A DNA stretch of 64,000 nucleotides, from positions 2,728,001 to 2,792,000 of the forward strand of contig NZ_JAVDVK010000001.1 of the NCBI RefSeq assembly GCF_031456835.1, in the 5' to 3' direction. Position 1 is the first letter of the stretch, and each line of letters starts with the position of its first letter. A program made the position numbers and the translations under genes. Source of the stretch: Leifsonia shinshuensis. GTDB taxonomy: Bacteria; Actinomycetota; Actinomycetes; Actinomycetales; Microbacteriaceae. Shown here in pieces: positions 1-64,000 of the stretch. Under the pieces are notes generated by a model, which was not told the origin of the DNA, did not search any database, and saw only the letters and a program-made list of their open reading frames with translations.

Positions 1-290
1 TGCACCTCTACAGCCCGACCGGCGTGCCGATCGGCGACCCCACCACGGTGACGGTGGATGTGCACGCCGACTGGGAGGGCATCGGCGCGCTGATCTTCGG
101 CGTGCTGCTGGTGCTGCTCTTCGGCTTCGGGATCGTGCGCAACATCCTGCGCCGGCGCCGCTCGCGCGACAGCGGTGATGATGTAACCGGGTCGGACGGT
201 TCCGCCGTGACCGACACTGAGAACGACGACCAGACCGAGCCGGCCGCGCCCGCGACGTCAGCCACCCCCGAGGAGCGCCCCGGTGGCTAG
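1..290 (+). CDS. DUF6049 family protein, C-terminal fragment
   Basis: The reading frame is open from the left edge (first full codon at base 3) and ends at TAG 288-290, so only about 95 C-terminal residues are present. The fragment shows one hydrophobic segment (IGALIFGVLLVLLFGFGIV) followed by a basic stop-transfer run (RRRR) and an acidic, Pro/Ala-rich cytoplasmic tail. That is the expected end of a large extracytoplasmic protein anchored by a C-terminal membrane helix. Established context: a DUF6049 protein usually precedes murJ in Actinobacteria. The gene overlaps murJ by 8 nt (GTGGCTAG), so translational coupling is likely. The family call rests on position and this tail only. Confidence 0.7.
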   Translation, partial: HLYSPTGVPIGDPTTVTVDVHADWEGIGALIFGVLLVLLFGFGIVRNILRRRRSRDSGDDVTGSDGSAVTDTENDDQTEPAAPATSATPEERPGG

Positions 291-1890
291 CGTCGGACGC
301 GCCAGCGCGATGCTCGCCTCCGGCACGCTGGTCTCCCGCCTCCTCGGCTTCGCCAAGGCCTGGCTACTGGTGCAGGCGATCGGGGTCGTCACCTTCGCCG
401 CGAACGCCTACGGCACCGCGACCATCGTCCCCAACAGCATCTACGCGATCATCGCGCAGGGCATCCTCAACGCCATCCTGGTGCCGCAGATCGTCCGCGC
501 GTCCGTGAACGCCGACGGCGGCCGCGCGTACATCAACAAGCTGGTCACGCTCGGGATGGTCGTCTTCGCCGCCGTCGCGGTGGTCGCGACGTTCCTGGCG
601 CCCGTCCTCGTCTCGCTGTTCGGCATCCCGGCAGCGCAGAAGGACCTCGCGACGGCCTTCGCCTACTGGTCGCTGCCGCAGATCTTCTTCCTCGGGCTGT
701 ACACGCTCCTCGGTGAGGTGCTCAACGCCCGCAAGTCGTTCGGGCCGTTCACCTGGGCGCCCGTGATCAACAACATCGTCGCCATCGCGACGCTGCTCGC
801 GTTCATCCTCGCGTTCGGTTCCGCCGCGTCCGGTCGGCACGGCAGCGACTGGTCGTTCGGGATGATCGCGTTGCTCGCCGGCGGAGCGACCCTGGGCGTC
901 GCGGTGCAGGCGCTCATCCTCTTCGTCTTCTGGCGACGCGTCGGCCTGCGCTTCCGCTTCGACTTCGGCTGGCGGGGCGTCGACCTGGGCACCGCCGGCA
1001 AGGCGGCGGGGTGGACGTTCGCCATGCTGATCGCGACCCAGGTCGCGGGTCTGATCGAGACCAACGTGTCGAACTCGGCGGGCGAGGGCTACGCCGGACC
1101 GTTCGCCATGCAGAACGCCTGGCTGATCTTCATGCTGCCGCACGGCATCATCGCGGTCTCGATCGTCACCGCGTTCTACACACGGATGGCGGAGCACGCC
1201 CACCGCGGATCGATCACCGAGTTCCGCGAGGACTTCTCGGCCGCCGCGCGATCGATCATGCTGCTCATCGTCTTCTCGTCGGCCGCCCTCATCGTCACCG
1301 CGTTCCCCGTCGCGCGGGTGTTCACATCCGACTACCAGGCGCTCGGTCTCGTGCTCATCGCGTACCTGGTCGGCCTCGTCCCGTTCTCGCTGGTGTTCAT
1401 GGCCCAGCGTGCCTTCTACTCGCTCGGCGACACGCGCACACCGTTCTTCTTCACCCTGGCGCAGGTCGTGGTGATCGTCGCGGGCGTCCTGCTGTGCTTC
1501 CTGGTACCGCCCGGCATCCGTGCGGCCTCGGTCGCGCTGGTCGTCTCCATCGCCAGCTTCGTGCAGGCGGCGCTCGCCTTCTGGTTGCTCCGGCGGCGCA
1601 CCGGGGGAGTGGACGGCGGCCGCATCCTCGCGTCGCTGTGGCGGTTCGTGGTCGCCGCGCTCGCGTCGATCGCCGCGGGAGCGGGCTTCCTCGTCATCCT
1701 GGGCGGAGTGGATGCGGGAGCATTCCCGGTCAGCGGTCCGATCGCCGCGGTCGTCACCACGGCCGTCGTCGGCGTGGTCATGCTGATCGTCTACGTGGGC
1801 TTCCTCGTCATCCTGCGTTCGCCCGATCTGGAGAGCGGATTGGCGCCCATCCTGAACCGCGCCGGACGGCGTTCGCGCGCGCCCAGGTGA
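283..1890 (+). CDS. murJ: lipid II flippase MurJ
   Basis: A 535-aa polytopic membrane protein of the MVF/MATE-like flippase family, which moves lipid II across the cytoplasmic membrane for peptidoglycan synthesis. About 14 hydrophobic segments span nearly the whole length, and the N-terminus (ASAMLASGTLVSRLLGFAK) matches the conserved MurJ opening. The GTG start overlaps the upstream stop and is served by AGGAG at 271-275, 7 nt away. The protein ends soon after the last helix with a short basic tail, so it lacks the long cytoplasmic pseudokinase extension known from mycobacterial MviN. No sigM gene lies between murJ and trxB, unlike in mycobacteria. Confidence 0.93.
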   Translation: MASVGRASAMLASGTLVSRLLGFAKAWLLVQAIGVVTFAANAYGTATIVPNSIYAIIAQGILNAILVPQIVRASVNADGGRAYINKLVTLGMVVFAAVAVVATFLAPVLVSLFGIPAAQKDLATAFAYWSLPQIFFLGLYTLLGEVLNARKSFGPFTWAPVINNIVAIATLLAFILAFGSAASGRHGSDWSFGMIALLAGGATLGVAVQALILFVFWRRVGLRFRFDFGWRGVDLGTAGKAAGWTFAMLIATQVAGLIETNVSNSAGEGYAGPFAMQNAWLIFMLPHGIIAVSIVTAFYTRMAEHAHRGSITEFREDFSAAARSIMLLIVFSSAALIVTAFPVARVFTSDYQALGLVLIAYLVGLVPFSLVFMAQRAFYSLGDTRTPFFFTLAQVVVIVAGVLLCFLVPPGIRAASVALVVSIASFVQAALAFWLLRRRTGGVDGGRILASLWRFVVAALASIAAGAGFLVILGGVDAGAFPVSGPIAAVVTTAVVGVVMLIVYVGFLVILRSPDLESGLAPILNRAGRRSRAPR

Positions 1891-1892
1891 CA

Positions 1893-1918
1893 GGAATAGC
1901 ATCCGCCTAGGATGTGTT
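1893..1918 (+). promoter_or_regulatory. SigR/SigH-type promoter of trxB-trxA
   Basis: GGAAT at 1893-1897 and GTT at 1916-1918 are separated by exactly 18 nt. This matches the GGAAT-N18-GTT class recognised by the thiol-stress ECF sigma factors SigR (Streptomyces) and SigH (mycobacteria), whose known targets include trxBA. It lies 55 nt upstream of trxB, starting just past the murJ stop. The sequence match is seen directly; use by such a sigma factor is inferred. Confidence 0.65.
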
Positions 1919-1926
1919 CTACAGGT

Positions 1927-1950
1927 CGACGCCTCCAGACGAAGGCGTCG
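1927..1950 (+). promoter_or_regulatory. hairpin in the trxB leader
   Basis: CGACGCCT at 1927-1934 pairs perfectly with AGGCGTCG at 1943-1950 across an 8-nt loop. It lies between the putative start of transcription and the trxB ribosome binding site AAGGAG (1960-1965). There is no T-run, so it is not an intrinsic terminator; it could stabilise the transcript or affect translation. Confidence 0.4.
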
Positions 1951-1972
1951 TGACAGCTCAAGGAGTTCCGCC

Positions 1973-2959
1973 GTGCGGCAGATCATCATCATCGGTTCCG
2001 GCCCTGCCGGATACACCGCGGCCATCTACGCGGCCCGCGCCAACCTGAAGCCGCTGCTGATCGCCTCCTCGGTCGAGGCGGGCGGTGAGCTCATGAACAC
2101 CACCGAGGTCGAGAACTTCCCGGGCTTCCCGGAGGCCGTCATGGGCCCCGACCTCATGTTCAAGATGCAGGCGCAGGCCGAGAAGTTCGGCACCGAGATC
2201 GTGCTCGACGACGTCGTGTCGGTCGACCTGACCGGCGAGGTCAAGAAGGTCACCCTCGGCTCGGGAGCGGTTCACGAGGCCCTCGCGGTGATCTTCGCCA
2301 CCGGCTCGGCGTACCGCAAGCTCGGACTCGCCGACGAGGAGCGACTCTCCGGACACGGCGTCTCCTGGTGCGCCACCTGTGACGGATTCTTCTTCCGCCA
2401 GCGCACGATCGCCGTCGTCGGCGGCGGCGACTCCGCGATGGAGGAGGCCACCTTCCTCACGCGCTTCGCCGACAAGGTCTACGTCATCCACCGCCGCGAC
2501 TCGCTGCGCGCGTCCAAGATCATGCAGGACCGCGCCTTCGCGAACGACAAGATCGAGTTCATCTGGAACTCGGAGGTCGTGGCGATCGGCGGCGACGAGC
2601 AGGTGCAGAACGTCACGCTCCGCAACCTGGTCACCGGCGAGCAGAGCGAGCTGCAGCTCCACGGGCTGTTCATCGCCATCGGCAACGACCCGCGCGTCCA
2701 CCTCGTGCACGGCCAGCTCGACCTGACGGCCGAGGGTACCATCGCGGTGGATGGCCGCAGCTCGAAGACCAACCTCCCCGGCGTCTTCGCGGCGGGCGAC
2801 GTCATCGACCCGACCTACCGTCAGGCGGTCACCGCTGCGGCGTCCGGTACGGTCGCCGCGCTCGACGCGGAGCACTACCTGACAACGCTTCCCCAGAACT
2901 TGCTCGACAGCGCAGCGGATGGCGCGTCGGGTGACCTCGAACTCACGACCACCGCATAA
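1973..2959 (+). CDS. trxB: thioredoxin-disulfide reductase
   Basis: A 328-aa flavoprotein that reduces thioredoxin with NADPH. Visible motifs in order: the FAD dinucleotide-binding GSGPAGYTAAIYAA near residue 8, the redox-active CATC in the SWCATCDGF segment, the NADPH-binding GGGDSAMEEA with the following HRRDS, and the C-terminal FAD-contact AAGDVIDPTYRQAVTAAASG. Length and domain order are normal for low-molecular-weight bacterial TrxB. The GTG start has AAGGAG 7 nt upstream. The gene is followed 14 nt later by trxA, forming a two-gene operon that the SigR/SigH-type promoter at 1893-1918 probably drives under disulfide stress. Confidence 0.96.
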   Translation: MRQIIIIGSGPAGYTAAIYAARANLKPLLIASSVEAGGELMNTTEVENFPGFPEAVMGPDLMFKMQAQAEKFGTEIVLDDVVSVDLTGEVKKVTLGSGAVHEALAVIFATGSAYRKLGLADEERLSGHGVSWCATCDGFFFRQRTIAVVGGGDSAMEEATFLTRFADKVYVIHRRDSLRASKIMQDRAFANDKIEFIWNSEVVAIGGDEQVQNVTLRNLVTGEQSELQLHGLFIAIGNDPRVHLVHGQLDLTAEGTIAVDGRSSKTNLPGVFAAGDVIDPTYRQAVTAAASGTVAALDAEHYLTTLPQNLLDSAADGASGDLELTTTA

Positions 2960-2973
2960 GGAGATACAAGAAA

Positions 2974-3300
2974 ATGTCAGCAGCACGTTCGGTCACGGAC
3001 GCCAGCTTCGAGCAGGACGTCCTCAACAGCGAGAAGACCATTCTGGTGGACTTCTGGGCTGAGTGGTGCGGTCCGTGTCGCGCGGTCGGTCCGATCCTCG
3101 ACCAGATCGCCTCCGAGCACGCCGACAAGATCGAGATCGTCAAGCTCAACGTCGACGAGAACCCGCAGACCGCTGCGAAGTACCAGATCACCTCCATCCC
3201 CGCGATGAAGGTCTACCAGGGTGGCGAGGTCGTCAAGACCGTCATCGGCGCCAAGCCGAAGCCCGCCCTCGAGGCCGACCTGGCCGCCTACCTGGCGTAG
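2974..3300 (+). CDS. trxA: thioredoxin
   Basis: A 108-aa cytoplasmic thioredoxin with the canonical active site WAEWCGPCRAVGP near residue 30 and the cis-proline region TSIPAMKVYQGG near residue 75. It reduces protein disulfides and is recharged by the TrxB encoded 14 nt upstream. The ATG is preceded by AAGGAGAT. A strong intrinsic terminator follows the stop. The length is exactly as expected. Confidence 0.97.
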   Translation: MSAARSVTDASFEQDVLNSEKTILVDFWAEWCGPCRAVGPILDQIASEHADKIEIVKLNVDENPQTAAKYQITSIPAMKVYQGGEVVKTVIGAKPKPALEADLAAYLA

Positions 3301-3318
3301 CGCGACCCGTCCTCTTCA

Positions 3319-3355
3319 GACCCGTCCGGCGCTCACCCGCCGGGCGGGTCTTTTT
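3319..3355 (+). terminator. rho-independent terminator of trxB-trxA
   Basis: A 13-bp GC-rich stem, GACCCGTCCGGCG (3319-3331) against CGCCGGGCGGGTC (3338-3350) with one G-T pair, has a 6-nt loop and is followed at once by TTTTT. It lies 18 nt past the trxA stop. Confidence 0.9.
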
Positions 3356-3438
3356 CGTACCCACGGCGGTCCACCGATTTTCTCCGCGGCGGGCCGTCCC
3401 CATAGCATTGCTGAACGGCAGACGAACGGAACCCACAC

Positions 3439-4764
3439 GTGATCGAACAGGGCTCCCCGCAACAGCGGGGCAACAATCTGGACCCGTGGTATCACCACTA
3501 CGCGCAGCGTACGAGCGGCCTGGCCGCCAGTGAGGTCCGAGCCCTGTTCGCCGTCGCCAGCCGGCCCGAAGTGGTCTCGCTGGCCGGCGGTATGCCGTTC
3601 GTCTCCGCCCTCCCGCAAGACCTGGTCGTCGGTGCGATGGACCGGGTCATGCGCGAGCAGGGCGCCGTCGCCCTCCAGTACGGGTCCGGTCAGGGCGTCC
3701 CGGCCCTGCGTGAGCAGATCCTCGACGTGATGGCGCTGGAGGGCATCAGCGGCAGCGCGGACGACGTCGTCGTGACGACGGGGTCGCAGCACGCGCTGGA
3801 ACTGTTCAGCAAGCTCTTCATCGACCCGGGCGACGTCGTGCTGGCCGAGGGGCCCAGTTACGTCACCGCCATGGTCATCTTCAAGTCGTACCAGGCGGAG
3901 GTCGACCACGTCCCGATGGATGAGCACGGCCTCATCCCGGAGGCGTTGCGCGAGCACATCGCTCGGCTCAAGGCGGCCGGACGTCGGGTGAAGTTCCTCT
4001 ACACGGTTCCGACCTTCCACAACCCCGCGGGAGTCACCCTCACCTGGGAGCGGCGGCTGGAGATCCTCGAGATCGCGCGTCAGAACGACATCCTGGTGCT
4101 TGAGGACAACCCGTACGGCCTGCTGTACTTCGACCAGAAGCCGCCCGCTGCGATGCGGTCGGTCGAGAAGGACGGCGTCGTGTACCTCGGCACGTTCTCG
4201 AAGACTCTCGCGCCCGGATTCCGGGTGGGATGGGCGCTCGCCCCGCACGCCATCCGCGAGAAGCTGATCCTCGCCAACGAGGCCGCTGTGCTGAGCCCCA
4301 GCTCGTTCAGTCAGCTCGTGATCTCCGAGTACCTGCGCGACGCGGACTGGAAGGGTCAGATCGACACCTTCCGCGGCGTCTACCGGGAGCGCAAGGAGGC
4401 GATGATCCAGGCGCTGCAGGAGCACCTGCCCGAGTTGAGCTGGACGGACCCGAACGGCGGCTTCTACGTCTGGGTGACCCTTCCGCCGCACCTCGACTCG
4501 AAGGCGATGCTGCCGCGGGCGGTCACCGAGCTCGTCGCGTACACGCCGGGGACGGCCTTCTACGCGGACGGGTCCGGGGCTCAGAACATCCGGCTCTCCT
4601 TCTGCTATCCGACCCCCGAGAACATCCGCGTGGGTGTCCGCCGCCTCGCGAACGTCATCGGGGGAGAGCAGGACCTGCTGGAGACCTTCGCCGGCACCGG
4701 AAACCTCGAAGCGGCGTCCCGCCGCAGCCGGACGAGCGCGAACCCGCCCACCGATCTGCGCTGA
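3439..4764 (+). CDS. PLP-dependent aminotransferase, class I/II fold
   Basis: A 441-aa fold-type I aminotransferase resembling the catalytic half of MocR proteins and LysN/2-aminoadipate aminotransferases, but with no N-terminal GntR helix-turn-helix. Visible: the cofactor region TTGSQHALE, the HNPAG turn, LEDNPYG (the Asp that contacts the pyridine nitrogen), and the Schiff-base lysine in GTFSKTLAPGFRVGW. The C-terminus ends in a Ser/Arg-rich tail. The substrate cannot be read from sequence. Such a gene is commonly found next to the parAB locus in Actinobacteria. The start is a GTG with a weak ribosome binding site, so the first codons are uncertain. Confidence 0.85.
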   Translation: MIEQGSPQQRGNNLDPWYHHYAQRTSGLAASEVRALFAVASRPEVVSLAGGMPFVSALPQDLVVGAMDRVMREQGAVALQYGSGQGVPALREQILDVMALEGISGSADDVVVTTGSQHALELFSKLFIDPGDVVLAEGPSYVTAMVIFKSYQAEVDHVPMDEHGLIPEALREHIARLKAAGRRVKFLYTVPTFHNPAGVTLTWERRLEILEIARQNDILVLEDNPYGLLYFDQKPPAAMRSVEKDGVVYLGTFSKTLAPGFRVGWALAPHAIREKLILANEAAVLSPSSFSQLVISEYLRDADWKGQIDTFRGVYRERKEAMIQALQEHLPELSWTDPNGGFYVWVTLPPHLDSKAMLPRAVTELVAYTPGTAFYADGSGAQNIRLSFCYPTPENIRVGVRRLANVIGGEQDLLETFAGTGNLEAASRRSRTSANPPTDLR

Positions 4765-4806
4765 CCGCGCCGCTGTAGACGCATGGATGACGAGAAAGGC
4801 CTGATC

Positions 4807-5763
4807 ATGGCTGAAAACGAAGCACTGGACATCGTCGTGCTCGCCGGCGGGATCTCGCATGAGCGCGACATCTCGCTCCGCAGCGGCCGACGCGTCGCGG
4901 ATGGCCTGAACGGCCTGGGGCACCGCGTCACCCTCCGTGACCCGGATGCTTCACTGCTGGCCTTCCTGAACGAGTCGAGGCCCGCTGTGGTCTGGCCGGC
5001 GCTGCATGGAGCGAGCGGTGAGGACGGCGCGCTGCGTGGTCTCCTCGAACTCACCGGTGTGCCGTTCGTCGGCTCCCGCGCCGACGCCTCCCGTCTAGCC
5101 TGGTCCAAGCCGACCGCGAAGACCGTCGTGGAGCGGGCCGGCGTGGCGACCCCGCGCTCGGTGACGCTGCCGCAGGAGACGTTCCGCGAGCTCGGCGCCG
5201 GGAGCGTGCTGGAGACGGTCCTCGCGGGATTCGACCTGCCGCTCGTGGTGAAGCCGGCCCAGGGAGGTTCGGCGCAGGGCGTCACGATCGTGGCGACCGC
5301 CGAGGAGCTTCCGCGCGCGATGGTGGATGCGTACACCTACTCCGATGTGGCGCTCATCGAGCAGAAGGTGGAGGGTGTGGAGGTGTCCGTCGCCGTCATC
5401 GACGTCGGCGAGGGCCCCGAAGCGCTTCCCGCGGTGGAGATCGAGCCGGTCGACGGCGCCTACACGTTCGATGCGCGGTACAACGCGGGGGAGACCCGCT
5501 TCTATGTCCCCGCGCGGCTGGATTCCGCGGTCGGCGCAGCAGTTGCCGAGGCGGCCACGACCGCCCACACCGCGCTGGGCCTGCGCCATCTGTCGCGTAT
5601 CGACCTGATCGTGGATGCCGCCGGGACCCCGTGGTTCCTCGAGGCGAACGTGCTCCCCGGTCTCACCGAGACGTCGATCATGCCGCAGGCGATCGCCGCC
5701 GCGGGGCGCGAGACCGGCGAGGTCTACGCCGCGCTGGCGTCAGCTGCTATCGCTGACGCCTGA
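4807..5763 (+). CDS. D-alanine--D-alanine ligase-like ATP-grasp protein
   Basis: About 318 aa with the Ddl layout: the N-terminal pre-ATP-grasp domain opens with VLAGGISHERDISLRSG and continues with HGASGEDGALRG. The ATP-grasp core follows (VVKPAQGGSAQGV, the acidic EVSVAVID and EIEP strands, and LEANVLPGLTETSIMPQ as the metal-binding and product loop). Ddl joins two D-alanines for peptidoglycan precursors. This is a short, divergent member; a main ddl elsewhere is likely, so the substrate is not certain. I chose ATG 4807 because GAAAGG (4794-4799) sits 7 nt before it; an in-frame ATG at 4783 would add 8 residues. The gene ends 7 nt from the convergent parB stop. Confidence 0.75.
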   Translation: MAENEALDIVVLAGGISHERDISLRSGRRVADGLNGLGHRVTLRDPDASLLAFLNESRPAVVWPALHGASGEDGALRGLLELTGVPFVGSRADASRLAWSKPTAKTVVERAGVATPRSVTLPQETFRELGAGSVLETVLAGFDLPLVVKPAQGGSAQGVTIVATAEELPRAMVDAYTYSDVALIEQKVEGVEVSVAVIDVGEGPEALPAVEIEPVDGAYTFDARYNAGETRFYVPARLDSAVGAAVAEAATTAHTALGLRHLSRIDLIVDAAGTPWFLEANVLPGLTETSIMPQAIAAAGRETGEVYAALASAAIADA

Positions 5764-5770
5764 CACCTGG

Positions 5771-6736
5771 TCAGGTGAAGCTCGGCTGACCCAGCTCGTC
5801 GAGGATCCTGTTGAGGTCCTGGATCGTCGCGAAATCCACCACGATCTGGCCTTTTCGTGCTCCCAGGGTGATCTTGACCCGCGTGTTCAGGCGGTCGCCC
5901 AGGGTACCGGCGATCTCGTCCAGGTGGCCGCGGTGACGTCCCGCGGTGGCCTTGGTCCTGGCAGGCTTCGGCGTCTTGCTGGCGGCCGCCTCCGCCTGGC
6001 GGACGGACAGATCCTCGTTGACGATCTTGTCGGCGAGCCGGAGCATCGCCTCGTGGTCGTCCCCGAGCGACAGGATGGCACGCGCGTGGCCCGCGCTGAG
6101 CACGCCGGCCGCCACCCGGGTCTGCACCGCTGCCGGCAGCTTCAGGAGGCGGATCGTGTTGGTGATCTGCGGCCGTGAGCGGCCGATCTTCGCGGCCAGC
6201 TCCTCCTGCGTGATACCGAAGTCGGCGAGGAGCTGCTGGTAGGCCGAAGCCTCCTCGAGCGGGTTCAGCTGGCTCCGGTGGAGGTTCTCGAGGAGCGCAT
6301 CCCGGAGCATGTCCTCGTCGGCGGTGTCCTTGACGACCGCCGGGATCGTCTCCAGGCCGAGTTCCTTCGTCGCGCGGAGTCGACGCTCGCCCATGATGAG
6401 CTCGTAGCGTCCCGGCTCGTCGGGGAGCGGTCGCACCACGACCGGCTGTAGCACGCCCACTTCGCGGATGCTGGCGACGAGCTCGTCGAGCGCCTCCCGG
6501 TCGAACTCGGTTCGCGGCTGCACGCGGTTGGGCACGATGTCGTCGGGGGAGATGCTGGCGAGTCGTGCGCCCGGGACGGCCACCAGGTCGTCGGGACGCT
6601 CGGCCACAGCTACCGCCGAGCCACCGAGCCCGGCGGTGTTGTCGGGGAAGAAGACGTCCACCGGCCGACTGCTCTGGTCGCTGGTGGGGATGAGGGCGCC
6701 GATGCCTCGGCCCAGTCCGGTGCGCTTCGCTGCCAT
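5771..6736 (-). CDS. parB: chromosome-partitioning protein ParB
   Basis: A 321-aa ParB/Spo0J protein that binds parS, loads as a CTP-dependent sliding clamp and organises the origin for segregation by ParA. Visible: the basic N-terminus MAAKRTGLGRGIGALIP, the CTP-binding region with the signature GERRLRA (box II), the parS-reading helix-turn-helix around IGRSRPQITNTIRLLKLP, and a C-terminal dimerisation domain. The ATG overlaps the parA stop by 1 nt (TAATG), so the two proteins are translationally coupled. Its probable targets, eight copies of GTTTCACGTGAAAC, lie immediately upstream of the operon. An in-frame extension further 5' was ignored because it runs through parA. Confidence 0.95.
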   Translation of the reverse strand: MAAKRTGLGRGIGALIPTSDQSSRPVDVFFPDNTAGLGGSAVAVAERPDDLVAVPGARLASISPDDIVPNRVQPRTEFDREALDELVASIREVGVLQPVVVRPLPDEPGRYELIMGERRLRATKELGLETIPAVVKDTADEDMLRDALLENLHRSQLNPLEEASAYQQLLADFGITQEELAAKIGRSRPQITNTIRLLKLPAAVQTRVAAGVLSAGHARAILSLGDDHEAMLRLADKIVNEDLSVRQAEAAASKTPKPARTKATAGRHRGHLDEIAGTLGDRLNTRVKITLGARKGQIVVDFATIQDLNRILDELGQPSFT

Positions 6737-7623
6737 TAGCGGGGTACTCCTCTGCGTGCGATCTCCGCGGCCGCTTCCATGTAGGAGAGCGATCCACTGG
6801 AGTTGGTGTCGTAGCTGATGACGCTCTGTCCGTAGCTCGGTGCTTCGGAGATGCGGACGGAACGGGGGATGATCGTGTCGAGCACCTCGTTGGGGAAGTG
6901 CTCGCGGACGTCCGCCGCAACCTGGTGGGCCAGGTTGGTGCGGGAGTCGTACATCGTGAGCAGGATCGTCGACACGCGGAGCTTGGGATTGAGGTGCCGC
7001 TCGATGAGCTGGATGTTCTTGAGCAGCTGGCTCAGCCCCTCGAGCGCGTAGTACTCGCACTGGATGGGGATGAGCACTTCCGTGGCTGCGACGAAGGCGT
7101 TGATCGTCAGCAGGCCCAGCGACGGCGGGCAGTCGATCAGGACGTAGTCGATGTCGTACTCGTCGAGGAACCGGTCGAGAGCGCGGGACAGCCGCTGCTC
7201 ACGGGCGACCATCGAAACGAGTTCGATCTCCGCGCCGGCGAGGTCGATCGTGGCGGGGATGACGAACAGCCCGTCGAATTCGGGGCTCTTCTGGATGACG
7301 TCCTCGAGCTCCCTGTCGTTCACGACGACGTCGTAGACACTGGGCGTGCCTTCCCGATGCTCGACACTGAGCGCCGTGGATGCGTTGCCCTGCGGATCCA
7401 GGTCGATGACGAGCACCCGCGCGCCCGACTTCGCGAGTGCGGCACTCAGGTTGACCACGGTCGTGGTCTTGCCGACCCCGCCCTTCTGGTTGGAGATCGT
7501 GAAGATGCGCGTCTTAGAGGGAAGGGGGAGGGTCGTTGCCGCGATCGCCTGGCGTCGGCGGGCCAGATTCGCGATCTCCTGGGCGAGCGGGGTGGTCCCG
7601 TCGAAGGTCGCGTCCTCAGTCAT
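6736..7623 (-). CDS. parA: chromosome-partitioning ATPase ParA
   Basis: About 295 aa of the Walker-type ParA/Soj/MinD family. The deviant Walker A is ISNQKGGVGKTTTVVNLS, with the signature lysine in KGGVGKTT; DLDPQGNAST and LIDCPPSLGLLT (Walker B) follow. ParA binds DNA without sequence specificity when ATP-bound and moves ParB-parS complexes. I chose the ATG at 7623 with GGAG upstream. An ATG 9 nt earlier is possible, and the frame stays open farther upstream through a parS, which is not coding. A parS at 7679-7694 sits 56 bp before the start, so autoregulation by ParB is plausible. Confidence 0.94.
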   Translation of the reverse strand: MTEDATFDGTTPLAQEIANLARRRQAIAATTLPLPSKTRIFTISNQKGGVGKTTTVVNLSAALAKSGARVLVIDLDPQGNASTALSVEHREGTPSVYDVVVNDRELEDVIQKSPEFDGLFVIPATIDLAGAEIELVSMVAREQRLSRALDRFLDEYDIDYVLIDCPPSLGLLTINAFVAATEVLIPIQCEYYALEGLSQLLKNIQLIERHLNPKLRVSTILLTMYDSRTNLAHQVAADVREHFPNEVLDTIIPRSVRISEAPSYGQSVISYDTNSSGSLSYMEAAAEIARRGVPR

Positions 7624-7678
7624 CGGCTCCATCTCGCTGTCGATCTCACCTACTCTGCCGCGGTCATCGTGGTGGGGT

Positions 7679-7694
7679 TGTTTCACGTGAAACC
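7679..7694. promoter_or_regulatory. parS site upstream of parA
   Basis: TGTTTCACGTGAAACC: one mismatch to the broadly conserved bacterial parS consensus TGTTTCACGTGAAACA. It lies in the parA leader or promoter region. Confidence 0.9.
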
Positions 7695-7980
7695 TCGTCG
7701 CTCTGTGGTGCTTCGCACCGGCTCTTGGTCGGTCGTTCGGCACACCCTCAGCGCACCCGTCGATCAACTCTAACTCGGATGCGAGACGCTTCCCGACGCG
7801 CCGCGCGCTGTGGCGACGCGGCTGATTGTGACTTTCTGGTGGAGTCTCCTACGAATGATCGGAGCCCGTCCTAGCCGGTATTTTTCCGGCGGCGCTGGTC
7901 TGAAGGATCGGCGCCCGGCGGCGGGGGAGTGGCTCGGGGTCGTGGCGTACTTATCCCGCGAGGCCCTCACCATTCCACCG

Positions 7981-7996
7981 TGTTTCACGTGAAACG
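7981..7996. promoter_or_regulatory. parS site
   Basis: TGTTTCACGTGAAACG: exact 14-bp core palindrome and one mismatch to the 16-bp consensus. It opens the array of evenly spaced sites. Confidence 0.9.
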
Positions 7997-8061
7997 CAGG
8001 GGTCGCCGGCGACCCCTAAGCGGAATTCCGGTGCGGGCGGCGGGGACGGGATCCCTGCACA

Positions 8062-8077
8062 CAGGGTGCCCACCCTG
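8062..8077. repeat. second dyad inside the parS module
   Basis: CAGGGTG (8062-8068) and CACCCTG (8071-8077) form a 7-bp inverted repeat with a 2-nt centre. Its core GGGTGCCCACCC is preserved in the next module (8184-8195), although the surrounding bases differ. Confidence 0.6.
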
Positions 8078-8098
8078 CGAGGCGTACAGAAGAAAGCG

Positions 8099-8114
8099 CG
8101 TTTCACGTGAAACG
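8099..8114. promoter_or_regulatory. parS site
   Basis: CGTTTCACGTGAAACG: exact core, perfect 16-bp palindrome. It lies 118 bp after the previous site. Confidence 0.9.
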
Positions 8115-8218
8115 GAGGGGCATCCCGCGGCGCCATAAAGCAGCTTCGGTGCAGGCGGCGGGAGAAGGGCTGCACTGCTTATGGGGTGCCCACCCAGCGA
8201 GGCGTGCGCACTAGAGCG

Positions 8219-8234
8219 CGTTTCACGTGAAACG
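8219..8234. promoter_or_regulatory. parS site
   Basis: CGTTTCACGTGAAACG: exact core, perfect 16-bp palindrome. It lies 120 bp after the previous site and ends the second module. Confidence 0.9.
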
Positions 8235-8332
8235 TCAGGGCCTTCGGGCGTTCCATGATGGAGCTCCCTGCAAGCGGGGTCGATCCAGTCCCGGCCCTAT
8301 GTTCTGCACGCCAAGGACTGCTGCCTTAGGTG

Positions 8333-8348
8333 TGTTTCACGTGAAACG
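8333..8348. promoter_or_regulatory. parS site
   Basis: TGTTTCACGTGAAACG: exact core. It lies 114 bp after the previous site and ends the diverged third module. Confidence 0.9.
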
Positions 8349-8842
8349 AAAGGATCTCAAGCGGCTTCGATGGAGGGCGCGCCGCAACTGTGACCCTGGG
8401 CGCACAGCAGCTCGCTGTATCCCGCTAAGCGAGCGCACGGAAGTTTCGCCTAACCCTCTTCAGGCCTTCGCTCCGGCATCTGCGAAGCGAAGGTCCCGCT
8501 GGCCCGCTGTGCGCTGGCGCCCGACGTGGCTATCGTCGACAGACACTGCTGAGAGCGACGCGACCCACAGCGGCAAAGCCTGATCTTTCCGGCGGCGCCT
8601 CAGGTCGTCTGCGGCACGGACGTCGGGAGAGGCACAAGCACCGACGGGGCGCAGCAGTCGCGGGCTGAATGATGCTGCCGCAGCAACCTAGGAAAGGAGA
8701 GGCAAGTAGGGACGCATACTCTCCGTGGTCCGCGTGCCTGCACAACACGCGCGACGATGCCGCGGTGGGCTCTCACAAGGGCGATCGGGCTCGCTCACAG
8801 TCGTACCGACCGATTGGGCGCCTGCGCGAACCTTCTAGCGCT

Positions 8843-8858
8843 AGTTTCACGTGAAACG
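8843..8858. promoter_or_regulatory. parS site
   Basis: AGTTTCACGTGAAACG: exact 14-bp core, isolated from the array by about 500 bp. Confidence 0.88.
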
Positions 8859-9009
8859 AAGCTCTCCGTGCTGACGTTCTTGGCGGATGATCGGACAGCG
8901 CGCGCCGGCACCCGCGTCGCATAGCTGGCCTCGACAGCAACCTGGCGAAACTGAACGCCTGTCGTGGCCGTGGGCCCGGAGGGGAGCCCGCCGTGGAATC
9001 CGGAGGGTA

Positions 9010-9025
9010 CGTTTCACGTGAAACC
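9010..9025. promoter_or_regulatory. parS site
   Basis: CGTTTCACGTGAAACC: exact 14-bp core, 167 bp from the previous site. Confidence 0.88.
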
Positions 9026-9507
9026 GGGGCCGCGCCGGACAAGCGCGGTTGACGTGAACGCGGGGATAGTATCTCCTGCGCGTCGTGGCAGCCCGGTGGA
9101 GCGGAATTGCGCACTGCGATCGCTAGCTGAAGACACTTGAGCCGCGCACCTAGCCAACGTGCCGCCGCCAGCATGCCGAGTTTCGCGGCGCAACAATCGG
9201 CATGCTCGCCGACCGCCTTGTACCTAGTCCGCAACCTCAGAGGCAGCGACCCCTTGGCTTGTTGCTGGCCTGCTCGCTAGTCAGCCAACGACCTCCGGCA
9301 CAGGCCTCCGACCCGATCTGGTGTGCGGTCGAGTCGAACTCGATGGCTGATCACGATCATGGGACCATCGCGACGCGCCCCGCTCAGAGTCGTCGCATGC
9401 GTCTCGATCCGGCACGGCGCATAGCGGAATCCGGGCGCCGACAGTTGCGTTCGTAGCTAGCTTGCCCGACCCCGGCGGTACCCCAGGGCCCGCCGGGGGA
9501 GTGCGCA

Positions 9508-9523
9508 GTTTTCACGTGAAGCT
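9508..9523. promoter_or_regulatory. degenerate parS-like site
   Basis: GTTTTCACGTGAAGCT keeps the central TTCACGTGAA palindrome but loses the outer bases. It could be a weak ParB site or a decayed copy. Confidence 0.5.
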
Positions 9524-9923
9524 TCCGCCCTTACCCTGCTTCGTCCTATCCGGCAGAAACTCCCGCCGCAGATTCCGGCGTCGATGACTGCAGGGCAACA
9601 TCAAGCCCCGCTGCAAACCCACGCGGTCTTTCCGTCGATGCACGCGGCGCACCCAGATGGTCGCACCCCAACATGCCTCGTCCAGAGCTCCGAGCGGAAG
9701 GCAAGAAGATCACCCGTGTCATCCGCATCAAGCCGGATAGTCGCCATCCACCCCCCGCCCGACACTTCCTTTAGCAGCCACGAGAACCCGAATAGCCGCT
9801 CACGGGTCCCAAATTCGGGTCTCCGGCGAGCCGCAAGATGCCCGGAGAATCCCGCTCAGCGAACGGAAGCGCATGCTTCGGCGCGCCCAGAGGCATCCTA
9901 AGCGGCGCAGAGACGCGTCGCGA

Positions 9924-10550
9924 TCAGCGAACAGTCGCCCGAATGACCCTCGTGGTCTCCGACAACAGGCCTTCGCCGAGCTCCAGAACCTCGATATCGT
10001 GCACCGCGTATTTGCGGATCTCCTTGCCGGCGGCTTCCACCTCGGCCGGAGCACCCGCACCCTTCATAAGGACGAGTTCGCCACCGTCCCGAAGCAGGGG
10101 AGCGGTCAGCGGGAGGAGCTTACGGAACGCACTCACCGCGCGAGCCGTGACCTGGTCGAGCGGCTCGGACAGCCGCACATCCTCGGCGCGGTCTCGGACG
10201 ACCCGCACATTCGTCAGACCCAGCTCGACGACCTGTTCATTCAGCCAGGCGATGCGCCGCTCCATCGGCTCGATGAGAACGAACGACACATCGGGACGCG
10301 CGATCGCCAGCACCAGACCGGGCAGGCCGGCGCCGCTACCGATATCACCGACGACGCCCGGACGCAGATGCGGCGCGACGATCGCGCAGTTCAGGATGTG
10401 GCGTGACCACAGCCGCGGAAGCTCCAGTGGTCCGATCAGTCCTCGCTCTTCGCCCTGCTCCGCGAGGTTGCGAGTGAAGCGACGAGCAAGATCGATCCGA
10501 TCGCCGAACAGAACGGCAGCGGCGGGCGGCTCGAGTTCGAGATCAGTCAC
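9924..10550 (-). CDS. rsmG: 16S rRNA (guanine-527-N7)-methyltransferase RsmG
   Basis: A 208-aa Rossmann-fold methyltransferase of the GidB family, with the SAM-binding glycine motif VGDIGSGAGLPGLVLA, the following LIEPMERR acidic loop, and the conserved LWSRHILNC segment before the core. It methylates G527 of 16S rRNA; loss in other bacteria gives low-level streptomycin resistance. The GTG start directly abuts a perfect parS (10551-10566), so no Shine-Dalgarno sequence is visible. Translation may depend on khpB read-through or a leaderless message. The order khpB-rsmG-parA-parB is the standard one; here parA is displaced by the parS field. Confidence 0.94.
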   Translation of the reverse strand: MTDLELEPPAAAVLFGDRIDLARRFTRNLAEQGEERGLIGPLELPRLWSRHILNCAIVAPHLRPGVVGDIGSGAGLPGLVLAIARPDVSFVLIEPMERRIAWLNEQVVELGLTNVRVVRDRAEDVRLSEPLDQVTARAVSAFRKLLPLTAPLLRDGGELVLMKGAGAPAEVEAAGKEIRKYAVHDIEVLELGEGLLSETTRVIRATVR

Positions 10551-10566
10551 AGTTTCACGTGAAACT
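10551..10566. promoter_or_regulatory. parS site in the khpB-rsmG junction
   Basis: AGTTTCACGTGAAACT is a perfect 16-bp palindrome. It overlaps the khpB stop codon (10565-10567) by 2 bp and touches the rsmG GTG (10548-10550), so it replaces the normal ribosome binding site. Confidence 0.92.
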
Positions 10567-11125
10567 ACGCCGCGGTGATGACAGTGTGGCGGTCGCGGCC
10601 CTCGCCGCGCGAGGTCGAGACGTAGCCGCGCTCAGACACGATGTCGTGCACCAGCTTGCGCTCGTACGACGACATCGGCGGCAGCGCGGCCTCGGCAGCT
10701 CCCTCGTCGAGGCGCGCGATCGCGCGGTCGACCAGCAGGCCCAGCTCGGCCTGACGGGCATCGCGCGAACCGGCGATGTCGAGAATCAGACGCGAGAAGC
10801 CACCGGTCTGGTTCTGAACGGCAAGTCGGGTGAGCTCCTGAAGCGCGGCGACGGTGTCCGGCTTCGCGAGGAGCGAGAGGTTCGAGCCCTCCTCGGCATT
10901 CACCGAGATGTAGGCGCGCCCGTTGCGGGTGTCGATGTCGATGTCGCCATCGATGTCTGCGATGTCGAGCAATTCCTCGATGTAGTCGGCGGCGACATCG
11001 CCTTCGCGGTCGAGGTCAGCCGGCGCGAGCTCGGTGCCCTCGGTCGATCCCTCGGACTCCTCGACGAGAACGTCGTTCTCGGCGGCGTCCACCGGCTCGG
11101 GGGAGGAGGTCTGCACGTCGGTCAT
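10565..11125 (-). CDS. khpB: RNA-binding protein KhpB/Jag (KH and R3H domains)
   Basis: About 186 aa. An acidic, low-complexity N-terminus (roughly residues 1-45) is followed by a KH-like region (DIDTRNGRAYISV to GFSRLILDIAG) and a C-terminal R3H domain with the ERKLVH core (the R-x3-H pattern) and a TSRGEGRDRHTV end. KhpB (Jag, EloR) binds RNA with KhpA and affects cell elongation in Firmicutes; the actinobacterial role is less clear. The gene sits in its usual place directly after yidC. ATG 11125 was chosen because AAGGAC lies about 9 nt upstream; a longer frame overlaps the yidC end. Confidence 0.88.
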   Translation of the reverse strand: MTDVQTSSPEPVDAAENDVLVEESEGSTEGTELAPADLDREGDVAADYIEELLDIADIDGDIDIDTRNGRAYISVNAEEGSNLSLLAKPDTVAALQELTRLAVQNQTGGFSRLILDIAGSRDARQAELGLLVDRAIARLDEGAAEAALPPMSSYERKLVHDIVSERGYVSTSRGEGRDRHTVITAA

Positions 11126-11138
11126 CGGTGGGAGGTCC

Positions 11139-12104
11139 TTACTTTCCTGCCTGCTTCTTGGCACGCGTCTTGCTTACGGGCTGCACTCGCTGGGTCGGCT
11201 GCTTCTTCGGCTGCTCCTCCACGGTGAGCACCGTCGAGCCGTCCGCCTGAACCAGCTTGCCCTTCTTGGCCAGCCGGGCCTCGCGGGCCTTCGCCGCGTC
11301 CGATCCGGGAGTCGGCATATTGCGGATCACCAGGAACTGCTGGCCCATGGTCCACAGGTTCGAGGTCAGCCAGTAGAACATGACGCCGAGCGGGAACGCG
11401 AAACCGGAGAAGAGGAACACGAAGGGGAGCAGGTACAGCAGGATGCGCTGCTGCTTGAACTGCGGGCTCGCCTTGGTCTCCGGCGACATGTTCTTGGAGA
11501 CGATCTGCAGCTGCGTGAGGAACTGCGATCCCGTCATCAGGACAACCATAACGGCCGCAATGATCATGACGGCGACCTGCGGCGGGTTGGCGTTCATGGC
11601 GCCCTGGAAGCTCTGGTGCAGCGGGGCCACGCCGAAGAGGGTCGCGTTTCCGAACTGCTGCGCCAGCTCCTCGTTGAGCGGGCCGACGCCGGCGTGACCG
11701 CCCTGCGCTCCGTTGAGGACCTGGAAGAGCGAGAAGAACACAGGCATCTGCAGCAGCAGCGGCAGGCAGGAGCTCAGCGGGTTGGTGCCCGTCTTCTTAT
11801 AGAGCTCCATCGTCTCGCGGGACATCGCCTCACGCGAGAACTGGTCCTTCTTACCCTTGTACTTGTCCTGGATCTTCTTCAGCTGGGGCGCGATCTCCAG
11901 CATCCGTCGCTGGTTCTTGATCTGCCGGACGAAGATCGGGATCAGCGCCGCACGGACCACGACCGTGAGGCCGACGATCGCCAGCACCCAGGTGATGCCC
12001 GCCGCCGGGTCGAGTCCCATCTGTGTGAACAACCAGTGGAAGGCGACGAGGATCAGCTCCACGACCCATTTGATGGGCCAGAGGATGGTACCGATGATGT
12101 CCAT
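11139..12104 (-). CDS. yidC: membrane protein insertase YidC
   Basis: A 321-aa insertase of the YidC/Oxa1/Alb3 family that folds and inserts membrane proteins with or without SecYEG. The N-terminal helix (IGTILWPIKWVVELILVAFHW) is followed by the helix carrying the conserved arginine (LTVVVRAALIPIFVRQIKNQRRM), a coiled C1 loop rich in Lys/Glu (LKKIQDKYKGKKDQF), three more helices with the NPLSSCLPLLLQMPVFFSLF signature, and a long basic tail that probably contacts ribosomes. There is no large periplasmic P1 domain, as is usual for Gram-positives. It lies 9 nt downstream of yidD. Confidence 0.95.
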   Translation of the reverse strand: MDIIGTILWPIKWVVELILVAFHWLFTQMGLDPAAGITWVLAIVGLTVVVRAALIPIFVRQIKNQRRMLEIAPQLKKIQDKYKGKKDQFSREAMSRETMELYKKTGTNPLSSCLPLLLQMPVFFSLFQVLNGAQGGHAGVGPLNEELAQQFGNATLFGVAPLHQSFQGAMNANPPQVAVMIIAAVMVVLMTGSQFLTQLQIVSKNMSPETKASPQFKQQRILLYLLPFVFLFSGFAFPLGVMFYWLTSNLWTMGQQFLVIRNMPTPGSDAAKAREARLAKKGKLVQADGSTVLTVEEQPKKQPTQRVQPVSKTRAKKQAGK

Positions 12105-12113
12105 GTGTTGTGG

Positions 12114-12440
12114 CTAAGCCCTTCGCTGGCTGATGACACTGTCGTGGGGTGCCACGACGAATCCGAACGGGGTGACCCGGTAACGCGGCTTCTTCGCCGG
12201 CGGGACGTCGTCGACTCCGCCCGCCGCCCACGGGTGGCAGCGCGCGATACGCCGGATGCCGAGCACCGAGCCAACGATCACTCCGTGCTGCTGGATCGCC
12301 TGCAGGGCGTAGGCCGAGCACGACGGGTAGTAGCGGCAGACGTCACCGTAGAGCGGGGAGATCACCGCGCGGTATGCACGCAGCACCAGCACTGCGGCAT
12401 TCCGCGGCGCGAGGAGCACTGCTGCGAGCGCGGTGTTCAT
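12114..12440 (-). CDS. yidD: membrane protein insertion efficiency factor YidD
   Basis: A 108-aa member of the YidD family with the signature CRYYPSCSAYALQAIQQHG and the downstream RCHPWAAGGVDDVP. It is a small membrane-associated protein that helps YidC-dependent insertion. The position between rnpA and yidC is the classic one. The C-terminal 30 residues past the core are poorly conserved. Confidence 0.93.
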   Translation of the reverse strand: MNTALAAVLLAPRNAAVLVLRAYRAVISPLYGDVCRYYPSCSAYALQAIQQHGVIVGSVLGIRRIARCHPWAAGGVDDVPPAKKPRYRVTPFGFVVAPHDSVISQRRA

Positions 12441-12455
12441 GGACGGACGATGCCC

Positions 12456-12833
12456 TTACTGTGACGACCTGGTCTGACTGCGGCTGGTGAATCGAGTGGA
12501 AGCGTCGAGAAGCTCCCCGTGCAGGCTAGCCCACGGCGCTTGAACAGAGGCTGGCAATGCGCGCACCACCACATCCAGGCCCCCGGCCGGAGCGGCGGGA
12601 GACGAGAAGTGGGGGAGCAGGTCGTACGCTGCGGCCTTCAGCCGGCGCCTGACCAGGTTGCGGTGCACCGCGTTCCCGACCGCTTTGCTCACGATGAAAC
12701 CGAATCGCACCACGTCCGAGTCGGGATTCGGACGGATGTAGGTCACGGTCACCGCTCCGGAGAAGCGGGATCCGCGCCGTACCGTCGTCCGATAGTCCGA
12801 CCCTCGCGTGATGCGATGGGCTTTGGCGAGCAC
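12456..12833 (-). CDS. rnpA: ribonuclease P protein component
   Basis: A 125-aa basic protein subunit of RNase P, which trims the 5' ends of tRNA precursors. The family signature appears as FGFIVSKAVGNAVHRNLVRRRLK, preceded by the N-terminal HRITRGSDYRTTVRRG. I chose the GTG at 12833 (protein begins MLAKAHRITRG) because it matches the normal RnpA N-terminus and has GAGGG upstream; a longer frame would run into rpmH. The gene starts 25 nt after the rpmH stop, the usual rpmH-rnpA arrangement. Confidence 0.92.
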   Translation of the reverse strand: MLAKAHRITRGSDYRTTVRRGSRFSGAVTVTYIRPNPDSDVVRFGFIVSKAVGNAVHRNLVRRRLKAAAYDLLPHFSSPAAPAGGLDVVVRALPASVQAPWASLHGELLDASTRFTSRSQTRSSQ

Positions 12834-12858
12834 CGGTCGGCCCTCTGCCGGAGGAGGG

Positions 12859-12996
12859 TCAGGCCGAGAGCTTCTCGCGGCCCTTGCGGCGGCGGGCCGA
12901 GAGGATCGCGCGACCCGCACGGGTACGCATGCGGAGGCGGAAGCCGTGGGTCTTCGCGCGCTTGCGGTTGTTCGGCTGGAACGTTCTCTTGCTCAT
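12859..12996 (-). CDS. rpmH: 50S ribosomal protein L34
   Basis: A 45-aa, very basic protein starting [19 protein letters not shown] and ending GREKLSA, unmistakable as L34. The ATG at 12996 has GGAG 7 nt upstream. It is the first gene of the rpmH-rnpA-yidD-yidC-khpB-rsmG series on the minus strand, divergent from dnaA. Confidence 0.97.
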
Positions 12997-13444
12997 ATCA
13001 ATCTCCGTGGGTGGTCTCTTCACAGGCCGGTGCTGAGCGGAAGGGCCAGCACGAGGAGGCCAGGAAAGTTTCAGGGCAGCCGGAAGGGCCGCAAGTCAAC
13101 TGATTAAAACTACGGCCTGGGTGCAGGCGAGGTCAAACCGATGGACTCAAATCCACTGATTATGCACGGTATTGGCAGGCAAAGGATGTTCGACTCGCCG
13201 TCATATGCCTCGGATCGGATTTGATCGAGCTTCTGTGGACAAGTTACCGTGAGGTCGAAAGTTATCCCCAGGCCGTGCCAATTCTGGCCGGAGATGGCTA
13301 CGGTATTTCTCACACAGCGGTGGATAACTCTGTGAATACCCACCGGCGGCATCCGAAGCCGCCAACCCGATGAGAGTCACCGGGGGTCGACTCGTCCCCT
13401 CGTCGGGCTGACGGCATCCGCAACACAGACGAAGACGGGGAACG
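12997..13444. promoter_or_regulatory. rpmH-dnaA divergent intergenic region with DnaA-box-like sites
   Basis: This 448-bp AT-richer gap has no gene. It must hold the promoters for rpmH (minus) and dnaA (plus). Three near-consensus DnaA boxes are visible, each with one mismatch to TTATCCACA: TGTGGACAA at 13234-13242 (reverse), TTATCCCCA at 13262-13270, and GGTGGATAA at 13319-13327 (reverse). They could mediate DnaA autoregulation or form an upstream part of the origin. No confident -10/-35 pair was found. Confidence 0.6.
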
Positions 13445-14878
13445 ATGGCAGGCGGCGAAGAGTCCATAGCTGCGGCGTGGCAGAACGTGCTCGGCAAGCT
13501 CGAGACCGACGACCGGATCACCCCGCAGCTGTATGGATTCCTGAGCCTGGTCGAGCCGAAGGGCATCATGGCCGGCACCTTCTATCTGGAGGTGCCGAAC
13601 GAGTTCACCCGCGGGATGATCGAGCAGCGGAGCCGGCTGCCCCTGTTGAACGCGATCGGCGGTCTCGACGACGACCTCGCGGTGAACACGTTCGCGATCG
13701 TGGTGAACCCGGAGATCCAGCAGGAGACCATGGCCGGCACGGGCGCCGAGCCGGAGGTCGCTCCGGCCTATGTCGAGCAGATCGCCCCGCCGATGGTCAG
13801 CCAGCCCACCGAGATCACCGCACCGCCGCGCGGCGGCGACACCCGCCTCAACGCCAAGTACAGCTTCGACAACTTCGTCATCGGCCAGTCCAACCGCTTC
13901 GCCCATGCGGCGGCGGTCGCGGTGGCCGAGGCTCCGGCCAAGGCCTACAACCCGCTGTTCATCTACGGCGACTCGGGACTCGGCAAGACCCACCTCCTGC
14001 ACGCCATCGGGCACTATGCGATGAGCCTGTATCCCGGCATCCGCGTCCGGTACGTGTCCTCCGAGGAGTTCACGAACGACTTCATCAACTCGATCGCCAA
14101 CAACCGGGGCTCGTCGTTCCAGGCGCGCTACCGCAACATCGACATCCTCCTCATCGACGACATCCAGTTCCTGCAGCGAGCGGTCGAGACGCAGGAGGCG
14201 TTCTTCCACACCTTCAACACGCTGCACGACCACAACAAGCAGGTGGTCATCACCTCCGACCTGCCGCCGAAGCATCTCACCGGCTTCGAGGACAGGATGC
14301 GGTCGCGGTTCGAGTGGGGACTCATCACCGACGTCCAGGTGCCCGACCTCGAGACGCGCATCGCCATCCTGCGCAAGAAGGCGCAGAGCGAGAAGATCCA
14401 GGTTCCGGACGACATCCTCGAGTTCATGGCGACCAAGGTGTCCAGCAACATCCGCGAGCTCGAGGGGACGCTCATCCGCGTCACGGCGTTCGCCAGCCTC
14501 AACCGCACGCCGGTCGACATGCCGCTGGTGCAGACGGTGCTCAAGGACCTGATCACGCTCGACGACGACAACGTGATCGCGCCGACCGACATCATCACCA
14601 ACACCGCCGAGTACTTCAAGCTCTCGGTCGACGACCTCTACGGGTCGAGCCGCTCGCAGGCGGTGGCGACGGCCCGGCAAATCGCCATGTACCTGTGCCG
14701 TGAGCTCACCAACCTCTCCCTCCCCAAGATCGGCCAGCTCTTCGGCGGCCGCGACCACACCACCGTGATGTACGCGAACAAGAAGATCAGCGAGCTCATG
14801 AAGGAGCGCCGCTCGATCTACAACCAGGTAACCGAGCTCACCAGCCGGATCAAGCAGAACCACCGCTACGGCAAGTAG
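13445..14878 (+). CDS. dnaA: chromosomal replication initiator DnaA
   Basis: A 477-aa initiator with the four usual domains: an N-terminal protein-interaction domain (about 1-85), a variable linker, an AAA+ ATPase (Walker A GDSGLGKTH near residues 175-183, Walker B LLIDDIQFL, sensor region TSDLPPKHL), and a C-terminal DNA-binding domain with the signature GGRDHTTVMYANKKI. It binds DnaA boxes and melts oriC. The acidic-proline linker is shorter than in Streptomyces. The ATG is 8 nt after an AGACGGGG stretch with a weak ribosome binding site. Consensus boxes flank the gene, most of them downstream. Confidence 0.97.
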   Translation: MAGGEESIAAAWQNVLGKLETDDRITPQLYGFLSLVEPKGIMAGTFYLEVPNEFTRGMIEQRSRLPLLNAIGGLDDDLAVNTFAIVVNPEIQQETMAGTGAEPEVAPAYVEQIAPPMVSQPTEITAPPRGGDTRLNAKYSFDNFVIGQSNRFAHAAAVAVAEAPAKAYNPLFIYGDSGLGKTHLLHAIGHYAMSLYPGIRVRYVSSEEFTNDFINSIANNRGSSFQARYRNIDILLIDDIQFLQRAVETQEAFFHTFNTLHDHNKQVVITSDLPPKHLTGFEDRMRSRFEWGLITDVQVPDLETRIAILRKKAQSEKIQVPDDILEFMATKVSSNIRELEGTLIRVTAFASLNRTPVDMPLVQTVLKDLITLDDDNVIAPTDIITNTAEYFKLSVDDLYGSSRSQAVATARQIAMYLCRELTNLSLPKIGQLFGGRDHTTVMYANKKISELMKERRSIYNQVTELTSRIKQNHRYGK

Positions 14879-15293
14879 GCCGTCGGGCCCCCCTGTAGCG
14901 CACCGGTTATCCACATCTCCATCCCCAGAGTGGGGACAGTGCGTTATTAACACGTGTGGATAACTTGTGGAAAGGTTCCGGAGAACTCGACGATTAATGG
15001 GGACGAGAGACCGTGGCCTGTGAAAAGCCCTCCTCGGCGTCGACGGGCCCACGACCTTGTGAACAACAGGAATCCTCAGGCCATCAACAAGTCACCGACG
15101 TGTAGTTTCCAGTCCTCGTCTGGCTTCAACAGAGTTATCCACAGTTTCCACAGCGGTTAACACGATTACTTCTTAACTCTTCTCATAGGGGCGGACGACA
15201 ACCTCAAGGGCCGACGGGCGCCGCTTCCGCGTCACAGGCCAGGCGCTAGGATTTGTCACGTCCGTTATCCGTCAAGCCGTCAGAGGTGACTTC
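14879..15293. other. oriC, origin of replication
   Basis: The 415-bp dnaA-dnaN spacer carries consensus DnaA boxes TTATCCACA at 14907-14915 and 15135-15143 (both forward) and TGTGGATAA at 14955-14963 (reverse). Weaker matches include TTGTGG at 14965-14970. AT-richer segments GTTATTAACAC (14943-14953) and GGTTAACACGATTACTTCTTAACTC-type sequence (about 15154-15180) could serve as the unwinding element. The dnaA-dnaN gap is the established actinobacterial oriC position. Confidence 0.88.
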
Positions 15294-16439
15294 GTGAAGT
15301 TCCAAGCCAATCGGGATGTGTTCAGCGAGGCCGTCTCCTTCGCGGTGAAGCTTCTTCCGCAGCGGACGACCCTGCCCATCCTGAGCGGCGTGCTGATCGA
15401 GACCACGGACAACGGGCTGCAGCTGTCGTCGTTCGACTACGAAGTCTCGGCCCAGACGGAGATCGCCGCGGAGGTCGAGGAGCCGGGACGCGTCCTCGTG
15501 TCCGGCCGTCTCCTCGCGGAGATCGCGTCGAAGCTCCCCAACGCGCCGGTGCGCTTCTCGACGGAGGAGTCGAAGATCGTCGTCCGGGCCGGATCCGCGA
15601 ACTTCACCCTGCTCTCCATGCCCGTCGAGGAATACCCGAGCATCCCGCAGGTGGGCGGCGAGGCCGGTCTGGTGCCGGCCGAGGAGTTCGCTCAGGCCGT
15701 CGCGCAGGTCGGCGTCGCCGCATCCCGTGACGACGTCACGCCGGTCATCACCGGTGTCCAGCTCGAGGTGGGCGACAACACGCTCGGCCTCGTCGCGACG
15801 GACCGCTACCGCGTGGCCGTCCGTGAGATCGACTGGGACAACGGCACCACCTCGGGCGAACCGGTCACCGCGCTGGTGCCCGCACGCACGCTCACCGAGA
15901 TCGGCAAGACCTTCGGCCACAGCGGCAACGTGTCCATCTCCATCACGAACCGCGACGACCGTGAGCTGATCGCCTTCACCGCCGACCGGAAGACCGTGAC
16001 GTCGCTGCTGATCAAGGGCAACTTCCCGCCGGTCCGCCGGCTGTTCCCCGAGCAGGTCGACAACTACGCGGTGATCAACACCGCAGAGCTCATCGAGGCG
16101 ACGCGACGCGTCGCCCTCGTGCTGGAGCGCGAGGCCGCGCTCCGCTACACCTTCACCGCCGACGGGCTGACGCTGGAAGCGATCGGTTCCGAGCAGGCGC
16201 AGGCATCCGAGAGCATCGACGCTCTTCTCACTGGCCAGGAGACGGTGGTTTCATTGAAGCCGCAGTTCCTGCTCGATGGTCTCGGTGCGGTGCACTCGGA
16301 ATTCGTGCGCATCTCGTTCACCAAGACCGAGAACCCCAACAAGCCGGGGCCCGTGCTCATCACGAGCCAGACGTCGAAGGATCAGGCCGGCGCGGATTCC
16401 TACAAGTATCTGCTCCAGCCGAACCTGCTCCTGCGCTAG
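15294..16439 (+). CDS. dnaN: DNA polymerase III beta subunit (sliding clamp)
   Basis: A 381-aa beta clamp that encircles DNA and tethers polymerase III. The sequence shows the three repeated clamp domains, starting MKFQANRDVFSEAVSFAVKLLPQRTTLPILSGVLIE, with the conserved FTADRKTVTSLLIKGNFPPVRRLFP in the second domain and the C-terminal YLLQPNLLLR (a LLxPxxLR-type end, here slightly diverged from PMRL). The GTG start has AGAGGTGA upstream. It follows oriC directly. Confidence 0.96.
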   Translation: MKFQANRDVFSEAVSFAVKLLPQRTTLPILSGVLIETTDNGLQLSSFDYEVSAQTEIAAEVEEPGRVLVSGRLLAEIASKLPNAPVRFSTEESKIVVRAGSANFTLLSMPVEEYPSIPQVGGEAGLVPAEEFAQAVAQVGVAASRDDVTPVITGVQLEVGDNTLGLVATDRYRVAVREIDWDNGTTSGEPVTALVPARTLTEIGKTFGHSGNVSISITNRDDRELIAFTADRKTVTSLLIKGNFPPVRRLFPEQVDNYAVINTAELIEATRRVALVLEREAALRYTFTADGLTLEAIGSEQAQASESIDALLTGQETVVSLKPQFLLDGLGAVHSEFVRISFTKTENPNKPGPVLITSQTSKDQAGADSYKYLLQPNLLLR

Positions 16440-16475
16440 ACCCGGCGCCGTCGAAGCGAAAGAAGAAGGACAATC

Positions 16476-17363
16476 ATGCACATCGGCCTCATCGGCCTCG
16501 GACGCATGGGCAACAACATGCGTGCCCGGCTCGAGAAGAACGGCATCGACGTCACGGGTTACGACACGAACCCGGACGTGTCGGACGTGGCGACCGTCGC
16601 CGACCTGGTGGCCGCGCTGCCCGCGCCGCGCACCGTCTGGGTCATGGTGCCCGCCGGCGAGATCACCGACTCGGTGATCCGCGAGCTCGAGCCGCTGCTC
16701 GAGAAGGGCGACCTCGTCATCGACGGCGGGAACTCGAAGTTCACCGAGGACTTCAAGCACTCGGAGCTGCTCGCGCCACGCGGTGTCGACTTCATGGATG
16801 TCGGCGTCTCCGGCGGCATCTGGGGTCTGGAGAACGGCTACGGCCTCATGGTCGGCGGCTCGGCCGACCAGGTCGAGCGCGTGATGCCCGTCTTCGACGC
16901 CCTCCGGCCGGAGGGTCCGCGCGACGAGGGCTTCGTCCACGTCGGCGAGGTCGGCGCCGGCCACTACGCGAAGATGGTGCACAACGGCATCGAGTACGCG
17001 CTGATGCAGGCGTACGCCGAGGGCTACGAGCTGCTGGACACGCGCAAGGACATCATCAAGGACGTCACCGGCACCTTCAAGGCGTGGCAGCGGGGGACCG
17101 TCGTCCGTTCGTGGCTGCTCGACCTGCTGGTCCGGGCGCTGGAGCAGGACCCGGAGTTCGAGCACATCGAGGGCTACGTGCAGGATTCGGGCGAGGGCCG
17201 CTGGACGGTCGAGGAGGCGCTGAACAACGCCGTCCCCGTGCCGACGATCAGCGCGTCGATCTTCGCGCGCTTCGTCTCCCGCCAGGAGGACTCGCCCGCC
17301 ATGAAGGCCGTCGCCGCGCTGCGCAACCAGTTCGGCGGCCACGCTGTGAAGGCCGTGGACTGA
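16476..17363 (+). CDS. gnd: 6-phosphogluconate dehydrogenase, decarboxylating (short form)
   Basis: A 295-aa enzyme that oxidises 6-phosphogluconate to ribulose-5-phosphate and CO2. The N-terminal Rossmann motif is MHIGLIGLGRMGNNM, followed by the catalytic strand LVIDGGNSKF and the substrate helix HYAKMVHNGIEYALMQAYAEGYELL. The length fits the short, often NAD-dependent Gnd type rather than the 470-aa form. Its presence between dnaN and recF is typical of Actinobacteria. AGAAGGA precedes the ATG. Confidence 0.93.
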   Translation: MHIGLIGLGRMGNNMRARLEKNGIDVTGYDTNPDVSDVATVADLVAALPAPRTVWVMVPAGEITDSVIRELEPLLEKGDLVIDGGNSKFTEDFKHSELLAPRGVDFMDVGVSGGIWGLENGYGLMVGGSADQVERVMPVFDALRPEGPRDEGFVHVGEVGAGHYAKMVHNGIEYALMQAYAEGYELLDTRKDIIKDVTGTFKAWQRGTVVRSWLLDLLVRALEQDPEFEHIEGYVQDSGEGRWTVEEALNNAVPVPTISASIFARFVSRQEDSPAMKAVAALRNQFGGHAVKAVD

Positions 17364-17376
17364 GACCCGTCACTCT

Positions 17377-18543
17377 GTGCGTGTCACACACCTCTCCCTG
17401 ACCGACTTCCGCAACTACCGCACCGCGGAGGTGCCGTTCGCGGCCGGCGCGAACCTTTTCGTCGGCCGCAACGGTCAGGGGAAGACCAACCTCGTCGAGT
17501 CGCTCGGCTACCTGAGCACCCTCGGGTCGCACCGGGTGTCGAGCGACCAGGCGATGATCCGGAAGGATGCGGACGCCGCGATCGTGCGGGCCCGCATCCA
17601 GCATGACGGCCGTGAGCTCCTCGTCGAGGTGCAGCTCAACCGGGGCAGCGCGAACCGCGCGCAGGTGAACCGGGCGGCGATCAAGCCGCGCGAACTCCCG
17701 CGGTACTTCTCGAGCGTCCTCTTCGCCCCGGAGGACCTGGCGCTCGTGCGCGGGGAGCCGGGGATCCGCCGTCGATTCCTCGACCAGCTGCTGATCCAGC
17801 GCAACCCCCGGTTCTCGGCGGTCATCGCGGACTACGAGCGGGTGCTCAAGCAGCGCAACACCCTGCTGAAATCCGCGCGCGCGTCCCGCGTCAGAGAGGA
17901 CCAGCTCGGCACTCTCGACATCTGGGACGATCGCCTGGTGCAGCTGGGCTCCGAGCTGATGGATGCGCGGCTCGAGCTGGTCGGGCGGCTGAGCGATCCG
18001 CTCGTCGCGGCCTATCGGTCGGTGGCCGGCGACGACCACCACCCGCGTCTGGTCCCTCAGCTCACCATCCACGGTGCCCACGTCGAGGACGACGACGATT
18101 CCGCCCCCGACGATGTGACCGGGTCAGCTGGTGTCACCACCCCCGAGGCCTTCCGGCGGGCACTGGCCGCCGGACGTCGCAAGGAGCTCGACCGCGGTCT
18201 GACGCTCGTCGGCCCGCATCGCGACGACGTCCTCTTCGAGCTGAACGGGCTTCCGGCCAAGGGATACGCCAGCCACGGGGAGTCGTGGTCGTTCGCGCTC
18301 GCCCTGAAGCTGGCCTCCGCCGAGCTCCTGCGCCGCGAGTCCACCACCGGTGACCCGGTGCTCATCCTCGACGACGTCTTCGCCGAACTGGACCAGGCCC
18401 GGCGCCGGATGCTTGCAACCGCCGTGGCAGGTTACGAGCAGGTGCTCATCACGGCGGCCGTCTTCGACGACGTGCCCGACGAGCTCACGGCCCACACCGT
18501 CCGTATAGAGGCGGGCGCGATCGTGGAGGCGACCGGTGTCTGA
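17377..18543 (+). CDS. recF: DNA replication and repair protein RecF
   Basis: A 388-aa SMC-like ATPase that loads RecA at gaps. The Walker A is GRNGQGKTNLVES near residues 30-40, the ABC-type signature appears as YASHGESWSFALALKLA (N-terminal side of the signature helix), and Walker B is PVLILDDVFAELD. The N-terminal MRVTHLSLTDFRNY is diagnostic. The GTG start lies 13 nt after gnd. The 3' end overlaps the DUF721 gene by 8 nt. Confidence 0.95.
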   Translation: MRVTHLSLTDFRNYRTAEVPFAAGANLFVGRNGQGKTNLVESLGYLSTLGSHRVSSDQAMIRKDADAAIVRARIQHDGRELLVEVQLNRGSANRAQVNRAAIKPRELPRYFSSVLFAPEDLALVRGEPGIRRRFLDQLLIQRNPRFSAVIADYERVLKQRNTLLKSARASRVREDQLGTLDIWDDRLVQLGSELMDARLELVGRLSDPLVAAYRSVAGDDHHPRLVPQLTIHGAHVEDDDDSAPDDVTGSAGVTTPEAFRRALAAGRRKELDRGLTLVGPHRDDVLFELNGLPAKGYASHGESWSFALALKLASAELLRRESTTGDPVLILDDVFAELDQARRRMLATAVAGYEQVLITAAVFDDVPDELTAHTVRIEAGAIVEATGV

Positions 18544-19024
18544 GCGGGTCAGCGAAGCATCCGCCGTCTACCTCCGGCTGAAGTCGCTCTTCACCGGGAC
18601 GCCGGCGCGCCGTAAGCGCGCTGCGCGCGACGAGCAGAGCCCCGGGACGAGCACGCCGTTCGGTTCCGGCCGCGACCCTCACGGCGTCGGGGACGTGGTG
18701 GATGCGCTGGCCGCGCAGCTGGGCTGGACCTCGGCTCTCGCCCAGTCCGACCTCCTCGAGAGGTGGCGCGAACTGGCCGGTGAGGAGACGGCGAAGCACG
18801 CCGTCCCGGACCAGATCGTGGACGGCGTGCTGGTCGTCCGCTGCGAGTCCACGGCGTGGGCGACGCAGCTGCGGATGATGCGCTCCGAACTCCTCGCGCA
18901 CATCGCGGAACGGTTCCCCGAGGCGGGCATCGCGTCGATCCGTTTTCAGGGGCCGGACGCCCCCTCCTGGAAAAGAGGCCCCAGGTCCATTCCAGGGCGC
19001 GGTCCGCGCGATACTTACGGCTGA
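18536..19024 (+). CDS. DUF721 (DciA-like) protein
   Basis: 162 aa. After a variable basic N-terminus, the conserved region runs from about residue 40 (DVVDALAAQLGWTSALAQSDLLERWRELAGEETAKHAVPDQIVDGVLVVRCESTAWATQLR) as a compact KH-like DUF721 fold. DUF721 proteins include DciA, the helicase-associated replication factor used in bacteria without DnaC/DnaI; actinobacterial members sit between recF and gyrB as here. A role with the DnaB helicase is therefore known for the family and inferred for this gene. The GTG overlaps the recF stop. Confidence 0.85.
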   Translation: MSERVSEASAVYLRLKSLFTGTPARRKRAARDEQSPGTSTPFGSGRDPHGVGDVVDALAAQLGWTSALAQSDLLERWRELAGEETAKHAVPDQIVDGVLVVRCESTAWATQLRMMRSELLAHIAERFPEAGIASIRFQGPDAPSWKRGPRSIPGRGPRDTYG

Positions 19025-19101
19025 GAGCACAAAAGAGGTCGCCAGTCCGAAGAAAATGGCTCAGACGGCCGTTTTCCGGCATTTCCACCGCGCGCTCTTG
19101 G

Positions 19102-19107
19102 TAGAAT
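19102..19107 (+). promoter_or_regulatory. putative -10 element of gyrB
   Basis: TAGAAT lies 40 nt upstream of the gyrB ATG in an AT-richer leader. No good -35 hexamer is visible at 16-19 nt spacing, so this is tentative. Confidence 0.4.
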
Positions 19108-19141
19108 GGAGAGTCACTGTTGAGTGCGGTCAGGAGCCTAA

Positions 19142-21148
<2,007 letters not shown>

Positions 21149-21195
21149 CGCTCCGGCGCCGATGACGTGAGGGAACCGAAGAGGAAGAGAAGACT

Positions 21196-23745
21196 GTGAC
21201 GGACGAAGAGAACGTGTCGGGCGACGGGGCCGGTTTCGGCATCCACGGAAGGATCGACCAGGTCGACCTCCAGTCGGAGATGCAGAGGTCGTACCTCGAC
21301 TACGCCATGTCGGTCATCATCGGGCGCGCCCTGCCCGAGGTGCGCGACGGCCTGAAGCCGGTGCACCGTCGCGTCATCTACGCGATGTTCGACGGCGGAT
21401 ACCGTCCCGACAAGGCGTTCTCGAAGTGCGCCCGCGTCGTCGGCGACGTGATGGGACAGTTCCACCCGCACGGCGACTCGGCGATCTACGACGCGCTCGT
21501 CCGCCTCGTCCAGCCGTGGAGCCTGCGCTACCCGCTCGCGCTCGGCCAGGGCAACTTCGGATCGCCCGGAAACGACGGCGCTGCCGCCCCCCGGTACACC
21601 GAGACGAAGATGGCGCCGCTCGCGCTGGAGATGGTCCGCGACATCGACGAGGAGACCGTCGACTTCCAGGACAACTACGACGGTCGCACCCAGGAGCCCG
21701 CCGTCCTGCCCAGCCGGTTCCCGAATCTGCTGGTCAACGGCTCGGTGGGAATCGCGGTCGGCATGGCCACGAACATCCCGCCGCACAACCTGCGCGAGGT
21801 CGCGGCCGGCGCGCTGTGGTACCTGGAGAACCCGGACGCGCCGCGCGAGGAGCTGCTCGAAGAGCTCATCAAGCGGATCAAGGGACCGGACTTCCCGACC
21901 GGTGCGCAGATCCTGGGTGTCAAGGGCATCCACGACGCGTACCGCACGGGCCGCGGCTCGATCACCATGCGCGCCGTCGTGAACATCGAGGAGATCCAGG
22001 GCCGGGTCTGCCTCGTGGTCACCGAGCTCCCGTACCAGGTCAACCCGGACAACCTGGCGATCAAGATCGCCGACCTGGTCAAGGAAGGCCGTATCGGCGG
22101 CATCGCGGACATCCGCGACGAGACCTCCGGCCGCACCGGTCAGCGACTGGTCATCGTGCTGAAGCGCGACGCCGTGGCCAAGGTCGTTCTCAACAACCTG
22201 TACAAGCACACGCAGCTGCAGGAGAACTTCGGCGCCAACATGCTGGCGATCGTCGACAACGTGCCGCGCACGCTCTCGCTCGACGGCTTCATCGTCGCGT
22301 GGGTCGACCACCAGATCGACGTCATCGTGCGGCGCACCCGCTTCCGTCTCCGCAAGGCGGAGGAGCGGGCGCACATCCTGCGCGGATACCTCAAGGCGCT
22401 GGACGCCCTCGACGAGGTCATCGCGCTCATCCGTCGGTCGGCAACGGTCGACGACGCCCGCGACGGCCTGAAGGGCCTGCTCGAGGTCGACGACGTGCAG
22501 GCGGACGCGATCCTGGCCATGCAGCTGCGTCGCCTCGCCGCCCTCGAACGCCAGAAGATCATGGAGGAGGCGGACGCGATCGAGAAGCAGATCGCGGAGT
22601 ACCACGCCATCCTCGACGACCCGGCCCGTCAGCGCTCGATCGTCGGCGAGGAGCTCACCGAGATCGTCGACCGGTTCGGCGACGACCGCCGCACCGAGAT
22701 CATGTTCGGCTACGACGGCGACATGAGCGTCGAGGACCTCATCCCCGAAGAGGAGATGGTGGTCACCGTCACCCGCGGCGGCTACATCAAGCGCACGCGC
22801 AGCGACAACTACCGCAGCCAGCACCGCGGCGGCAAGGGCGTGAAGGGCGCACAGCTGCGCGGCGAGGACGTGGTCGACCACTTCTTCGTCACCACCACGC
22901 ACCACTGGCTGCTGTTCTTCACCAACCAGGGGCGCGTGTACCGGGCCAAGGCGTACGAGGTGCAGGAGGCCGGCCGCGACGCCAAGGGCCAGCACGTCGC
23001 CAACCTTCTCGCTTTGCAGCCGGATGAGCAGATCGCCGAGATCCTCGACATCCGCGACTACGAGGCGGCCAAGTACCTGGTGCTCGCCACCCGCGAGGGC
23101 CTGATCAAGAAGACCGCGCTGTCGGAGTACGACACCAACCGCACCGGTGGCATCATCGCGATCAAGCTGCGGGAGGGCGACGAGCTCGTCTCCGCACTGC
23201 TGGTCGAGGAGGACTCCGACCTCCTGCTGGTCTCGCGCAAGGGCATGTCCATCCGCTTCACCGCGTCCGACGAGGCTCTGCGTCCGATGGGACGTTCGAC
23301 CTCCGGTGTGATCGGGATGCACTTCCGCGGCGAGGACAGCCTGCTCGATGCATCGGTCGTCTCGGACGAGGGCTACGTCTTCGTGGTCACCGAGGGCGGG
23401 TACGCCAAGCGGACGTCCGCGGACCAGTACCGGCTCCAGGGTCGCGGTGGTCTGGGCATCAAGGTGGCCAAGCTGAGCGACGACCGCGGCGATCTCGTGG
23501 GCGCTCTCATCGTCGGCGAGGACGACGAGGTCCTTGTGGTTCTTGCCAGCGGCAAGGTGGTACGCTCTGCCGTGGCCGAGGTACCCGCCAAGGGCCGTGA
23601 CACCATGGGTGTCGTCTTTGCACGTTTCGCCGAGTCCGACAAGATCATCGCTCTGGCGAAGAACACCGAACGCGACCTCGTCGACTCCACTCTCGCGGAG
23701 GAGACCGAGGCGGTCGGGAAGGAAGAAACCGTAGATGAGCAGTAG
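21196..23745 (+). CDS. gyrA: DNA gyrase subunit A
   Basis: An 849-aa DNA-cleaving subunit. The catalytic tyrosine is in [11 protein letters not shown]. The quinolone-determining stretch reads [15 protein letters not shown], with Ser and Asp at the two main resistance positions, that is, the susceptible type. The C-terminal half holds the six beta-pinwheel repeats, with the GyrA box in the [12 protein letters not shown] segment. The protein ends in an acidic tail. The GTG start follows GAGGAAGAGAAG. The last 11 nt overlap the DUF3566 gene. Confidence 0.97.
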
Positions 23746-24148
23746 CGTCGCCGACAAGCTCGCCAAGAAGTCGACCCGCCGACCCGCATCCGCCAAGCAG
23801 GTGCGGCTCAAGCTGGTCTACATCGACTTCTGGTCGACCGTGAAGCTGTCGTTCCTCGCGGGCATCTGCCTGGCGATCATCGCCATCGTCGGTACGTTCC
23901 TGGTGTGGACGGTCCTCGACCGCACCGGGATCTTCGACCAGATCAACAGCCTGTTCAAGGACATCTCGGGCGCCGGCGGGAGCGACCTGCGCTCCATCCT
24001 CGGGCTGGGTCAGGTGATGGGCTTCTCGCTCATCGTCGCCATCCTGGACATCGTCGTGGTCACCGCCCTCGGAGCCGTCTTCGCCCTGCTGTACAACCTG
24101 TCCGTGAAGATCACGGGCGGCCTGCTGGTCGGCTTCACCAACAACTGA
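23735..24148 (+). CDS. DUF3566 membrane protein
   Basis: A 137-aa protein with two strong hydrophobic segments ([22 protein letters not shown] and [28 protein letters not shown]) and a basic N-terminus. The conserved core begins [19 protein letters not shown]. This family follows gyrA throughout Actinobacteria; its function is unknown to me. It overlaps the gyrA end by 11 nt and is probably co-transcribed with it. Confidence 0.88.
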
Positions 24149-24198
24149 CCGATTTCGCAATGCCAGGACCGATCGGGTAGTCTCGTATCTGCCCATTC

Positions 24199-24275
24199 GG
24201 GGATATAGCTCAGGCGGTTAGAGCGCTTCGCTGATAACGAAGAGGTCCGAGGTTCAAGTCCTCGTATCCCCACCA
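24199..24275 (+). tRNA. tRNA-Ile (anticodon GAT)
   Basis: A complete cloverleaf: acceptor GGGGATA (24199-24205) pairs with TATCCCC (24265-24271). The anticodon GAT at 24233-24235 sits in a TTCGCTGATAACGAA arm, the T-arm contains GTTCAAGTC, and a CCA end is encoded (24273-24275). The gyrA-ileT-alaT order is conserved in Actinobacteria. Confidence 0.97.
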
Positions 24276-24286
24276 TCACCTCTCGC

Positions 24287-24359
24287 GGGGCCTTAGCTCA
24301 GTTGGTAGAGCGCCTGCTTTGCAAGCAGGATGTCAGGAGTTCGAATCTCCTAGGCTCCA
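24287..24359 (+). tRNA. tRNA-Ala (anticodon TGC)
   Basis: Acceptor GGGGCCT (24287-24293) pairs with AGGCTCC (24352-24358, one G-T pair). The anticodon TGC is at 24320-24322 inside CTGCTTTGCAAGCAG, and the T-loop is GTTCGAATC. No CCA is encoded. It lies 11 nt after tRNA-Ile. Confidence 0.97.
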
Positions 24360-24395
24360 CACTTATCGCATCGGCCGCGGCTCGACGCGGCCGGC

Positions 24396-24860
24396 TCACT
24401 CGTTCGGCGGGACGATCGTCCGTGTCGGGAACGGGCTCGAGTACGACACGCTCGTGGTCACGCTTCCGAGCGTCCCCACTCGGCCACTGAGCTGCTCCAG
24501 GTGGCGCATGGATGTCGCCACCACTTTCAAGATGAAGCAGTCGTCCCCGGTCACGTGGTGCGCCTCCACCACTTCGGGCAGTTCCGCCAGCAGGTCGTGC
24601 AGCGGCTTGTACTGGCTGCTCGGGTAGCGGAGCCGCAGGTAGGCGAGGATGCCGTAGCCGAGGCGCTCAGGATCCACCACCGCGCGGTATCCCGTGATCA
24701 CGCCGACCTCCTCCAGACGTCGGACCCTCTCCGCCACCGCGCTGTTCGACATGTGGACGGTGCGCGCCAGCTCGGCGATGGACTGACGCCCGTCCCGCTG
24801 CAGCTCCGCGAGGATGGTGCGGTCGGTGCTATCGGCGACGAACGGGGATGTGACGGTCAT
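24396..24860 (-). CDS. Lrp/AsnC family transcriptional regulator
   Basis: A 154-aa regulator. The N-terminal helix-turn-helix is DRTILAELQRDGRQSIAELARTVHMSNSAVAERVRRLEEVGVI. The C-terminal RAM/AsnC ligand-binding ferredoxin-like domain carries the VVEAHHVTGDDCFILKVV core, where amino acids usually bind. I chose ATG 24860. A CAGAAT hexamer lies 6 nt upstream, which suggests a leaderless message. The gene is divergent from the rhodanese gene 93 bp away, so it may control that gene and itself; this is inference. Confidence 0.9.
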   Translation of the reverse strand: MTVTSPFVADSTDRTILAELQRDGRQSIAELARTVHMSNSAVAERVRRLEEVGVITGYRAVVDPERLGYGILAYLRLRYPSSQYKPLHDLLAELPEVVEAHHVTGDDCFILKVVATSMRHLEQLSGRVGTLGSVTTSVSYSSPFPTRTIVPPNE

Positions 24861-24953
24861 GGCGCGATTCTGCCATGAGATCGACGGCGGAATGCGCCGG
24901 ATGCCGTCGATGGTCTCTTCAGCAGCGCGGTCCGATTTCCTAGTCTCGAAGCC

Positions 24954-25385
24954 ATGACACTGACGATCTCCGAAGCCACCCAGCACTTCTCCGCGAAGCT
25001 CCGTTTCGAGACGGACTCGTCCGACGTCCATGCCGCCCTGGAGCGCGGTGATCGGTTCGTGCTCGTCGACAGCCGTTCCGTCACCGCATGGGCACAGGGA
25101 CACGTGGGCGGCGCCATCCACCTGCCGACGGCCGAGATCCCGGAACGTGCCCCGGCTCTCATCCCCATGGATATGCCGGTCGTCGTCTACTGCTGGGGAC
25201 CGGGATGCAACGGGTCCACTCGGGCGGCGCTCGCGTTCAGCCGGCTCGGTTACGAGGTGCGCGAGATGATCGGCGGATACGAGTACTGGGCGCGGGAAGG
25301 GCTGCCGACCGAGGACGAGGCGGGCCGCATCACTGCGTCGGTCGACCCCCTCACCGCGCCGCGCGGGATCGACTGCGCCTGCTGA
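24954..25385 (+). CDS. rhodanese-like domain protein
   Basis: A 143-aa single rhodanese domain. Visible are the CH2A-like LVDSRSVTAWAQGHVGGAIHLP and the active loop YCWGPGCNGSTRAALAF. The nucleophile is probably the first Cys or the Cys in GPGCNGS; the loop differs from the textbook CRxGxR, so sulfurtransferase activity is uncertain. A TAGTCT hexamer 7 nt before the ATG suggests leaderless transcription. It is divergent from the Lrp-type regulator. Confidence 0.85.
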   Translation: MTLTISEATQHFSAKLRFETDSSDVHAALERGDRFVLVDSRSVTAWAQGHVGGAIHLPTAEIPERAPALIPMDMPVVVYCWGPGCNGSTRAALAFSRLGYEVREMIGGYEYWAREGLPTEDEAGRITASVDPLTAPRGIDCAC

Positions 25386-25386
25386 C

Positions 25387-26250
25387 CTACTTGAGCAGGC
25401 GCGACAGCACGCGGTCGGCCAAGGGCTTGCCGCCGGTCTGGCAGGTGGGGCAGTACTGGAAGGTGGAGTCGTGGAAGATGACCTGGCGGATGGTGTCGCC
25501 GCAGACCGGGCACGGCTGACCGGTGCGGCCGTGCACCCGCAGGTTGGACTTCTTCTCGCTCTTCAGTTCGGAAGCTGCGAGGCCGTCGGCGCGAGTCAGC
25601 GCATCCCGGAGCGTCGACTGCATCGCCTCGTACAGGCGAGCGACGTCGTCGGCTGCCATGTTGGCCGGCTTGTACGGCGACATCTTGGCCACGTGCAGGA
25701 TCTCGTCGGAGTAGGCGTTGCCGATCCCGGCGATGAGCGACTGGTTTCTCAGGACGCCCTTGATCTGCGCCCGGCCCTGGGCCGCGAGGATGGCGGCGAA
25801 CGCCTCCTCGGTGAACGACGGATCGAGCGGGTCCGGTCCGAGTCGCTGGATGCCCGGCACCTCGGCGGGGTCACGGACGACGTAGATCGCGAGGCTCTTC
25901 TTGGTGCCGGCCTCGGTGATGTCGAGACCGGAGCCGTCGTCGAGAACCAGCCGCGCGGCGAGCGGGCCCTTGCCCAGGCGTCCGTTCGGGGGAGGGGGCG
26001 GAGCGTCGCGCCAGCGGATCCAGCCGGCCCGTGCCAGGTGCACCACGACATGGAGCTCGCCCGCCGCGATGTCGAGGAACTTGCCGTGGCGGCTGACGCC
26101 GGCGATGGTCAGACCATGGAGCGCGTCGGCCGGTGGGTCGAACGTCTTCAGCGCCGAGAAGGCGACGATCGACAGGCGGTCGATGACGCGACCCTTCAGC
26201 CGGCCATCGAGGTCGGCGGCGAGGGCAGTGACTTCCGGCAGTTCGGGCAT
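25387..26250 (-). CDS. Fpg/Nei family DNA glycosylase
   Basis: A 287-aa base-excision repair enzyme. The mature N-terminus PELPEV carries the catalytic Pro and Glu. The helix-two-turn-helix region reads NQSLIAGIGNAYSDEILH. A C-terminal zinc finger (CPVCGDTIRQVIFHDSTFQYCPTC) follows. It removes oxidised bases and nicks the DNA. The linker around residues 95-105 contains a run of five prolines. Whether it is the main Fpg (MutM) or a Nei-like paralogue cannot be told from sequence alone; the main fpg usually lies elsewhere, near rnc. ATG 26250 gives the required PELPE start. Confidence 0.88.
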   Translation of the reverse strand: MPELPEVTALAADLDGRLKGRVIDRLSIVAFSALKTFDPPADALHGLTIAGVSRHGKFLDIAAGELHVVVHLARAGWIRWRDAPPPPPNGRLGKGPLAARLVLDDGSGLDITEAGTKKSLAIYVVRDPAEVPGIQRLGPDPLDPSFTEEAFAAILAAQGRAQIKGVLRNQSLIAGIGNAYSDEILHVAKMSPYKPANMAADDVARLYEAMQSTLRDALTRADGLAASELKSEKKSNLRVHGRTGQPCPVCGDTIRQVIFHDSTFQYCPTCQTGGKPLADRVLSRLLK

Positions 26251-26298
26251 CACCCCTAGTCTGCCCCTCACCACCGACAACGGAAGTAGAGTGTGGCG

Positions 26299-26739
26299 AT
26301 GGATATCCGCGTCGCCGCCTACGGTGTGATCACGCTGGGTGACCGCATCCTTCTCGCCCACTGGAACGAGAGCGGCCGGTCCGGATGGACGCTCCCGGGC
26401 GGCGGCATCGACCCGGGTGAGGATCCGGCGGACGCTGTCGTGCGCGAGATCGCGGAGGAGACCGGCTACGTCGCGGAAGTCGGCGCGCTGCTCGGGATCG
26501 ACTCCAAAGTGATCCCGGCCGAGCACCGGTTCGTCCCGGAGGCCGGCCCCCTTCACGCGCTCCGTATCGTGTACCGCGCGACCGTAGTCGGCGGGGAGCT
26601 GACGAACGAGCTGGACGGCACCACGGACGAGGCCGCGTGGTTCCCGCTGGCGGGCATCCCGAAGCGCCACGTCGAGCTGGTCGACATCGCCCTGGCCCTC
26701 GCCGGACTCGACGACGGCGCGGGCGGCGCCACGGCCTAG
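26299..26739 (+). CDS. NUDIX hydrolase
   Basis: About 146 aa with a clear Nudix box, GGGIDPGEDPADAVVREIAEETGY (G-x5-E-x7-REUxEExGU), which binds Mg and cleaves nucleoside-diphosphate-linked substrates. The exact substrate is unknown. ATG 26299 was chosen because TAGAGT (26287-26292) lies 6 nt upstream, suggesting leaderless transcription; a GTG two codons earlier (26293) is the alternative. The stop overlaps the end of the convergent PspC gene by 4 nt. Confidence 0.88.
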   Translation: MDIRVAAYGVITLGDRILLAHWNESGRSGWTLPGGGIDPGEDPADAVVREIAEETGYVAEVGALLGIDSKVIPAEHRFVPEAGPLHALRIVYRATVVGGELTNELDGTTDEAAWFPLAGIPKRHVELVDIALALAGLDDGAGGATA

Positions 26740-26933
26740 ACGGTCGCCGTCCTGCCTTCGCTCGGGATAACGATCCACGCCACCAGGTAGGCGATGAACT
26801 GCGGACCGGGCAGCAGGCACGACAGCAGGAAGATCAGACGCACGGTCCACGGCCGCAGGCCGAAACGGAGAGCGAGACCGGCGCACACGCCGGCGAGGAT
26901 GCGGCCATCGCGGGGCCGGAAGAGACTGTTCAT
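26736..26933 (-). CDS. PspC domain protein
   Basis: A 65-aa small membrane protein consisting of just a PspC domain: FRPRDGRILAGVCAGLALRFGLRPWTVRLIFLLSCLLPGP and a second hydrophobic stretch FIAYLVAWIVIP. PspC proteins sense envelope stress in enterobacteria; the stand-alone actinobacterial versions are uncharacterised. A GGAG lies upstream of the ATG. Confidence 0.9.
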   Translation of the reverse strand: MNSLFRPRDGRILAGVCAGLALRFGLRPWTVRLIFLLSCLLPGPQFIAYLVAWIVIPSEGRTATV

Positions 26934-26977
26934 GCTCTCCAGCGTGTCAGCGGGCGCGCATCCTCACCATCGGGGAA

Positions 26978-26999
26978 ACCCCCGAAAAGACCCGGGGGT
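26978..26999 (-). terminator. intrinsic terminator of the 27002-27568 gene
   Basis: ACCCCCG (26978-26984) pairs with CGGGGGT (26993-26999), and on the minus strand the stem is followed by TTTCC. It begins 3 nt past the gene's stop codon. The T-run is short. Confidence 0.6.
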
Positions 27000-27001
27000 C
27001 G

Positions 27002-27568
27002 TTACTGCTGAGTGGTGCCGCTCGCCGGAGCAGCAGGCTCCTCGTCGGCGACCCACAGCTCGTCGTCGGCGCGGAACGTCTGCCAGACCGCATAGAGCAG
27101 ACCGACGGCCGCGATGATCCCCAGACCGATGGCGATGACGCTTCCCGCCCCCGGACCAGAGTTCTGCGTGGCCGCTTTGGTCTTCTTGGTCAGCTCCTTG
27201 CCGGCCTTCTTGAACTCGCCGGCGAAGGCGGCGGAGCGGGCGGCGCGTGCGTGGTCGACGACCGAGAGCGCGGTGCCGACGGCAGTGCCGACCGCGGGGA
27301 TGACGTCAGTCACGACGCGCTCGCGCGCCTGGCCCACGTAGCGGCCCGCGGTGGCCTTCGCGGTGTCGGCGGCGGGGCGCACGTACTGGTCGTACCCCCC
27401 ACGGACGCGCGGCGCGATCTCTTCGCGGGTGTAGTAAGCCGCCTGCTTGCGAGCCTCGGCCGCGAGGGCGTTGGCGTTCGCCAGCACCTCCTGCTGCTGA
27501 GTCCACAGGTCCTCGGCTCCGCTGCGCAGTCGCTTGAGCTCCTTCTTGCGCTTCCGTGTCAGGCTCAT
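27002..27568 (-). CDS. hypothetical protein with C-terminal membrane anchor
   Basis: A 188-aa protein of unknown function. The N-terminus is basic and helical (MSLTRKRKKELKRLRSGAEDLWTQQQEVLANANALAAEARKQAAYY), then comes a long amphipathic stretch with Ala/Arg repeats, then one transmembrane helix (SVIAIGLGIIAAVGLLYAVWQ, about residues 145-165) and a short acidic tail. It looks like a helical cytoplasmic protein tethered to the membrane. The ATG has a strong GGAGG. It is divergent from ppiA; an unknown gene at this spot is common near gyrA in Actinobacteria. Confidence 0.8.
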   Translation of the reverse strand: MSLTRKRKKELKRLRSGAEDLWTQQQEVLANANALAAEARKQAAYYTREEIAPRVRGGYDQYVRPAADTAKATAGRYVGQARERVVTDVIPAVGTAVGTALSVVDHARAARSAAFAGEFKKAGKELTKKTKAATQNSGPGAGSVIAIGLGIIAAVGLLYAVWQTFRADDELWVADEEPAAPASGTTQQ

Positions 27569-27690
27569 CTGTTCCTCCGTCGAGTCGGGGTGGCGACTGA
27601 CTCCATCTTGCCACCGAAAGGGCTGAGGATGGCCCGAGAGGTCCTCAGGCCGCCCAAGTCGTCTGTACGCCCTGTGCAAGAATTGGTGCC

Positions 27691-28230
27691 ATGTCTAAGC
27701 ACACCGCTGTCGCCACGCTCCACACTAACTACGGAGACATCAAGGTCAACCTCTTCGGCAACCACGCGCCGAAGACGGTTCGCAACTTCGTCGGGCTGGC
27801 GACGGGCGAGATCGAGTGGACGCACCCCGCCACGGGCGAGAAGTCGACCGCTCCTCTCTACGACGGTGTGGTCTTCCACCGCATCATCCCCGGCTTCATG
27901 ATCCAGGGCGGCGACCCGCTCGGCCAGGGCGTCGGCGGACCGGGCTACCAGTTCGACGACGAGATCAACCCGGAGCTCGACTTCACCCAGCCGTACATCC
28001 TGGCCATGGCGAACGCCGGCATCCAGGGCGGCCGCGGCACCAACGGCTCGCAGTTCTTCATCACTGTTGCGCCGACCACCTGGCTGCAGGGCAAGCACAC
28101 CATCTTCGGCGAGGTCGCGGACGACGCGTCGCGCAAGATCGTCGACAAGCTCGCCGAGGTGCCGACGGATGCGCGCGACCGGCCGCTGGACGACGTGGTC
28201 ATCGAGTCGATCGACGTCGAGCAGGTCTGA
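27691..28230 (+). CDS. ppiA: peptidyl-prolyl cis-trans isomerase, cyclophilin type
   Basis: A 179-aa cytoplasmic cyclophilin with no signal peptide. The core includes FHRIIPGFMIQGGDP (catalytic Arg in FHRI), NGSQFFITVAPTTWLQGKHTIFGEV and MANAGIQGGRGTNGSQFF. It speeds proline isomerisation during folding. The gene corresponds by position to mycobacterial ppiA, near gyrA. AAGAAT lies 7 nt before the ATG, again compatible with a leaderless message. Confidence 0.93.
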   Translation: MSKHTAVATLHTNYGDIKVNLFGNHAPKTVRNFVGLATGEIEWTHPATGEKSTAPLYDGVVFHRIIPGFMIQGGDPLGQGVGGPGYQFDDEINPELDFTQPYILAMANAGIQGGRGTNGSQFFITVAPTTWLQGKHTIFGEVADDASRKIVDKLAEVPTDARDRPLDDVVIESIDVEQV

Positions 28231-28253
28231 GAGAGGGCGGGCGAGCAGCACAC

Positions 28254-29111
28254 ATGACTCAGCCCGTCGACGCCCGCGCGAGCTACTGCTACCGGCATCC
28301 TGACCGGCAGAGCTACGTGCTCTGCCAGCGCTGCGGCCGCACGATCTGCGGCGAGTGCCAGACTCCGGCCGCCGTGGGTGTGGTGTGCCCGGAGTGCATG
28401 GCGCAGCAGCGCGCGACGCATCCGCGCACCAAGCCGGCGTGGCTCACGCGGTTGACCGGGTCGGGCGCGCCCGTCGTGACGTACGCGATCATCGCCGTGT
28501 GCGTTCTCGTTTTCATCGTCCAGACGCTCGGGCAGCTGCTCAACCTCCCCGTCAACAGCGCCATCGTGTACGCGGGCGCCTACTCCTACCCGAGCGGCAC
28601 GTTCGGGGTGGCCTTCGAGCCGTGGCGGATGCTCACCAGCGTGTTCGCGCACGCCAACATCATCCACATCGCGCTGAACATGTACACGCTGCTCGTGTTC
28701 GGGATGGCCCTGGAGCCGTTGCTCGGACGGGCCCGCTATCTGGCGCTGTTCCTGATCAGCGGCTTCGCGGGTTCGCTCGGCGTGCTGCTGCTCGCCTCTC
28801 CGGTGCAGCCGGTGCTCGGCGCATCCGGCGCGATCTTCGGCCTGTTCGGGGCGTTCTTCATCATCCAGAGACGGCTGGGCGGCAACGCGACCCAGATGCT
28901 CGTGCTGCTCGCCATCAACCTGGGGATCGGCTTCCTGCCCGGGTTCAACATCGCCTGGCAGGCGCACGTCGGCGGGCTCGTCGGCGGCTTCCTCGTCGGG
29001 CTGATCTACGTTGAGACCCGCAAGCCGCAGCGCCGCCGCTGGCAGCTTCCGCTGCTCGTTCTGCTGTGCCTGATCTTCGTGGCGATCAGCCTCATCCACT
29101 TCTTCGTCTGA
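28254..29111 (+). CDS. rhomboid family intramembrane serine protease with N-terminal zinc ribbon
   Basis: 285 aa. Residues about 12-50 hold a cysteine/histidine cluster (CYRHPDRQSYVLCQRCGRTICGEC and CPECM) resembling a B-box or zinc ribbon. Then follow six or seven hydrophobic helices with the rhomboid signature: HANIIHIALNMYTLLVFG, the catalytic serine in GASGAIFGLFGAFF, and the catalytic histidine in AWQAHVGGLVGGFLVG. It cleaves substrates inside the membrane; the substrate is unknown. The start is an ATG 23 nt after ppiA. The gene order ppiA-rhomboid-crgA matches mycobacteria. Confidence 0.92.
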   Translation: MTQPVDARASYCYRHPDRQSYVLCQRCGRTICGECQTPAAVGVVCPECMAQQRATHPRTKPAWLTRLTGSGAPVVTYAIIAVCVLVFIVQTLGQLLNLPVNSAIVYAGAYSYPSGTFGVAFEPWRMLTSVFAHANIIHIALNMYTLLVFGMALEPLLGRARYLALFLISGFAGSLGVLLLASPVQPVLGASGAIFGLFGAFFIIQRRLGGNATQMLVLLAINLGIGFLPGFNIAWQAHVGGLVGGFLVGLIYVETRKPQRRRWQLPLLVLLCLIFVAISLIHFFV

Positions 29112-29126
29112 TCCTGTAGTTCCCAC

Positions 29127-29271
29127 AACGCGTGGATAAGTTATCCACAGGCTTATTAACACTGTGGGTAATTACACGGCTGTAACTCTCCACAGGCTTA
29201 TTAACACTGGGGAAAGCACGCGGGAACGAGCGTCGACTACTCACAGGCAGCCTGTGGAGAAGTGTGGAAAA
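29127..29271. promoter_or_regulatory. DnaA-box cluster distant from oriC
   Basis: Within 145 bp there are head-to-head boxes CGTGGATAA (29131-29139) and consensus TTATCCACA (29141-29149), then TGTGGGTAA (29163-29171), TGTGGAGAA (29253-29261) and a weak TGTGGAAAA (29263-29271). The AT-rich word TTATTAACAC, also present in oriC at 14944-14953, occurs twice. No gene lies here. The cluster may titrate DnaA or act as a secondary control site; it could also regulate crgA. Confidence 0.65.
29145..29209. repeat. 20-bp direct repeat, two copies
   Basis: CCACAGGCTTATTAACACTG is found exactly at 29145-29164 and again at 29190-29209, a period of 45 bp. Each copy joins the end of a DnaA box to a TTATTAACAC element. 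Confidence 0.9.
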
Positions 29272-29276
29272 CACAC

Positions 29277-29307
29277 GACCCGGGCCGGCTGAAAGCCGAC
29301 CCGGGTC
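29277..29307 (-). terminator. terminator-like hairpin downstream of crgA
   Basis: GACCCGGG (29277-29284) pairs with CCCGGGTC (29300-29307). After one mismatch, CGGCT (29286-29290) pairs with AGCCG (29294-29298), leaving a GAA loop. On the minus strand GTGTGTTTT follows. It lies about 20 nt past the crgA stop. Confidence 0.65.
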
Positions 29308-29328
29308 GAAGAGGGAGTGCGAGACGCG

Positions 29329-29589
29329 CTAGCGCCAGCGGGTGGTCATCAGGAAGCCGATGAACGCGATCCCGAAGCCGACGAGGATGTTCCAGGCGCC
29401 GAGGGCCGGGATGGGGTACTGGTTCTGGCTCACGTAGAAGACGATGATCCAGATCAGTCCGAGCAGCATGAAGCCGAACATGAGCGGCTTGAACCACACC
29501 GGGTTCGGCGCCTCTTCTCCGGACGCCGCTGCAGTGCGCTCGGCGCGGGCGGGTCGCTCAGGTTTCGTCTTCGACTTGCTGCGGGCCAT
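29329..29589 (-). CDS. crgA: cell division protein CrgA
   Basis: An 86-aa protein with a charged N-terminus (MARSKSKTKPERPARAERTAA) and two transmembrane helices (PLMFGFMLLGLIWIIVFYVSQ and LGAWNILVGFGIAFIGFLMTTRW). CrgA is an actinobacterial divisome protein that contacts FtsZ, FtsQ and penicillin-binding proteins and coordinates septum formation with growth. The position between the rhomboid and sortase E genes is typical. A TACACT hexamer lies 8 nt upstream of the ATG, suggesting leaderless transcription. Confidence 0.94.
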   Translation of the reverse strand: MARSKSKTKPERPARAERTAAASGEEAPNPVWFKPLMFGFMLLGLIWIIVFYVSQNQYPIPALGAWNILVGFGIAFIGFLMTTRWR

Positions 29590-29687
29590 AGCACCACAGT
29601 GTAGCGGGGAAGCCCCGGAGCTTTCTGAGGCCCCCGAACAGGGGCCGAGTGGGTGCAGGGCCCGTGTCGTTTCACAGAGACCGTCTC

Positions 29688-29693
29688 TAGAAT
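29688..29693 (+). promoter_or_regulatory. -10 element for a leaderless sortase E transcript
   Basis: TAGAAT ends 7 nt before the ATG at 29701, so transcription would begin at or next to the start codon. No Shine-Dalgarno sequence is present. Confidence 0.5.
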
Positions 29694-29700
29694 GTGACAC

Positions 29701-30474
29701 ATGACCCCGCCCGACACCCGCGACCGTCGTCGGGGACGCCGCCCTGCACGGCGCCCAACGGTGGTCGGTGTCATCGGCGAGCTGCTGATCACGGCGGGCG
29801 TGCTCGTCCTTCTCTTCCTCGGCTGGCAGATCTGGTGGAACAACCTCGTGCTGGCCGGTCAGCAGACCAGCGCCGCCGCCCAGCAGAGCCAGAAGTGGGT
29901 GGACGACGCCATCAAGGCGCCCAAACCGGCACCCGACCCTGAAGCGGCCCAGGTCGATCCTCCTGTGATGGCCGCGCCTGCTCCCTACCAGCCCTTCGCC
30001 GTCCTCTACATCCCTCGGCTCGGCCCGGACTGGAAGCGGGTCATCCGGCAGACCGTCGACACCGAGCGTGTGCTGAACAGCTACACGGCGGGAGTGGGCC
30101 ACTATGTGGACACTCAGATGCCCGGTCAGGTCGGCAACTTCGCCGTCGCCGGGCACGACTCGGGATGGGGCAACACCTTCATCGACCTCTCGAAGCTGCG
30201 CATCGGAGACCGCATCTACGTACAGACTCAGGACGGCTGGTACACGTACACCTTCCGGAACTTCGAGTACGTGCAGCCGACTGCGGTCGGCGTGCTGCTG
30301 CCCGTGCCGCGCCAGCCGGCCGCGACCCCGGTGGAGCGGTTCATGACCATCACGACGTGCAACCCGCCCTTCCATGCTGGAGAGCGGCTGATCGCGTACA
30401 GCGTGTACCAGACGTTCGCGCCGCCGCAGGACGTTCCGAGTGAGATCGCCGCCGCGGTCGGACAGGCAGGCTGA
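29701..30474 (+). CDS. class E sortase
   Basis: A 257-aa membrane-anchored transpeptidase. A basic N-terminus precedes one transmembrane helix (VVGVIGELLITAGVLVLLFLGW), then a Pro/Ala linker and the sortase barrel. The catalytic triad is visible: His152 in AVAGHDSGWG, Cys220 in TITTCNPPF and Arg229 in GERLIAYSV. Class E enzymes anchor surface proteins with LAXTG-type signals in high-GC Gram-positives. It starts the group sortase - 52-aa membrane protein - pabA, a conserved actinobacterial arrangement. Confidence 0.92.
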   Translation: MTPPDTRDRRRGRRPARRPTVVGVIGELLITAGVLVLLFLGWQIWWNNLVLAGQQTSAAAQQSQKWVDDAIKAPKPAPDPEAAQVDPPVMAAPAPYQPFAVLYIPRLGPDWKRVIRQTVDTERVLNSYTAGVGHYVDTQMPGQVGNFAVAGHDSGWGNTFIDLSKLRIGDRIYVQTQDGWYTYTFRNFEYVQPTAVGVLLPVPRQPAATPVERFMTITTCNPPFHAGERLIAYSVYQTFAPPQDVPSEIAAAVGQAG

Positions 30475-30476
30475 CG

Positions 30477-30635
30477 ATGTACGGAGCCCTGTGGAGAGTT
30501 CTGCCCGGCCCGTGGTGGGTGCGGTTGCTCATCCTGCTCGTGCTGGCGGCCGTGCTCCTGTTCACCCTGGTGACCTGGGTGTTCCCCTGGGTGGATTCGC
30601 TCCTCGGTCCGCAGGAAGGTACCGTGGGGCCGTGA
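30477..30635 (+). CDS. small single-pass membrane protein, 52 aa
   Basis: Begins 2 nt after the sortase stop and ends in an overlap with pabA (GTGA, 30632-30635). The protein starts MYGALWRVLPGPWWVRLL and has one long hydrophobic helix (LLILLVLAAVLLFTLVTWVFPW) plus a short tail. Third-codon positions are GC-rich, and tight coupling on both sides supports a real gene. Function unknown. A tiny membrane protein at this position is a recurring feature of actinobacterial sortase-pabA loci. Confidence 0.8.
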   Translation: MYGALWRVLPGPWWVRLLILLVLAAVLLFTLVTWVFPWVDSLLGPQEGTVGP

Positions 30636-31270
30636 CTCGCGTACTCGTCATCGACAACTACGACAGCTTCGTCTACACGCTGAACGGCTACCTGCGCGAA
30701 CTCGGCGCCGAGACCGATGTCGTGCGCAACGACGATGTCAGCGCCGACCAGCTGGCGGGGAAGCTCGCCGAGTACGACGCCGTCCTGCTCTCTCCGGGCC
30801 CGGGAAAACCGGCCGACGCGGGCGTGTCCGTCCCCGTCGTCGAGCAGGTGCTGACCACCGGCCAGCCGCTGCTCGGCGTGTGCCTCGGCCACCAGGCGAT
30901 CGCCGAGGCGTTCGGCGGGGTGGTCACCAACGCCGAAGAGCTGATGCACGGCAAGACCTCGAAGGTCACCCACGACGACACGATCCTCTTCGACGGCGTT
31001 CCGCAGCCCTTCACGGCCACGCGCTACCACTCGCTGGCTGTCGTCGACGGCACTCTGCCCGAGGAGCTGCAGATCACCGCACGCACCGAGGGCGGCGTGA
31101 TCATGGCGCTTCAGCACCGGGATGCACCGATCTACGGGGTGCAGTTCCACCCGGAGTCGGTGCTCACCGAGGGCGGCTACCGGATGCTGGGCAACTGGCT
31201 GGAGGCGTCCGGACTGGCGGGCGCAGCCGAGGCGGCCCGCTCGCTCAACCCGTTGGTCAAGCTGGGCTGA
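30632..31270 (+). CDS. pabA: glutamine amidotransferase, anthranilate/aminodeoxychorismate synthase component II
   Basis: A 212-aa class I glutamine amidotransferase: it opens VLVIDNYDSFVYTLNGYL, has the nucleophile Cys in LLGVCLGHQAIAEAFGG, and His/Glu of the triad in YGVQFHPESVLTEGG. It supplies ammonia to chorismate-using partner PabB or TrpE for folate or tryptophan. Location beside pknB matches the mycobacterial gene called trpG/pabA; pabA is the more likely role because trp genes are absent here. The GTG start overlaps the stop of the small upstream gene, so translation is coupled. Confidence 0.9.
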   Translation: MTRVLVIDNYDSFVYTLNGYLRELGAETDVVRNDDVSADQLAGKLAEYDAVLLSPGPGKPADAGVSVPVVEQVLTTGQPLLGVCLGHQAIAEAFGGVVTNAEELMHGKTSKVTHDDTILFDGVPQPFTATRYHSLAVVDGTLPEELQITARTEGGVIMALQHRDAPIYGVQFHPESVLTEGGYRMLGNWLEASGLAGAAEAARSLNPLVKLG

Positions 31271-31329
31271 CGGCGCCGCAAGTCCCCACCAGCCATCGCC
31301 GGAGGGAAAGCTTTCTCGGTGCTCGTTCT

Positions 31330-31354
31330 CGCGCCTTCCGTCACCGAAGGCGCG
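31330..31354 (+). terminator. stem-loop after pabA
   Basis: CGCGCCTTC (31330-31338) and GAAGGCGCG (31346-31354) form a perfect 9-bp stem with a 7-nt loop. The following ACGATT is only weakly T-rich, so termination is possible but not sure. Confidence 0.45.
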
Positions 31355-31424
31355 ACGATTACTTGACATATCCTCATTTGTTGGAGGACAGTTCATAGCT
31401 GACACCATCGGACGGAGTCAGACC

Positions 31425-32636
31425 GTGAAGAAGCTGTTCGCTCTACCACTCACTGTTCTCGCGACGGCCGCCTTGATCTTCGCCGCGACCGGACCGGCGG
31501 CAGCTGGTGCCCGCTACTCGGTCACGACAATCAGCCTGGCGAACACGCATTCACGTCCGCAAGCGATTGCGGCGGACCCCCTCACCGGTACGTTGTACGT
31601 TGGCCAACAGGACGGCGCGGCCGGCGCAATGATTGCAGTACTCGGTCCGTCGGGTGGCTTACGCACATACATTCGCGTGGGCGAGAGCTTTGATGCTGCC
31701 TCGAACGTTCCTCCAGATGGAGAGCGACCTGCGCCGCATGCGCCGTCACGAGTGATCGCGCTGACGGTCAACTCTCTCACCCGGACGGTGATCGCGTTGG
31801 TCACTGATACCTGGATCAACACGAACCCCACATACTCAGGGCTCTCAGGATCGTACGTCGTAACTGTCAACATGCGGACGAACACCGTCTCACATCGCTA
31901 CACCGTCGCGGCACCAGCATCGGAGCCCGAGGCCGCTGCAGAGGGGTGGCACGACATCAGCACTATGTGGACGGGCTTTGCCCTCGATCCGGTCAGGAAC
32001 GTGCTTTGGGGGATCGAGGGGTATGACCCAAGGTCGAGCAACGCAATAGATCGGCTCGATCTGACCACAGGCGTTCATGGGCGAGCCGCCCTGCCGGTTG
32101 TGGCGAATGACTCGCCCATCGACGCGGTACCCACGATCGCGTTCAATATTGCCAACGGGCACGCGTACGTAAGTGTGGCGGGCGTCATCTTCGTTGTCGA
32201 CGGATCCCTGAGGATCATCAACAGGCTGCAAGTTCCGGGCCTCCCGGGATGTGATGTGTTGCCAGGTAGCGGCCAGACCGCGATCGTTGCCTCACCGTGG
32301 ACGAGCACGCTGTATATGACGTGGTGCGGCGGTATCTATGTGATCAATGGAGCGACGAACGTCGTCACGCGTCCCTTCCCGACGATCCCACTCGGCAAGG
32401 CCGGACTGGCTTACGACCCCCTGGGGCGATCGTTGTACGTGTATGAGACTCGCAATGGTGTGAAGGGTCTAGGCATATACAGCACCGTGACTGCGACGTC
32501 GCGCGGCTTCGTGCCTCTGGCCCTGAGCGATGAGGTTCCGACGGCGGGAAACGCGTGGATAGCGAACAGCCCGTTACTCAAGACGACATACGTGACAAGC
32601 TCGGCGTCCACGATTAGTGCGATCGCCACTCGCTGA
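31425..32636 (+). CDS. secreted beta-propeller protein, YncE/NHL-like
   Basis: 403 aa. A clear signal peptide (KKLFALPLTVLATAALIFAATGPAAAGA) is followed by repeating segments of the type AIAADPLTGTLYVGQQDG, GFALDPVRNVLWGIEGY, TIAFNIANGHAYVSVAGVIFVVDG and GLAYDPLGRSLYVYETRNG, which resemble YncE/surface-layer beta-propeller blades. No sortase signal or membrane anchor follows, so it is probably released or loosely attached. The GTG has GGAG 7 nt upstream. Base composition is visibly less GC-rich, with more A/T at third positions than its neighbours, and it interrupts the usual pabA-pknB adjacency, which suggests acquisition by transfer. Ligand and function are unknown. Confidence 0.75.
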   Translation: MKKLFALPLTVLATAALIFAATGPAAAGARYSVTTISLANTHSRPQAIAADPLTGTLYVGQQDGAAGAMIAVLGPSGGLRTYIRVGESFDAASNVPPDGERPAPHAPSRVIALTVNSLTRTVIALVTDTWINTNPTYSGLSGSYVVTVNMRTNTVSHRYTVAAPASEPEAAAEGWHDISTMWTGFALDPVRNVLWGIEGYDPRSSNAIDRLDLTTGVHGRAALPVVANDSPIDAVPTIAFNIANGHAYVSVAGVIFVVDGSLRIINRLQVPGLPGCDVLPGSGQTAIVASPWTSTLYMTWCGGIYVINGATNVVTRPFPTIPLGKAGLAYDPLGRSLYVYETRNGVKGLGIYSTVTATSRGFVPLALSDEVPTAGNAWIANSPLLKTTYVTSSASTISAIATR

Positions 32637-32678
32637 CGAGAGCGCTGATCAACGCGGCGGCGTCGAAAAGGCGTCGGA

Positions 32679-34373
32679 TCAGCCCGAGCAGTAGGTCAGA
32701 TCGACGGTCGTGCCCTGTGGCACATCCCCCGGGGCGACCGACTGCGTGTGCACCATCGTCGCGCCCTTGTCCTGCGGGCACGTGGGGTCCGGCTTCGGGT
32801 TGGCGGTCAGACCGAGCTGAGACAGGATGCCGGTGGCGGCCTGGATTGTCTGCCCGGTGAGGTCGGTGAGCGTCACCTTGCCGCTCGATACGTGCAGGCC
32901 GATGGCGTCGCCTTCGTGCGCTGACGCGTTGGCCGCGGGATCCGTGGAGATCACGACGTTGGCCGGCACCGTGGGTGAGTTCTCCGACGTCGTCGGACCG
33001 ACGGTGAGCCCGGCCTGTTGCAGTGCCTGCGTCGCCGCATCCACCGTCATGTTGTGCACGTCCGGAACCGACACGGTCTTCTTGCCGGTGGAGACGTAGA
33101 CGGTGATGGTGTCACCGGTCGCGACGACGATCCCCGCACCGGGGTCGGTGCGGATGACCTCGCCCTGCGAGTAGGTCGGGCTCGACTCGCTCGTCTGCAC
33201 CCACTTGAGCTTCATGTTCTCGAGCTCAGCCGAGGCCTTGTCGAGGGTCTGCCCCGACAGGTTGGGCACCTTGCGCGACGTCTCCGGCATCGTCGTGCTC
33301 GGCGCGAGCCGGAGCACCCAGGCGAGGACGGCCACGATGACCACCGCCATGATGGCGATGCCGGCCCAGATCCAGATGACCGGTGGGCGGCGCTGCGTGC
33401 GCGTCATCGTCTGGTCCTCGGCCAGCTGCCGGAAGGCCGCCTCCGGGCCGGACACCGAGCTCGGCGGCGCGCCGAACAGCGTCTCGGCGAGCTCGTCCTC
33501 GTGCTTGCGCTTCGGGACGCGGCCCGCGGCCGCCTCCTCCAGGTCGGCGCGGAACTCCGCGACGGTCTGGTAGCGCTCGAAGCGGTCCTTGGTGAGGGCG
33601 CGGGCGACCACGACATCCATCGCGGGGGAGATCTTGGGATTGACGGTGCTCGGCGCGACCGCGGTCTCGCTCACGTGCTGGTAGGCGACGGCGACCGGGG
33701 TGTCGCCGCGGAAGGGCGGACGTCCCGTGAGCATCTCGAAGAGCACGACGCCCGTGGAGTAGAGGTCGGTGCGGGCGTCGACGGACTCGCCCTTCGCCTG
33801 CTCGGGCGAGAAGTAGCTGGCCGTGCCGAGCACGGCGGTGGTCTGCGCGACGGTCGCCGATGAGTCGCTGATGGCGCGGGCGATGCCGAAGTCCATGACC
33901 TTCACCTGGCCGGACTTGGTGATCATGACGTTGCCCGGCTTGATGTCGCGGTGCACGACGCCGGCGCGGTGCGAGTACTCCAGCGCGGTGAGGATGCCCT
34001 CCGTGATGCGGACGGCCTCCGAGAGCTCGAGCGGGCCCTTCTTGATGAGGTCTTTCAGAAGGACGCCGTCGACGAACTCCATGACGATGAACGGGAGCTG
34101 GGCCTCGTGACCGTTCGGCTCACGCACGGTCTCCTCGCCGGCGTCGAAGACGCGGACGATCGTCGGGTGCGTCATGCGGGCCGCGGCCTGCGCCTCCTGG
34201 CGGAAACGGGTGCGGAACGCGGGGTCGGTCGCGAGGGAGGGCTTCAGCAGCTTGATCGCCACCGTGCGGCCCAGTCGGGTGTCGGTGCCGCGGTGCACGT
34301 CCGACATACCGCCCCGGCCGATGAGTTCGCCCACCTGATATCGGCCTGCGAGCAGGCGGCTATCTGGGCTCAA
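32679..34373 (-). CDS. pknB: Ser/Thr protein kinase PknB with PASTA domains
   Basis: 564 aa. The kinase domain (about 12-275) has the glycine loop GRGGMSDVHRG, catalytic Lys41 in VAIKLLK, HRDIKPGN (Asp143), DFG (161-163) and GTASYFSPEQ as the activation end. A juxtamembrane linker leads to one transmembrane helix (VIWIWAGIAIMAVVIVAVLAWVL), then three extracellular PASTA repeats that bind muropeptides and lipid II in relatives. PknB phosphorylates cell-wall and division proteins. The start is a TTG with a very strong AGAAGGAG 6 nt upstream; no ATG or GTG fits better. It follows pknA. Confidence 0.93.
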   Translation of the reverse strand: MSPDSRLLAGRYQVGELIGRGGMSDVHRGTDTRLGRTVAIKLLKPSLATDPAFRTRFRQEAQAAARMTHPTIVRVFDAGEETVREPNGHEAQLPFIVMEFVDGVLLKDLIKKGPLELSEAVRITEGILTALEYSHRAGVVHRDIKPGNVMITKSGQVKVMDFGIARAISDSSATVAQTTAVLGTASYFSPEQAKGESVDARTDLYSTGVVLFEMLTGRPPFRGDTPVAVAYQHVSETAVAPSTVNPKISPAMDVVVARALTKDRFERYQTVAEFRADLEEAAAGRVPKRKHEDELAETLFGAPPSSVSGPEAAFRQLAEDQTMTRTQRRPPVIWIWAGIAIMAVVIVAVLAWVLRLAPSTTMPETSRKVPNLSGQTLDKASAELENMKLKWVQTSESSPTYSQGEVIRTDPGAGIVVATGDTITVYVSTGKKTVSVPDVHNMTVDAATQALQQAGLTVGPTTSENSPTVPANVVISTDPAANASAHEGDAIGLHVSSGKVTLTDLTGQTIQAATGILSQLGLTANPKPDPTCPQDKGATMVHTQSVAPGDVPQGTTVDLTYCSG

Positions 34374-34452
34374 TGCGGACTCCTTCTGGGTGCTGACTCC
34401 GGTTAGTGTAGCGGGGCCCGGCTGGATATCCGCCCGAGGCCCCGGGCCGGGG

Positions 34453-36171
34453 TCACTTGTTGCCGTTGCCCCCGGTGCCCCCGGCACCCGGCGCCGGCGT
34501 GGAGGTCGAAGACGTGACCTCGTACGGCAGTGCAGGCGACTGGCCGGACTCCACGGACTCCCCGCAGAAGATGGTGTAAGTGAGCTGGTAGGTTCCGGCC
34601 GCGCTCGGCGACCACACCATCTTGGTGTCGTTGACCGGCGTCTGCGGCTGGCCGTTCACGTAGAGGCGTCGGCCGATCAGGTTCTGCCCGGCCGGGCAGG
34701 TGGCGGAACCGAAGTTCACCGTGATCTGCGAGTTCGGCGTCCCCTGGCCCGAGGGCGGGGTGGCCGAGACGGTGTCGGTCGGCGTCGGGACCGGCGCGAC
34801 GGGGCCGTAGACCTTCACCGAGATCGTCGAGCCCTTCGGCACCGGGCCGGTCGGGTTGACCGAGTAGACCTTGTTCGCCTGGTCCTGGGTCGTCGCGGCG
34901 TTGCCCTGCGAGACGTCGGCGACCATCCCGAGCTGCTGGAGCTTGTCGCGCGCCTGGTCGGCGGTCAGGCCGAGGAAGTCGCTCTCGGTGATCTGGACGG
35001 TGTTGCTCGTCGGGGTCGGCTTCGGGGACGGCGTGGTCGGCTGGCTGGTGGGTGTCACGACCGGCGACGACGTCGGCGCCACCTTGGGCTGGGCGACCAG
35101 TGTGATGATCGTGCCGATCAGCACGAGGGCGAGCAGGGCGATGAGGGCGATCAGCGGCCAGGTCCAGCGGCTGCGCTTGCGCTCCTCGACCGGCTCGGTG
35201 GTCTCCTCCTCGACGACCGGCGCGACCGCGGTGGCGGGCAGGACGGTCGTGGCCTGGGTCGGCGCCACGGGCGGCTGCATGAGCACGGTGGCGGCATCCG
35301 TCGCGGCGGCTGCTCCGAGGATGGCCGGGACCGCGGCCGCAGCGGCACGCACGTCACCGCGGCGCAGAGCCTGGGCGGCGCGCGCGAGGTGCGCGGCGGA
35401 GGAGGGACGGTCCGCGGGGTTCTTGGCGATGCAGGCGAAGACGAGATTGCGGACCGGCTCCGCCACCGTGGCGGGGAGCTCCGGCGGCGCCTCGTTGATC
35501 TGCGCCATCGCGATGGCCACCTGCGACTCACCGGTGAACGGTCGGCGGCCTGCGAGGCACTCGTACGCGACGATGCCGAGCGAGTAGATGTCCGTCGTCG
35601 GGGACGCCGGGTGACCGGATGCCTGCTCGGGCGACAGGTACTGCACGGTGCCCATGACCTGACCGGTGGCGGTCAGCGGCACCTGGTCCGCGATGCGGGC
35701 GATGCCGAAGTCGGTGATCTTCACCCGGCCGTCCGGGGTGATCAGCAGGTTGCCGGGCTTGATGTCGCGGTGCACCAGGCCGGCCGCGTGCGCGGCGTGG
35801 AGCGCGGCGGCGGTCTGCGCCACGATGTCGAGCGTCCGGTCGGTGCTGAGGACGTGCTCCCGCTCCAGGATGCTCGACAGGGCCTCGCCGGGGACGAGCT
35901 CCATCACGAGGTAGGCGCTGCCGTCCTCCTCGCCGTAGTCGTAGACGTTGGCGATGCCCTCGTGGTTGACGAGAGCGGCGTGGCGGGCCTCCGCGCGGAA
36001 GCGCTCGAGGAAGCCGGGATCGCCGAGGTACTCGTCCTTCAGGATCTTGATGGCGACGGTGCGACCGATGACGAGGTCCGTGGCCTGCCACACTTCGCCC
36101 ATGCCGCCGATCGCGATCCGCGACTGCAGCTCGTAACGTCCCCCGAAGGTGAGCCCTGCTGTGGGTCTCAT
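34453..36171 (-). CDS. pknA: Ser/Thr protein kinase PknA-like
   Basis: 572 aa. The kinase domain (about 13-270) shows GGMGEVWQA, Lys42 in VAIKILK, VHRDIKPGNLLI, KITDFGIAR and GTVQYLSPEQ. An Ala/Pro/Thr-rich linker, a transmembrane helix (WTWPLIALIALLALVLIGTIITLV) and an extracellular part follow, containing one PASTA-like repeat (ITESDFLGLTADQARDKLQQLGMVADV to ISVKVYGP), a small beta domain with two cysteines, and a Gly/Asn-rich end. Mycobacterial PknA has no PASTA domain, so the outside part is an elaboration. It overlaps pbpA by 4 nt (ATGA). Confidence 0.92.
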   Translation of the reverse strand: MRPTAGLTFGGRYELQSRIAIGGMGEVWQATDLVIGRTVAIKILKDEYLGDPGFLERFRAEARHAALVNHEGIANVYDYGEEDGSAYLVMELVPGEALSSILEREHVLSTDRTLDIVAQTAAALHAAHAAGLVHRDIKPGNLLITPDGRVKITDFGIARIADQVPLTATGQVMGTVQYLSPEQASGHPASPTTDIYSLGIVAYECLAGRRPFTGESQVAIAMAQINEAPPELPATVAEPVRNLVFACIAKNPADRPSSAAHLARAAQALRRGDVRAAAAAVPAILGAAAATDAATVLMQPPVAPTQATTVLPATAVAPVVEEETTEPVEERKRSRWTWPLIALIALLALVLIGTIITLVAQPKVAPTSSPVVTPTSQPTTPSPKPTPTSNTVQITESDFLGLTADQARDKLQQLGMVADVSQGNAATTQDQANKVYSVNPTGPVPKGSTISVKVYGPVAPVPTPTDTVSATPPSGQGTPNSQITVNFGSATCPAGQNLIGRRLYVNGQPQTPVNDTKMVWSPSAAGTYQLTYTIFCGESVESGQSPALPYEVTSSTSTPAPGAGGTGGNGNK

Positions 36172-37622
36172 TTATTCAGCACCGCCTCTAGTACTTTCCT
36201 CGCGATCGGAGCGGCAAGGGAGTTCCCCGTGCCGTTCTGACCCTGTCCACCGCCATTTTCGACAACTACAGCCACAGCGAACTCGGGGTCGTTCGCCGGC
36301 GCGAAACCGGTGAACCACAGCGTGTAGGGATCGTTCTCCCCGTTCTGCGCCGTGCCCGTCTTACCGCCGACCTGGACCCCGTCTATTCTTGCATTGCTCG
36401 CCACGCCGTGATCGACGCCGTCCACCATCATCTGCTTGATGGTGTCCGCATTCTGCTGGGTCAGCGGACGCGAGAACTCCTTCGGCTGGAAGCTCTCCTC
36501 GGTCTGCAGATCGGCCGACCGGATGGAGTCCACCAGGTTGGGCGTCATCAGCGTGCCGCCGTTGGCGATCGCTGCCGACACCATCGCCATCTGCAGCGGC
36601 GTGGCGCGGTCGTCCATCTGCCCGAACGACCCGAGGGCCCGCTCCGCCGGGTCGGTGTAGAGCGGGTAGATGCTCTTCTCGACCGGGATCGGGATGCTCA
36701 GCGACTGGTTGAATCCGAACTTGTCCGCCTGGTCCTTGATCACCTCGGGCTTCAGCTCCATGCCGAGCTCGGCGAACGGGATGTTGCAGGAGAGGATCTG
36801 CGCGGTGGCGATCGAGACGGTGGCGCCGGGTCCGCAGGTGGTGAGCGAGTCGTTCTTGACGACGGTGCCGGAGCCGGGGAGCGGCAGGGACGCGGGGTTC
36901 GGGAGCTGGCTGTCCTTGGTGTACTGGCCGGTTCCGAAGGCGGAGGCGCTCATCACGGGCTTGAAAGTGGACCCGGGCGGGTTCAGGTTGCCGCCGATCG
37001 TTCGGTTGATCAGCGGATCCCCGGGGGCCGCGAGCAATTGCTGATAGGCCGCGTCGACCGCCTTGCCGTCGTGGGAGGCGAGCACGTTCGGGTCGTAGGT
37101 GGGCTTGGACACCATGGCGAGGATCTTGCCGGTCTTGGGCTGCAGGAGGACCACGGCCCCCTGCTTGTCGCCCAGCGCATCCCACGCCGCCTGCTGCGCC
37201 ACCGGGTCGATCGTCGTCTCGACGGCCGCGCCCTGCGGGTTCTTGCCCGTCAGGATGGCGTTCACCCGGTCGAAGAACTGCGAGTTGGCGGAGCCGCTCA
37301 GCTTGGCGTTGAGCGCGCCCTCGAGGCCGGTCGGCTCCCCGTTGATGGGGAAGAAGCCGGTGACGGCGGAGTAGAGCGGACCGTTGCTGTAGACGCGCTG
37401 CCACTTGTAGACGTCGTTCGACGGCACCGACTGGGCGATGGGCTGGCCCTGGACGAGGATGGCGCCGCGCTGCGCGGAGTAGCTGTCGTTGAGGGCGCGG
37501 GTGTTGCGGGCATCCGTGTTCAGCGTGTCCGCCTGGAACACCTGCAGGATGGACGTCGAGACCAGCAGGGCCAGGAACATCCCGAGCACGATCGTGCTCA
37601 CGCGCTTGATCTCACGGTTCAT
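36168..37622 (-). CDS. pbpA: penicillin-binding protein 2, PbpA transpeptidase
   Basis: A 484-aa class B PBP. One N-terminal helix (VSTIVLGMFLALLVSTSILQVF) anchors it; a short dimerisation region precedes the transpeptidase domain, with the active-site Ser218 in STFK (218-221), the second motif SCN and the third motif KTGTAQ. It crosslinks peptidoglycan with its partner RodA, encoded 1 nt upstream on this strand. In mycobacteria PbpA is phosphorylated by the adjacent kinases. Confidence 0.95.
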   Translation of the reverse strand: MNREIKRVSTIVLGMFLALLVSTSILQVFQADTLNTDARNTRALNDSYSAQRGAILVQGQPIAQSVPSNDVYKWQRVYSNGPLYSAVTGFFPINGEPTGLEGALNAKLSGSANSQFFDRVNAILTGKNPQGAAVETTIDPVAQQAAWDALGDKQGAVVLLQPKTGKILAMVSKPTYDPNVLASHDGKAVDAAYQQLLAAPGDPLINRTIGGNLNPPGSTFKPVMSASAFGTGQYTKDSQLPNPASLPLPGSGTVVKNDSLTTCGPGATVSIATAQILSCNIPFAELGMELKPEVIKDQADKFGFNQSLSIPIPVEKSIYPLYTDPAERALGSFGQMDDRATPLQMAMVSAAIANGGTLMTPNLVDSIRSADLQTEESFQPKEFSRPLTQQNADTIKQMMVDGVDHGVASNARIDGVQVGGKTGTAQNGENDPYTLWFTGFAPANDPEFAVAVVVENGGGQGQNGTGNSLAAPIARKVLEAVLNK

Positions 37623-37623
37623 G

Positions 37624-39030
37624 TCAGCTCACCACCAGCCGGGGTTGATTGCGGACGGTGTCGGACAGCCGCAGCAGCAGCGCCACGATGATCCAGTTGG
37701 CGACGAGGGACGAACCGCCCGACGCGAGGAACGGCGTGGTGAGCCCGGTCAGCGGGATGACGCGCGTCACGCCGCCGATCACGATGAAGCACTGCAGGGC
37801 GACCGTGAAGGAGAGTCCCACGGCGAGCAGCTTGCCGAAGTCGTCCTGTCCGGCGAAGCCGATGCGGAGACCGCGCGCGACGAAGACCAGGTAGAGCGCG
37901 AACAGCGCGAAGAGGCCCGCGAGACCGAGCTCTTCTCCGAGACTCGCGATGATGTAGTCGCTCTGCGAGACCGGGGTGACCCACGGCTGACCCTGCCCGA
38001 GGCCGGTTCCGATGAGGCCGCCGTGGGCGAGCCCGAAGAGCCCCTGCACGAGCTGGAAGCTGCCGCCCTGCGCGTCGTAGACGTTCTGCGAGAACGGGGT
38101 CAGCCAGTTGGCGAAGCGGTCGTGCACGTACGGGAGCAGCTGGCTCGCGGCGATCGCGCCTCCGACGATGAGGAGCAGGCCGAGGATGACCCAGCTGATG
38201 CGCGCGGTGGCCACGTAGAGCATCACGAGGAACAGACCGAAGATGAGCAGACCGGTGCCGAGGTCGCGCTGGAAGACGATCACGGCCATGGCCATCAGCC
38301 AGACCACGAGGAGCGGGCCGAGGTCGCGGGCGCGCGGGAAGCGGATCCCCAAGAACTTCTTGCCGACCGTCGACAGCGAGTCGCGCGCCTGCACCAGGTA
38401 ACCGGCGAAGAAGATCGCGAGGCAGATCTTGGCGATCTCGCCGGGCTGGAAGCTGAACGGTCCGATCCCGATCCACACCCGAGCGCCGTAGATCTCGCGC
38501 CCGATGCCGGGGAGCATCGGGAGGAGCAGCAGCACGAGCGCGGCGAAACCGAAGAGATAGGTGTAGCGCTGCAGGATGCGGTGGTTGCGGATGAGCACCA
38601 CCACCAGGATCGCGCAGATGATCGCGATGGCGCTCCACACGATCTGCTTGACCCCGGCGCTGTCCCAGCCGGCGTCCTTGTAGTGGATGTCGATGCGGTA
38701 GATCTCGGCGATCCCGATACCGGTCAGGAGCGTCGCGATCGGCAGCAGGAACGGGTCCGCCTGGGGCGCCACGAACCGGAGCGCGATGTGCATGCCGAGC
38801 ACCAGCGCCGAGAGTCCCGCTCCCAGGTAGACGAGCGTCAGGTCGACGTGCCCGAGGGCGCCCAGCTGCACCAGGACGACGGCGGCCGCGTTGATGGCGC
38901 AGGCGATCAGGAGGAGGAACAGCTCGCGGTTGCGGAGCTTCGCCGGGAGGCGCAGCCGTTTCACCGGCCCGGTGAGGTTCCGGGGCGGACGGGCCTGCTC
39001 GCGCGCGGCGGTGCTACTGTCTGCCGGCAT
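37624..39030 (-). CDS. rodA: SEDS family peptidoglycan polymerase RodA/FtsW
   Basis: A 468-aa protein with about 12 transmembrane helices. The SEDS signatures are visible in YIIASLGEELGLAG and GVTRVIPLTGLTTPFLASGGSSLVANW. It polymerises lipid II glycan strands together with PbpA. The N-terminal tail is cytoplasmic and basic (PPRNLTGPVKRLRLPAKLRNRE). The 5' end overlaps the phosphatase gene by 17 nt. Location with pbpA argues for the elongation (RodA) role rather than division. Confidence 0.94.
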   Translation of the reverse strand: MPADSSTAAREQARPPRNLTGPVKRLRLPAKLRNRELFLLLIACAINAAAVVLVQLGALGHVDLTLVYLGAGLSALVLGMHIALRFVAPQADPFLLPIATLLTGIGIAEIYRIDIHYKDAGWDSAGVKQIVWSAIAIICAILVVVLIRNHRILQRYTYLFGFAALVLLLLPMLPGIGREIYGARVWIGIGPFSFQPGEIAKICLAIFFAGYLVQARDSLSTVGKKFLGIRFPRARDLGPLLVVWLMAMAVIVFQRDLGTGLLIFGLFLVMLYVATARISWVILGLLLIVGGAIAASQLLPYVHDRFANWLTPFSQNVYDAQGGSFQLVQGLFGLAHGGLIGTGLGQGQPWVTPVSQSDYIIASLGEELGLAGLFALFALYLVFVARGLRIGFAGQDDFGKLLAVGLSFTVALQCFIVIGGVTRVIPLTGLTTPFLASGGSSLVANWIIVALLLRLSDTVRNQPRLVVS

Positions 39031-40264
39031 CGCTCAGCTGCTCCACGATCGTCTGGGCCGCACGCAGGTCGTCGGCGTTGATGGTCTGCTCGACCTGCTG
39101 CTTGTCGTACTCGGGGAGATCGTCGACGACGACGTCCGACTCCTGGTAGAGGTGCGAGAGGCTGATCGGTCCGATGCCCTGCTGCACGCCCTGGTAGATA
39201 GCCACCTTGCCGTCGGGCGCCGCTCCTATGTAGTAGCGGGACTGGGTCCACTGGTAGCCGAGCACGATGGCGAGCACAATCGCCACCACGAGCATGATCA
39301 GACCGACCATCCAGGTGATCCGGCGGCGCCGGGCGCGGCGCGCATCCTCCTCGATCAGCTCGTCGAGGTAGTCCTCGGACTGCGGCTCGAAGTGCGTCGG
39401 CCCTGTGGCCGGGCGGATGGGGTGCAGGCGGAGGCCCGGAAGGCGCGCGGCGCGGGTGGTCGGCTTCGGCTCGGCGCCGAACTGCAGGGGAGACGCGGCC
39501 GAGCCGACCGTGACGGGCTCCTTGACGACGTCACCGCGGGCGGTGTCGCCGATGTCGAGGACGATGGCGGTGACGTTGTCGGGCGCTCCGGCGTCGAGGC
39601 TCTGCTTGAGCAGCCGCTCCGCCACCTGCTTGGGCCCGTCCTTCGACGAGAGGGCGGCCAGCATGTCGTCGTGCTTGACCACACCGCTCAGACCGTCGGA
39701 GCAGATGAGCCAGCGGTCGCCCGGACGGGTGTCCAGCGTCCACGTGTCGATCTCGGGGGACGCGTCCACATCCCCCAGCACCCGCATCAGCACCGAGCGG
39801 CGGGGGTGGACCATCGCCTCCTCCTCGGTGATGCGGCCGCTGTCCACCAGCCGCTGCACGAACGTGTGGTCGGTGGAGACCTGCTTGAGCTCGCCGTCGC
39901 GGAGGAGGTAGATGCGGGAGTCGCCGATGTGGGCGAAGGCGATCTGGTCGCCGACGCGCACCATCGCGCTCACCGTGGTGCCCATCCCCGTCAGTTCGGG
40001 ATGCTCGAACACGGTCTCCGCGAGCAGCGAGTTGGCGGCGATCAGCGACGACTGCAGCGCGAACTCGGCCTCGGCGGGCGTCTCGTACTCTCGGTCGGCC
40101 TCCCGGATCCGGGTGACGGCGATGGCGGAGGCGACGTCGCCGCCCGCGTGTCCGCCCATGCCGTCGGCGACGACGAACAGCTGGCGTCCGGCGTAACCGG
40201 AGTCCTGGTTGTTCGAGCGGATCTTCCCGACGTGGGAGATCGCCGCCGCCTTGTTCGTCGCCAC
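39014..40264 (-). CDS. pstP: PP2C-family Ser/Thr protein phosphatase (PstP-type)
   Basis: 416 aa. The PP2C domain (about 5-235) has the metal-binding acidic residues in SNNQDSGYAG, VVADGMGGHAGGDVAS, SDGLSGVV and DNVTAIVLDIGD. A juxtamembrane region and one transmembrane helix (ITWMVGLIMLVVAIVLAIVLGYQW) lead to a small extracellular domain. It removes phosphates placed by PknA and PknB. The GTG start at 40264 is 2 nt past the fhaB stop; a longer frame upstream lies inside fhaB and was rejected. Confidence 0.93.
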   Translation of the reverse strand: MATNKAAAISHVGKIRSNNQDSGYAGRQLFVVADGMGGHAGGDVASAIAVTRIREADREYETPAEAEFALQSSLIAANSLLAETVFEHPELTGMGTTVSAMVRVGDQIAFAHIGDSRIYLLRDGELKQVSTDHTFVQRLVDSGRITEEEAMVHPRRSVLMRVLGDVDASPEIDTWTLDTRPGDRWLICSDGLSGVVKHDDMLAALSSKDGPKQVAERLLKQSLDAGAPDNVTAIVLDIGDTARGDVVKEPVTVGSAASPLQFGAEPKPTTRAARLPGLRLHPIRPATGPTHFEPQSEDYLDELIEEDARRARRRRITWMVGLIMLVVAIVLAIVLGYQWTQSRYYIGAAPDGKVAIYQGVQQGIGPISLSHLYQESDVVVDDLPEYDKQQVEQTINADDLRAAQTIVEQLSDAGRQ

Positions 40265-40266
40265 GA

Positions 40267-40863
40267 TTACCGCCGCAGCTCGAACGTGGTCGTACCGATC
40301 TTGATCGGCGTGTCGAGCGGGACCTGGGTCGGGACCGTCACGCGGCGGCCGTCGAGGAACGTGCCGTTCGTGGAGTCGAGATCCTGGATCATCCACTCGT
40401 CGTTCCAGAGGAGCAGGCGGGCGTGGTGGGTGGAGGTGTAGTCGTCGCGGATGACGAGGTTGGAGTCGCTGGAGCGACCGATCGTGATGGGATCGCGGCC
40501 GAGCGGCAGCTCGGTGCCGGCGCGCGGACCCGAGGTGATCACCAGCCGGCGCGTGGTCTGAACGCTGGCGTTCGTCTGGCCGCCGGCGCGGTTGGCGCCC
40601 GACGGCAGAGTGGAGACCGGTGCGGCCTTCATGACCGGTTCGGTCGGACCGGCCGGGACGGGCACGGGGGCGGGTGCGGGCGCAGAAGACGCCGCCGGGA
40701 ACGGGGACGCGGGAGCCGCGGCCGCACGGGACTCGGGCAGCTTGCGGACGCGCTGGCCGAACAGGTCGGTCCGCAGGGCGTAGACGATCCCGAAGACGAA
40801 CAGCCACAGCAGCAGGAGGAAGCCGAACCGCAGCACCAGCAGGGTCAGCTCACTGGGGTTCAC
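40267..40863 (-). CDS. fhaB: FHA-domain protein FhaB (FipA-like)
   Basis: 198 aa: an N-terminal membrane helix (LTLLVLRFGFLLLLWLFVFGIVYAL), a Pro/Ala-rich spacer, and a C-terminal FHA domain (ITIGRSSDSNLVIRDDYTSTHHARL, DSTNGTFLDGRRV) that binds phosphothreonine. In mycobacteria the counterpart links FtsZ and FtsQ and is a PknA/PknB target. The GTG start at 40863 has GGAG and overlaps the fhaA stop by 4 nt. Confidence 0.92.
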   Translation of the reverse strand: MNPSELTLLVLRFGFLLLLWLFVFGIVYALRTDLFGQRVRKLPESRAAAAPASPFPAASSAPAPAPVPVPAGPTEPVMKAAPVSTLPSGANRAGGQTNASVQTTRRLVITSGPRAGTELPLGRDPITIGRSSDSNLVIRDDYTSTHHARLLLWNDEWMIQDLDSTNGTFLDGRRVTVPTQVPLDTPIKIGTTTFELRR

Positions 40864-41597
40864 GAAGGACTCCAGAAGTTGCCGACATCGTGGCGCCGGG
40901 TCGCGTCGTCGGCGCGGCCGCGCTGAGCGGGAGCCGCCTGGGGGAGCACGCGGAAGACGATCCGCGTGCGGCCCAGCGTGATGACCGACTCCGGCTCGAG
41001 GATCGCCTTGCGGAGCGGCTCGCCGTCGAGCTTGGTGCCGTTGGTCGAGCCGAGATCCTCGACCTGCGCCCGGTGGCCGTCCCAGGTGATCATGACGTGG
41101 CGGCGGGAGATGCCGGTGTCGTTCACGGTGATGTCGGCGTCGGTACCCCGGCCGATCACAGTGCGGGAGTGCGCGAGCGGGTGGTGCACGCCGTCGATGT
41201 CGAGCACGGGCGTCCAGGCGACGTCGCCCTTCACGTTCTCGGACTCCACCTGGAGCATCCCCACCGACAGCTCGGCGTCCTGCTCCAGCTCGATCGAGAT
41301 GCCCCCGGCGAACTGGTAGTGCTGGGCGGCCGCGTGCTTCTGCACGAAGTCGATCAGCTCGTCGGTAAGCGCGGCGCCCATCGAACGCATCCGCGTGAAG
41401 TCGGCGTCCGACATCCGCAGCACGAAGCGATTGGGAGCGAGCACGCGGTCGCGCGCGACCACTGCCGCTTTGGTGTCGAGCTCCTTGCGGAGAGCGCTGG
41501 TGAGCTCGACCGGCTGCAGCCCGGAGCGGAAGGTCTTCGCGAACGCGCCGTTGACGGCGCGCTCGAGCCCCCGCTCGAAGTTGTCCAGAATGCCCAC
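40860..41597 (-). CDS. fhaA: DUF3662 and FHA-domain protein FhaA
   Basis: 245 aa. The N-terminal DUF3662 domain starts MGILDNFERGLERAVNGAFAKTFRSGLQPVELTSALRKELD; a spacer leads to a C-terminal FHA domain (SRTVIGRGTDADITVNDTGISRRHV, DLGSTNGTKLDG). Mycobacterial FhaA binds the phosphorylated pseudokinase domain of MviN and regulates peptidoglycan synthesis at the pole. Here MurJ lacks that domain, so the partner may differ. The protein is shorter than the mycobacterial one (about half), lacking the long Pro-rich middle. It is the first gene of the fhaA-to-pknB operon; the GTG has GGGAG upstream. Confidence 0.92.
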   Translation of the reverse strand: MGILDNFERGLERAVNGAFAKTFRSGLQPVELTSALRKELDTKAAVVARDRVLAPNRFVLRMSDADFTRMRSMGAALTDELIDFVQKHAAAQHYQFAGGISIELEQDAELSVGMLQVESENVKGDVAWTPVLDIDGVHHPLAHSRTVIGRGTDADITVNDTGISRRHVMITWDGHRAQVEDLGSTNGTKLDGEPLRKAILEPESVITLGRTRIVFRVLPQAAPAQRGRADDATRRHDVGNFWSPS

Positions 41598-41739
41598 AGT
41601 CTCCCGCTCCCGGCTCGATGACTACATGCATGTTAGTCGGAACCCTGGGAAAGCCACTGGCTATCGGGTGAAGATCAGCCGACCGGAGGATGCCCGGATT
41701 CGTGAACGATCCGCGCGTCGTGTTAGAGTTCCTGGGTTC

Positions 41740-41823
41740 GCGCGAGTGGCGGAATTGGCAGACGCGCTGGCTTCAGGTGCCAGTGCCCGCAAGGGCGTGG
41801 GGGTTCAAGTCCCCCCTCGCGCA
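41740..41823 (+). tRNA. tRNA-Leu (anticodon CAG)
   Basis: A class II tRNA with a long variable arm (GTGCCCGCAAGGGCGT). Acceptor GCGCGAG (41740-41746) pairs with CTCGCGC (41816-41822). The anticodon CAG is at 41774-41776 in CTGGCTTCAGGTGCCAG, and the T-arm contains GTTCAAGTC. No CCA is encoded. Confidence 0.96.
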
Positions 41824-41831
41824 CGAACGTG

Positions 41832-41858
41832 AAGGCCCCCGGGAGACCGGGGGCCTTT
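41832..41858 (+). terminator. terminator after tRNA-Leu
   Basis: AAGGCCCCCGG and CCGGGGGCCTT form an 11-bp stem with a GAGA tetraloop, followed by TTCG. It lies 9 nt past the tRNA. Confidence 0.8.
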
Positions 41859-41958
41859 CGCATTTCCGGAGGCTTGTTCGCAGCTGGGAACCGCGACGGA
41901 TGCGAGCGGGATAGCCACTCGGCGTCACGAAACGGGCGATATGCATTCTTAACAGGAT

Positions 41959-42225
41959 GTGAGTTCCTCTTCCGCACTGTCGGCGGCCGCGTACCTGGGC
42001 ATCCGGCGCAAGGCCCATGCCGCCGCTCTCGAGATGGCCGCCCGGGTTTCCGCCGCCGGCGTGCGACCCACCGCCGAGCGCATGGAGCGCTGGTCGGAGG
42101 CGTTCGCGGCGCATTTCGCGGAGGCGGAGCATCGGGTGCCGGACCCCAAACCGCCGCGGCCTCAGCGAACGCGGGTCTCGCCACCGGTGTTCGCCGTGCG
42201 CCTGGAGGACGACTCCTGGTGGTGA
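41959..42225 (+). CDS. hypothetical 88-aa protein
   Basis: The frame has very GC-rich third positions, like true genes here, and a GTG start with a short AGGA ahead. The product begins SSSSALSAAAYLGIRRKAHAAALEMAARVSAAGVRPTAERMERWSEAFAAHFAEAEHRVPD and ends PPVFAVRLEDDSWW. It is probably soluble and helical, with no motif I recognise. It stands alone between tRNA-Leu and the pilin gene. I consider it likely but not certain to be real. Confidence 0.6.
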   Translation: MSSSSALSAAAYLGIRRKAHAAALEMAARVSAAGVRPTAERMERWSEAFAAHFAEAEHRVPDPKPPRPQRTRVSPPVFAVRLEDDSWW

Positions 42226-42362
42226 CGAACGGCCGCGATAGGGCGTAGATCACCGAATGAAATGCATGCCGGGACCCGGAACGTCCTCAGGCCGCCGCCG
42301 ATCCGTCTTCATGTGTGAGACCTCGCGCCGCACCGCGCGGACGGAAAGGAAGCACACAGCAC

Positions 42363-43955
42363 ATGAGCGCACACACGCGACACCGGGGGCTCTCGGCCCT
42401 CGCAGTCGGCACGGCGTTGTCGTTGGGAGCGCTGGGCGCCCTGTCGACCAGCGTCGCAGCGAACGCCACGTCGATCGACACGTCCCAGCAGGGGCGGATC
42501 ATCATCCACAAGTACGAGAACCCGGGCAACGGCGACCAGAACCCGGCGGGCACGGGTACCGACCCGACCACTGCGCCCGTCGCCGGCGTGGTGTTCGAGT
42601 ACTGCACGGTGAGCGGGATCGACCTGTTCGACGGCACCAACCGGGGCTGGGACGCGGTCAACGCCATCACCGCGACGGCTAAGCAGGCCGCGGCCGCGCA
42701 AGGCGTGACCCAGCTGGGCTCGTACGCGCTGAGCAACTGCACCCTGCTGCCCGCCACGGATGCGTCGGGACTCGCGACATCGCCCACGCTTCCGCTCGGC
42801 GTCTACTTCGTCCGGGAGGTGTCGACGCCCAGCAACGTCGTCGCGCCCGCGGCGCCGTTCATCGTGACGCTCCCGACGCCGGCCGACCACGAGAAGCTCG
42901 ACGGCGACTGGGTGTACGACGTCAATCTGTACCCGAAGAACACGGTCGCCCAGGGTCCGGCGAAGAACGTCGTCGATCAGCCCGGCAACGGTGTGATCCT
43001 CGGTGCGCCGGTCACCTATCAGGTGACCCAGCTGATCCCGGCTCTGGCGCCCGGGCAGACGTACGACAGCTTCGTGCTGTCGGACACGCTCGATCCGAAG
43101 CTGAGTCCACGCGCCGCCGTCCCGGTCACCGTCGTGGCGGGGACGACGACCTTCGTGGCGGGCACGGACTACGACGCCGCATGGACGGGTCAGAAGCTGG
43201 CGGTGACCTTCACCGCCGCGGGACGGGCGAAGCTCCGAGCCGGCATGAACGTGGTGCTCACCTTCGAGGCGACCGTCACCGCCCCCGGGGCGATCGAGAA
43301 CCAGGCGTTCGTCGACCTCAACGACCTGAGCCTCACCCCCGGGACGCCGAACGGGACGGACGGCTCGCCGTCCTCCACGGTCGTCACCCGCTGGGGCGAT
43401 CTGACCGTCCAGAAGGTGAATCAGGCGAAGAACAGCGACGGCCTGAGCGGCGCGAAGTTCCGCGTCTACATGGGCACCACCGACCAGCAGTCGTCGTGCA
43501 CGGCGGACATCACGGGACTTCAGCAGGTCACGACGGCAGGTACGAACACGCCGTACGTCGCGACCTCCGACGGCTCAGGGACGATCGTGATCCCTGGACT
43601 CTGGGTCGGAGACACGGAGAAGACCGTCGCGGCCGACGGCACGGTGAGTGACACGACCGTCGCCGGGCACGACCTGCAGCAGCGCTGCTACGTGCTCGAG
43701 GAGATCGCCGCGCCGAACGGGTTCGTGCTGCCCTCGGGCGCCGCCGCGCTCACGCCCGTGATGGTGAAGGCGGGCGCCAACGGCACCGTGCCGCTGGTCA
43801 AGATCCAGAACACGCAGCAGGGAGTGCCGCAGCTGCCGTTCACGGGATCGAGCATCCAGCTCGCCATGACCATCGGCGGGATCGCGCTGCTCGTGGTGGC
43901 TCTCGGTGGTGTGCTCGTCGTCCGCCGTCGCAACACCCGCCGCGAGGGCGCGTGA
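42363..43955 (+). CDS. SpaA/FimA-type major pilin with LPFTG sorting signal
   Basis: 530 aa. A signal peptide (HRGLSALAVGTALSLGALGALSTSVAANA) is followed by isopeptide-forming domains. The pilin motif WVYDVNLYPK (Trp183 to Lys192) fits the W-x3-V-x-V-Y-P-K pattern whose lysine is joined to the next subunit. An E-box is seen as YVLEEIAAPNGF (Glu447). The C-terminus has LPFTG (491-495), a hydrophobic helix and a basic tail, the full cell-wall sorting signal. The next gene encodes the matching class C sortase. It would form a covalently linked fibre. The ATG at 42363 lies past a GGAAAGGAAG stretch. Confidence 0.9.
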   Translation: MSAHTRHRGLSALAVGTALSLGALGALSTSVAANATSIDTSQQGRIIIHKYENPGNGDQNPAGTGTDPTTAPVAGVVFEYCTVSGIDLFDGTNRGWDAVNAITATAKQAAAAQGVTQLGSYALSNCTLLPATDASGLATSPTLPLGVYFVREVSTPSNVVAPAAPFIVTLPTPADHEKLDGDWVYDVNLYPKNTVAQGPAKNVVDQPGNGVILGAPVTYQVTQLIPALAPGQTYDSFVLSDTLDPKLSPRAAVPVTVVAGTTTFVAGTDYDAAWTGQKLAVTFTAAGRAKLRAGMNVVLTFEATVTAPGAIENQAFVDLNDLSLTPGTPNGTDGSPSSTVVTRWGDLTVQKVNQAKNSDGLSGAKFRVYMGTTDQQSSCTADITGLQQVTTAGTNTPYVATSDGSGTIVIPGLWVGDTEKTVAADGTVSDTTVAGHDLQQRCYVLEEIAAPNGFVLPSGAAALTPVMVKAGANGTVPLVKIQNTQQGVPQLPFTGSSIQLAMTIGGIALLVVALGGVLVVRRRNTRREGA

Positions 43956-43979
43956 TCAGCGTCGCGAGGACGCAAGAGG

Positions 43980-44918
43980 ATGCGGCCGACAGTAGGGCGG
44001 TACGCCGCACCGCGACGGCGATGGCGACCGGGCTGGCTGCTCATCCTGACGATCGTCGTCGCCGTCATCGGAGCGACGATCCTGGCCTACTCTCCCGCGG
44101 CGAGCTGGCTGGCCTCCTACAACCAGTCGCTGGTGGTGAGCAGGTACAACCAGTCCATCGCGAAGGTGAAGCCGCGCGCGTCAGAGCAGCTCGCGGAGGC
44201 CCGGCGCTACAACTCCGACCTGTCGGCCGGAGCGGTGCTAGAGCGCAACACCCGGGTCCCCACGGGCAGCGGGAGCAACGCAGGGAAGGCCTACGACTAC
44301 TGGAGGCTGCTGAACACCCCGAACGGCACGATGTCGCGCATCCAGATCCCGAAGATCGGGGTCGATCTGCCGATCTACCACGGCACGAGCGACGCCAGCC
44401 TGCTGAGAGGGGCCGGTCACCTGCAGGGCACCTCGCTGCCGGTCGGCGGGACGAGCACGCACGCCGTCATCACGGCCCACCGCGGGCTGGCGGAGGCGAC
44501 CATGTTCACCGAGCTGGACAAGCTCGGTCTCGGCGACAGATTCATCATCACGACCTTCGGGCGCGTGCTCGCCTACCGGGTGATCAGCACCCGGGTGGTC
44601 GCGCCCGAAGACACCACGACCCTGCGGCAGAGGACGGGGGAGGATCTGGTCACGCTCGTCACCTGTACGCCGCTCGGGATCAACAGCCATCGCATCCTGG
44701 TCACGGGCCGCCGTGTCCTGCCCACGCCTGCCGAGGACGTCTGGACGGCGAAGGGGGGCGGGGCCGCCCTGGAATTCCCGTGGTGGGCCGTTGTGTACGG
44801 CGGCGCCCTGATCCTGATCGGGCTCTACGGGCGGTGGGCCGGACTCGCGGCGCCGGTCGTCGCACACCATGCGGCGCGCGAGCGGACTCGACGGAGCGGG
44901 CGTCGACGCGGCGGCTGA
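43980..44918 (+). CDS. class C (pilus-polymerising) sortase
   Basis: 312 aa: an N-terminal transmembrane helix (WLLILTIVVAVIGATILAYSPAASWL), the extracellular catalytic domain with His167 in ITAHRG, Cys229 in TLVTCTPLG and Arg238 in SHRILV, and a second C-terminal helix (WWAVVYGGALILIGLYGRW), an arrangement typical of class C sortases. The N-proximal lid region has no obvious DP[W/F/G] motif. It joins pilin monomers through the pilin lysine. It starts 24 nt after the pilin gene. Confidence 0.92.
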   Translation: MRPTVGRYAAPRRRWRPGWLLILTIVVAVIGATILAYSPAASWLASYNQSLVVSRYNQSIAKVKPRASEQLAEARRYNSDLSAGAVLERNTRVPTGSGSNAGKAYDYWRLLNTPNGTMSRIQIPKIGVDLPIYHGTSDASLLRGAGHLQGTSLPVGGTSTHAVITAHRGLAEATMFTELDKLGLGDRFIITTFGRVLAYRVISTRVVAPEDTTTLRQRTGEDLVTLVTCTPLGINSHRILVTGRRVLPTPAEDVWTAKGGGAALEFPWWAVVYGGALILIGLYGRWAGLAAPVVAHHAARERTRRSGRRRGG

Positions 44919-45022
44919 CGGGATGCGCTCGGGACCCCTGACCGCCGCGGCGGACGGGCCACTATCCTGTGCCTGGAAGGCGCCCCGCATCGTCGGGCGC
45001 CGCAGGGGATGCGGGAGGCCGT

Positions 45023-47320
45023 GTGCGCGTGTGGCAGTGGCTGGCTCGGCACGATCCGGGCTACAGCGCGCTGCGCCGCGCCGGGCGGGCCGCGATCGTC
45101 ATGCCGCTGCTGTTCGCCTTCGCCAGCGGGGTGATCCGCAACCCGGACGTCGCCATCTTCTCGGCGTTCGGGTCGTTCGCGATGCTGCTGTTCGTCGACT
45201 TCGGTGGGCCGCTCCGTGAGCGGGCCCAAGCGCTGGCGGCGCTCGCCGTGGCCGGTGCGGTGCTCGTGTGCCTGGGGACGCTGACATCCCAGCCGGCGTG
45301 GCTGTCCGCGCTCGCGATGGCGGTGGTCGCGCTGGCCGTGCTCTTCGCGGGGGCCGTGAGCTCGGTGACGGCGTCGGCGAGCACCGCGCTGCTGCTCGCA
45401 TTCGTGCTTCCGGTGACCCTGCCGGGCACTGTGGCGTCCCTCGGGCCGCGCCTGCTCGGCTGGGGGATGGCGGCGGTCGTCTGCATCGTCGCGGTCACGG
45501 TCCTCTGGCCGGCACCGTCCCGCGAACCGCTGCGAGGACCGGCGGTGGAGGCGCTCCGGGCGCTGAGCGCACGGCTGCGGGCGGAGTCCGCCTACATGCT
45601 CGGGATGCGCGAGGCATTGGCGGGGCGGGACGAGACGGAGGACGGTTCCCTCCTCGCCGAGCGGGATCGCGCGGTCGTCGCGGCCGATGCCGCGGTCGGA
45701 GCGCTGCACGAGTCGTTCCTCGCCACTCCGTATCGGCCGACCAGCCTCAGCACCCCGGCGCGGACGATCGTCCGGCTCGTCGACGAACTGAACTGGCTCG
45801 ACACCGTCATGGCCCAGTACGACCGGTACGCCCGCCCGCTGGCCGCCTCCGACCCGACGCATGACGCGGCGAGGGCGCTGAAGGCAGCGGCGGCGGACGT
45901 GCTCGACGAGGGTGCGTTCGCGCTGGCGCAACACGGCGCCGACCCGTCCGACCTGGAGGACGCGCTCCGCCGCCTCTCCGACGCGCGGCGGGCGGTGGAG
46001 GCGGCGATGCTCGCCCAGCCGGCCCCGGCACCCACACCGGGCGGCGCAATGGATGAGGTGGTCACCACACTCGACCCGGGCTTCCGGGCACAGGAGCTCG
46101 CCTATGCGGTCGCGACGGTCGGCGGGAACATCGGCCTCACCGCACGGGCCGAGCGCCGCACCTGGTGGCAGCGGCTGCTCGGGCGCCAGCCCGGCGACCT
46201 CAGCGGCCCGGTCGCCGCGGCCGCCGAACGCGCCAGCGGGTACATCGGCTGGAACTCGGTCTGGCTGCGGAACAGCATCCGCGGGGCCATCGCCCTGGGG
46301 CTGGCGGTGCTGCTCGCGAAGCTGACGGGGGTCGAGCACTCGTTCTGGGTGGTGCTCGGCACCCTGTCCGTGCTGCGGTCCAACGCCCTGAGCACCGGCC
46401 AGACCGTCCTGCGCGGGGTGCTCGGCACCGTGCTCGGAGTCGTGCTGGGCGCTGCGGCGCTCTTCGTGATCGGCGGCAACCCGGTCGCGCTGTGGATCGT
46501 GCTGCCGCTCGGCATTCTCGTCGCCGGCGTCGCCCCGGCGGCGATCTCGTTCGCGGCGGGTCAGGCGGCGTTCACGGTCGTGCTCGTGCTCCTCTTCAAC
46601 ATCATCGCTCCGACCGGGTGGACGGTCGGCCTCATCCGCATCGAGGACATCGCCCTCGGGTGTGCGGTCAGCCTCCTCGTCGGTGTGCTGTTCTGGCCGA
46701 GGGGCGCCGCGGCGTCCTTGCGACGTGCGCTGTCGGACGCGTACTCGGAGGGCATCGGCTATCTGAGCGCCGCCGTCGCGGCGGGCGCGGGACCACGCGG
46801 CGGTGCGACCATACCGGTCGATGCACACGCTCAGTCGCTCCGCGCGGCGGCGGCGTCACGTCGGCTGGACGACGCCTTCCGCACGTACCTCGCCGAGCGG
46901 GGCACGAAGCGCCTCCCCCTGGCGGAGGTGTCTGCCTCGGTCACCGGGGTGGCGGGCGTGCGGCTGGCGAGCGACGCCATCCTGGAACTGTGGCGCGGAC
47001 AGCCTCCCGTCGACCCGCACACGGCGGAGGCGCGCGAAGCGCTCAACGACGCCCTCGACCGCCTGGAGAGCTGGTACCGCGAGCTGGCGGCGCGACTCCT
47101 CGCACGCGGACCGTTGCCGGAACCGGTCCCCAGCGACCCGACCATGGTGGCGCGTCTTGCGGGAGCCGTGCTCGAGAGCCAGGCCCACTCGGCGGACATG
47201 CACGACAGCGCCACGGCGGTCCGCCTCATCTGGACGGCGGACTACCTGGAGGTGGTGAGCCGCCTCGAGACGGTGATCGTCGCCCCCGTACAGACGCTTC
47301 GAGACGCCGTCACGCCCTGA
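45023..47320 (+). CDS. FUSC family membrane protein
   Basis: 765 aa. Two blocks of hydrophobic helices (about residues 25-170 and 415-560) surround a soluble middle and are followed by a C-terminal soluble part. The second block matches the FUSC_2 domain of fusaric acid resistance and aromatic acid exporters (SFWVVLGTLSVLRSNALSTGQTVLRGVLGTVLG). The transported compound cannot be told. The GTG at 45023 has GGGAGG upstream. It is convergent with the histidine kinase gene. Confidence 0.85.
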   Translation: MRVWQWLARHDPGYSALRRAGRAAIVMPLLFAFASGVIRNPDVAIFSAFGSFAMLLFVDFGGPLRERAQALAALAVAGAVLVCLGTLTSQPAWLSALAMAVVALAVLFAGAVSSVTASASTALLLAFVLPVTLPGTVASLGPRLLGWGMAAVVCIVAVTVLWPAPSREPLRGPAVEALRALSARLRAESAYMLGMREALAGRDETEDGSLLAERDRAVVAADAAVGALHESFLATPYRPTSLSTPARTIVRLVDELNWLDTVMAQYDRYARPLAASDPTHDAARALKAAAADVLDEGAFALAQHGADPSDLEDALRRLSDARRAVEAAMLAQPAPAPTPGGAMDEVVTTLDPGFRAQELAYAVATVGGNIGLTARAERRTWWQRLLGRQPGDLSGPVAAAAERASGYIGWNSVWLRNSIRGAIALGLAVLLAKLTGVEHSFWVVLGTLSVLRSNALSTGQTVLRGVLGTVLGVVLGAAALFVIGGNPVALWIVLPLGILVAGVAPAAISFAAGQAAFTVVLVLLFNIIAPTGWTVGLIRIEDIALGCAVSLLVGVLFWPRGAAASLRRALSDAYSEGIGYLSAAVAAGAGPRGGATIPVDAHAQSLRAAAASRRLDDAFRTYLAERGTKRLPLAEVSASVTGVAGVRLASDAILELWRGQPPVDPHTAEAREALNDALDRLESWYRELAARLLARGPLPEPVPSDPTMVARLAGAVLESQAHSADMHDSATAVRLIWTADYLEVVSRLETVIVAPVQTLRDAVTP

Positions 47321-47339
47321 GCCGGCGGCGGAGCGGTTC

Positions 47340-48563
47340 TCACGCGCGCCGCGGCAGCCGCACGGTGACGACCGCACCTCCGCCCGCACGGTTGGACGCA
47401 TCCACCGTGCCGTGATGACGGGTCACCACCTCGGCCACCAGCGCGAGCCCGAGACCGTAATGCCGGGCGCGATCGTCACCGGGCTGCGCGTCCCGGGCGG
47501 TCGCGAACCGTTCGAACGCGCGGTCCTCGACGCCCGCCGAGAAGCCCGGTCCGTCGTCCTCGACCGTCAGCACGACGCGGTCGCGGGCGACGGCGACCGA
47601 GACGCGGACCTCCGATCGCGCGTGGTCCAGTGCATTGTCGACCAGCGCCACGATCATCCGCCGCAGGGAGACGGGGGCGCCGGTCACCATCGCGTCCGGC
47701 GCCGCATCGACCGAGATGGTCAGGCCGCGCTCCTCCGCCCTGCCGTCGGCCGAGCGGGCGACGGCGGCTGCGAGCTCGCCGAGGCCGACGCCCTCGCTCT
47801 CCGCCGTCTGGCGCGGGTCGGCCGCCGTGAGCAGGTCCTGCACGATCTCGGTGAGCGCCCGACTGTCGTCGACGATCTCGTCCAGTCCCGTCCGCACCTC
47901 GTCGTCGCCGGTGTCCGAGGATCCCGCGGTTCCCGCGGCGACGTGCCGCCGCAGCAGCTGCGCGCGGGTGCTCAGCAGGGTGAGCGGCGTGCGCAGCTCG
48001 TGCCCGGCATCCGCCACGAACCGCCGCTGCAGCGCGAGCGCCTCGGCCAGCGGTCGCATCGAGCGGCGGGCGATCACGAGTCCGATGGCCGCCGCCGCGA
48101 CGGTGGCGATCAGACCGGAGGCGACGAGCGCCACGACCAGCCGGTTGAGCTCCTCCTCCTGCTCGGCGAGGCTGTACGCGATCTGCACGACCTTGCCATG
48201 CCGCACATCCGTCTCGGTGAGATAGCGCTGGCCGCCCGCCTCCACGACGCCGGACTGCGACCCCCCGTGGGCGATGACGTCCTGGATCGCCTTCTCGTCG
48301 GGCAGCCCCTCCGGCATGTCGGGCGAGCTGTCGCGTCCACCGGGCATCACCACGGTGACGAGGAGGCTGCGCGGGGCGTCGTGCACCGAGTCGACCATCG
48401 ACGCGTCCGACAACGTCTTCTGTGCGGATTCCGCCTGCCCGGCCGACACGACCGTGTACACGACGACGCCGAGCGCGATGAAGAGACCGAGGATGATCAG
48501 CGCGAACTGGGCGGCGAGCCGGAGCGAGGCGGAGCGCAGCTCCTGTTCGTCGGCGGTCCTCAC
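47340..48563 (-). CDS. two-component sensor histidine kinase
   Basis: 407 aa. Two transmembrane helices (QFALIILGLFIALGVVVYTVV and VALVASGLIATVAAAAIGLVIA) flank an extracellular sensor of about 100 residues. Then come the dimerisation helix with the phosphorylated His in DAGHELRTPLTLL and the HATPase domain (N box VDNALDHA, G1 VEDDGPGF, G2 HYGLGLALV). The ATG overlaps the response regulator stop by 4 nt. Being last in the operon with ApbE and the ferric-reductase-like gene, it may sense a redox or metal signal; that is inference. Confidence 0.9.
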   Translation of the reverse strand: MRTADEQELRSASLRLAAQFALIILGLFIALGVVVYTVVSAGQAESAQKTLSDASMVDSVHDAPRSLLVTVVMPGGRDSSPDMPEGLPDEKAIQDVIAHGGSQSGVVEAGGQRYLTETDVRHGKVVQIAYSLAEQEEELNRLVVALVASGLIATVAAAAIGLVIARRSMRPLAEALALQRRFVADAGHELRTPLTLLSTRAQLLRRHVAAGTAGSSDTGDDEVRTGLDEIVDDSRALTEIVQDLLTAADPRQTAESEGVGLGELAAAVARSADGRAEERGLTISVDAAPDAMVTGAPVSLRRMIVALVDNALDHARSEVRVSVAVARDRVVLTVEDDGPGFSAGVEDRAFERFATARDAQPGDDRARHYGLGLALVAEVVTRHHGTVDASNRAGGGAVVTVRLPRRA

Positions 48564-49225
48564 AGCGACCCCATCCGGTAGCCGACGCCGCGCACCGTCT
48601 CGATGAGCGTGCGGCCGAACTTACGGCGCAGGTGGTGGACGTACGTGTCCACCACTCCGGGATCGTCGGCGTCGGCGAAGACCTCGTCGAGCAGGACCGC
48701 GCGCGAGAAGACCTGCCTGGGCCGGCGGGCGAGCCGCTCCAGCAGGGCGGACTCGCGCTCGGAGAGCACCGTGCGTCGTCCGTCGTCGACCGTGACCGTC
48801 CTGCTGTCGGTGTCGAGCCGTCCACCGGGGAAGCGGACGGTCGGCACCACCGAGGATGCGCGCCGGTTCAGAGCGCGGACGCGGGCGACGAGCTCGTCGA
48901 TGTCGAAGGGCTTCGCCAGATAGTCCTCGGCGCCGGCGTTGAGTCCGTCGACCCGGTCGGGTGCCGTGCCGAGAGCGGAGAGGACGAGGATGGGCGTGGT
49001 GACGCCGTTCTCGCGCAGCCGTCGCAGCACATCCAGGCCCTCGATCGCCGGCAACCCGCGGTCGAGGACGATCACGGCGAAGGCGCCGGTCAGCCCGAGG
49101 TGCAGGGCGCGCTGCCCGTCGCGCGCGACCTCGACGTCGAACCCCTCCGAGCGGAGCAGCGTGTCCAGCATCCCGGCCAGGCGGCTGTCGTCCTCGGCGA
49201 TGAGCACGCGCGCCGTGTCCGTCAT
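48560..49225 (-). CDS. OmpR/PhoB-family response regulator
   Basis: 221 aa. The receiver domain (VLIAEDDSRLAGML; phosphoacceptor Asp in VIVLDRGLP; Thr/Ser and Lys in VLSALG and YLAKPF) is joined to a winged-helix DNA-binding domain (LSERESALLERLARRPRQVFSRAVLLDEVF, VVDTYVHHLRRKFG, VRGVGYRM). The partner kinase follows with a 4-nt overlap. The ATG at 49225 was chosen because it gives the normal receiver start. Confidence 0.92.
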   Translation of the reverse strand: MTDTARVLIAEDDSRLAGMLDTLLRSEGFDVEVARDGQRALHLGLTGAFAVIVLDRGLPAIEGLDVLRRLRENGVTTPILVLSALGTAPDRVDGLNAGAEDYLAKPFDIDELVARVRALNRRASSVVPTVRFPGGRLDTDSRTVTVDDGRRTVLSERESALLERLARRPRQVFSRAVLLDEVFADADDPGVVDTYVHHLRRKFGRTLIETVRGVGYRMGSL

Positions 49226-49275
49226 GTCCGCAGTATAGGAGCCGAGGCCGGGCGCGGCCGGGGGTGCGGAGCCGT

Positions 49276-50022
49276 TCATCCGGCGGCCGCGGGACGGGCG
49301 AAAGGGAGCTCGCCGACGCCCAGGATGCGGCCCGCCGCATCCATCGCCAGCACGCCCCGCGCTCCCTGCTCGATGGCCCAGTGGAGGCCATCGGCACCGA
49401 GGGCGAAGACGGCGGTCGCGAGCACGTCGGCCGTGGTCAGGTCGTCGGCGATCACGGTGGCGCTCAGCAGACCGCCGGCGGGGGAGTCGTCGCGGCCGTC
49501 GACGATGTGGGATCCGCGCTCGTAGGCGCCGGACGTCGCCACGGCGCCGTCGGTGAGGGCGAGCACGGCGAGCATCGCCGCCGGATCGTGGGGCGACCGG
49601 ATGCCGACGTTCCACAGTGCGCCGTCGCCCGGGCTTCCGGCGACCACGACGTCGCCGCCCGCGTTGAGGCTGTAGTCGCGGAGGCCGTCCGCCGCCAGCT
49701 CACGTGCCGCGCGTGCCGCCGCCCAGCCCTTCACGACACCGTCGAGATCCCACGAGCCGTCGGGCCGGCGGATGCGGAAGGCGCCGCCCGATGCGCGCGC
49801 GGCCGCCTCGCCGATCGCCACCACCTCGCGGAAGTCGTCGCTCAGCGCGACAGGCTCGCCGGCGTTGGCACGGCTCAGCTCGCTGCTCGGCAGGTAGGGG
49901 CTGAAGCGGCGGTCGGCCGCCCGCAGCACGGCGAACGCCCGCTCGGCCGCGGGCGCCGCATCCCTGTCGTCCCGGATGTCGATGGACATCGGGATGCCCA
50001 TCACCGTCTCCCGGAACCTCAC
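49276..50022 (-). CDS. apbE: FAD:protein FMN transferase ApbE
   Basis: A 248-aa ApbE-family flavin transferase with the conserved LNAGGDVVVAG and the metal-binding DLTTADVLATAVFALG. It covalently attaches FMN to a Thr/Ser of the FMN-binding domain. No signal peptide is obvious, so the reaction may occur inside the cell or the protein may be membrane-associated in another way. The GTG overlaps the FMN-binding gene by 4 nt, and that gene is the expected substrate. Confidence 0.9.
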   Translation of the reverse strand: MRFRETVMGIPMSIDIRDDRDAAPAAERAFAVLRAADRRFSPYLPSSELSRANAGEPVALSDDFREVVAIGEAAARASGGAFRIRRPDGSWDLDGVVKGWAAARAARELAADGLRDYSLNAGGDVVVAGSPGDGALWNVGIRSPHDPAAMLAVLALTDGAVATSGAYERGSHIVDGRDDSPAGGLLSATVIADDLTTADVLATAVFALGADGLHWAIEQGARGVLAMDAAGRILGVGELPFARPAAAG

Positions 50023-50537
50023 CGCTGGTCGATCGCCGACTGGACGGACTGGATGTAGCCCTCGGAGGTGTAGGTCGCTCCCGAGACGGTGTCGATGTTC
50101 GCCGACTGCGACGACAGCACCTCCTGCTCGAGGATCGGCAGCGCCTGCGCGTTGATCTCGACGTCCCGTCCTTCGCGGTCGGGGGACTGGATGGTGTCGA
50201 CGGCCGTGATCGTGCTGCCGGAGAAGGTGACCTTCACCTGCACGGCGCCGTAGCGGGTCTCTACTGCGGAACCGGTGATGACCGTGGTCGAGGAGGACTG
50301 CGTCGGGCTCGGCGTCGCCGACGGGGAGCTGGACGCGGCGTCCGACGAGCCGGACGTGGTGCCCGAACTGTCGCCCCCGCTTCCGCTGGAGCCGGTGGCG
50401 CTCGACGTGGTGGTGGACGTCGCCGCCGGCGTCGTCGCGTCTTCGCCGATCCCGTAGAGCTTCAGGCCGACGGTCGCACCCATGACGACGAGGATGGTGG
50501 TGAAGAGGACGGTTCCCCGCCAGGATGTGCTGCTCAT
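50019..50537 (-). CDS. FMN-binding domain protein (flavinylation substrate)
   Basis: 172 aa. An N-terminal membrane helix (TVLFTTILVVMGATVGLKLYGI), a Ser/Thr/Gly-rich extracellular linker of about 55 residues, and a C-terminal FMN-binding domain with the flavinylation motif SGATYTS near the end (DTVSGATYTSEGYIQSV). The threonine in this motif is the known kind of FMN attachment site. With ApbE and the ferric-reductase-like protein it would form an extracytoplasmic electron-transfer chain. Confidence 0.9.
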   Translation of the reverse strand: MSSTSWRGTVLFTTILVVMGATVGLKLYGIGEDATTPAATSTTTSSATGSSGSGGDSSGTTSGSSDAASSSPSATPSPTQSSSTTVITGSAVETRYGAVQVKVTFSGSTITAVDTIQSPDREGRDVEINAQALPILEQEVLSSQSANIDTVSGATYTSEGYIQSVQSAIDQR

Positions 50538-51925
50538 GACATGCTCAGTTCTTCTCGGTGGATGAAGCGCTTCGGCATCCGGAGCGCGCGGAGGGACGAC
50601 TCGGCCCGTTCGCCCATCCCCTCGGGGCCGCAGATGAAGGCCTCCCAGTCGTGGGCATCCGGGATGAGGTGGCGGAGGGGCTCGACGTCGAGCGGGTCGT
50701 AGCCGAGCTCGGAGCGCCGCCCGACCAACGGGATGACGGTGACGCCCGGCATGGCCTGCAGTTCGCCGAGGAGGGCCAGGTGCCGCGCCGAGCGGGCCCG
50801 GTAGAGGACGACCGGTTGCGCGCCGCGCCGGACGAGCTCCTCGGCGAGGGCGCGGATCGGCCCGATTCCGGCGCCGCCCGCGATGAGCAGGATGCGCGCA
50901 CGGCTCGCGCGGTCGGCGGTGAACCGGCCGAAGGGTCCCTCGGCGAACACCAGGGAGCCGAGCTTGAGAGCCGGCATACGCGTGGAGTGGTCTCCGATCG
51001 CCCCGACCGTGATGCGCAGGTAGCCGTCGGCCGGGACGGCCGACACGGAGTACGGGTGCGCGGACCCGAGGTGGCCGCGGCTGAGGAAGCGGAAGAGGAG
51101 GAAGTTGCCGGCGCGGACGCCCAGCTGCTCCACGCGCGGTCCGGTGAGCCAGACGCTGTTCACGCCCTCGCTCTCGGGGACGACCGCAGCCACCCGCATC
51201 CGGCCCTTCCACGCATCCATCGTCGGCAGGATGAACCGCCACGTCAGCACCGCGGCGGCCGTGCCGAGGTAGAGCGCGATCCACAGGATGCGGTTGATCG
51301 GCTGCGCGACGAAGTGGGCGCCGCCGCTCAACTGGTGGAAGAACGTGAGGAAGATCGAGACGTAGGTCGTGACGTGCAGCCAGTACCAGACCTCGTACGA
51401 CAGCTTCGTGCGGATCAGCCGGGCGCTGCTCAGGCCGACGACCAGGAAGGCGATCGTGCCGATCAGCGCCGTCAGCATGTCGGGGTAGTTCTGCAGGATG
51501 CTGACGAACTCCGTCCACGGCGGGTTCGTGTCGACGAGTTCGCCGCCGAACACCAGGAACAGCACGTGCACGACGATCAGGAACAGCACGGATGCGCCGA
51601 GGGAGCGGTGCCAGGAGACGAGCTTGTCGAGGCCGACCGCCCGCTCGAACCACGGCACCCGGGCGATCAGCAGCACCTGTGCGCAGACCAGGAACCCGCC
51701 GACCATGCCCGCCAGTTCGCCGATCGACGTGAGGGCGTTCGCAGGGGTGACGGAGAAGCCGGCGGGGACGGTGAGCCACCACATCCCCAGTACGACCACG
51801 ACGCCGAGCACGAGAGCCGCGCGGACGGTGCGTGCGCCGGCCGGCGACGACCCTCCGTGCGACCGCGGCCGGGGGCGGGAGGGCGCCTGCGGGAAGGGTG
51901 CCGCGGCGGTCGACGTGTGATCCAT
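50534..51925 (-). CDS. ferric reductase-like transmembrane flavoprotein
   Basis: 463 aa. Six or so transmembrane helices carry heme-binding-like histidines (SWHRSLGASVLFLIVVHVL, WYWLHVTTYVSIFLTFFH). A cytoplasmic FAD/NAD(P)H oxidoreductase part follows: HPYSVSA (FAD), LIAGGAGIGPIRALAEEL (nucleotide) and FICGPEGMGE near the end. It passes electrons from cytoplasmic NAD(P)H through heme across the membrane. It is the first gene of the operon on this strand and overlaps the FMN-binding gene by 4 nt. Confidence 0.9.
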   Translation of the reverse strand: MDHTSTAAAPFPQAPSRPRPRSHGGSSPAGARTVRAALVLGVVVVLGMWWLTVPAGFSVTPANALTSIGELAGMVGGFLVCAQVLLIARVPWFERAVGLDKLVSWHRSLGASVLFLIVVHVLFLVFGGELVDTNPPWTEFVSILQNYPDMLTALIGTIAFLVVGLSSARLIRTKLSYEVWYWLHVTTYVSIFLTFFHQLSGGAHFVAQPINRILWIALYLGTAAAVLTWRFILPTMDAWKGRMRVAAVVPESEGVNSVWLTGPRVEQLGVRAGNFLLFRFLSRGHLGSAHPYSVSAVPADGYLRITVGAIGDHSTRMPALKLGSLVFAEGPFGRFTADRASRARILLIAGGAGIGPIRALAEELVRRGAQPVVLYRARSARHLALLGELQAMPGVTVIPLVGRRSELGYDPLDVEPLRHLIPDAHDWEAFICGPEGMGERAESSLRALRMPKRFIHREELSMS

Positions 51926-52073
51926 GTCTCCCAGGATGGCGGCGCATTCTTTCGGGATTCTTACGTGCGCTGTGCGGACGCTGATGGCTTGTTATGTGCT
52001 TGCCCTGACGCGCGCACGCCCTTCACCCCTCGCGCCGCACCTGCGATGCTGGGGGAGTCGGAAGGAGACGGCC

Positions 52074-52766
52074 GTGGACGACAACGCGTTCTTCGAGCGA
52101 GCCATCCTCGCGTCGGCGGCCGAGCCGGACGACGAGGATGCGGTGCGGCAGCTGCGCGAGCTGTTCGCACCGGAAGAGCTGGCCGCCTGGGAGTGGTACA
52201 AGGCGTCGGAACCGCGGATCACGGTGCCGGTGGAGCACGACGACGAGAACGACCGGTACGTCGCCGAGTGGGGCGAGTTCGGCATCCAGGGCACGTCTCC
52301 CGCGTCGTACGAAGCGGCACTCGACGCGCTGGCCGCGCACGTGCGCGCGTGGGCGGGCGATGTCCGGGATGCGGGACCGCGGCTCGGCACGACGGCCGAG
52401 TTGCGTTCGCTGGTCGACGAGCTGGACGAGCTCGACGACGAGGCGCTCCGCACCTTCCTGCTCGTCCGGGTGTCGTTCGACCGCGGCGGGCTCACCTTCG
52501 GCCTGGCGGAGTTCGTCGAGGAGGACGGCTCGACGACGCAGCGGGCGGTGCCCTTCGCGGATGGACGGCCGCCGGCGGAGATCGACCTTCCCGTCGACGG
52601 AGTCATGACGACGTACCAGTCGAGTGTGCGCGGCGGTCTCGTGGCCTTCTCGCGGGTCGGGGCCGGGCCGAGCATCGCCGCGACTCTGCGGCAGGAGGAA
52701 CCGACCGGCGACGTGGGCGCGGAGTTCCCGCAGCCCGGTTTCGGGCCCTCCAGCAGCGAGGCCTGA
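52074..52766 (+). CDS. hypothetical protein, 230 aa
   Basis: An acidic, probably cytoplasmic protein. Its N-terminal half is helical with many Glu/Asp residues (FFERAILASAAEPDDEDAVRQLRELFAPEELAAWEWYKASEPRITVPV), with no signal or membrane helix. I see no motif that gives a function. The GTG at 52074 follows GAAGGAG by 6 nt, and third positions are GC-rich, so it is a real gene. It precedes the EAL gene on the same strand by 69 nt and could be co-transcribed with it. Confidence 0.75.
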   Translation: MDDNAFFERAILASAAEPDDEDAVRQLRELFAPEELAAWEWYKASEPRITVPVEHDDENDRYVAEWGEFGIQGTSPASYEAALDALAAHVRAWAGDVRDAGPRLGTTAELRSLVDELDELDDEALRTFLLVRVSFDRGGLTFGLAEFVEEDGSTTQRAVPFADGRPPAEIDLPVDGVMTTYQSSVRGGLVAFSRVGAGPSIAATLRQEEPTGDVGAEFPQPGFGPSSSEA

Positions 52767-52835
52767 CCGCCCCTCCCGTTGACAGGCGCCCCCGGTGCGG
52801 GCACTGTGGCGTGGACGGCCGAAGAGGAGGTGCGG

Positions 52836-53597
52836 GTGGCGACGACTGAGCTGGATGCGCGGGAGCTCGCCCGCGCGATCGCCGCCCATCAGCTCCAGGT
52901 GCACGTTCAGCCGCAGATCGACCTCGCCTCCGGCGCCGTCGTGGCGGTCGAGGGCCTGTGCCGGTGGACGCATCCCACACGGGGTCCCGTACCGCCCGCC
53001 GAGTTCGTCGCGCTGGCCGAGGCGACCGGCGTCATCCACGACCTCGGCCTGTTCGCCCTGCGTGAGTGCTGCCGCATCGGCCGCGAGTGGCGGGAGCGCG
53101 GCTACGACCTGGCGGTCGCCGTGAACGTCTCCCCGCTGCAGCTCGAGACGGACCGCTTCTTCGACGAGCTCGAACGCCAGCTCGCGGACTCCGGACTGGC
53201 TCCGGCGGACCTCATCGTCGAGGTCACCGAGGCTGAGCGGATCGCCGACTACAGCGCCGTCACCGGCCGGCTGGACATCATCCAGAAGTGGGGCGTCACC
53301 GTATCCATCGACGACTTCGGATCCGGGCACTCGTCCATCGAGCGTGCGCTCGCCGTCCACGCCCAGGAGCTCAAGCTCGACCGCAGCCTCATCGCCGGCG
53401 CCGACTGGGAGGCGGTCGCCGACGCGGTCGCTCAGGCGAAGACGGGCGGTATGCGCGTCGTGGCGGAGGGCATCGAGACCGCCGACCAGCTGGCCGCCGT
53501 GCGCTCGGCGGGGTGCGATCGCGGCCAGGGGTATTTCATCGCGCGTCCGACCGATCCGGATCGTTTCGCCGACTGGTTGCAAACATTCGTAGGCTAA
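52836..53597 (+). CDS. EAL-domain cyclic-di-GMP phosphodiesterase
   Basis: 253 aa, nearly all one EAL domain. The EAL motif appears as VEGLCRW, and the other catalytic or metal residues are kept: VNVSPLQLE (Asn), VEVTEAE (Glu), IDDFGSGHSS (Asp pair), ELKLDRS (Lys), VAEGIET (Glu) and GQGYFIARP (Gln). The enzyme should therefore be active, hydrolysing c-di-GMP to pGpG. It has no sensor domain. The GTG at 52836 has AGGAGG 5 nt upstream; an earlier GTG at 52830 is less likely. The partner cyclase gene starts 53 nt later. Confidence 0.88.
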   Translation: MATTELDARELARAIAAHQLQVHVQPQIDLASGAVVAVEGLCRWTHPTRGPVPPAEFVALAEATGVIHDLGLFALRECCRIGREWRERGYDLAVAVNVSPLQLETDRFFDELERQLADSGLAPADLIVEVTEAERIADYSAVTGRLDIIQKWGVTVSIDDFGSGHSSIERALAVHAQELKLDRSLIAGADWEAVADAVAQAKTGGMRVVAEGIETADQLAAVRSAGCDRGQGYFIARPTDPDRFADWLQTFVG

Positions 53598-53650
53598 ATT
53601 CATTAGGTGAGCCCTCGGACGGCGGCTCAGCCAGACGAAGGAGACGAGCG

Positions 53651-54970
53651 GTGCGCCCCATTGCTGCGGACGACCTGCCCTGCGCCATCGTGCGGCTGGA
53701 TGCGGAGGGCCGGATCGTCGAAGCGAACGATCTGTTCGCCGAGTGGACCGGTCTGCCTGTGGCCGAGCTCACGGGACGGCCGTTCAAGTCCGTCCGGCAG
53801 CGGTTCGCCGGCGTGGGCGGACGGTCGGAGGGCATGGTGCGCCTGGCGCACCGCGACGGGTCGTACCGCCCGGTGATCGTCGGCCGCGAGGACTCCGGCG
53901 ACGGGGCGGTCCTCGTGCTGGTCGACGCCGCCGACCGCGCCGAGCGCGAGCGGGAGCTGATGCGGTCGCAGGCGCTCCAGGAGCGCACCCGGAACCGGCT
54001 GGAGCTCATCATCGACTCCTCGATCGCGTTCTCGGCGGCGACCAGCGAGCAGGAGCTGGTCGACATCCTGGCCACGACCGTCGCGAAGGCCTACCAGGCC
54101 GAGCAGTCCGCGGTCTTCCTCCGGGACGAATGCGGCGGATTCCTGCAGGCGTCCGGCGACAACCCGCTGCACGGGATGCCCGGCGGCGAGACTCTCGTCG
54201 CCCAGGCCTCCGGGCTGCGGAACGTGCTCGCCGTGAGCGGCGCCGCTGCCGCCGACGAGGTGACCCCGGTGCTCGGCGCCGCCATGCGCGGCGCCGGAGT
54301 GCATGCGGTGCTCGTGGCGCCCATCCAGCACGACGATCTGCTGTTCGGTGTCTTCGTCGCCTTCTTCCTGCACCCGCGGCAGTTCGACTCGGAGGCCGCT
54401 CCGCTGGCGGACGCGCTCGCCGGACAGGCCGCGCAGGCGATCACCACCCTCCGCCTGCAGCGGCAGCTGGAGCACGCGGCCATGCACGACGAGACGACCG
54501 GGCTGCCGAACCGCCGTCGGCTGGAGACGCAGCTGCTCGAGTACGGCCGGGCCACTCCGGCCCTCGTCGCCACGCTCTTCATCGACCTCGACGGCTTCAA
54601 GCGTGTCAACGACGGTCTCGGCCATCACGTCGGCGACCTGCTGCTGCGGGAGGTCGGACGACGCCTGCAGGAGGTGGTGCGGCAGGAGGACCTGGTGGCC
54701 CGCTACGGCGGCGACGAGTTCGTCGTCGTCTGCGAAGTGCCCGAGGTCGCCGCTGCGGAGGACGTCGCCGACCGCATCCGCCTCGCGATCGGCCTGCCCT
54801 TCGCCGACCTGCCGGAGGGATTCCCGATCAGCGCCAGCATCGGGATGTCGATCGCCCGGACGAGCGACCCGGGCTGGAACCCGGACCGGCTCATCCGCGA
54901 GGCCGACCACGCGATGTACTCAGCGAAGAACGCGGGCGGCAACCGCGTGGTCGGCAGCTCGATCGACTGA
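53651..54970 (+). CDS. PAS-GAF-GGDEF diguanylate cyclase
   Basis: 439 aa. An N-terminal PAS-like domain (about 8-100; CAIVRLDAEGRIVEANDLFAEWTGL), a short helix, a GAF-like domain (about 125-265), and a C-terminal GGDEF domain (about 275-435) with the active site RYGGDEFVVV. The inhibitory I-site RQED lies five residues before GGDEF, so feedback inhibition by c-di-GMP is expected. Sensor ligands are unknown. The GTG has AAGGAG 7 nt upstream. It makes c-di-GMP, opposed by the EAL protein encoded just before. Confidence 0.9.
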   Translation: MRPIAADDLPCAIVRLDAEGRIVEANDLFAEWTGLPVAELTGRPFKSVRQRFAGVGGRSEGMVRLAHRDGSYRPVIVGREDSGDGAVLVLVDAADRAERERELMRSQALQERTRNRLELIIDSSIAFSAATSEQELVDILATTVAKAYQAEQSAVFLRDECGGFLQASGDNPLHGMPGGETLVAQASGLRNVLAVSGAAAADEVTPVLGAAMRGAGVHAVLVAPIQHDDLLFGVFVAFFLHPRQFDSEAAPLADALAGQAAQAITTLRLQRQLEHAAMHDETTGLPNRRRLETQLLEYGRATPALVATLFIDLDGFKRVNDGLGHHVGDLLLREVGRRLQEVVRQEDLVARYGGDEFVVVCEVPEVAAAEDVADRIRLAIGLPFADLPEGFPISASIGMSIARTSDPGWNPDRLIREADHAMYSAKNAGGNRVVGSSID

Positions 54971-54973
54971 CGG

Positions 54974-56020
54974 TCAGTCGGCGTCCTCCCGCACCTTGCG
55001 GGCCTCGTCGATGAGCTCCTCCTCCTTCTGCTCCGACTTCTCGCTGAGACGGGTGTCGCGCGGCGGCAGCTGGATGGTCTCCTCGGCCGCCATGCCGGCC
55101 TGCAGTTCCCGGCCGCGCTCGGTCTCGGCGTCGAACTCCGCTCCGAAGAGAAGCGCGAGGTTGGCGATCCACACCCAGAGCAGGAAGACGATCACCCCGG
55201 CGAGCGGACCGTACGTCTTCTCGTAGTTGGCGAACGTCGCGACGTAGAACGCGAACAGCAGAGTCGCGACAGCGAGCACCACGATCGCGATCACGGCGCC
55301 CATGCTGATCCAGCGGAACTTCGGCTGCTTGGCGTTGGGGGCGGCGTAGTACAGCACCGCGATGATGACGACGACCACCAGGAGCAGGACCGGCCACTTG
55401 GCGATCTCCCACGCGATGCGCGGACCGGCGCCCAGGCCCAGAGCGTCACCGATGGCCTTGGTGACGGGACCTGAGACCACGAGGATGAGTGTGACGATGG
55501 TGACGAGCACCACGGTGATGACGGTCACCACGAGCTGCTGGGGCTTGAGCTTCCAGAACGGCCGGCCTTCGTCGATCTCGTAGATGCGGTTCATCGCGCG
55601 GGAGAACGCCCCCACGTAGCCGGAGGCGGACCAGATGGCGACGACGATGCCGAAGACCAGCGCGAACCCGGATGCCGGGGAGTTCACCGCGTTCCGGATG
55701 GGGCCCTCCAGCAGCTGCGCGGTGGAACCGGGCGCCACCTGCTTCACGATCCCCATCAGGGCGTTCGTAGCGGAGCGTCCCTGCCCCACGACGCCGAGCA
55801 AGGAGACGAGGGCGATCAGCCCCGGGAACAGCGACAGGATGCCGTAGTAGGTCAGCGAAGCCGCGATGTCCGTGCATTTGTCGGTGCTGAACTCGCGCAT
55901 GGTGCGCTTCAGCACCAGCTTCCAGGACGGCTTGTCGAGGTGGTGCGGACTCTCCGGCTTGCGGGAGTCCTCGGGGGAAGGGGCATCGGCCAGGCGCTTG
56001 CTGGCCCCGACATCGCTCAT
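54974..56020 (-). CDS. YihY/UPF0761 family membrane protein
   Basis: A 348-aa protein with the YihY (formerly BrkB, RNase BN-like) pattern: a cytoplasmic N-terminus, the conserved DIAASLTYYGILSLFPGLIALVSLLG segment, six transmembrane helices and the signature AMNRIYEIDEGRPFWK. The acidic, charged C-terminal tail ends in KSEQKEEELIDEARKVREDAD. It is not a nuclease; its real role is unsettled. ATG 56020 was chosen; an upstream frame lacks support. A hairpin terminator separates it from the upstream DUF3618 operon. Confidence 0.88.
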   Translation of the reverse strand: MSDVGASKRLADAPSPEDSRKPESPHHLDKPSWKLVLKRTMREFSTDKCTDIAASLTYYGILSLFPGLIALVSLLGVVGQGRSATNALMGIVKQVAPGSTAQLLEGPIRNAVNSPASGFALVFGIVVAIWSASGYVGAFSRAMNRIYEIDEGRPFWKLKPQQLVVTVITVVLVTIVTLILVVSGPVTKAIGDALGLGAGPRIAWEIAKWPVLLLVVVVIIAVLYYAAPNAKQPKFRWISMGAVIAIVVLAVATLLFAFYVATFANYEKTYGPLAGVIVFLLWVWIANLALLFGAEFDAETERGRELQAGMAAEETIQLPPRDTRLSEKSEQKEEELIDEARKVREDAD

Positions 56021-56044
56021 CGTCGGATCCTCTCGGTGCAGTGC

Positions 56045-56086
56045 TTTTAAAAGGGGCGGCGGCCGGCCCGGGGGAGGCCGACCGCC
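56045..56086 (-). terminator. intrinsic terminator after the DUF3618 gene
   Basis: GGCGGCCGGCC (56058-56068) pairs with GGCCGACCGCC (56076-56086) with one G-T type pair and a 7-nt loop. On the minus strand TTTT follows 5 nt after the stem. It lies between the DUF3618 stop and the YihY start. Confidence 0.75.
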
Positions 56087-56102
56087 GCGCGGGGAGGGAG
56101 TT

Positions 56103-56669
56103 CTACTGGTCGGACTGCAACCGCTGCTGCGACTGCTTGGCGTCGTCGGCGACATCGCTCGCGCGGTCGGTGGCCTCCTCCTTGACGGTGGACACCCCCT
56201 CCTGCGCGGTCTCCTTCACCGACTGGACGGCCTGCTGGGCCGGCTCCTTGAGGTCGTTCGCGACCTGCTTGCCGACGTCGGCCGCCTCCTGGAGCAGGGG
56301 CTGTGCCGCATCCTTCGCCGAGGATGCGAGCTCCTTCTCCTTGTTGCTCGCCGGGATCAGCGAGGCGACGAGGGCGCCGACGCCGAAGGCGATGAGGCCG
56401 ACGGCGAGCGGGTTGCCCTGCGCCTTGTTCACGACGGTGCGGCCGGCGTCGGCGACGGACTCGCCGGCGTTGGAGACGGTGCCTCCCACGTCGTCGGCGG
56501 TGCCCATCACCCGGTCGCTGAGGGAGTGCCAGGCGCCTTTGACCTTGCGGGTCTGGCGGTCCACGATCTTGCTGGGCGTGACCTTGTCGGCCAGTGCGTC
56601 CACGTCTCCGCTCAGATTGCGGCGCGTGGCCTCGATGTCGGCGCGGATGGCGTCGGGGTCGTCACTCAT
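56103..56669 (-). CDS. DUF3618 protein
   Basis: 188 aa. The N-terminal DUF3618 domain reads DPDAIRADIEATRRNLSGDVDALADKVTPSKIVDRQTRKVKG. After it comes a helical segment with one weak membrane helix (NPLAVGLIAFGVGALVASLI), then a long Lys/Glu/Ala-rich helical tail (KEPAQQAVQSVKETAQEGVSTVKEEA). It is a membrane-associated stress or envelope protein of unknown role. It overlaps the holin-like gene by 4 nt. Confidence 0.88.
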   Translation of the reverse strand: MSDDPDAIRADIEATRRNLSGDVDALADKVTPSKIVDRQTRKVKGAWHSLSDRVMGTADDVGGTVSNAGESVADAGRTVVNKAQGNPLAVGLIAFGVGALVASLIPASNKEKELASSAKDAAQPLLQEAADVGKQVANDLKEPAQQAVQSVKETAQEGVSTVKEEATDRASDVADDAKQSQQRLQSDQ

Positions 56670-57082
56670 CGGTTCTCTCCGTTCGGTTTCAGGGTCGGGG
56701 GGATTTCCTTGACCGTCTCGACGGTCTGCGGTGCGCCTTTCACGGTCGCCAGCTGCTTGCGCCCGACCAGGTACAGGACGAGCGCGACGATCGCCCAGAT
56801 CACGGCGACGATCACCGCGGACCAGGCGTTGCCGACCAGGTAGCCGAGCGCCCACCACAGGGCGATCGACAGGAAGAACACCGCCATCAGTCCGGCGTAG
56901 CCGGCGCCTCCCAGCAGCCCGGCGCCCTTTCCGGCGCGCGTGGCGGTCTGCCGGATCTCGGCTTTGGCGAGTTCCATCTCCTGGCGGATCAGCGTGGAGA
57001 GATCGCGACTGACCTCTCCGAGGAGCTCGCCCAGCGAACTGTTCGCTGCGCGATCCTCTGCGGCACTGGGCTGGTCGGTCAT
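56666..57082 (-). CDS. phage holin family (superfamily III-like) protein
   Basis: 138 aa with the usual pattern: a charged helical N-terminus (LGELLGEVSRDLSTLIRQEMELAKAEIRQTATRAGKGAGLLGGAGYAGLM) and two membrane helices (AVFFLSIALWWALGYLVG and AVIVAVIWAIVALVLYLVG), then a short tail. The name is historical; these proteins travel with DUF3618 genes in Actinobacteria and have no shown lysis role. It overlaps both neighbours by 4 nt. Confidence 0.88.
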   Translation of the reverse strand: MTDQPSAAEDRAANSSLGELLGEVSRDLSTLIRQEMELAKAEIRQTATRAGKGAGLLGGAGYAGLMAVFFLSIALWWALGYLVGNAWSAVIVAVIWAIVALVLYLVGRKQLATVKGAPQTVETVKEIPPTLKPNGENR

Positions 57083-57927
57083 GCCCGGCCTCCGGTGTAG
57101 CCGGCGCCCGGCAGCTCAGGCTGGTCGGTGACGCCGTCGTCGTACAGGTCGCCGTCGGCGACCGTCCCCGTGCCGCTCAGGCCGGTCGTGCTCGCGCCGG
57201 TGTAGCCCGTGGTGTCGGTGTAACCGGTCGTGCCGGTGTACCCGGTCGTCCCGGTGTATCCGGCGGCGGTGGTGCCGGTCGAGCCGGAGCTGCTGCCGCT
57301 GTCGGAGTCGTTCCCGCTCGCCAGAGCGCGGGTCAGGCGTCCCGCGAGCGCGCCGGCGATGGCCGCCGCGGCGATGAACGTGCCCGGGTTGCGTCGTGCG
57401 TACGACTTCACCTCGTTGAGAAGCGAACCGGGGTCGCGCTGCTCGAGCCAGCCGGCGATCGAGTGGGTGCGCTGTGCGGCCTGCCGGACGAGGTCGCTGG
57501 CGACGCCGCCCTGCTCGGAGGACGAGGCCATCTGGTCCAGCTCGTCGCCGACGGAGCGCAGACCGCTCGCGACCCGCTCCTGCTGCTGGGCCGCCTGGTC
57601 CCGCAGCTCGCGCTGGGTCTGGTGGTACAGGTCTCTCGCCTGCGACTTCGCCTCGCTCGCGACGTTCTTCGCCTGCTCCTTCGCGGTGCCTGCGACGTCC
57701 TTGCCGGCCTGCGCCGCCGAGCCGGCGACGCGTCCCGCCTCCTCGCGTACGCCGCTTTGGCCGCCGGTCGAGTTGCCGCTGGTCGTCGTGCCGCTGGTCG
57801 TCGTGCCGCCGGCGCCTGCTGCGCCGCCGGGCAGCACCGACTCGGGGAGGCCGGCCTCGGGCTCCAGCGTCTCTCGCCTGCTGTCGAAGATCGGGGTGTC
57901 CGCGGACTGGTCGTCTGACATGGTCAT
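57079..57927 (-). CDS. hypothetical protein with Gly/Thr/Tyr repeat tail
   Basis: 282 aa. The N-terminal part is low-complexity Gly/Thr/Ser. A long Ala/Gln/Glu-rich helical segment follows (VAGSAAQAGKDVAGTAKEQAKNVASEAKSQARDLYHQTQRELRDQAAQQQERVASGL), then a hydrophobic patch (GTFIAAAAIAGALAGRLTRALA) and a tail with repeats of the type TGYTGTT. No domain of known function. First gene of the three-gene minus-strand operon; the ATG at 57927 has AAGGAAA upstream, and a second in-frame ATG lies 6 nt later. Confidence 0.78.
   Translation of the reverse strand: MTMSDDQSADTPIFDSRRETLEPEAGLPESVLPGGAAGAGGTTTSGTTTSGNSTGGQSGVREEAGRVAGSAAQAGKDVAGTAKEQAKNVASEAKSQARDLYHQTQRELRDQAAQQQERVASGLRSVGDELDQMASSSEQGGVASDLVRQAAQRTHSIAGWLEQRDPGSLLNEVKSYARRNPGTFIAAAAIAGALAGRLTRALASGNDSDSGSSSGSTGTTAAGYTGTTGYTGTTGYTDTTGYTGASTTGLSGTGTVADGDLYDDGVTDQPELPGAGYTGGRA
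57169..57269. repeat. short tandem repeat encoding TGYTGTT-type units
   Basis: On the minus strand, repeats of roughly 18 bp encode the series YTGTTG YTGTTG YTDTTG YTGAST. Copies vary at third positions, so they are kept at protein level rather than freshly duplicated. Confidence 0.7.
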
Positions 57928-58088
57928 GACTGCCGTTTCCTTTCGGTGGATGTGCCCGGATGGGGTGTGTCCCGGATGGGTTTGTGCCGCCCACGGAAGA
58001 CGCCCGGTGGAGGCGGGTCCAGTCATTGACATATCCCTCCAATGGGGGGTACCCCTGCAGGCAGGTGCGCGCAGGCGCGTGCGAGGGC

Positions 58089-58094
58089 TACGGT
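58089..58094 (+). promoter_or_regulatory. -10 element for a leaderless message
   Basis: TACGGT lies exactly 7 nt before ATG 58102, and no ribosome binding site is visible. A perfect TTGACA occurs at 58026-58031, too far to be its -35. Confidence 0.4.
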
Positions 58095-58101
58095 GTGCCG
58101 C

Positions 58102-59034
58102 ATGGACGTCCTCGACTGGCTTCTCGATTCCGATCCGGCCATCCGCTGGCAGGTGTTGCACGCGCTCACCGACGCGCCCGCTGAGGAGGTCGCAGCCGAG
58201 CGCGCCCGCATCGCAACGGACGGCTGGGGTGCGGCACTGCTGGCCGAGCAGGCGGAGGACGGCCTCTGGGACGGCGGGACCTACCGGCCCGGCTGGATCC
58301 CCCCGGAGCGCGACGGCTTCGATGCGTGGAGCGGGACGCACTTCACCCTGCAGCAGCTGGTGGACTTCGGCCTCGATCCGACGAGTCCGGAGGCGCGACG
58401 CGCCATCGCCCGGGTCCGCGAAAATGTTCGCTGGGAGCACGCCGGCGAGCCGTACTTCGACGGCGAGACCGAACCGTGCATCAACGGCGTGGTCCTCACC
58501 ATCGCCACGTACTTCGGGGAGACCGGCGATCGTGTCGCCGAGACCCTGGCCGATTCGCGGCTCGGAGACGGCGGCTGGAACTGCTGGGCGGAGTACGGCG
58601 CGCGGGTCTCGTCCTTCCACTCCACCATCTGCGCCGTCGAGGGATTGCGGGCCTGGCAGCACGCGGGCGGCTCCGACCCGCGCGTGGAGGAGACCGCGGC
58701 CGCGGGGGAGGAGTACCTCCTCGCGCGCGGGCTGTTCCGCCGCCGCTCCGACGGCAGCATCCCCGATCCGCGGATGACGATGCTCTCCTACCCGGTCCGC
58801 TGGTACCACGACGTGCTGCGGGGGCTCGAGCACTTCCGGCTGCAGGACCGGCGGGATCCGCGCCTGGCCGAGGCGGTGGAGCTGGTCCGGTCGAAGCGGG
58901 ACGCCGAGAGCCGCTGGGTGCTCGAGAACGACCACGAGGGACCGGTCAACGTCGAGTTCGAGATGGAGGGCTTCCCGAGCCAGTGGCTCACTCTGCGCGC
59001 GCTCCGGGTGCTGCGCTGGTGGGATGGCGACTGA
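58102..59034 (+). CDS. squalene cyclase/prenyltransferase-fold protein
   Basis: 310 aa resembling the alpha/alpha-barrel terpenoid-toroid repeats: DGLWDGGTYRPGW, GDGGWNCWAEYG and SSFHSTICAVEGL fit the QW-like repeat style. No DxDD motif for cyclisation is visible, so it is probably not a terpene cyclase and may be a structural relative. Function unknown. The gene is divergent from the DUF3618 operon and ends 6 nt from the convergent reductase gene. Confidence 0.72.
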   Translation: MDVLDWLLDSDPAIRWQVLHALTDAPAEEVAAERARIATDGWGAALLAEQAEDGLWDGGTYRPGWIPPERDGFDAWSGTHFTLQQLVDFGLDPTSPEARRAIARVRENVRWEHAGEPYFDGETEPCINGVVLTIATYFGETGDRVAETLADSRLGDGGWNCWAEYGARVSSFHSTICAVEGLRAWQHAGGSDPRVEETAAAGEEYLLARGLFRRRSDGSIPDPRMTMLSYPVRWYHDVLRGLEHFRLQDRRDPRLAEAVELVRSKRDAESRWVLENDHEGPVNVEFEMEGFPSQWLTLRALRVLRWWDGD

Positions 59035-59040
59035 GCGGAC

Positions 59041-59598
59041 TCAGTTCTGTACGGCGTAGTGCAGGGCCACCGTGCCGTTGCCGAAGCGGCGCTCGTCGCG
59101 GAGCTCCAGCCCGAGGCGCTGGCCCAGCGGCAGGGCGGGCGTGCCGCCGCCCACGGCTACGGGCACGAGCATGAGCCACACCTCGGCGACCAGGCCGGCG
59201 GCGAACGCGCGGGCCGCGAGGGTCGGCCCGCCGATCGACACGTCGTGCTCGGCGTCCTGCACCAGCGTGCGCACCGCATCCGGGTCGAAGGTCCGCTCCA
59301 GCCGCGTGCGGGGAGTGGTCACCTCGGCGAGGCTCGACGAGAAGACGATCTTGTCGGAGTCCCGCCAGGCGGCCGCGAACTCGGCCGTCACCGGATCGTC
59401 CTCCGCCCCCGGCATGTCCTGCCAGACCCGCATCGTCTCGTACATCCGGCGCCCGTAGAGCACGGTGCCGACGCCCCGTTCCAGAGCGTTCGCGAAGGCG
59501 TGCACCTCCGCGTCCGGCGCGGCCCAGGCGAACGAGCCGGCGGCGTCGACCGTGTAGCCGTCGACGGAGGCGATCGCGGAATAGAGGAGGCGTCCCAT
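59041..59598 (-). CDS. dihydrofolate reductase family (RibD C-terminal-like) protein
   Basis: 185 aa starting MGRLLYSAIASVDGYTVD, with the middle YGRRMYETMRVW and the end ISIGGPTLAARAFAAGLVAEVWLMLVPV. This is the RibD C-terminal fold common to many small actinobacterial reductases; it is not the main DHFR. NADPH is the likely cofactor, the substrate unknown. TAGAGT (59606-59611, minus) lies 7 nt before the ATG, so the message may be leaderless. Confidence 0.85.
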   Translation of the reverse strand: MGRLLYSAIASVDGYTVDAAGSFAWAAPDAEVHAFANALERGVGTVLYGRRMYETMRVWQDMPGAEDDPVTAEFAAAWRDSDKIVFSSSLAEVTTPRTRLERTFDPDAVRTLVQDAEHDVSIGGPTLAARAFAAGLVAEVWLMLVPVAVGGGTPALPLGQRLGLELRDERRFGNGTVALHYAVQN

Positions 59599-59639
59599 GC
59601 CCGGGACTCTAGGCGACGGCGCGCCTGATCGGCCAGGGC

Positions 59640-59897
59640 TCAGCCCAGTTGCGGCAGGAGCACCTTCAGTGCGCGCAGCTCGTCGCCGAAGACCCAGGGC
59701 ACCGCGATGTCGAGCACGAAACCGATCCCGACGAGGAGGAGCGCCATCCCGGCGGCGATCAGCAGCAGGGTGATCGCGAGCTGCAGGTACGCGTTGCCGG
59801 TGACGGCGGCGAGCAGCCCCCGCGCCCGCCGCCGCACCGGTTCCGACGGCGTTCCGAGCGTCGGTGCGGTTCGCAGTCCGTGGCCCAGCGTCGTCAT
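59640..59897 (-). CDS. small membrane protein, 85 aa
   Basis: The protein has an N-terminal charged part (EPVRRRARGLLAAVTGN) and one or two hydrophobic segments (LQLAITLLLIAAGMALLLVGIGFVLDIAVPWVF). The ATG at 59897 has GGGGAG 6 nt upstream. I do not recognise it. Confidence 0.65.
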   Translation of the reverse strand: MTTLGHGLRTAPTLGTPSEPVRRRARGLLAAVTGNAYLQLAITLLLIAAGMALLLVGIGFVLDIAVPWVFGDELRALKVLLPQLG

Positions 59898-60031
59898 CGG
59901 TCTCCCCCTTCGTGTCCGGCCCGGGAGCACTGCGCTGCGAGCCGACGTTCCGAGTCAACCGTGAGCGCCGCCGGAGGGCATCGACCGCAGGTGGGGGATG
60001 GGTCATCCCTGGGGATGATCCGGGCGACCGG

Positions 60032-60430
60032 TCAGGGCAGGGGGACGGTGCACCCGCAGCCGTGCTCCGGCTCGGGGATGCGGTGCTCGGCCCCCGCGAG
60101 CCGCCGGGCCAGCAGTTCCCGGCGCCGCTCGAGCTGCGCGATGGCGCTGTCGAGCTCGGCGAGGCCGTCGCGGTAGGCGTCGCGGGATGCGGGGCACTCG
60201 TCACTGTGCGCGTGACCGGACCCGAGGCACTCGATGAACGGGCGCGCCTTGCCCGGCGGGATGCCCGTGGCGGCGAGCTCCCGGATCTCCCGCACGGCGC
60301 GCAGGTGCTCGTCGCCGTACTCCCGATAGCCGTTGCCCAGCCGCGTGGGAGCGACCAGGCCGAGTCGCTCGTAGTAGCGGACGGCCTTCACCGTCACTCC
60401 GGCCCGTTCGGCCAGCTCGCTGATGCGCAT
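60032..60430 (-). CDS. MerR family transcriptional regulator
   Basis: 132 aa. The N-terminal winged helix (ISELAERAGVTVKAVRYYERLGLVAP) is standard for MerR. The C-terminal coiled coil carries cysteines in ECLGSGHAHSDECPAS and a CGC near the end, as in metal- or thiol-sensing members, but the inducer is not defined. The ATG has GGAGG upstream. No target operon with a metal transporter lies beside it. Confidence 0.88.
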   Translation of the reverse strand: MRISELAERAGVTVKAVRYYERLGLVAPTRLGNGYREYGDEHLRAVREIRELAATGIPPGKARPFIECLGSGHAHSDECPASRDAYRDGLAELDSAIAQLERRRELLARRLAGAEHRIPEPEHGCGCTVPLP

Positions 60431-60482
60431 GTCGTCCTCCGCCGTCAGCGTAGACCCTGACCCGCGGGGCAGGGTACAGCCG

Positions 60483-60920
60483 CTAGGGGGTGCGTGCGGC
60501 GGCCGCGATGATGGCCTGGAGGCTCTCGCGCAGGTTCTCGAGGTCGGCGATCGGCAGGCCGAGACGCTCGATGATGCGCGGCGGGATCTGTTCCGCCTCC
60601 GCGCGCAGCGCCCGGCCGCGTACGGTCAGGCGCACCTCCAGCGCGCGCTCGTCCGCCGTGCTGCGGCGTCGCTCCACGTAGCCCGTCGCCTCCAGCCGCT
60701 TGAGCAGCGGCGAGAGGGTCGCCGGCTCCAGCGCGAGCGTGTCGCTCAGGTTCTTGACGGACCGCGGCTCCTGCTCCCACAGCGCGAGCATCACGAGGTA
60801 CTGCGGATGCGTCAGCGACAGCGGTTCGAGCACCGGCCGGTAGAGGGCGATCACGCTCCGGGCCGCCACCGCCAGGCCGAAGCACACCTGGTTCTCGAGG
60901 GCGAGGACGTCGTCTGGCAC
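60483..60920 (-). CDS. MarR family regulator, OhrR-like
   Basis: About 145 aa. The N-terminal ENQVCFGLAVAARSVIALYRPVLEPLSLTHPQYLVML fits OhrR, with the reactive Cys in NQVCF that senses organic peroxides in relatives, and the winged helix follows (LSDTLALEPATLSPLLKRLEATGYVERRRSTADERALEV). I prefer the GTG at 60920, because TACACT (60927-60932, minus) lies 6 nt upstream and the longer ATG form (60953) overlaps the DUF6458 gene. No ohr gene is adjacent. Confidence 0.82.
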   Translation of the reverse strand: MPDDVLALENQVCFGLAVAARSVIALYRPVLEPLSLTHPQYLVMLALWEQEPRSVKNLSDTLALEPATLSPLLKRLEATGYVERRRSTADERALEVRLTVRGRALRAEAEQIPPRIIERLGLPIADLENLRESLQAIIAAAARTP

Positions 60921-60942
60921 CCGACCAGTGTAGGGCGGGGAC

Positions 60943-61185
60943 TCAGTACTCATCGGTGCGTCGCTCGACCCGCTCGCCGGTGGCAGGGTCGATGCTCTCG
61001 CGCCGGATGACGGTGCGGGGCCGGCGCCGCAGCGCGAACGCCAGGGAGGTGACGAACACCACCAGCCCCGCGCCCATCAGGATGTACCCGGTCGTCTTCA
61101 GGTCGATCCAGCTCACCTCGACCTGCAGGGCGAAGGCGAGGATGAGCCCGACGACGAAGATGAAGATGCCGCTTCCGATGCCCAT
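60943..61185 (-). CDS. DUF6458 membrane protein
   Basis: An 80-aa protein with two hydrophobic segments (IGSGIFIFVVGLILAFALQVEV and TGYILMGAGLVVFVTSLAFAL) and a basic, acidic-ended tail (RRRPRTVIRRESIDPATGERVERRTDEY). It belongs to a short actinobacterial family of unknown function. GAAGGAG lies 7 nt before the ATG. Confidence 0.85.
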   Translation of the reverse strand: MGIGSGIFIFVVGLILAFALQVEVSWIDLKTTGYILMGAGLVVFVTSLAFALRRRPRTVIRRESIDPATGERVERRTDEY

Positions 61186-61243
61186 GCGTCACGCTCCTTC
61201 ACGTTCGTGGGCTCAAGCTACTCCCCGGACGCGGCGCTCCGCA

Positions 61244-62059
61244 TCACTCCGCTCGGGAGAACTCCGACGCCCGGGCGACCTGCTCCGGCGTCAGCGCGAC
61301 GCCCGTGTAGCGCTCGAACTGCCGCGCCGCCTGCAGCGCGATCACCTCGGCGCCGGTGATGACCGCCGTGGCCGCCTCGCGCGCCGCGGCGATCAGCGGC
61401 GTCTCGGACGGGAACGCGACCACGTCGAAGACGGTGGATGCACGCTCGATGAACGGCCGCTCGAAGGAGAGGACGGACTCGGTGTCGCCGCGCATCCCGA
61501 GCGGTGTCACGTTGACGATGACGTCGAAGTCGGGCTCCGGGTCCTCCGCGACCCAGGCGTAGTCGTACCGTTCCGCCAGCGCCGGGCCGGCGTCGGTGTT
61601 GCGCGCCAGCACGGTGAGGTCGTCGAAGCCGGCGCCGCGGAAGGCGGCGACCACGGCCTTCGCCATCCCGCCGGAGCCGCGCACCAGGACCCGCTGCGCG
61701 GGGTCGACCCGGTGCTCGGCGAGCAGCTGCGCGACGGCTTCGTAGTCGGTGTTGGATGCCGTGAGCAGTCCATCCTCGTTGACCACGGTGTTCACGGACT
61801 CGATGGCGACGGCGGACGGCTCCAGGTTGTCGACCAGCGGGATGATCGCCTCCTTGAACGGCATCGAGACGGAGCAGCCGCGGATGCCGAGGGCCCGGAT
61901 GCCGCGCACGGCGCCCTCCAGGTCGTCGGTCGTGAACGCCTTGTAGACGAAGTTCAGTCCGAGCTCGTCGTACAGGAAGTTGTGGAAGCGCGTGCCGATG
62001 TTGCTGGGGCGGCCGGCCAGCGAGATGCAGACCTGCATGTCCTTGTTCAGGATGGGCAT
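61244..62059 (-). CDS. shikimate dehydrogenase-like protein
   Basis: 271 aa. The N-terminal substrate domain carries RGCSVSMPFKEAIIPLVD (Lys and the SxP loop of the shikimate-binding type) and NTDYEA (Asp), followed by the Rossmann part (VLVRGSGGMAKAVVAAFRGAGF), VNVTPLGM and a QAARQFERYTG end. It resembles AroE but starts MPILNKDMQVCISLAGRPSN, unlike the usual VIGxPIxHSxSP opening, so it may use another substrate. The ATG at 62059 fits this family. Confidence 0.85.
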   Translation of the reverse strand: MPILNKDMQVCISLAGRPSNIGTRFHNFLYDELGLNFVYKAFTTDDLEGAVRGIRALGIRGCSVSMPFKEAIIPLVDNLEPSAVAIESVNTVVNEDGLLTASNTDYEAVAQLLAEHRVDPAQRVLVRGSGGMAKAVVAAFRGAGFDDLTVLARNTDAGPALAERYDYAWVAEDPEPDFDVIVNVTPLGMRGDTESVLSFERPFIERASTVFDVVAFPSETPLIAAAREAATAVITGAEVIALQAARQFERYTGVALTPEQVARASEFSRAE

Positions 62060-62169
62060 GCCTCCATCATCCCAGCCCGAGGTCCCCGACGCTCGTGTCA
62101 CCCGGGTGTGGGCTGGACTGTTGCGTTCACAGCTTGACTCCAACCGCTCGATCATTCACGCTTATCGTC

Positions 62170-63360
62170 ATGACCGCCACTCCGGGGCTGATCCCACGTG
62201 GCGCACGCAATCCCGGGTCGCAGGGCGCACTGAGGCATCTGAACCAGGAACGACTCGTCGAGTTCCTCCTGGCCAACGGACCGTCCACCCAGGCTGAGCT
62301 GGCGCGCGGGACCGGCCTGTCCACCGCCACCGTGTCCAACATCGTCCGGGACATGGCGGCGAAGGGCGTCGTCGCGACCAGTCCGGTCACCTCGAGCGGA
62401 CGCAGGGCTCTTCTCGTGCAGCTGACGGACACCGGCGACGTCGCCGTCGGCGTGGACTTCGGCCGGCGGCACGTGCGCATCGTGCTGGCGACCCTCGGCT
62501 ACGACGTGATCGCCGAGGAGCAGGTGGCCCTCGAGCCCGGGTACGACGTGCTCGGCGCCGTGCGGGAGGCCTCCGGCCTGCTCGACCGGATGCTCGTGGA
62601 GGGCGGCCACGACCGGGAGTCGGTGCTGGCCGTCGGCGTCGGCATCCCGGGACCCATCGACCGGCGGACCGGGACCGTCCTGCAGGGCGCCATCCTCCCC
62701 GAGTGGGTCGGGATCACGCGGCGCGAGCTGGAGGACGTCTTCGGCTTCCCGGTCATGGTCGACAACGACGCGAACCTCGGTGCGCTCGCCGAGGTGACGT
62801 GGGGCGCCAACCGGGGCGAGCGCAACATCATCTTCGTGAAGATCGGCACCGGGATCGGCGCCGGCCTCATCCTCAACGGCCAGCCGTACTACGGCTTCCT
62901 CGGGATCACGGGCGAGCTCGGGCACACTCCGGTCGCCGAGCACGGCGTGATCTGCCGCTGCGGCAACCGCGGCTGCCTGGAGACCGTCGCATCCACCAGC
63001 GTGATGCTCGAATCCCTGGGTCGCGGGACGGGCGCGGCCGTCACGACCGCGGACATCCTCCGGCGCGGGCTGGACAAGGACCCGGCGGTGCTGCGTGTGG
63101 TCAGCGACGCCGGCACGGCGATCGGACGGGCCATCGGCAACATCGCCAACGTGATCAACCCGGAGCTCGTGCTGATCGGGGGCCCGCTGGTGGGGCTGGG
63201 GGATGCGCTGCTCGACCCGATCCGGCACGGCATCCAGCACAACGCGCTCCCGATCATCGCGGGGACGACCAGCGTCCGGGTGTCCTCGCTGGGCGACCGC
63301 GCAGAGTCGCTCGGAGCGGCCGCGATCGTGATCCAGGGAGCGCTCGCGGGCAACGAGTGA
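62170..63360 (+). CDS. ROK family transcriptional repressor/kinase-like protein
   Basis: 396 aa. The N-terminal winged helix (QERLVEFLLANGPSTQAELARGTGLSTATVSNIVRDM) is followed by the ROK fold: VGVDFGRRHVRIVL, the phosphate loop VKIGTGIGAGLI, and the zinc-binding GELGHTPVAEHGVICRCGNRGCLET, with CGCGNxGCLE-type cysteines. ROK regulators usually control sugar uptake and catabolism and bind a sugar. The adjacent sugar ABC ATPase gene is the likely target. The ATG lies near a TATCGT. Confidence 0.9.
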   Translation: MTATPGLIPRGARNPGSQGALRHLNQERLVEFLLANGPSTQAELARGTGLSTATVSNIVRDMAAKGVVATSPVTSSGRRALLVQLTDTGDVAVGVDFGRRHVRIVLATLGYDVIAEEQVALEPGYDVLGAVREASGLLDRMLVEGGHDRESVLAVGVGIPGPIDRRTGTVLQGAILPEWVGITRRELEDVFGFPVMVDNDANLGALAEVTWGANRGERNIIFVKIGTGIGAGLILNGQPYYGFLGITGELGHTPVAEHGVICRCGNRGCLETVASTSVMLESLGRGTGAAVTTADILRRGLDKDPAVLRVVSDAGTAIGRAIGNIANVINPELVLIGGPLVGLGDALLDPIRHGIQHNALPIIAGTTSVRVSSLGDRAESLGAAAIVIQGALAGNE

Positions 63361-63389
63361 AGCCGTTATCGCATCGTTGTCTTCACTAT

Positions 63390-63419
63390 TTGACGACAAG
63401 TGTGAACATAGCGTTTACT
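63390..63419 (+). promoter_or_regulatory. possible mmsA promoter/operator region
   Basis: TTGACG at 63390-63395 and TTTACT at 63414-63419 are 18 nt apart and lie 41 nt upstream of the ATG. The AT-rich stretch following the ROK gene is a natural place for a sugar-responsive operator. Tentative. Confidence 0.35.
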
Positions 63420-63459
63420 ACTTAGGCACATCATTTCCACGCAGAGCCAAGGAGCGACG

Positions 63460-64000
63460 ATGCCGTCGAACGCAGTCATCCTCGAGATGCGCTCGATCAC
63501 CAAGGAGTTCCCTGGTGTGAAAGCTCTGGAGGATGTCTCCCTCACCGTCCACGCCGACGAGATCCACGCGATCTGCGGCGAGAACGGCGCGGGCAAGTCC
63601 ACCCTCATGAAGGTGCTTTCGGGTGTCTACCCCTACGGCACCTACTCCGGCGACATCGTCTACCAGGGCGACGTCATGCGCTTCAAGGACATCAAGTCCA
63701 GCGAGCAGCAGGGGATCGTGATCATCCACCAGGAGCTCGCGCTCATCCCCGAGCTCTCGATCACCGAGAACATCTTCCTCGGCAACGAGCCGGGCCGCGG
63801 CGGCATCATCGACTGGCAGCAGGCCAAGACCCGCGCCATCGAGCTGCTCGCCCGCGTCGGCCTCACGGACGACCCCGACACCCAGATCAAGAACATCGGC
63901 GTCGGCAAGCAGCAGCTGGTCGAGATCGCCAAGGCGCTCAACAAGAACGTCAAGCTCCTCATCCTCGACGAGCCGACCGCGGCGCTCAACGAGGCCGAGT
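63460..64000 (+). CDS. mmsA: sugar ABC transporter ATP-binding protein (MmsA/GguA type), 3' truncated by window
   Basis: The first 180 residues of an ABC ATPase that normally has two nucleotide-binding domains (about 510 aa). Walker A is [20 protein letters not shown], the Q-loop region reads [25 protein letters not shown], the signature variant [15 protein letters not shown] and Walker [13 protein letters not shown]. The details resemble MmsA/GguA, the ATPase of multiple-monosaccharide importers. The RBS AAGGAG sits 5 nt upstream of the ATG. The permease and binding-protein genes presumably follow beyond the right edge. Confidence 0.85.

Follow-up and report, generated by a model that had tools for sequence, protein, structure and literature searches.

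A probable chromosomal parS cluster beside parA of Leifsonia shinshuensis, with one tandem-copied module

Why are the parS palindromes of a bacterial chromosome concentrated in a gene-less spacer next to parA, and does such an arrangement represent a centromere of plasmid style? This question was raised by a first-pass annotation of a stretch of 64,000 nucleotides from Leifsonia shinshuensis (the window), which had described eight exact GTTTCACGTGAAAC palindromes and one degenerate copy within 2.9 kb and had interpreted them as an array that expands by tandem duplication. Based on the comparisons given below, we consider it probable that the window contains the parS cluster of the chromosome itself, with eight exact sites, which are likely loading sites of ParB, seven of them in a gene-less spacer beside parA, with one module copied in tandem. 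Judging by the relatives, the cores are likely under selection while their surroundings are being replaced.

The number of sites was confirmed. With up to three mismatches allowed, the window contains nine parS matches, as compared to 1.17 ± 1.11 in shuffled sequences; none of 100 shuffles reached nine. The range originally assigned to the array, 7679..10566, encloses real sites and is one base too wide at either end. A count over the whole genome (one contig of 3,788,128 bases), which had been proposed as a check, gave eight exact copies of GTTTCACGTGAAAC, all at positions 7680-10565 of the window and none outside. In the rest of the genome, two-mismatch matches occur at two places only; the control with a reversed pattern gave four. 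Table 1 lists the features of the locus. The sites are accompanied by genes for a ParA and a ParB of chromosomal type (AAA_31; ParB_N, HTH_ParB and ParB_C; TIGR00180), and the exact ones are near both parAB and the origin, the DnaA boxes being about 4-8 kb away. On the minus strand, the order is yidC, a jag-like gene, rsmG, the spacer, parA and parB, followed by the ddl-like gene on the plus strand.

Table 1. Features of the par locus and its surroundings, in window coordinates
Feature	Position	Strand	Remark
ddl (D-Ala-D-Ala ligase-like)	4783..5763	+	convergent with parB
parB	5771..6736	-	HTH_ParB, ParB_N, ParB_C; passes TIGR00180
parA	6736..7623	-	AAA_31; start codon is our choice
parA-rsmG spacer	7624..9923		2.3 kb, no recognisable gene; seven exact parS and one degenerate
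exact parS	7680..7693		anchor; parA starts 57 bp away
weak upstream module copy	7885..7964	+	resembles 8123-8203 only
exact parS	7982..7995		exact GTTTCACGTGAAAC match
tandem module, clear copy one	7996..8099	+	self-alignment, TRF
exact parS	8100..8113		118 bp past the preceding site
tandem module, clear copy two	8114..8219	+	self-alignment, TRF
exact parS	8220..8233		120 bp past the preceding site
exact parS	8334..8347		114 bp past the preceding site; no significant module copy in the interval before it
exact parS	8844..8857		exact GTTTCACGTGAAAC match
exact parS	9011..9024		exact GTTTCACGTGAAAC match
two-mismatch parS copy	9509..9522		motif match; perhaps a decaying site
rsmG	9924..10550	-	profile match
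exact parS	10552..10565		jag-rsmG junction; overlaps the jag stop codon by one base
dnaA frame	13445-14878
three DnaA boxes	14907-15143		before dnaN

Six of the sites had been assigned to a gene-less stretch of 2.2 kb between parA and rsmG. The absence of genes was corroborated, and the number had to be raised to seven exact sites in the 2.3 kb of 7624-9923, spaced 302, 118, 120, 114, 510 and 167 bp apart; the eighth lies outside the spacer, in the junction of jag and rsmG. The spacer looks non-coding by several sequence properties: The range of GC content across the three codon phases was on average 0.059 in seven windows of 300 bp, versus 0.389 in 204 windows elsewhere; a Pfam search of the five spacer ORFs gave no match, and an Rfam search gave none within 7624-9923. 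A search for promoter consensus sequences in the spacer was likewise negative, an absence that says little in actinobacteria. A hidden gene, RNA or promoter, which we considered as candidates, was thus found by none of these four approaches. The sole terminator-like match in the spacer is the parS palindrome at 8099-8114.

The successive spacings of 118, 120 and 114 bp had been attributed to a degenerate direct repeat in the intervening DNA. For the first two intervals, this attribution was borne out: Excluding the cores, 7998-8099 and 8116-8219 agree in 78 of 107 columns, a value that none of 500 shuffles equalled, and TRF reported 2.2 copies of a period of 120 at 77%. It failed for the 114-bp interval (8234-8333), which is borderline at best, as 44/500 and 29/500 shuffles were as good in the comparisons with the two modules. 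Further upstream, 7885-7964 matches 8123-8203 in 53 of 82 columns (0/500 shuffles as good) and has no resemblance to the first module (184/500). According to these shuffle tests, there are two clear copies of the module and one faint copy; an array of four modules was rejected. The spacer contains other old duplications as well, since 7736-7929 and 8445-8631, a similarity that does not involve parS, agree in 125 of 204 columns (0/500). Detectable repeats make up about 250 of the 1924 mid-spacer bases in the window.

In plasmid centromeres such as sopC of F, repeated tandem sites adjoin parAB. The cluster described here recalls this arrangement, and it had been likened to a plasmid-style centromere. 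An array that arrived with an integrated plasmid or another mobile element is in our opinion extremely improbable, and the likeness is not supported. The ParA of the window scores far below the equivalog cut-offs of the plasmid models, with 49 bits versus 725 for SopA and 117 versus 348 for RepA, and is thus not of the plasmid type (type Ia, sopC-like). The repeats of sopC are short and regular, whereas the window combines chromosomal ParA and ParB with irregular spacings, mostly unrelated flanks and modules that are far from near-identical. Moreover, parA, parB, rsmG and the ddl gene have a common order along the chromosomes of the relatives, the site motif matches that of the chromosome's neighbours, the Pfam search of the spacer ORFs revealed no mobile-element gene, and the viral contigs scanned contained no triple array, i.e. 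no three exact sites at steps of 100-130 bp. According to an excerpt of PMC7022226, the ParA of plasmids has an additional DNA-binding domain at its N-terminus.

In order to place the cluster among its relatives, 92 distinct Microbacteriaceae loci were compared, and 28 genomes of the genus provided 27 usable genus loci. All 28 genus genomes possess parS, with 3 to 11 sites of at most one mismatch, and every such site is at the par locus (split over two contigs in one genome, G022); across the family, the number varies from 2 to 13 per locus. Two positions are largely conserved. A site just upstream of parA occurs in 90 of the 92 family loci and in 27/27 genus loci, and a site at the rsmG start in 65 and 24 of these, respectively. 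As these two sites hug gene starts, the parS sites could chiefly be operators by which ParB regulates the transcription of parAB and rsmG. We regard this as quite improbable: such a role explains the two anchors only, the mid-spacer sites being at least 0.3 kb from the parA start, and parS is found downstream of parB in 52 of the 92 loci. The negative promoter search adds an argument of little weight.

The distance between the anchors varies considerably; the parA-rsmG gap spans 1.0-4.4 kb in 18 of the 27 genus loci and 185-209 bp in nine. The gap between ddl and parB is an alternative place for parS among the relatives, and extra sites are usually found on one of the two sides, rarely on both. 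Defining a long gap as one of more than 700 bp, 45 of the 92 loci combine a short parA-rsmG gap with sites downstream of parB, 38 have a long gap and none there, seven have both and two neither. On either side of parAB, longer gaps contain more sites (rho 0.85 and 0.80, n = 88), and loci with many sites on one side tend to have few on the other (rho -0.79); among the long-spacer loci alone, spacer length and number of sites are only weakly related (rho 0.26, p 0.09). The tree requires no fewer than seven changes of one state and eight of the other. Supported contrasts amount to five (on average 3.1 opposed, 0.2 alike and 1.7 without difference; median p 0.25), so an either/or rule for the side of parAB that carries parS is suggestive and not proven.

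An alignment of the spacer among relatives had been proposed as a further check, with unrelated sequence in close relatives and no repeated parS modules as the unfavourable outcome. The result was divided: the middle is indeed unrelated, yet it is again studded with parS, and some species have other repeated parS modules; module number and length do vary among the relatives. When the cores were masked, many blastn pairs among the 18 long-spacer genus loci aligned over the first ~200 and the last 140-250 bases, and the mid-spacer was mostly unalignable while the cores were kept. Longer middle matches occur in L059/L061 and in L041/L052, where 678 columns toward the rsmG end align; L059/L066 have one middle match of 241 columns at 62%. 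Much of this loss fits neutral divergence, given the low identities at four-fold degenerate positions: 69% for L059/L061, 69% for L041/L052 and 64% for L055/L065, and 44-51% between the window and the three nearest relatives compared with it. Rearrangement seems to contribute as well, as suggested by L055/L065, which match at the edges only in spite of 64% four-fold identity.

In the pair L059/L061, cores can be compared with their surroundings. In a global alignment, the middle is 53% identical across 2253 aligned columns, and among its 2412 windows of 14 columns, the only four that are perfect overlap the parS site at 2187. Four of the six L059 sites are exact in L061, one has a single change, and one (1187) is unaligned; the offset from its neighbouring local match leads to the L061 site 906. 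The same contrast is seen within tandem arrays: in four of five, no flanking 14-column window was as conserved as the core (0/141, 0/79, 0/95 and 0/80), the exception being the young array L108, with 30 of 103 windows.

These arrays, which were identified by self-comparison with masked cores and by module alignment, also bear on the source of the sites. L049 has seven sites at 150-163 bp steps, two of them with two mismatches. Leifsonia virtsii (L065) has two arrays, one of four sites at 106 bp, one site with a mismatch, and one of six sites at 30-31 bp, two of which are exact. L066 has two sites 107 bp apart, and L055 has two sites 137 bp apart, of which one carries a mismatch. Outside the genus, Agromyces sp. 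Soil535 (L107) has copies 258 bp apart and farther. The best tandem array belongs to Cryobacterium sp. Y11 (L108), where eight sites follow one another at 130 bp, downstream of parB and hence on the opposite side of parAB from the window's, with the 60 bp before the core identical in four successive copies. Two further loci, L054 and L067, show fairly even spacing without significant module similarity and were not counted. The arrays within the genus are likely independent, since their sequences have no mutual match beyond the spacer edges.

Thus, the notion of an array that expands by tandem duplication agrees with the two modules of the window and with the recurrence of such arrays in relatives. 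Duplication is not shown, however, to be the main source of parS: In the 45 long-spacer loci, 18 of 177 mid-spacer sites are within detectable repeats, which is not above chance (14.1 ± 3.3 after rotation; 18 was reached in 335 of 2000 cases), and repeats cover 7.6% of the 113 kb of mid-spacer DNA. Ancient copies may have decayed beyond recognition. Some decay of parS fits the excess of three-mismatch remnants (7 versus 2.1 ± 1.6); half-sites outside full sites were not enriched (8 versus 6.8 ± 3.0).

The lack of enrichment in repeats is also what one would expect if the gene-free DNA near the origin duplicates anyway and parS copies beyond the first one or two are without effect. Repeats without parS are equally common, as 17 of the 45 long spacers contain repeats and six have parS inside one. 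In addition, a single parS confers wild-type-like growth on Corynebacterium glutamicum, according to excerpts of PMC7083940, so extra sites may matter little. We nonetheless judge such a neutral by-product to be unlikely: the cores are better conserved than their flanks in four of the five arrays as well as in L059/L061, 45 of the 92 loci retain mid-spacer sites, and condensation in vitro grows with the number of parS, being seen with 7, 13 and 26 sites and absent with 1, 2 or 4 (excerpts of PMC8299390). The spacing of the sites argues in the same direction. Not one of 298 neighbouring pairs is less than 26 bp apart, versus 12.7 ± 3.3 expected (0/2000 simulations), and spacings of 26-45 bp occur as often as under random placement (21 versus 19.9); these numbers are not fully independent, as related species have sites in common. 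Apparently, every site requires some 26 bp for itself, which suggests that each of them is used. No helical phasing was detected among 137 spacings below 200 bp (Rayleigh p 0.13 to 0.99).

For the chromosomal cluster that we favour, known ParABS biology predicts that ParB dimers load at each core as CTP-dependent clamps, which would slide into the flanking DNA and form one partition complex; ParA would move this complex, and SMC would be loaded from it. The two anchors, one just before parA and one where rsmG starts, would be kept, while the spacer between them would grow, shrink and rearrange. Tandem duplication would occasionally add sites, of which selection would retain the useful cores. 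Other lineages would undergo this process in the ddl-parB gap, on the far side of parAB.

A more far-reaching proposal, which we put forward tentatively and with somewhat less than even confidence, is that the Microbacteriaceae centromere evolves like satellite DNA. It would comprise a gene-free nursery of parS next to parAB, with turnover of everything except the 14-bp cores; new sites would originate from repeated independent tandem amplification, the ParB dimer would impose a hard exclusion of 26 bp on loading, and the cluster would have switched sides of parAB several times. A bacterial centromere would then seem to change much like the repeat-rich centromeres of animals and plants. Both are segregation DNA that changes fast, partly via tandem duplication, and among the loci compared the DNA does change quickly between close relatives while the binding motif is kept. 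The parS cluster differs from satellite centromeres in being far smaller and in having a fixed 14-bp motif, and repeats, at the 7.6% of long-spacer DNA given above, do not constitute most of its segregation DNA.

A dense chromosomal parS cluster is ordinary; it is the manner of change that is new here. Excerpts of two papers contradict the premise that parS is as a rule dispersed or intragenic: most bacteria cluster the sites within 5-40 kb (PMC8357415), and C. glutamicum has ten near oriC, 9/10 of them intergenic (PMC7083940). In Myxococcus xanthus, 22 parS occupy 3 kb at a distance of about 4 kb upstream of parA (excerpts of PMC3899335 and PMC3778016). Like that of the window, this chromosomal cluster has many parS within about 3 kb and a few kb from parA; it differs in its consensus core TGTTCCACGTGGAACG, more sites and a greater distance from parA, and the excerpts contain no mention of tandem modules or cluster evolution. 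C. glutamicum, likewise an actinobacterium with mostly intergenic sites near oriC, has them spread over 35 kb and 73 kb from oriC rather than in one spacer adjoining parA. The excerpted part of PMC6650430 reports two parS upstream of its parAB operon and nothing on duplication. Among the titles and abstract openings of the open-licence literature, none dealt with duplication of chromosomal parS or with parS of Microbacteriaceae, which is weak evidence of novelty.

Local multiplication of parS has been deduced from the places where inserted parS are tolerated (PMC7333895); the Microbacteriaceae supply sequence traces of it. With 2 to 13 sites per locus, two alternative places, and a recent tandem amplification in one species as well as degraded ones in further species, the family is a natural experiment, and its sharp minimum spacing can be compared with the loading footprint of ParB.

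Regular spacing does not by itself prove duplication. Three exact sites in steps of 100-130 bp are present in six genomes; module similarity was found in two of them, that of the window and G315, whereas four (G217, G047, G337 and G780) have evenly spaced sites and no module similarity between them. In G315, a family member, five sites at 119-122 bp steps show partial module similarity; they are on a piece of 3.3 kb without a parA, parB or rsmG match. The triple pattern occurs in 5 of 398 family genomes and in 2 of 394 genomes of the class, both Microbacteriaceae; outside this family it was found in none of 373 class genomes (21 of the 394 being counted as family). Since the pattern takes only exact cores at 100-130 bp, the L049 and L065 arrays escape it. 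The 14-mer GTTTCACGTGAAAC itself is widespread, being present in 90 of 118 class genomes.

In the Cryobacterium sp. Y11 par locus, eight parS sites follow one another at a spacing of exactly 130 bp, and several of the copies are identical. The array is located downstream of parB, on the opposite side of parAB, and represents a recent amplification of parS; its copy number was taken from a draft record and may therefore be collapsed. Repeated sites were also found in a genome from a different genus within Microbacteriaceae (G315; loci L071 and L075), which contains five sites with steps of 119-122 bp and more sites 141-144 bp apart. On the examined piece of this genome, parA, parB, and rsmG gave no match.

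In Leifsonia virtsii, six parS-like sites, two of which are exact, follow each other in steps of 30-31 bp, which is near the minimum spacing of 26 bp. Among the 92 loci compared, no pair of sites is less than 26 bp apart, and four pairs (in L101, L106, L125, and L141) are spaced by exactly this value. The minimum is perhaps the footprint of the loading ParB dimer.

Ahead of the rsmG stop, the long parA-rsmG spacers end in a conserved block of about 150 bp. Matches of this block between species also occur in reverse orientation; thus, it is likely a hairpin, which may serve as the rsmG terminator. The jag-rsmG junction holds a further parS.

In the scan of the window, the codon-phase GC signal is absent from additional 300-bp windows, which are more non-coding stretches or RNA genes. 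One contig of Agromyces sp. Marseille-P2726 (NZ_CADDWM010000009.1; L151, L154) carries two ParB matches with near-equal scores, perhaps due to an assembly duplication.

Coordinates of parS sites and of stretches lacking the codon-phase signal
Feature	Position	Remark
Cryobacterium array (L108)	3.2 to 2.3 kb beyond parA start	
L. virtsii sites (L065)	1347-1512 from parA start	
Junction parS	window 10552-10565	one base common with jag stop codon
300-bp windows	window 31201-31800; 18901; 32401; 50401
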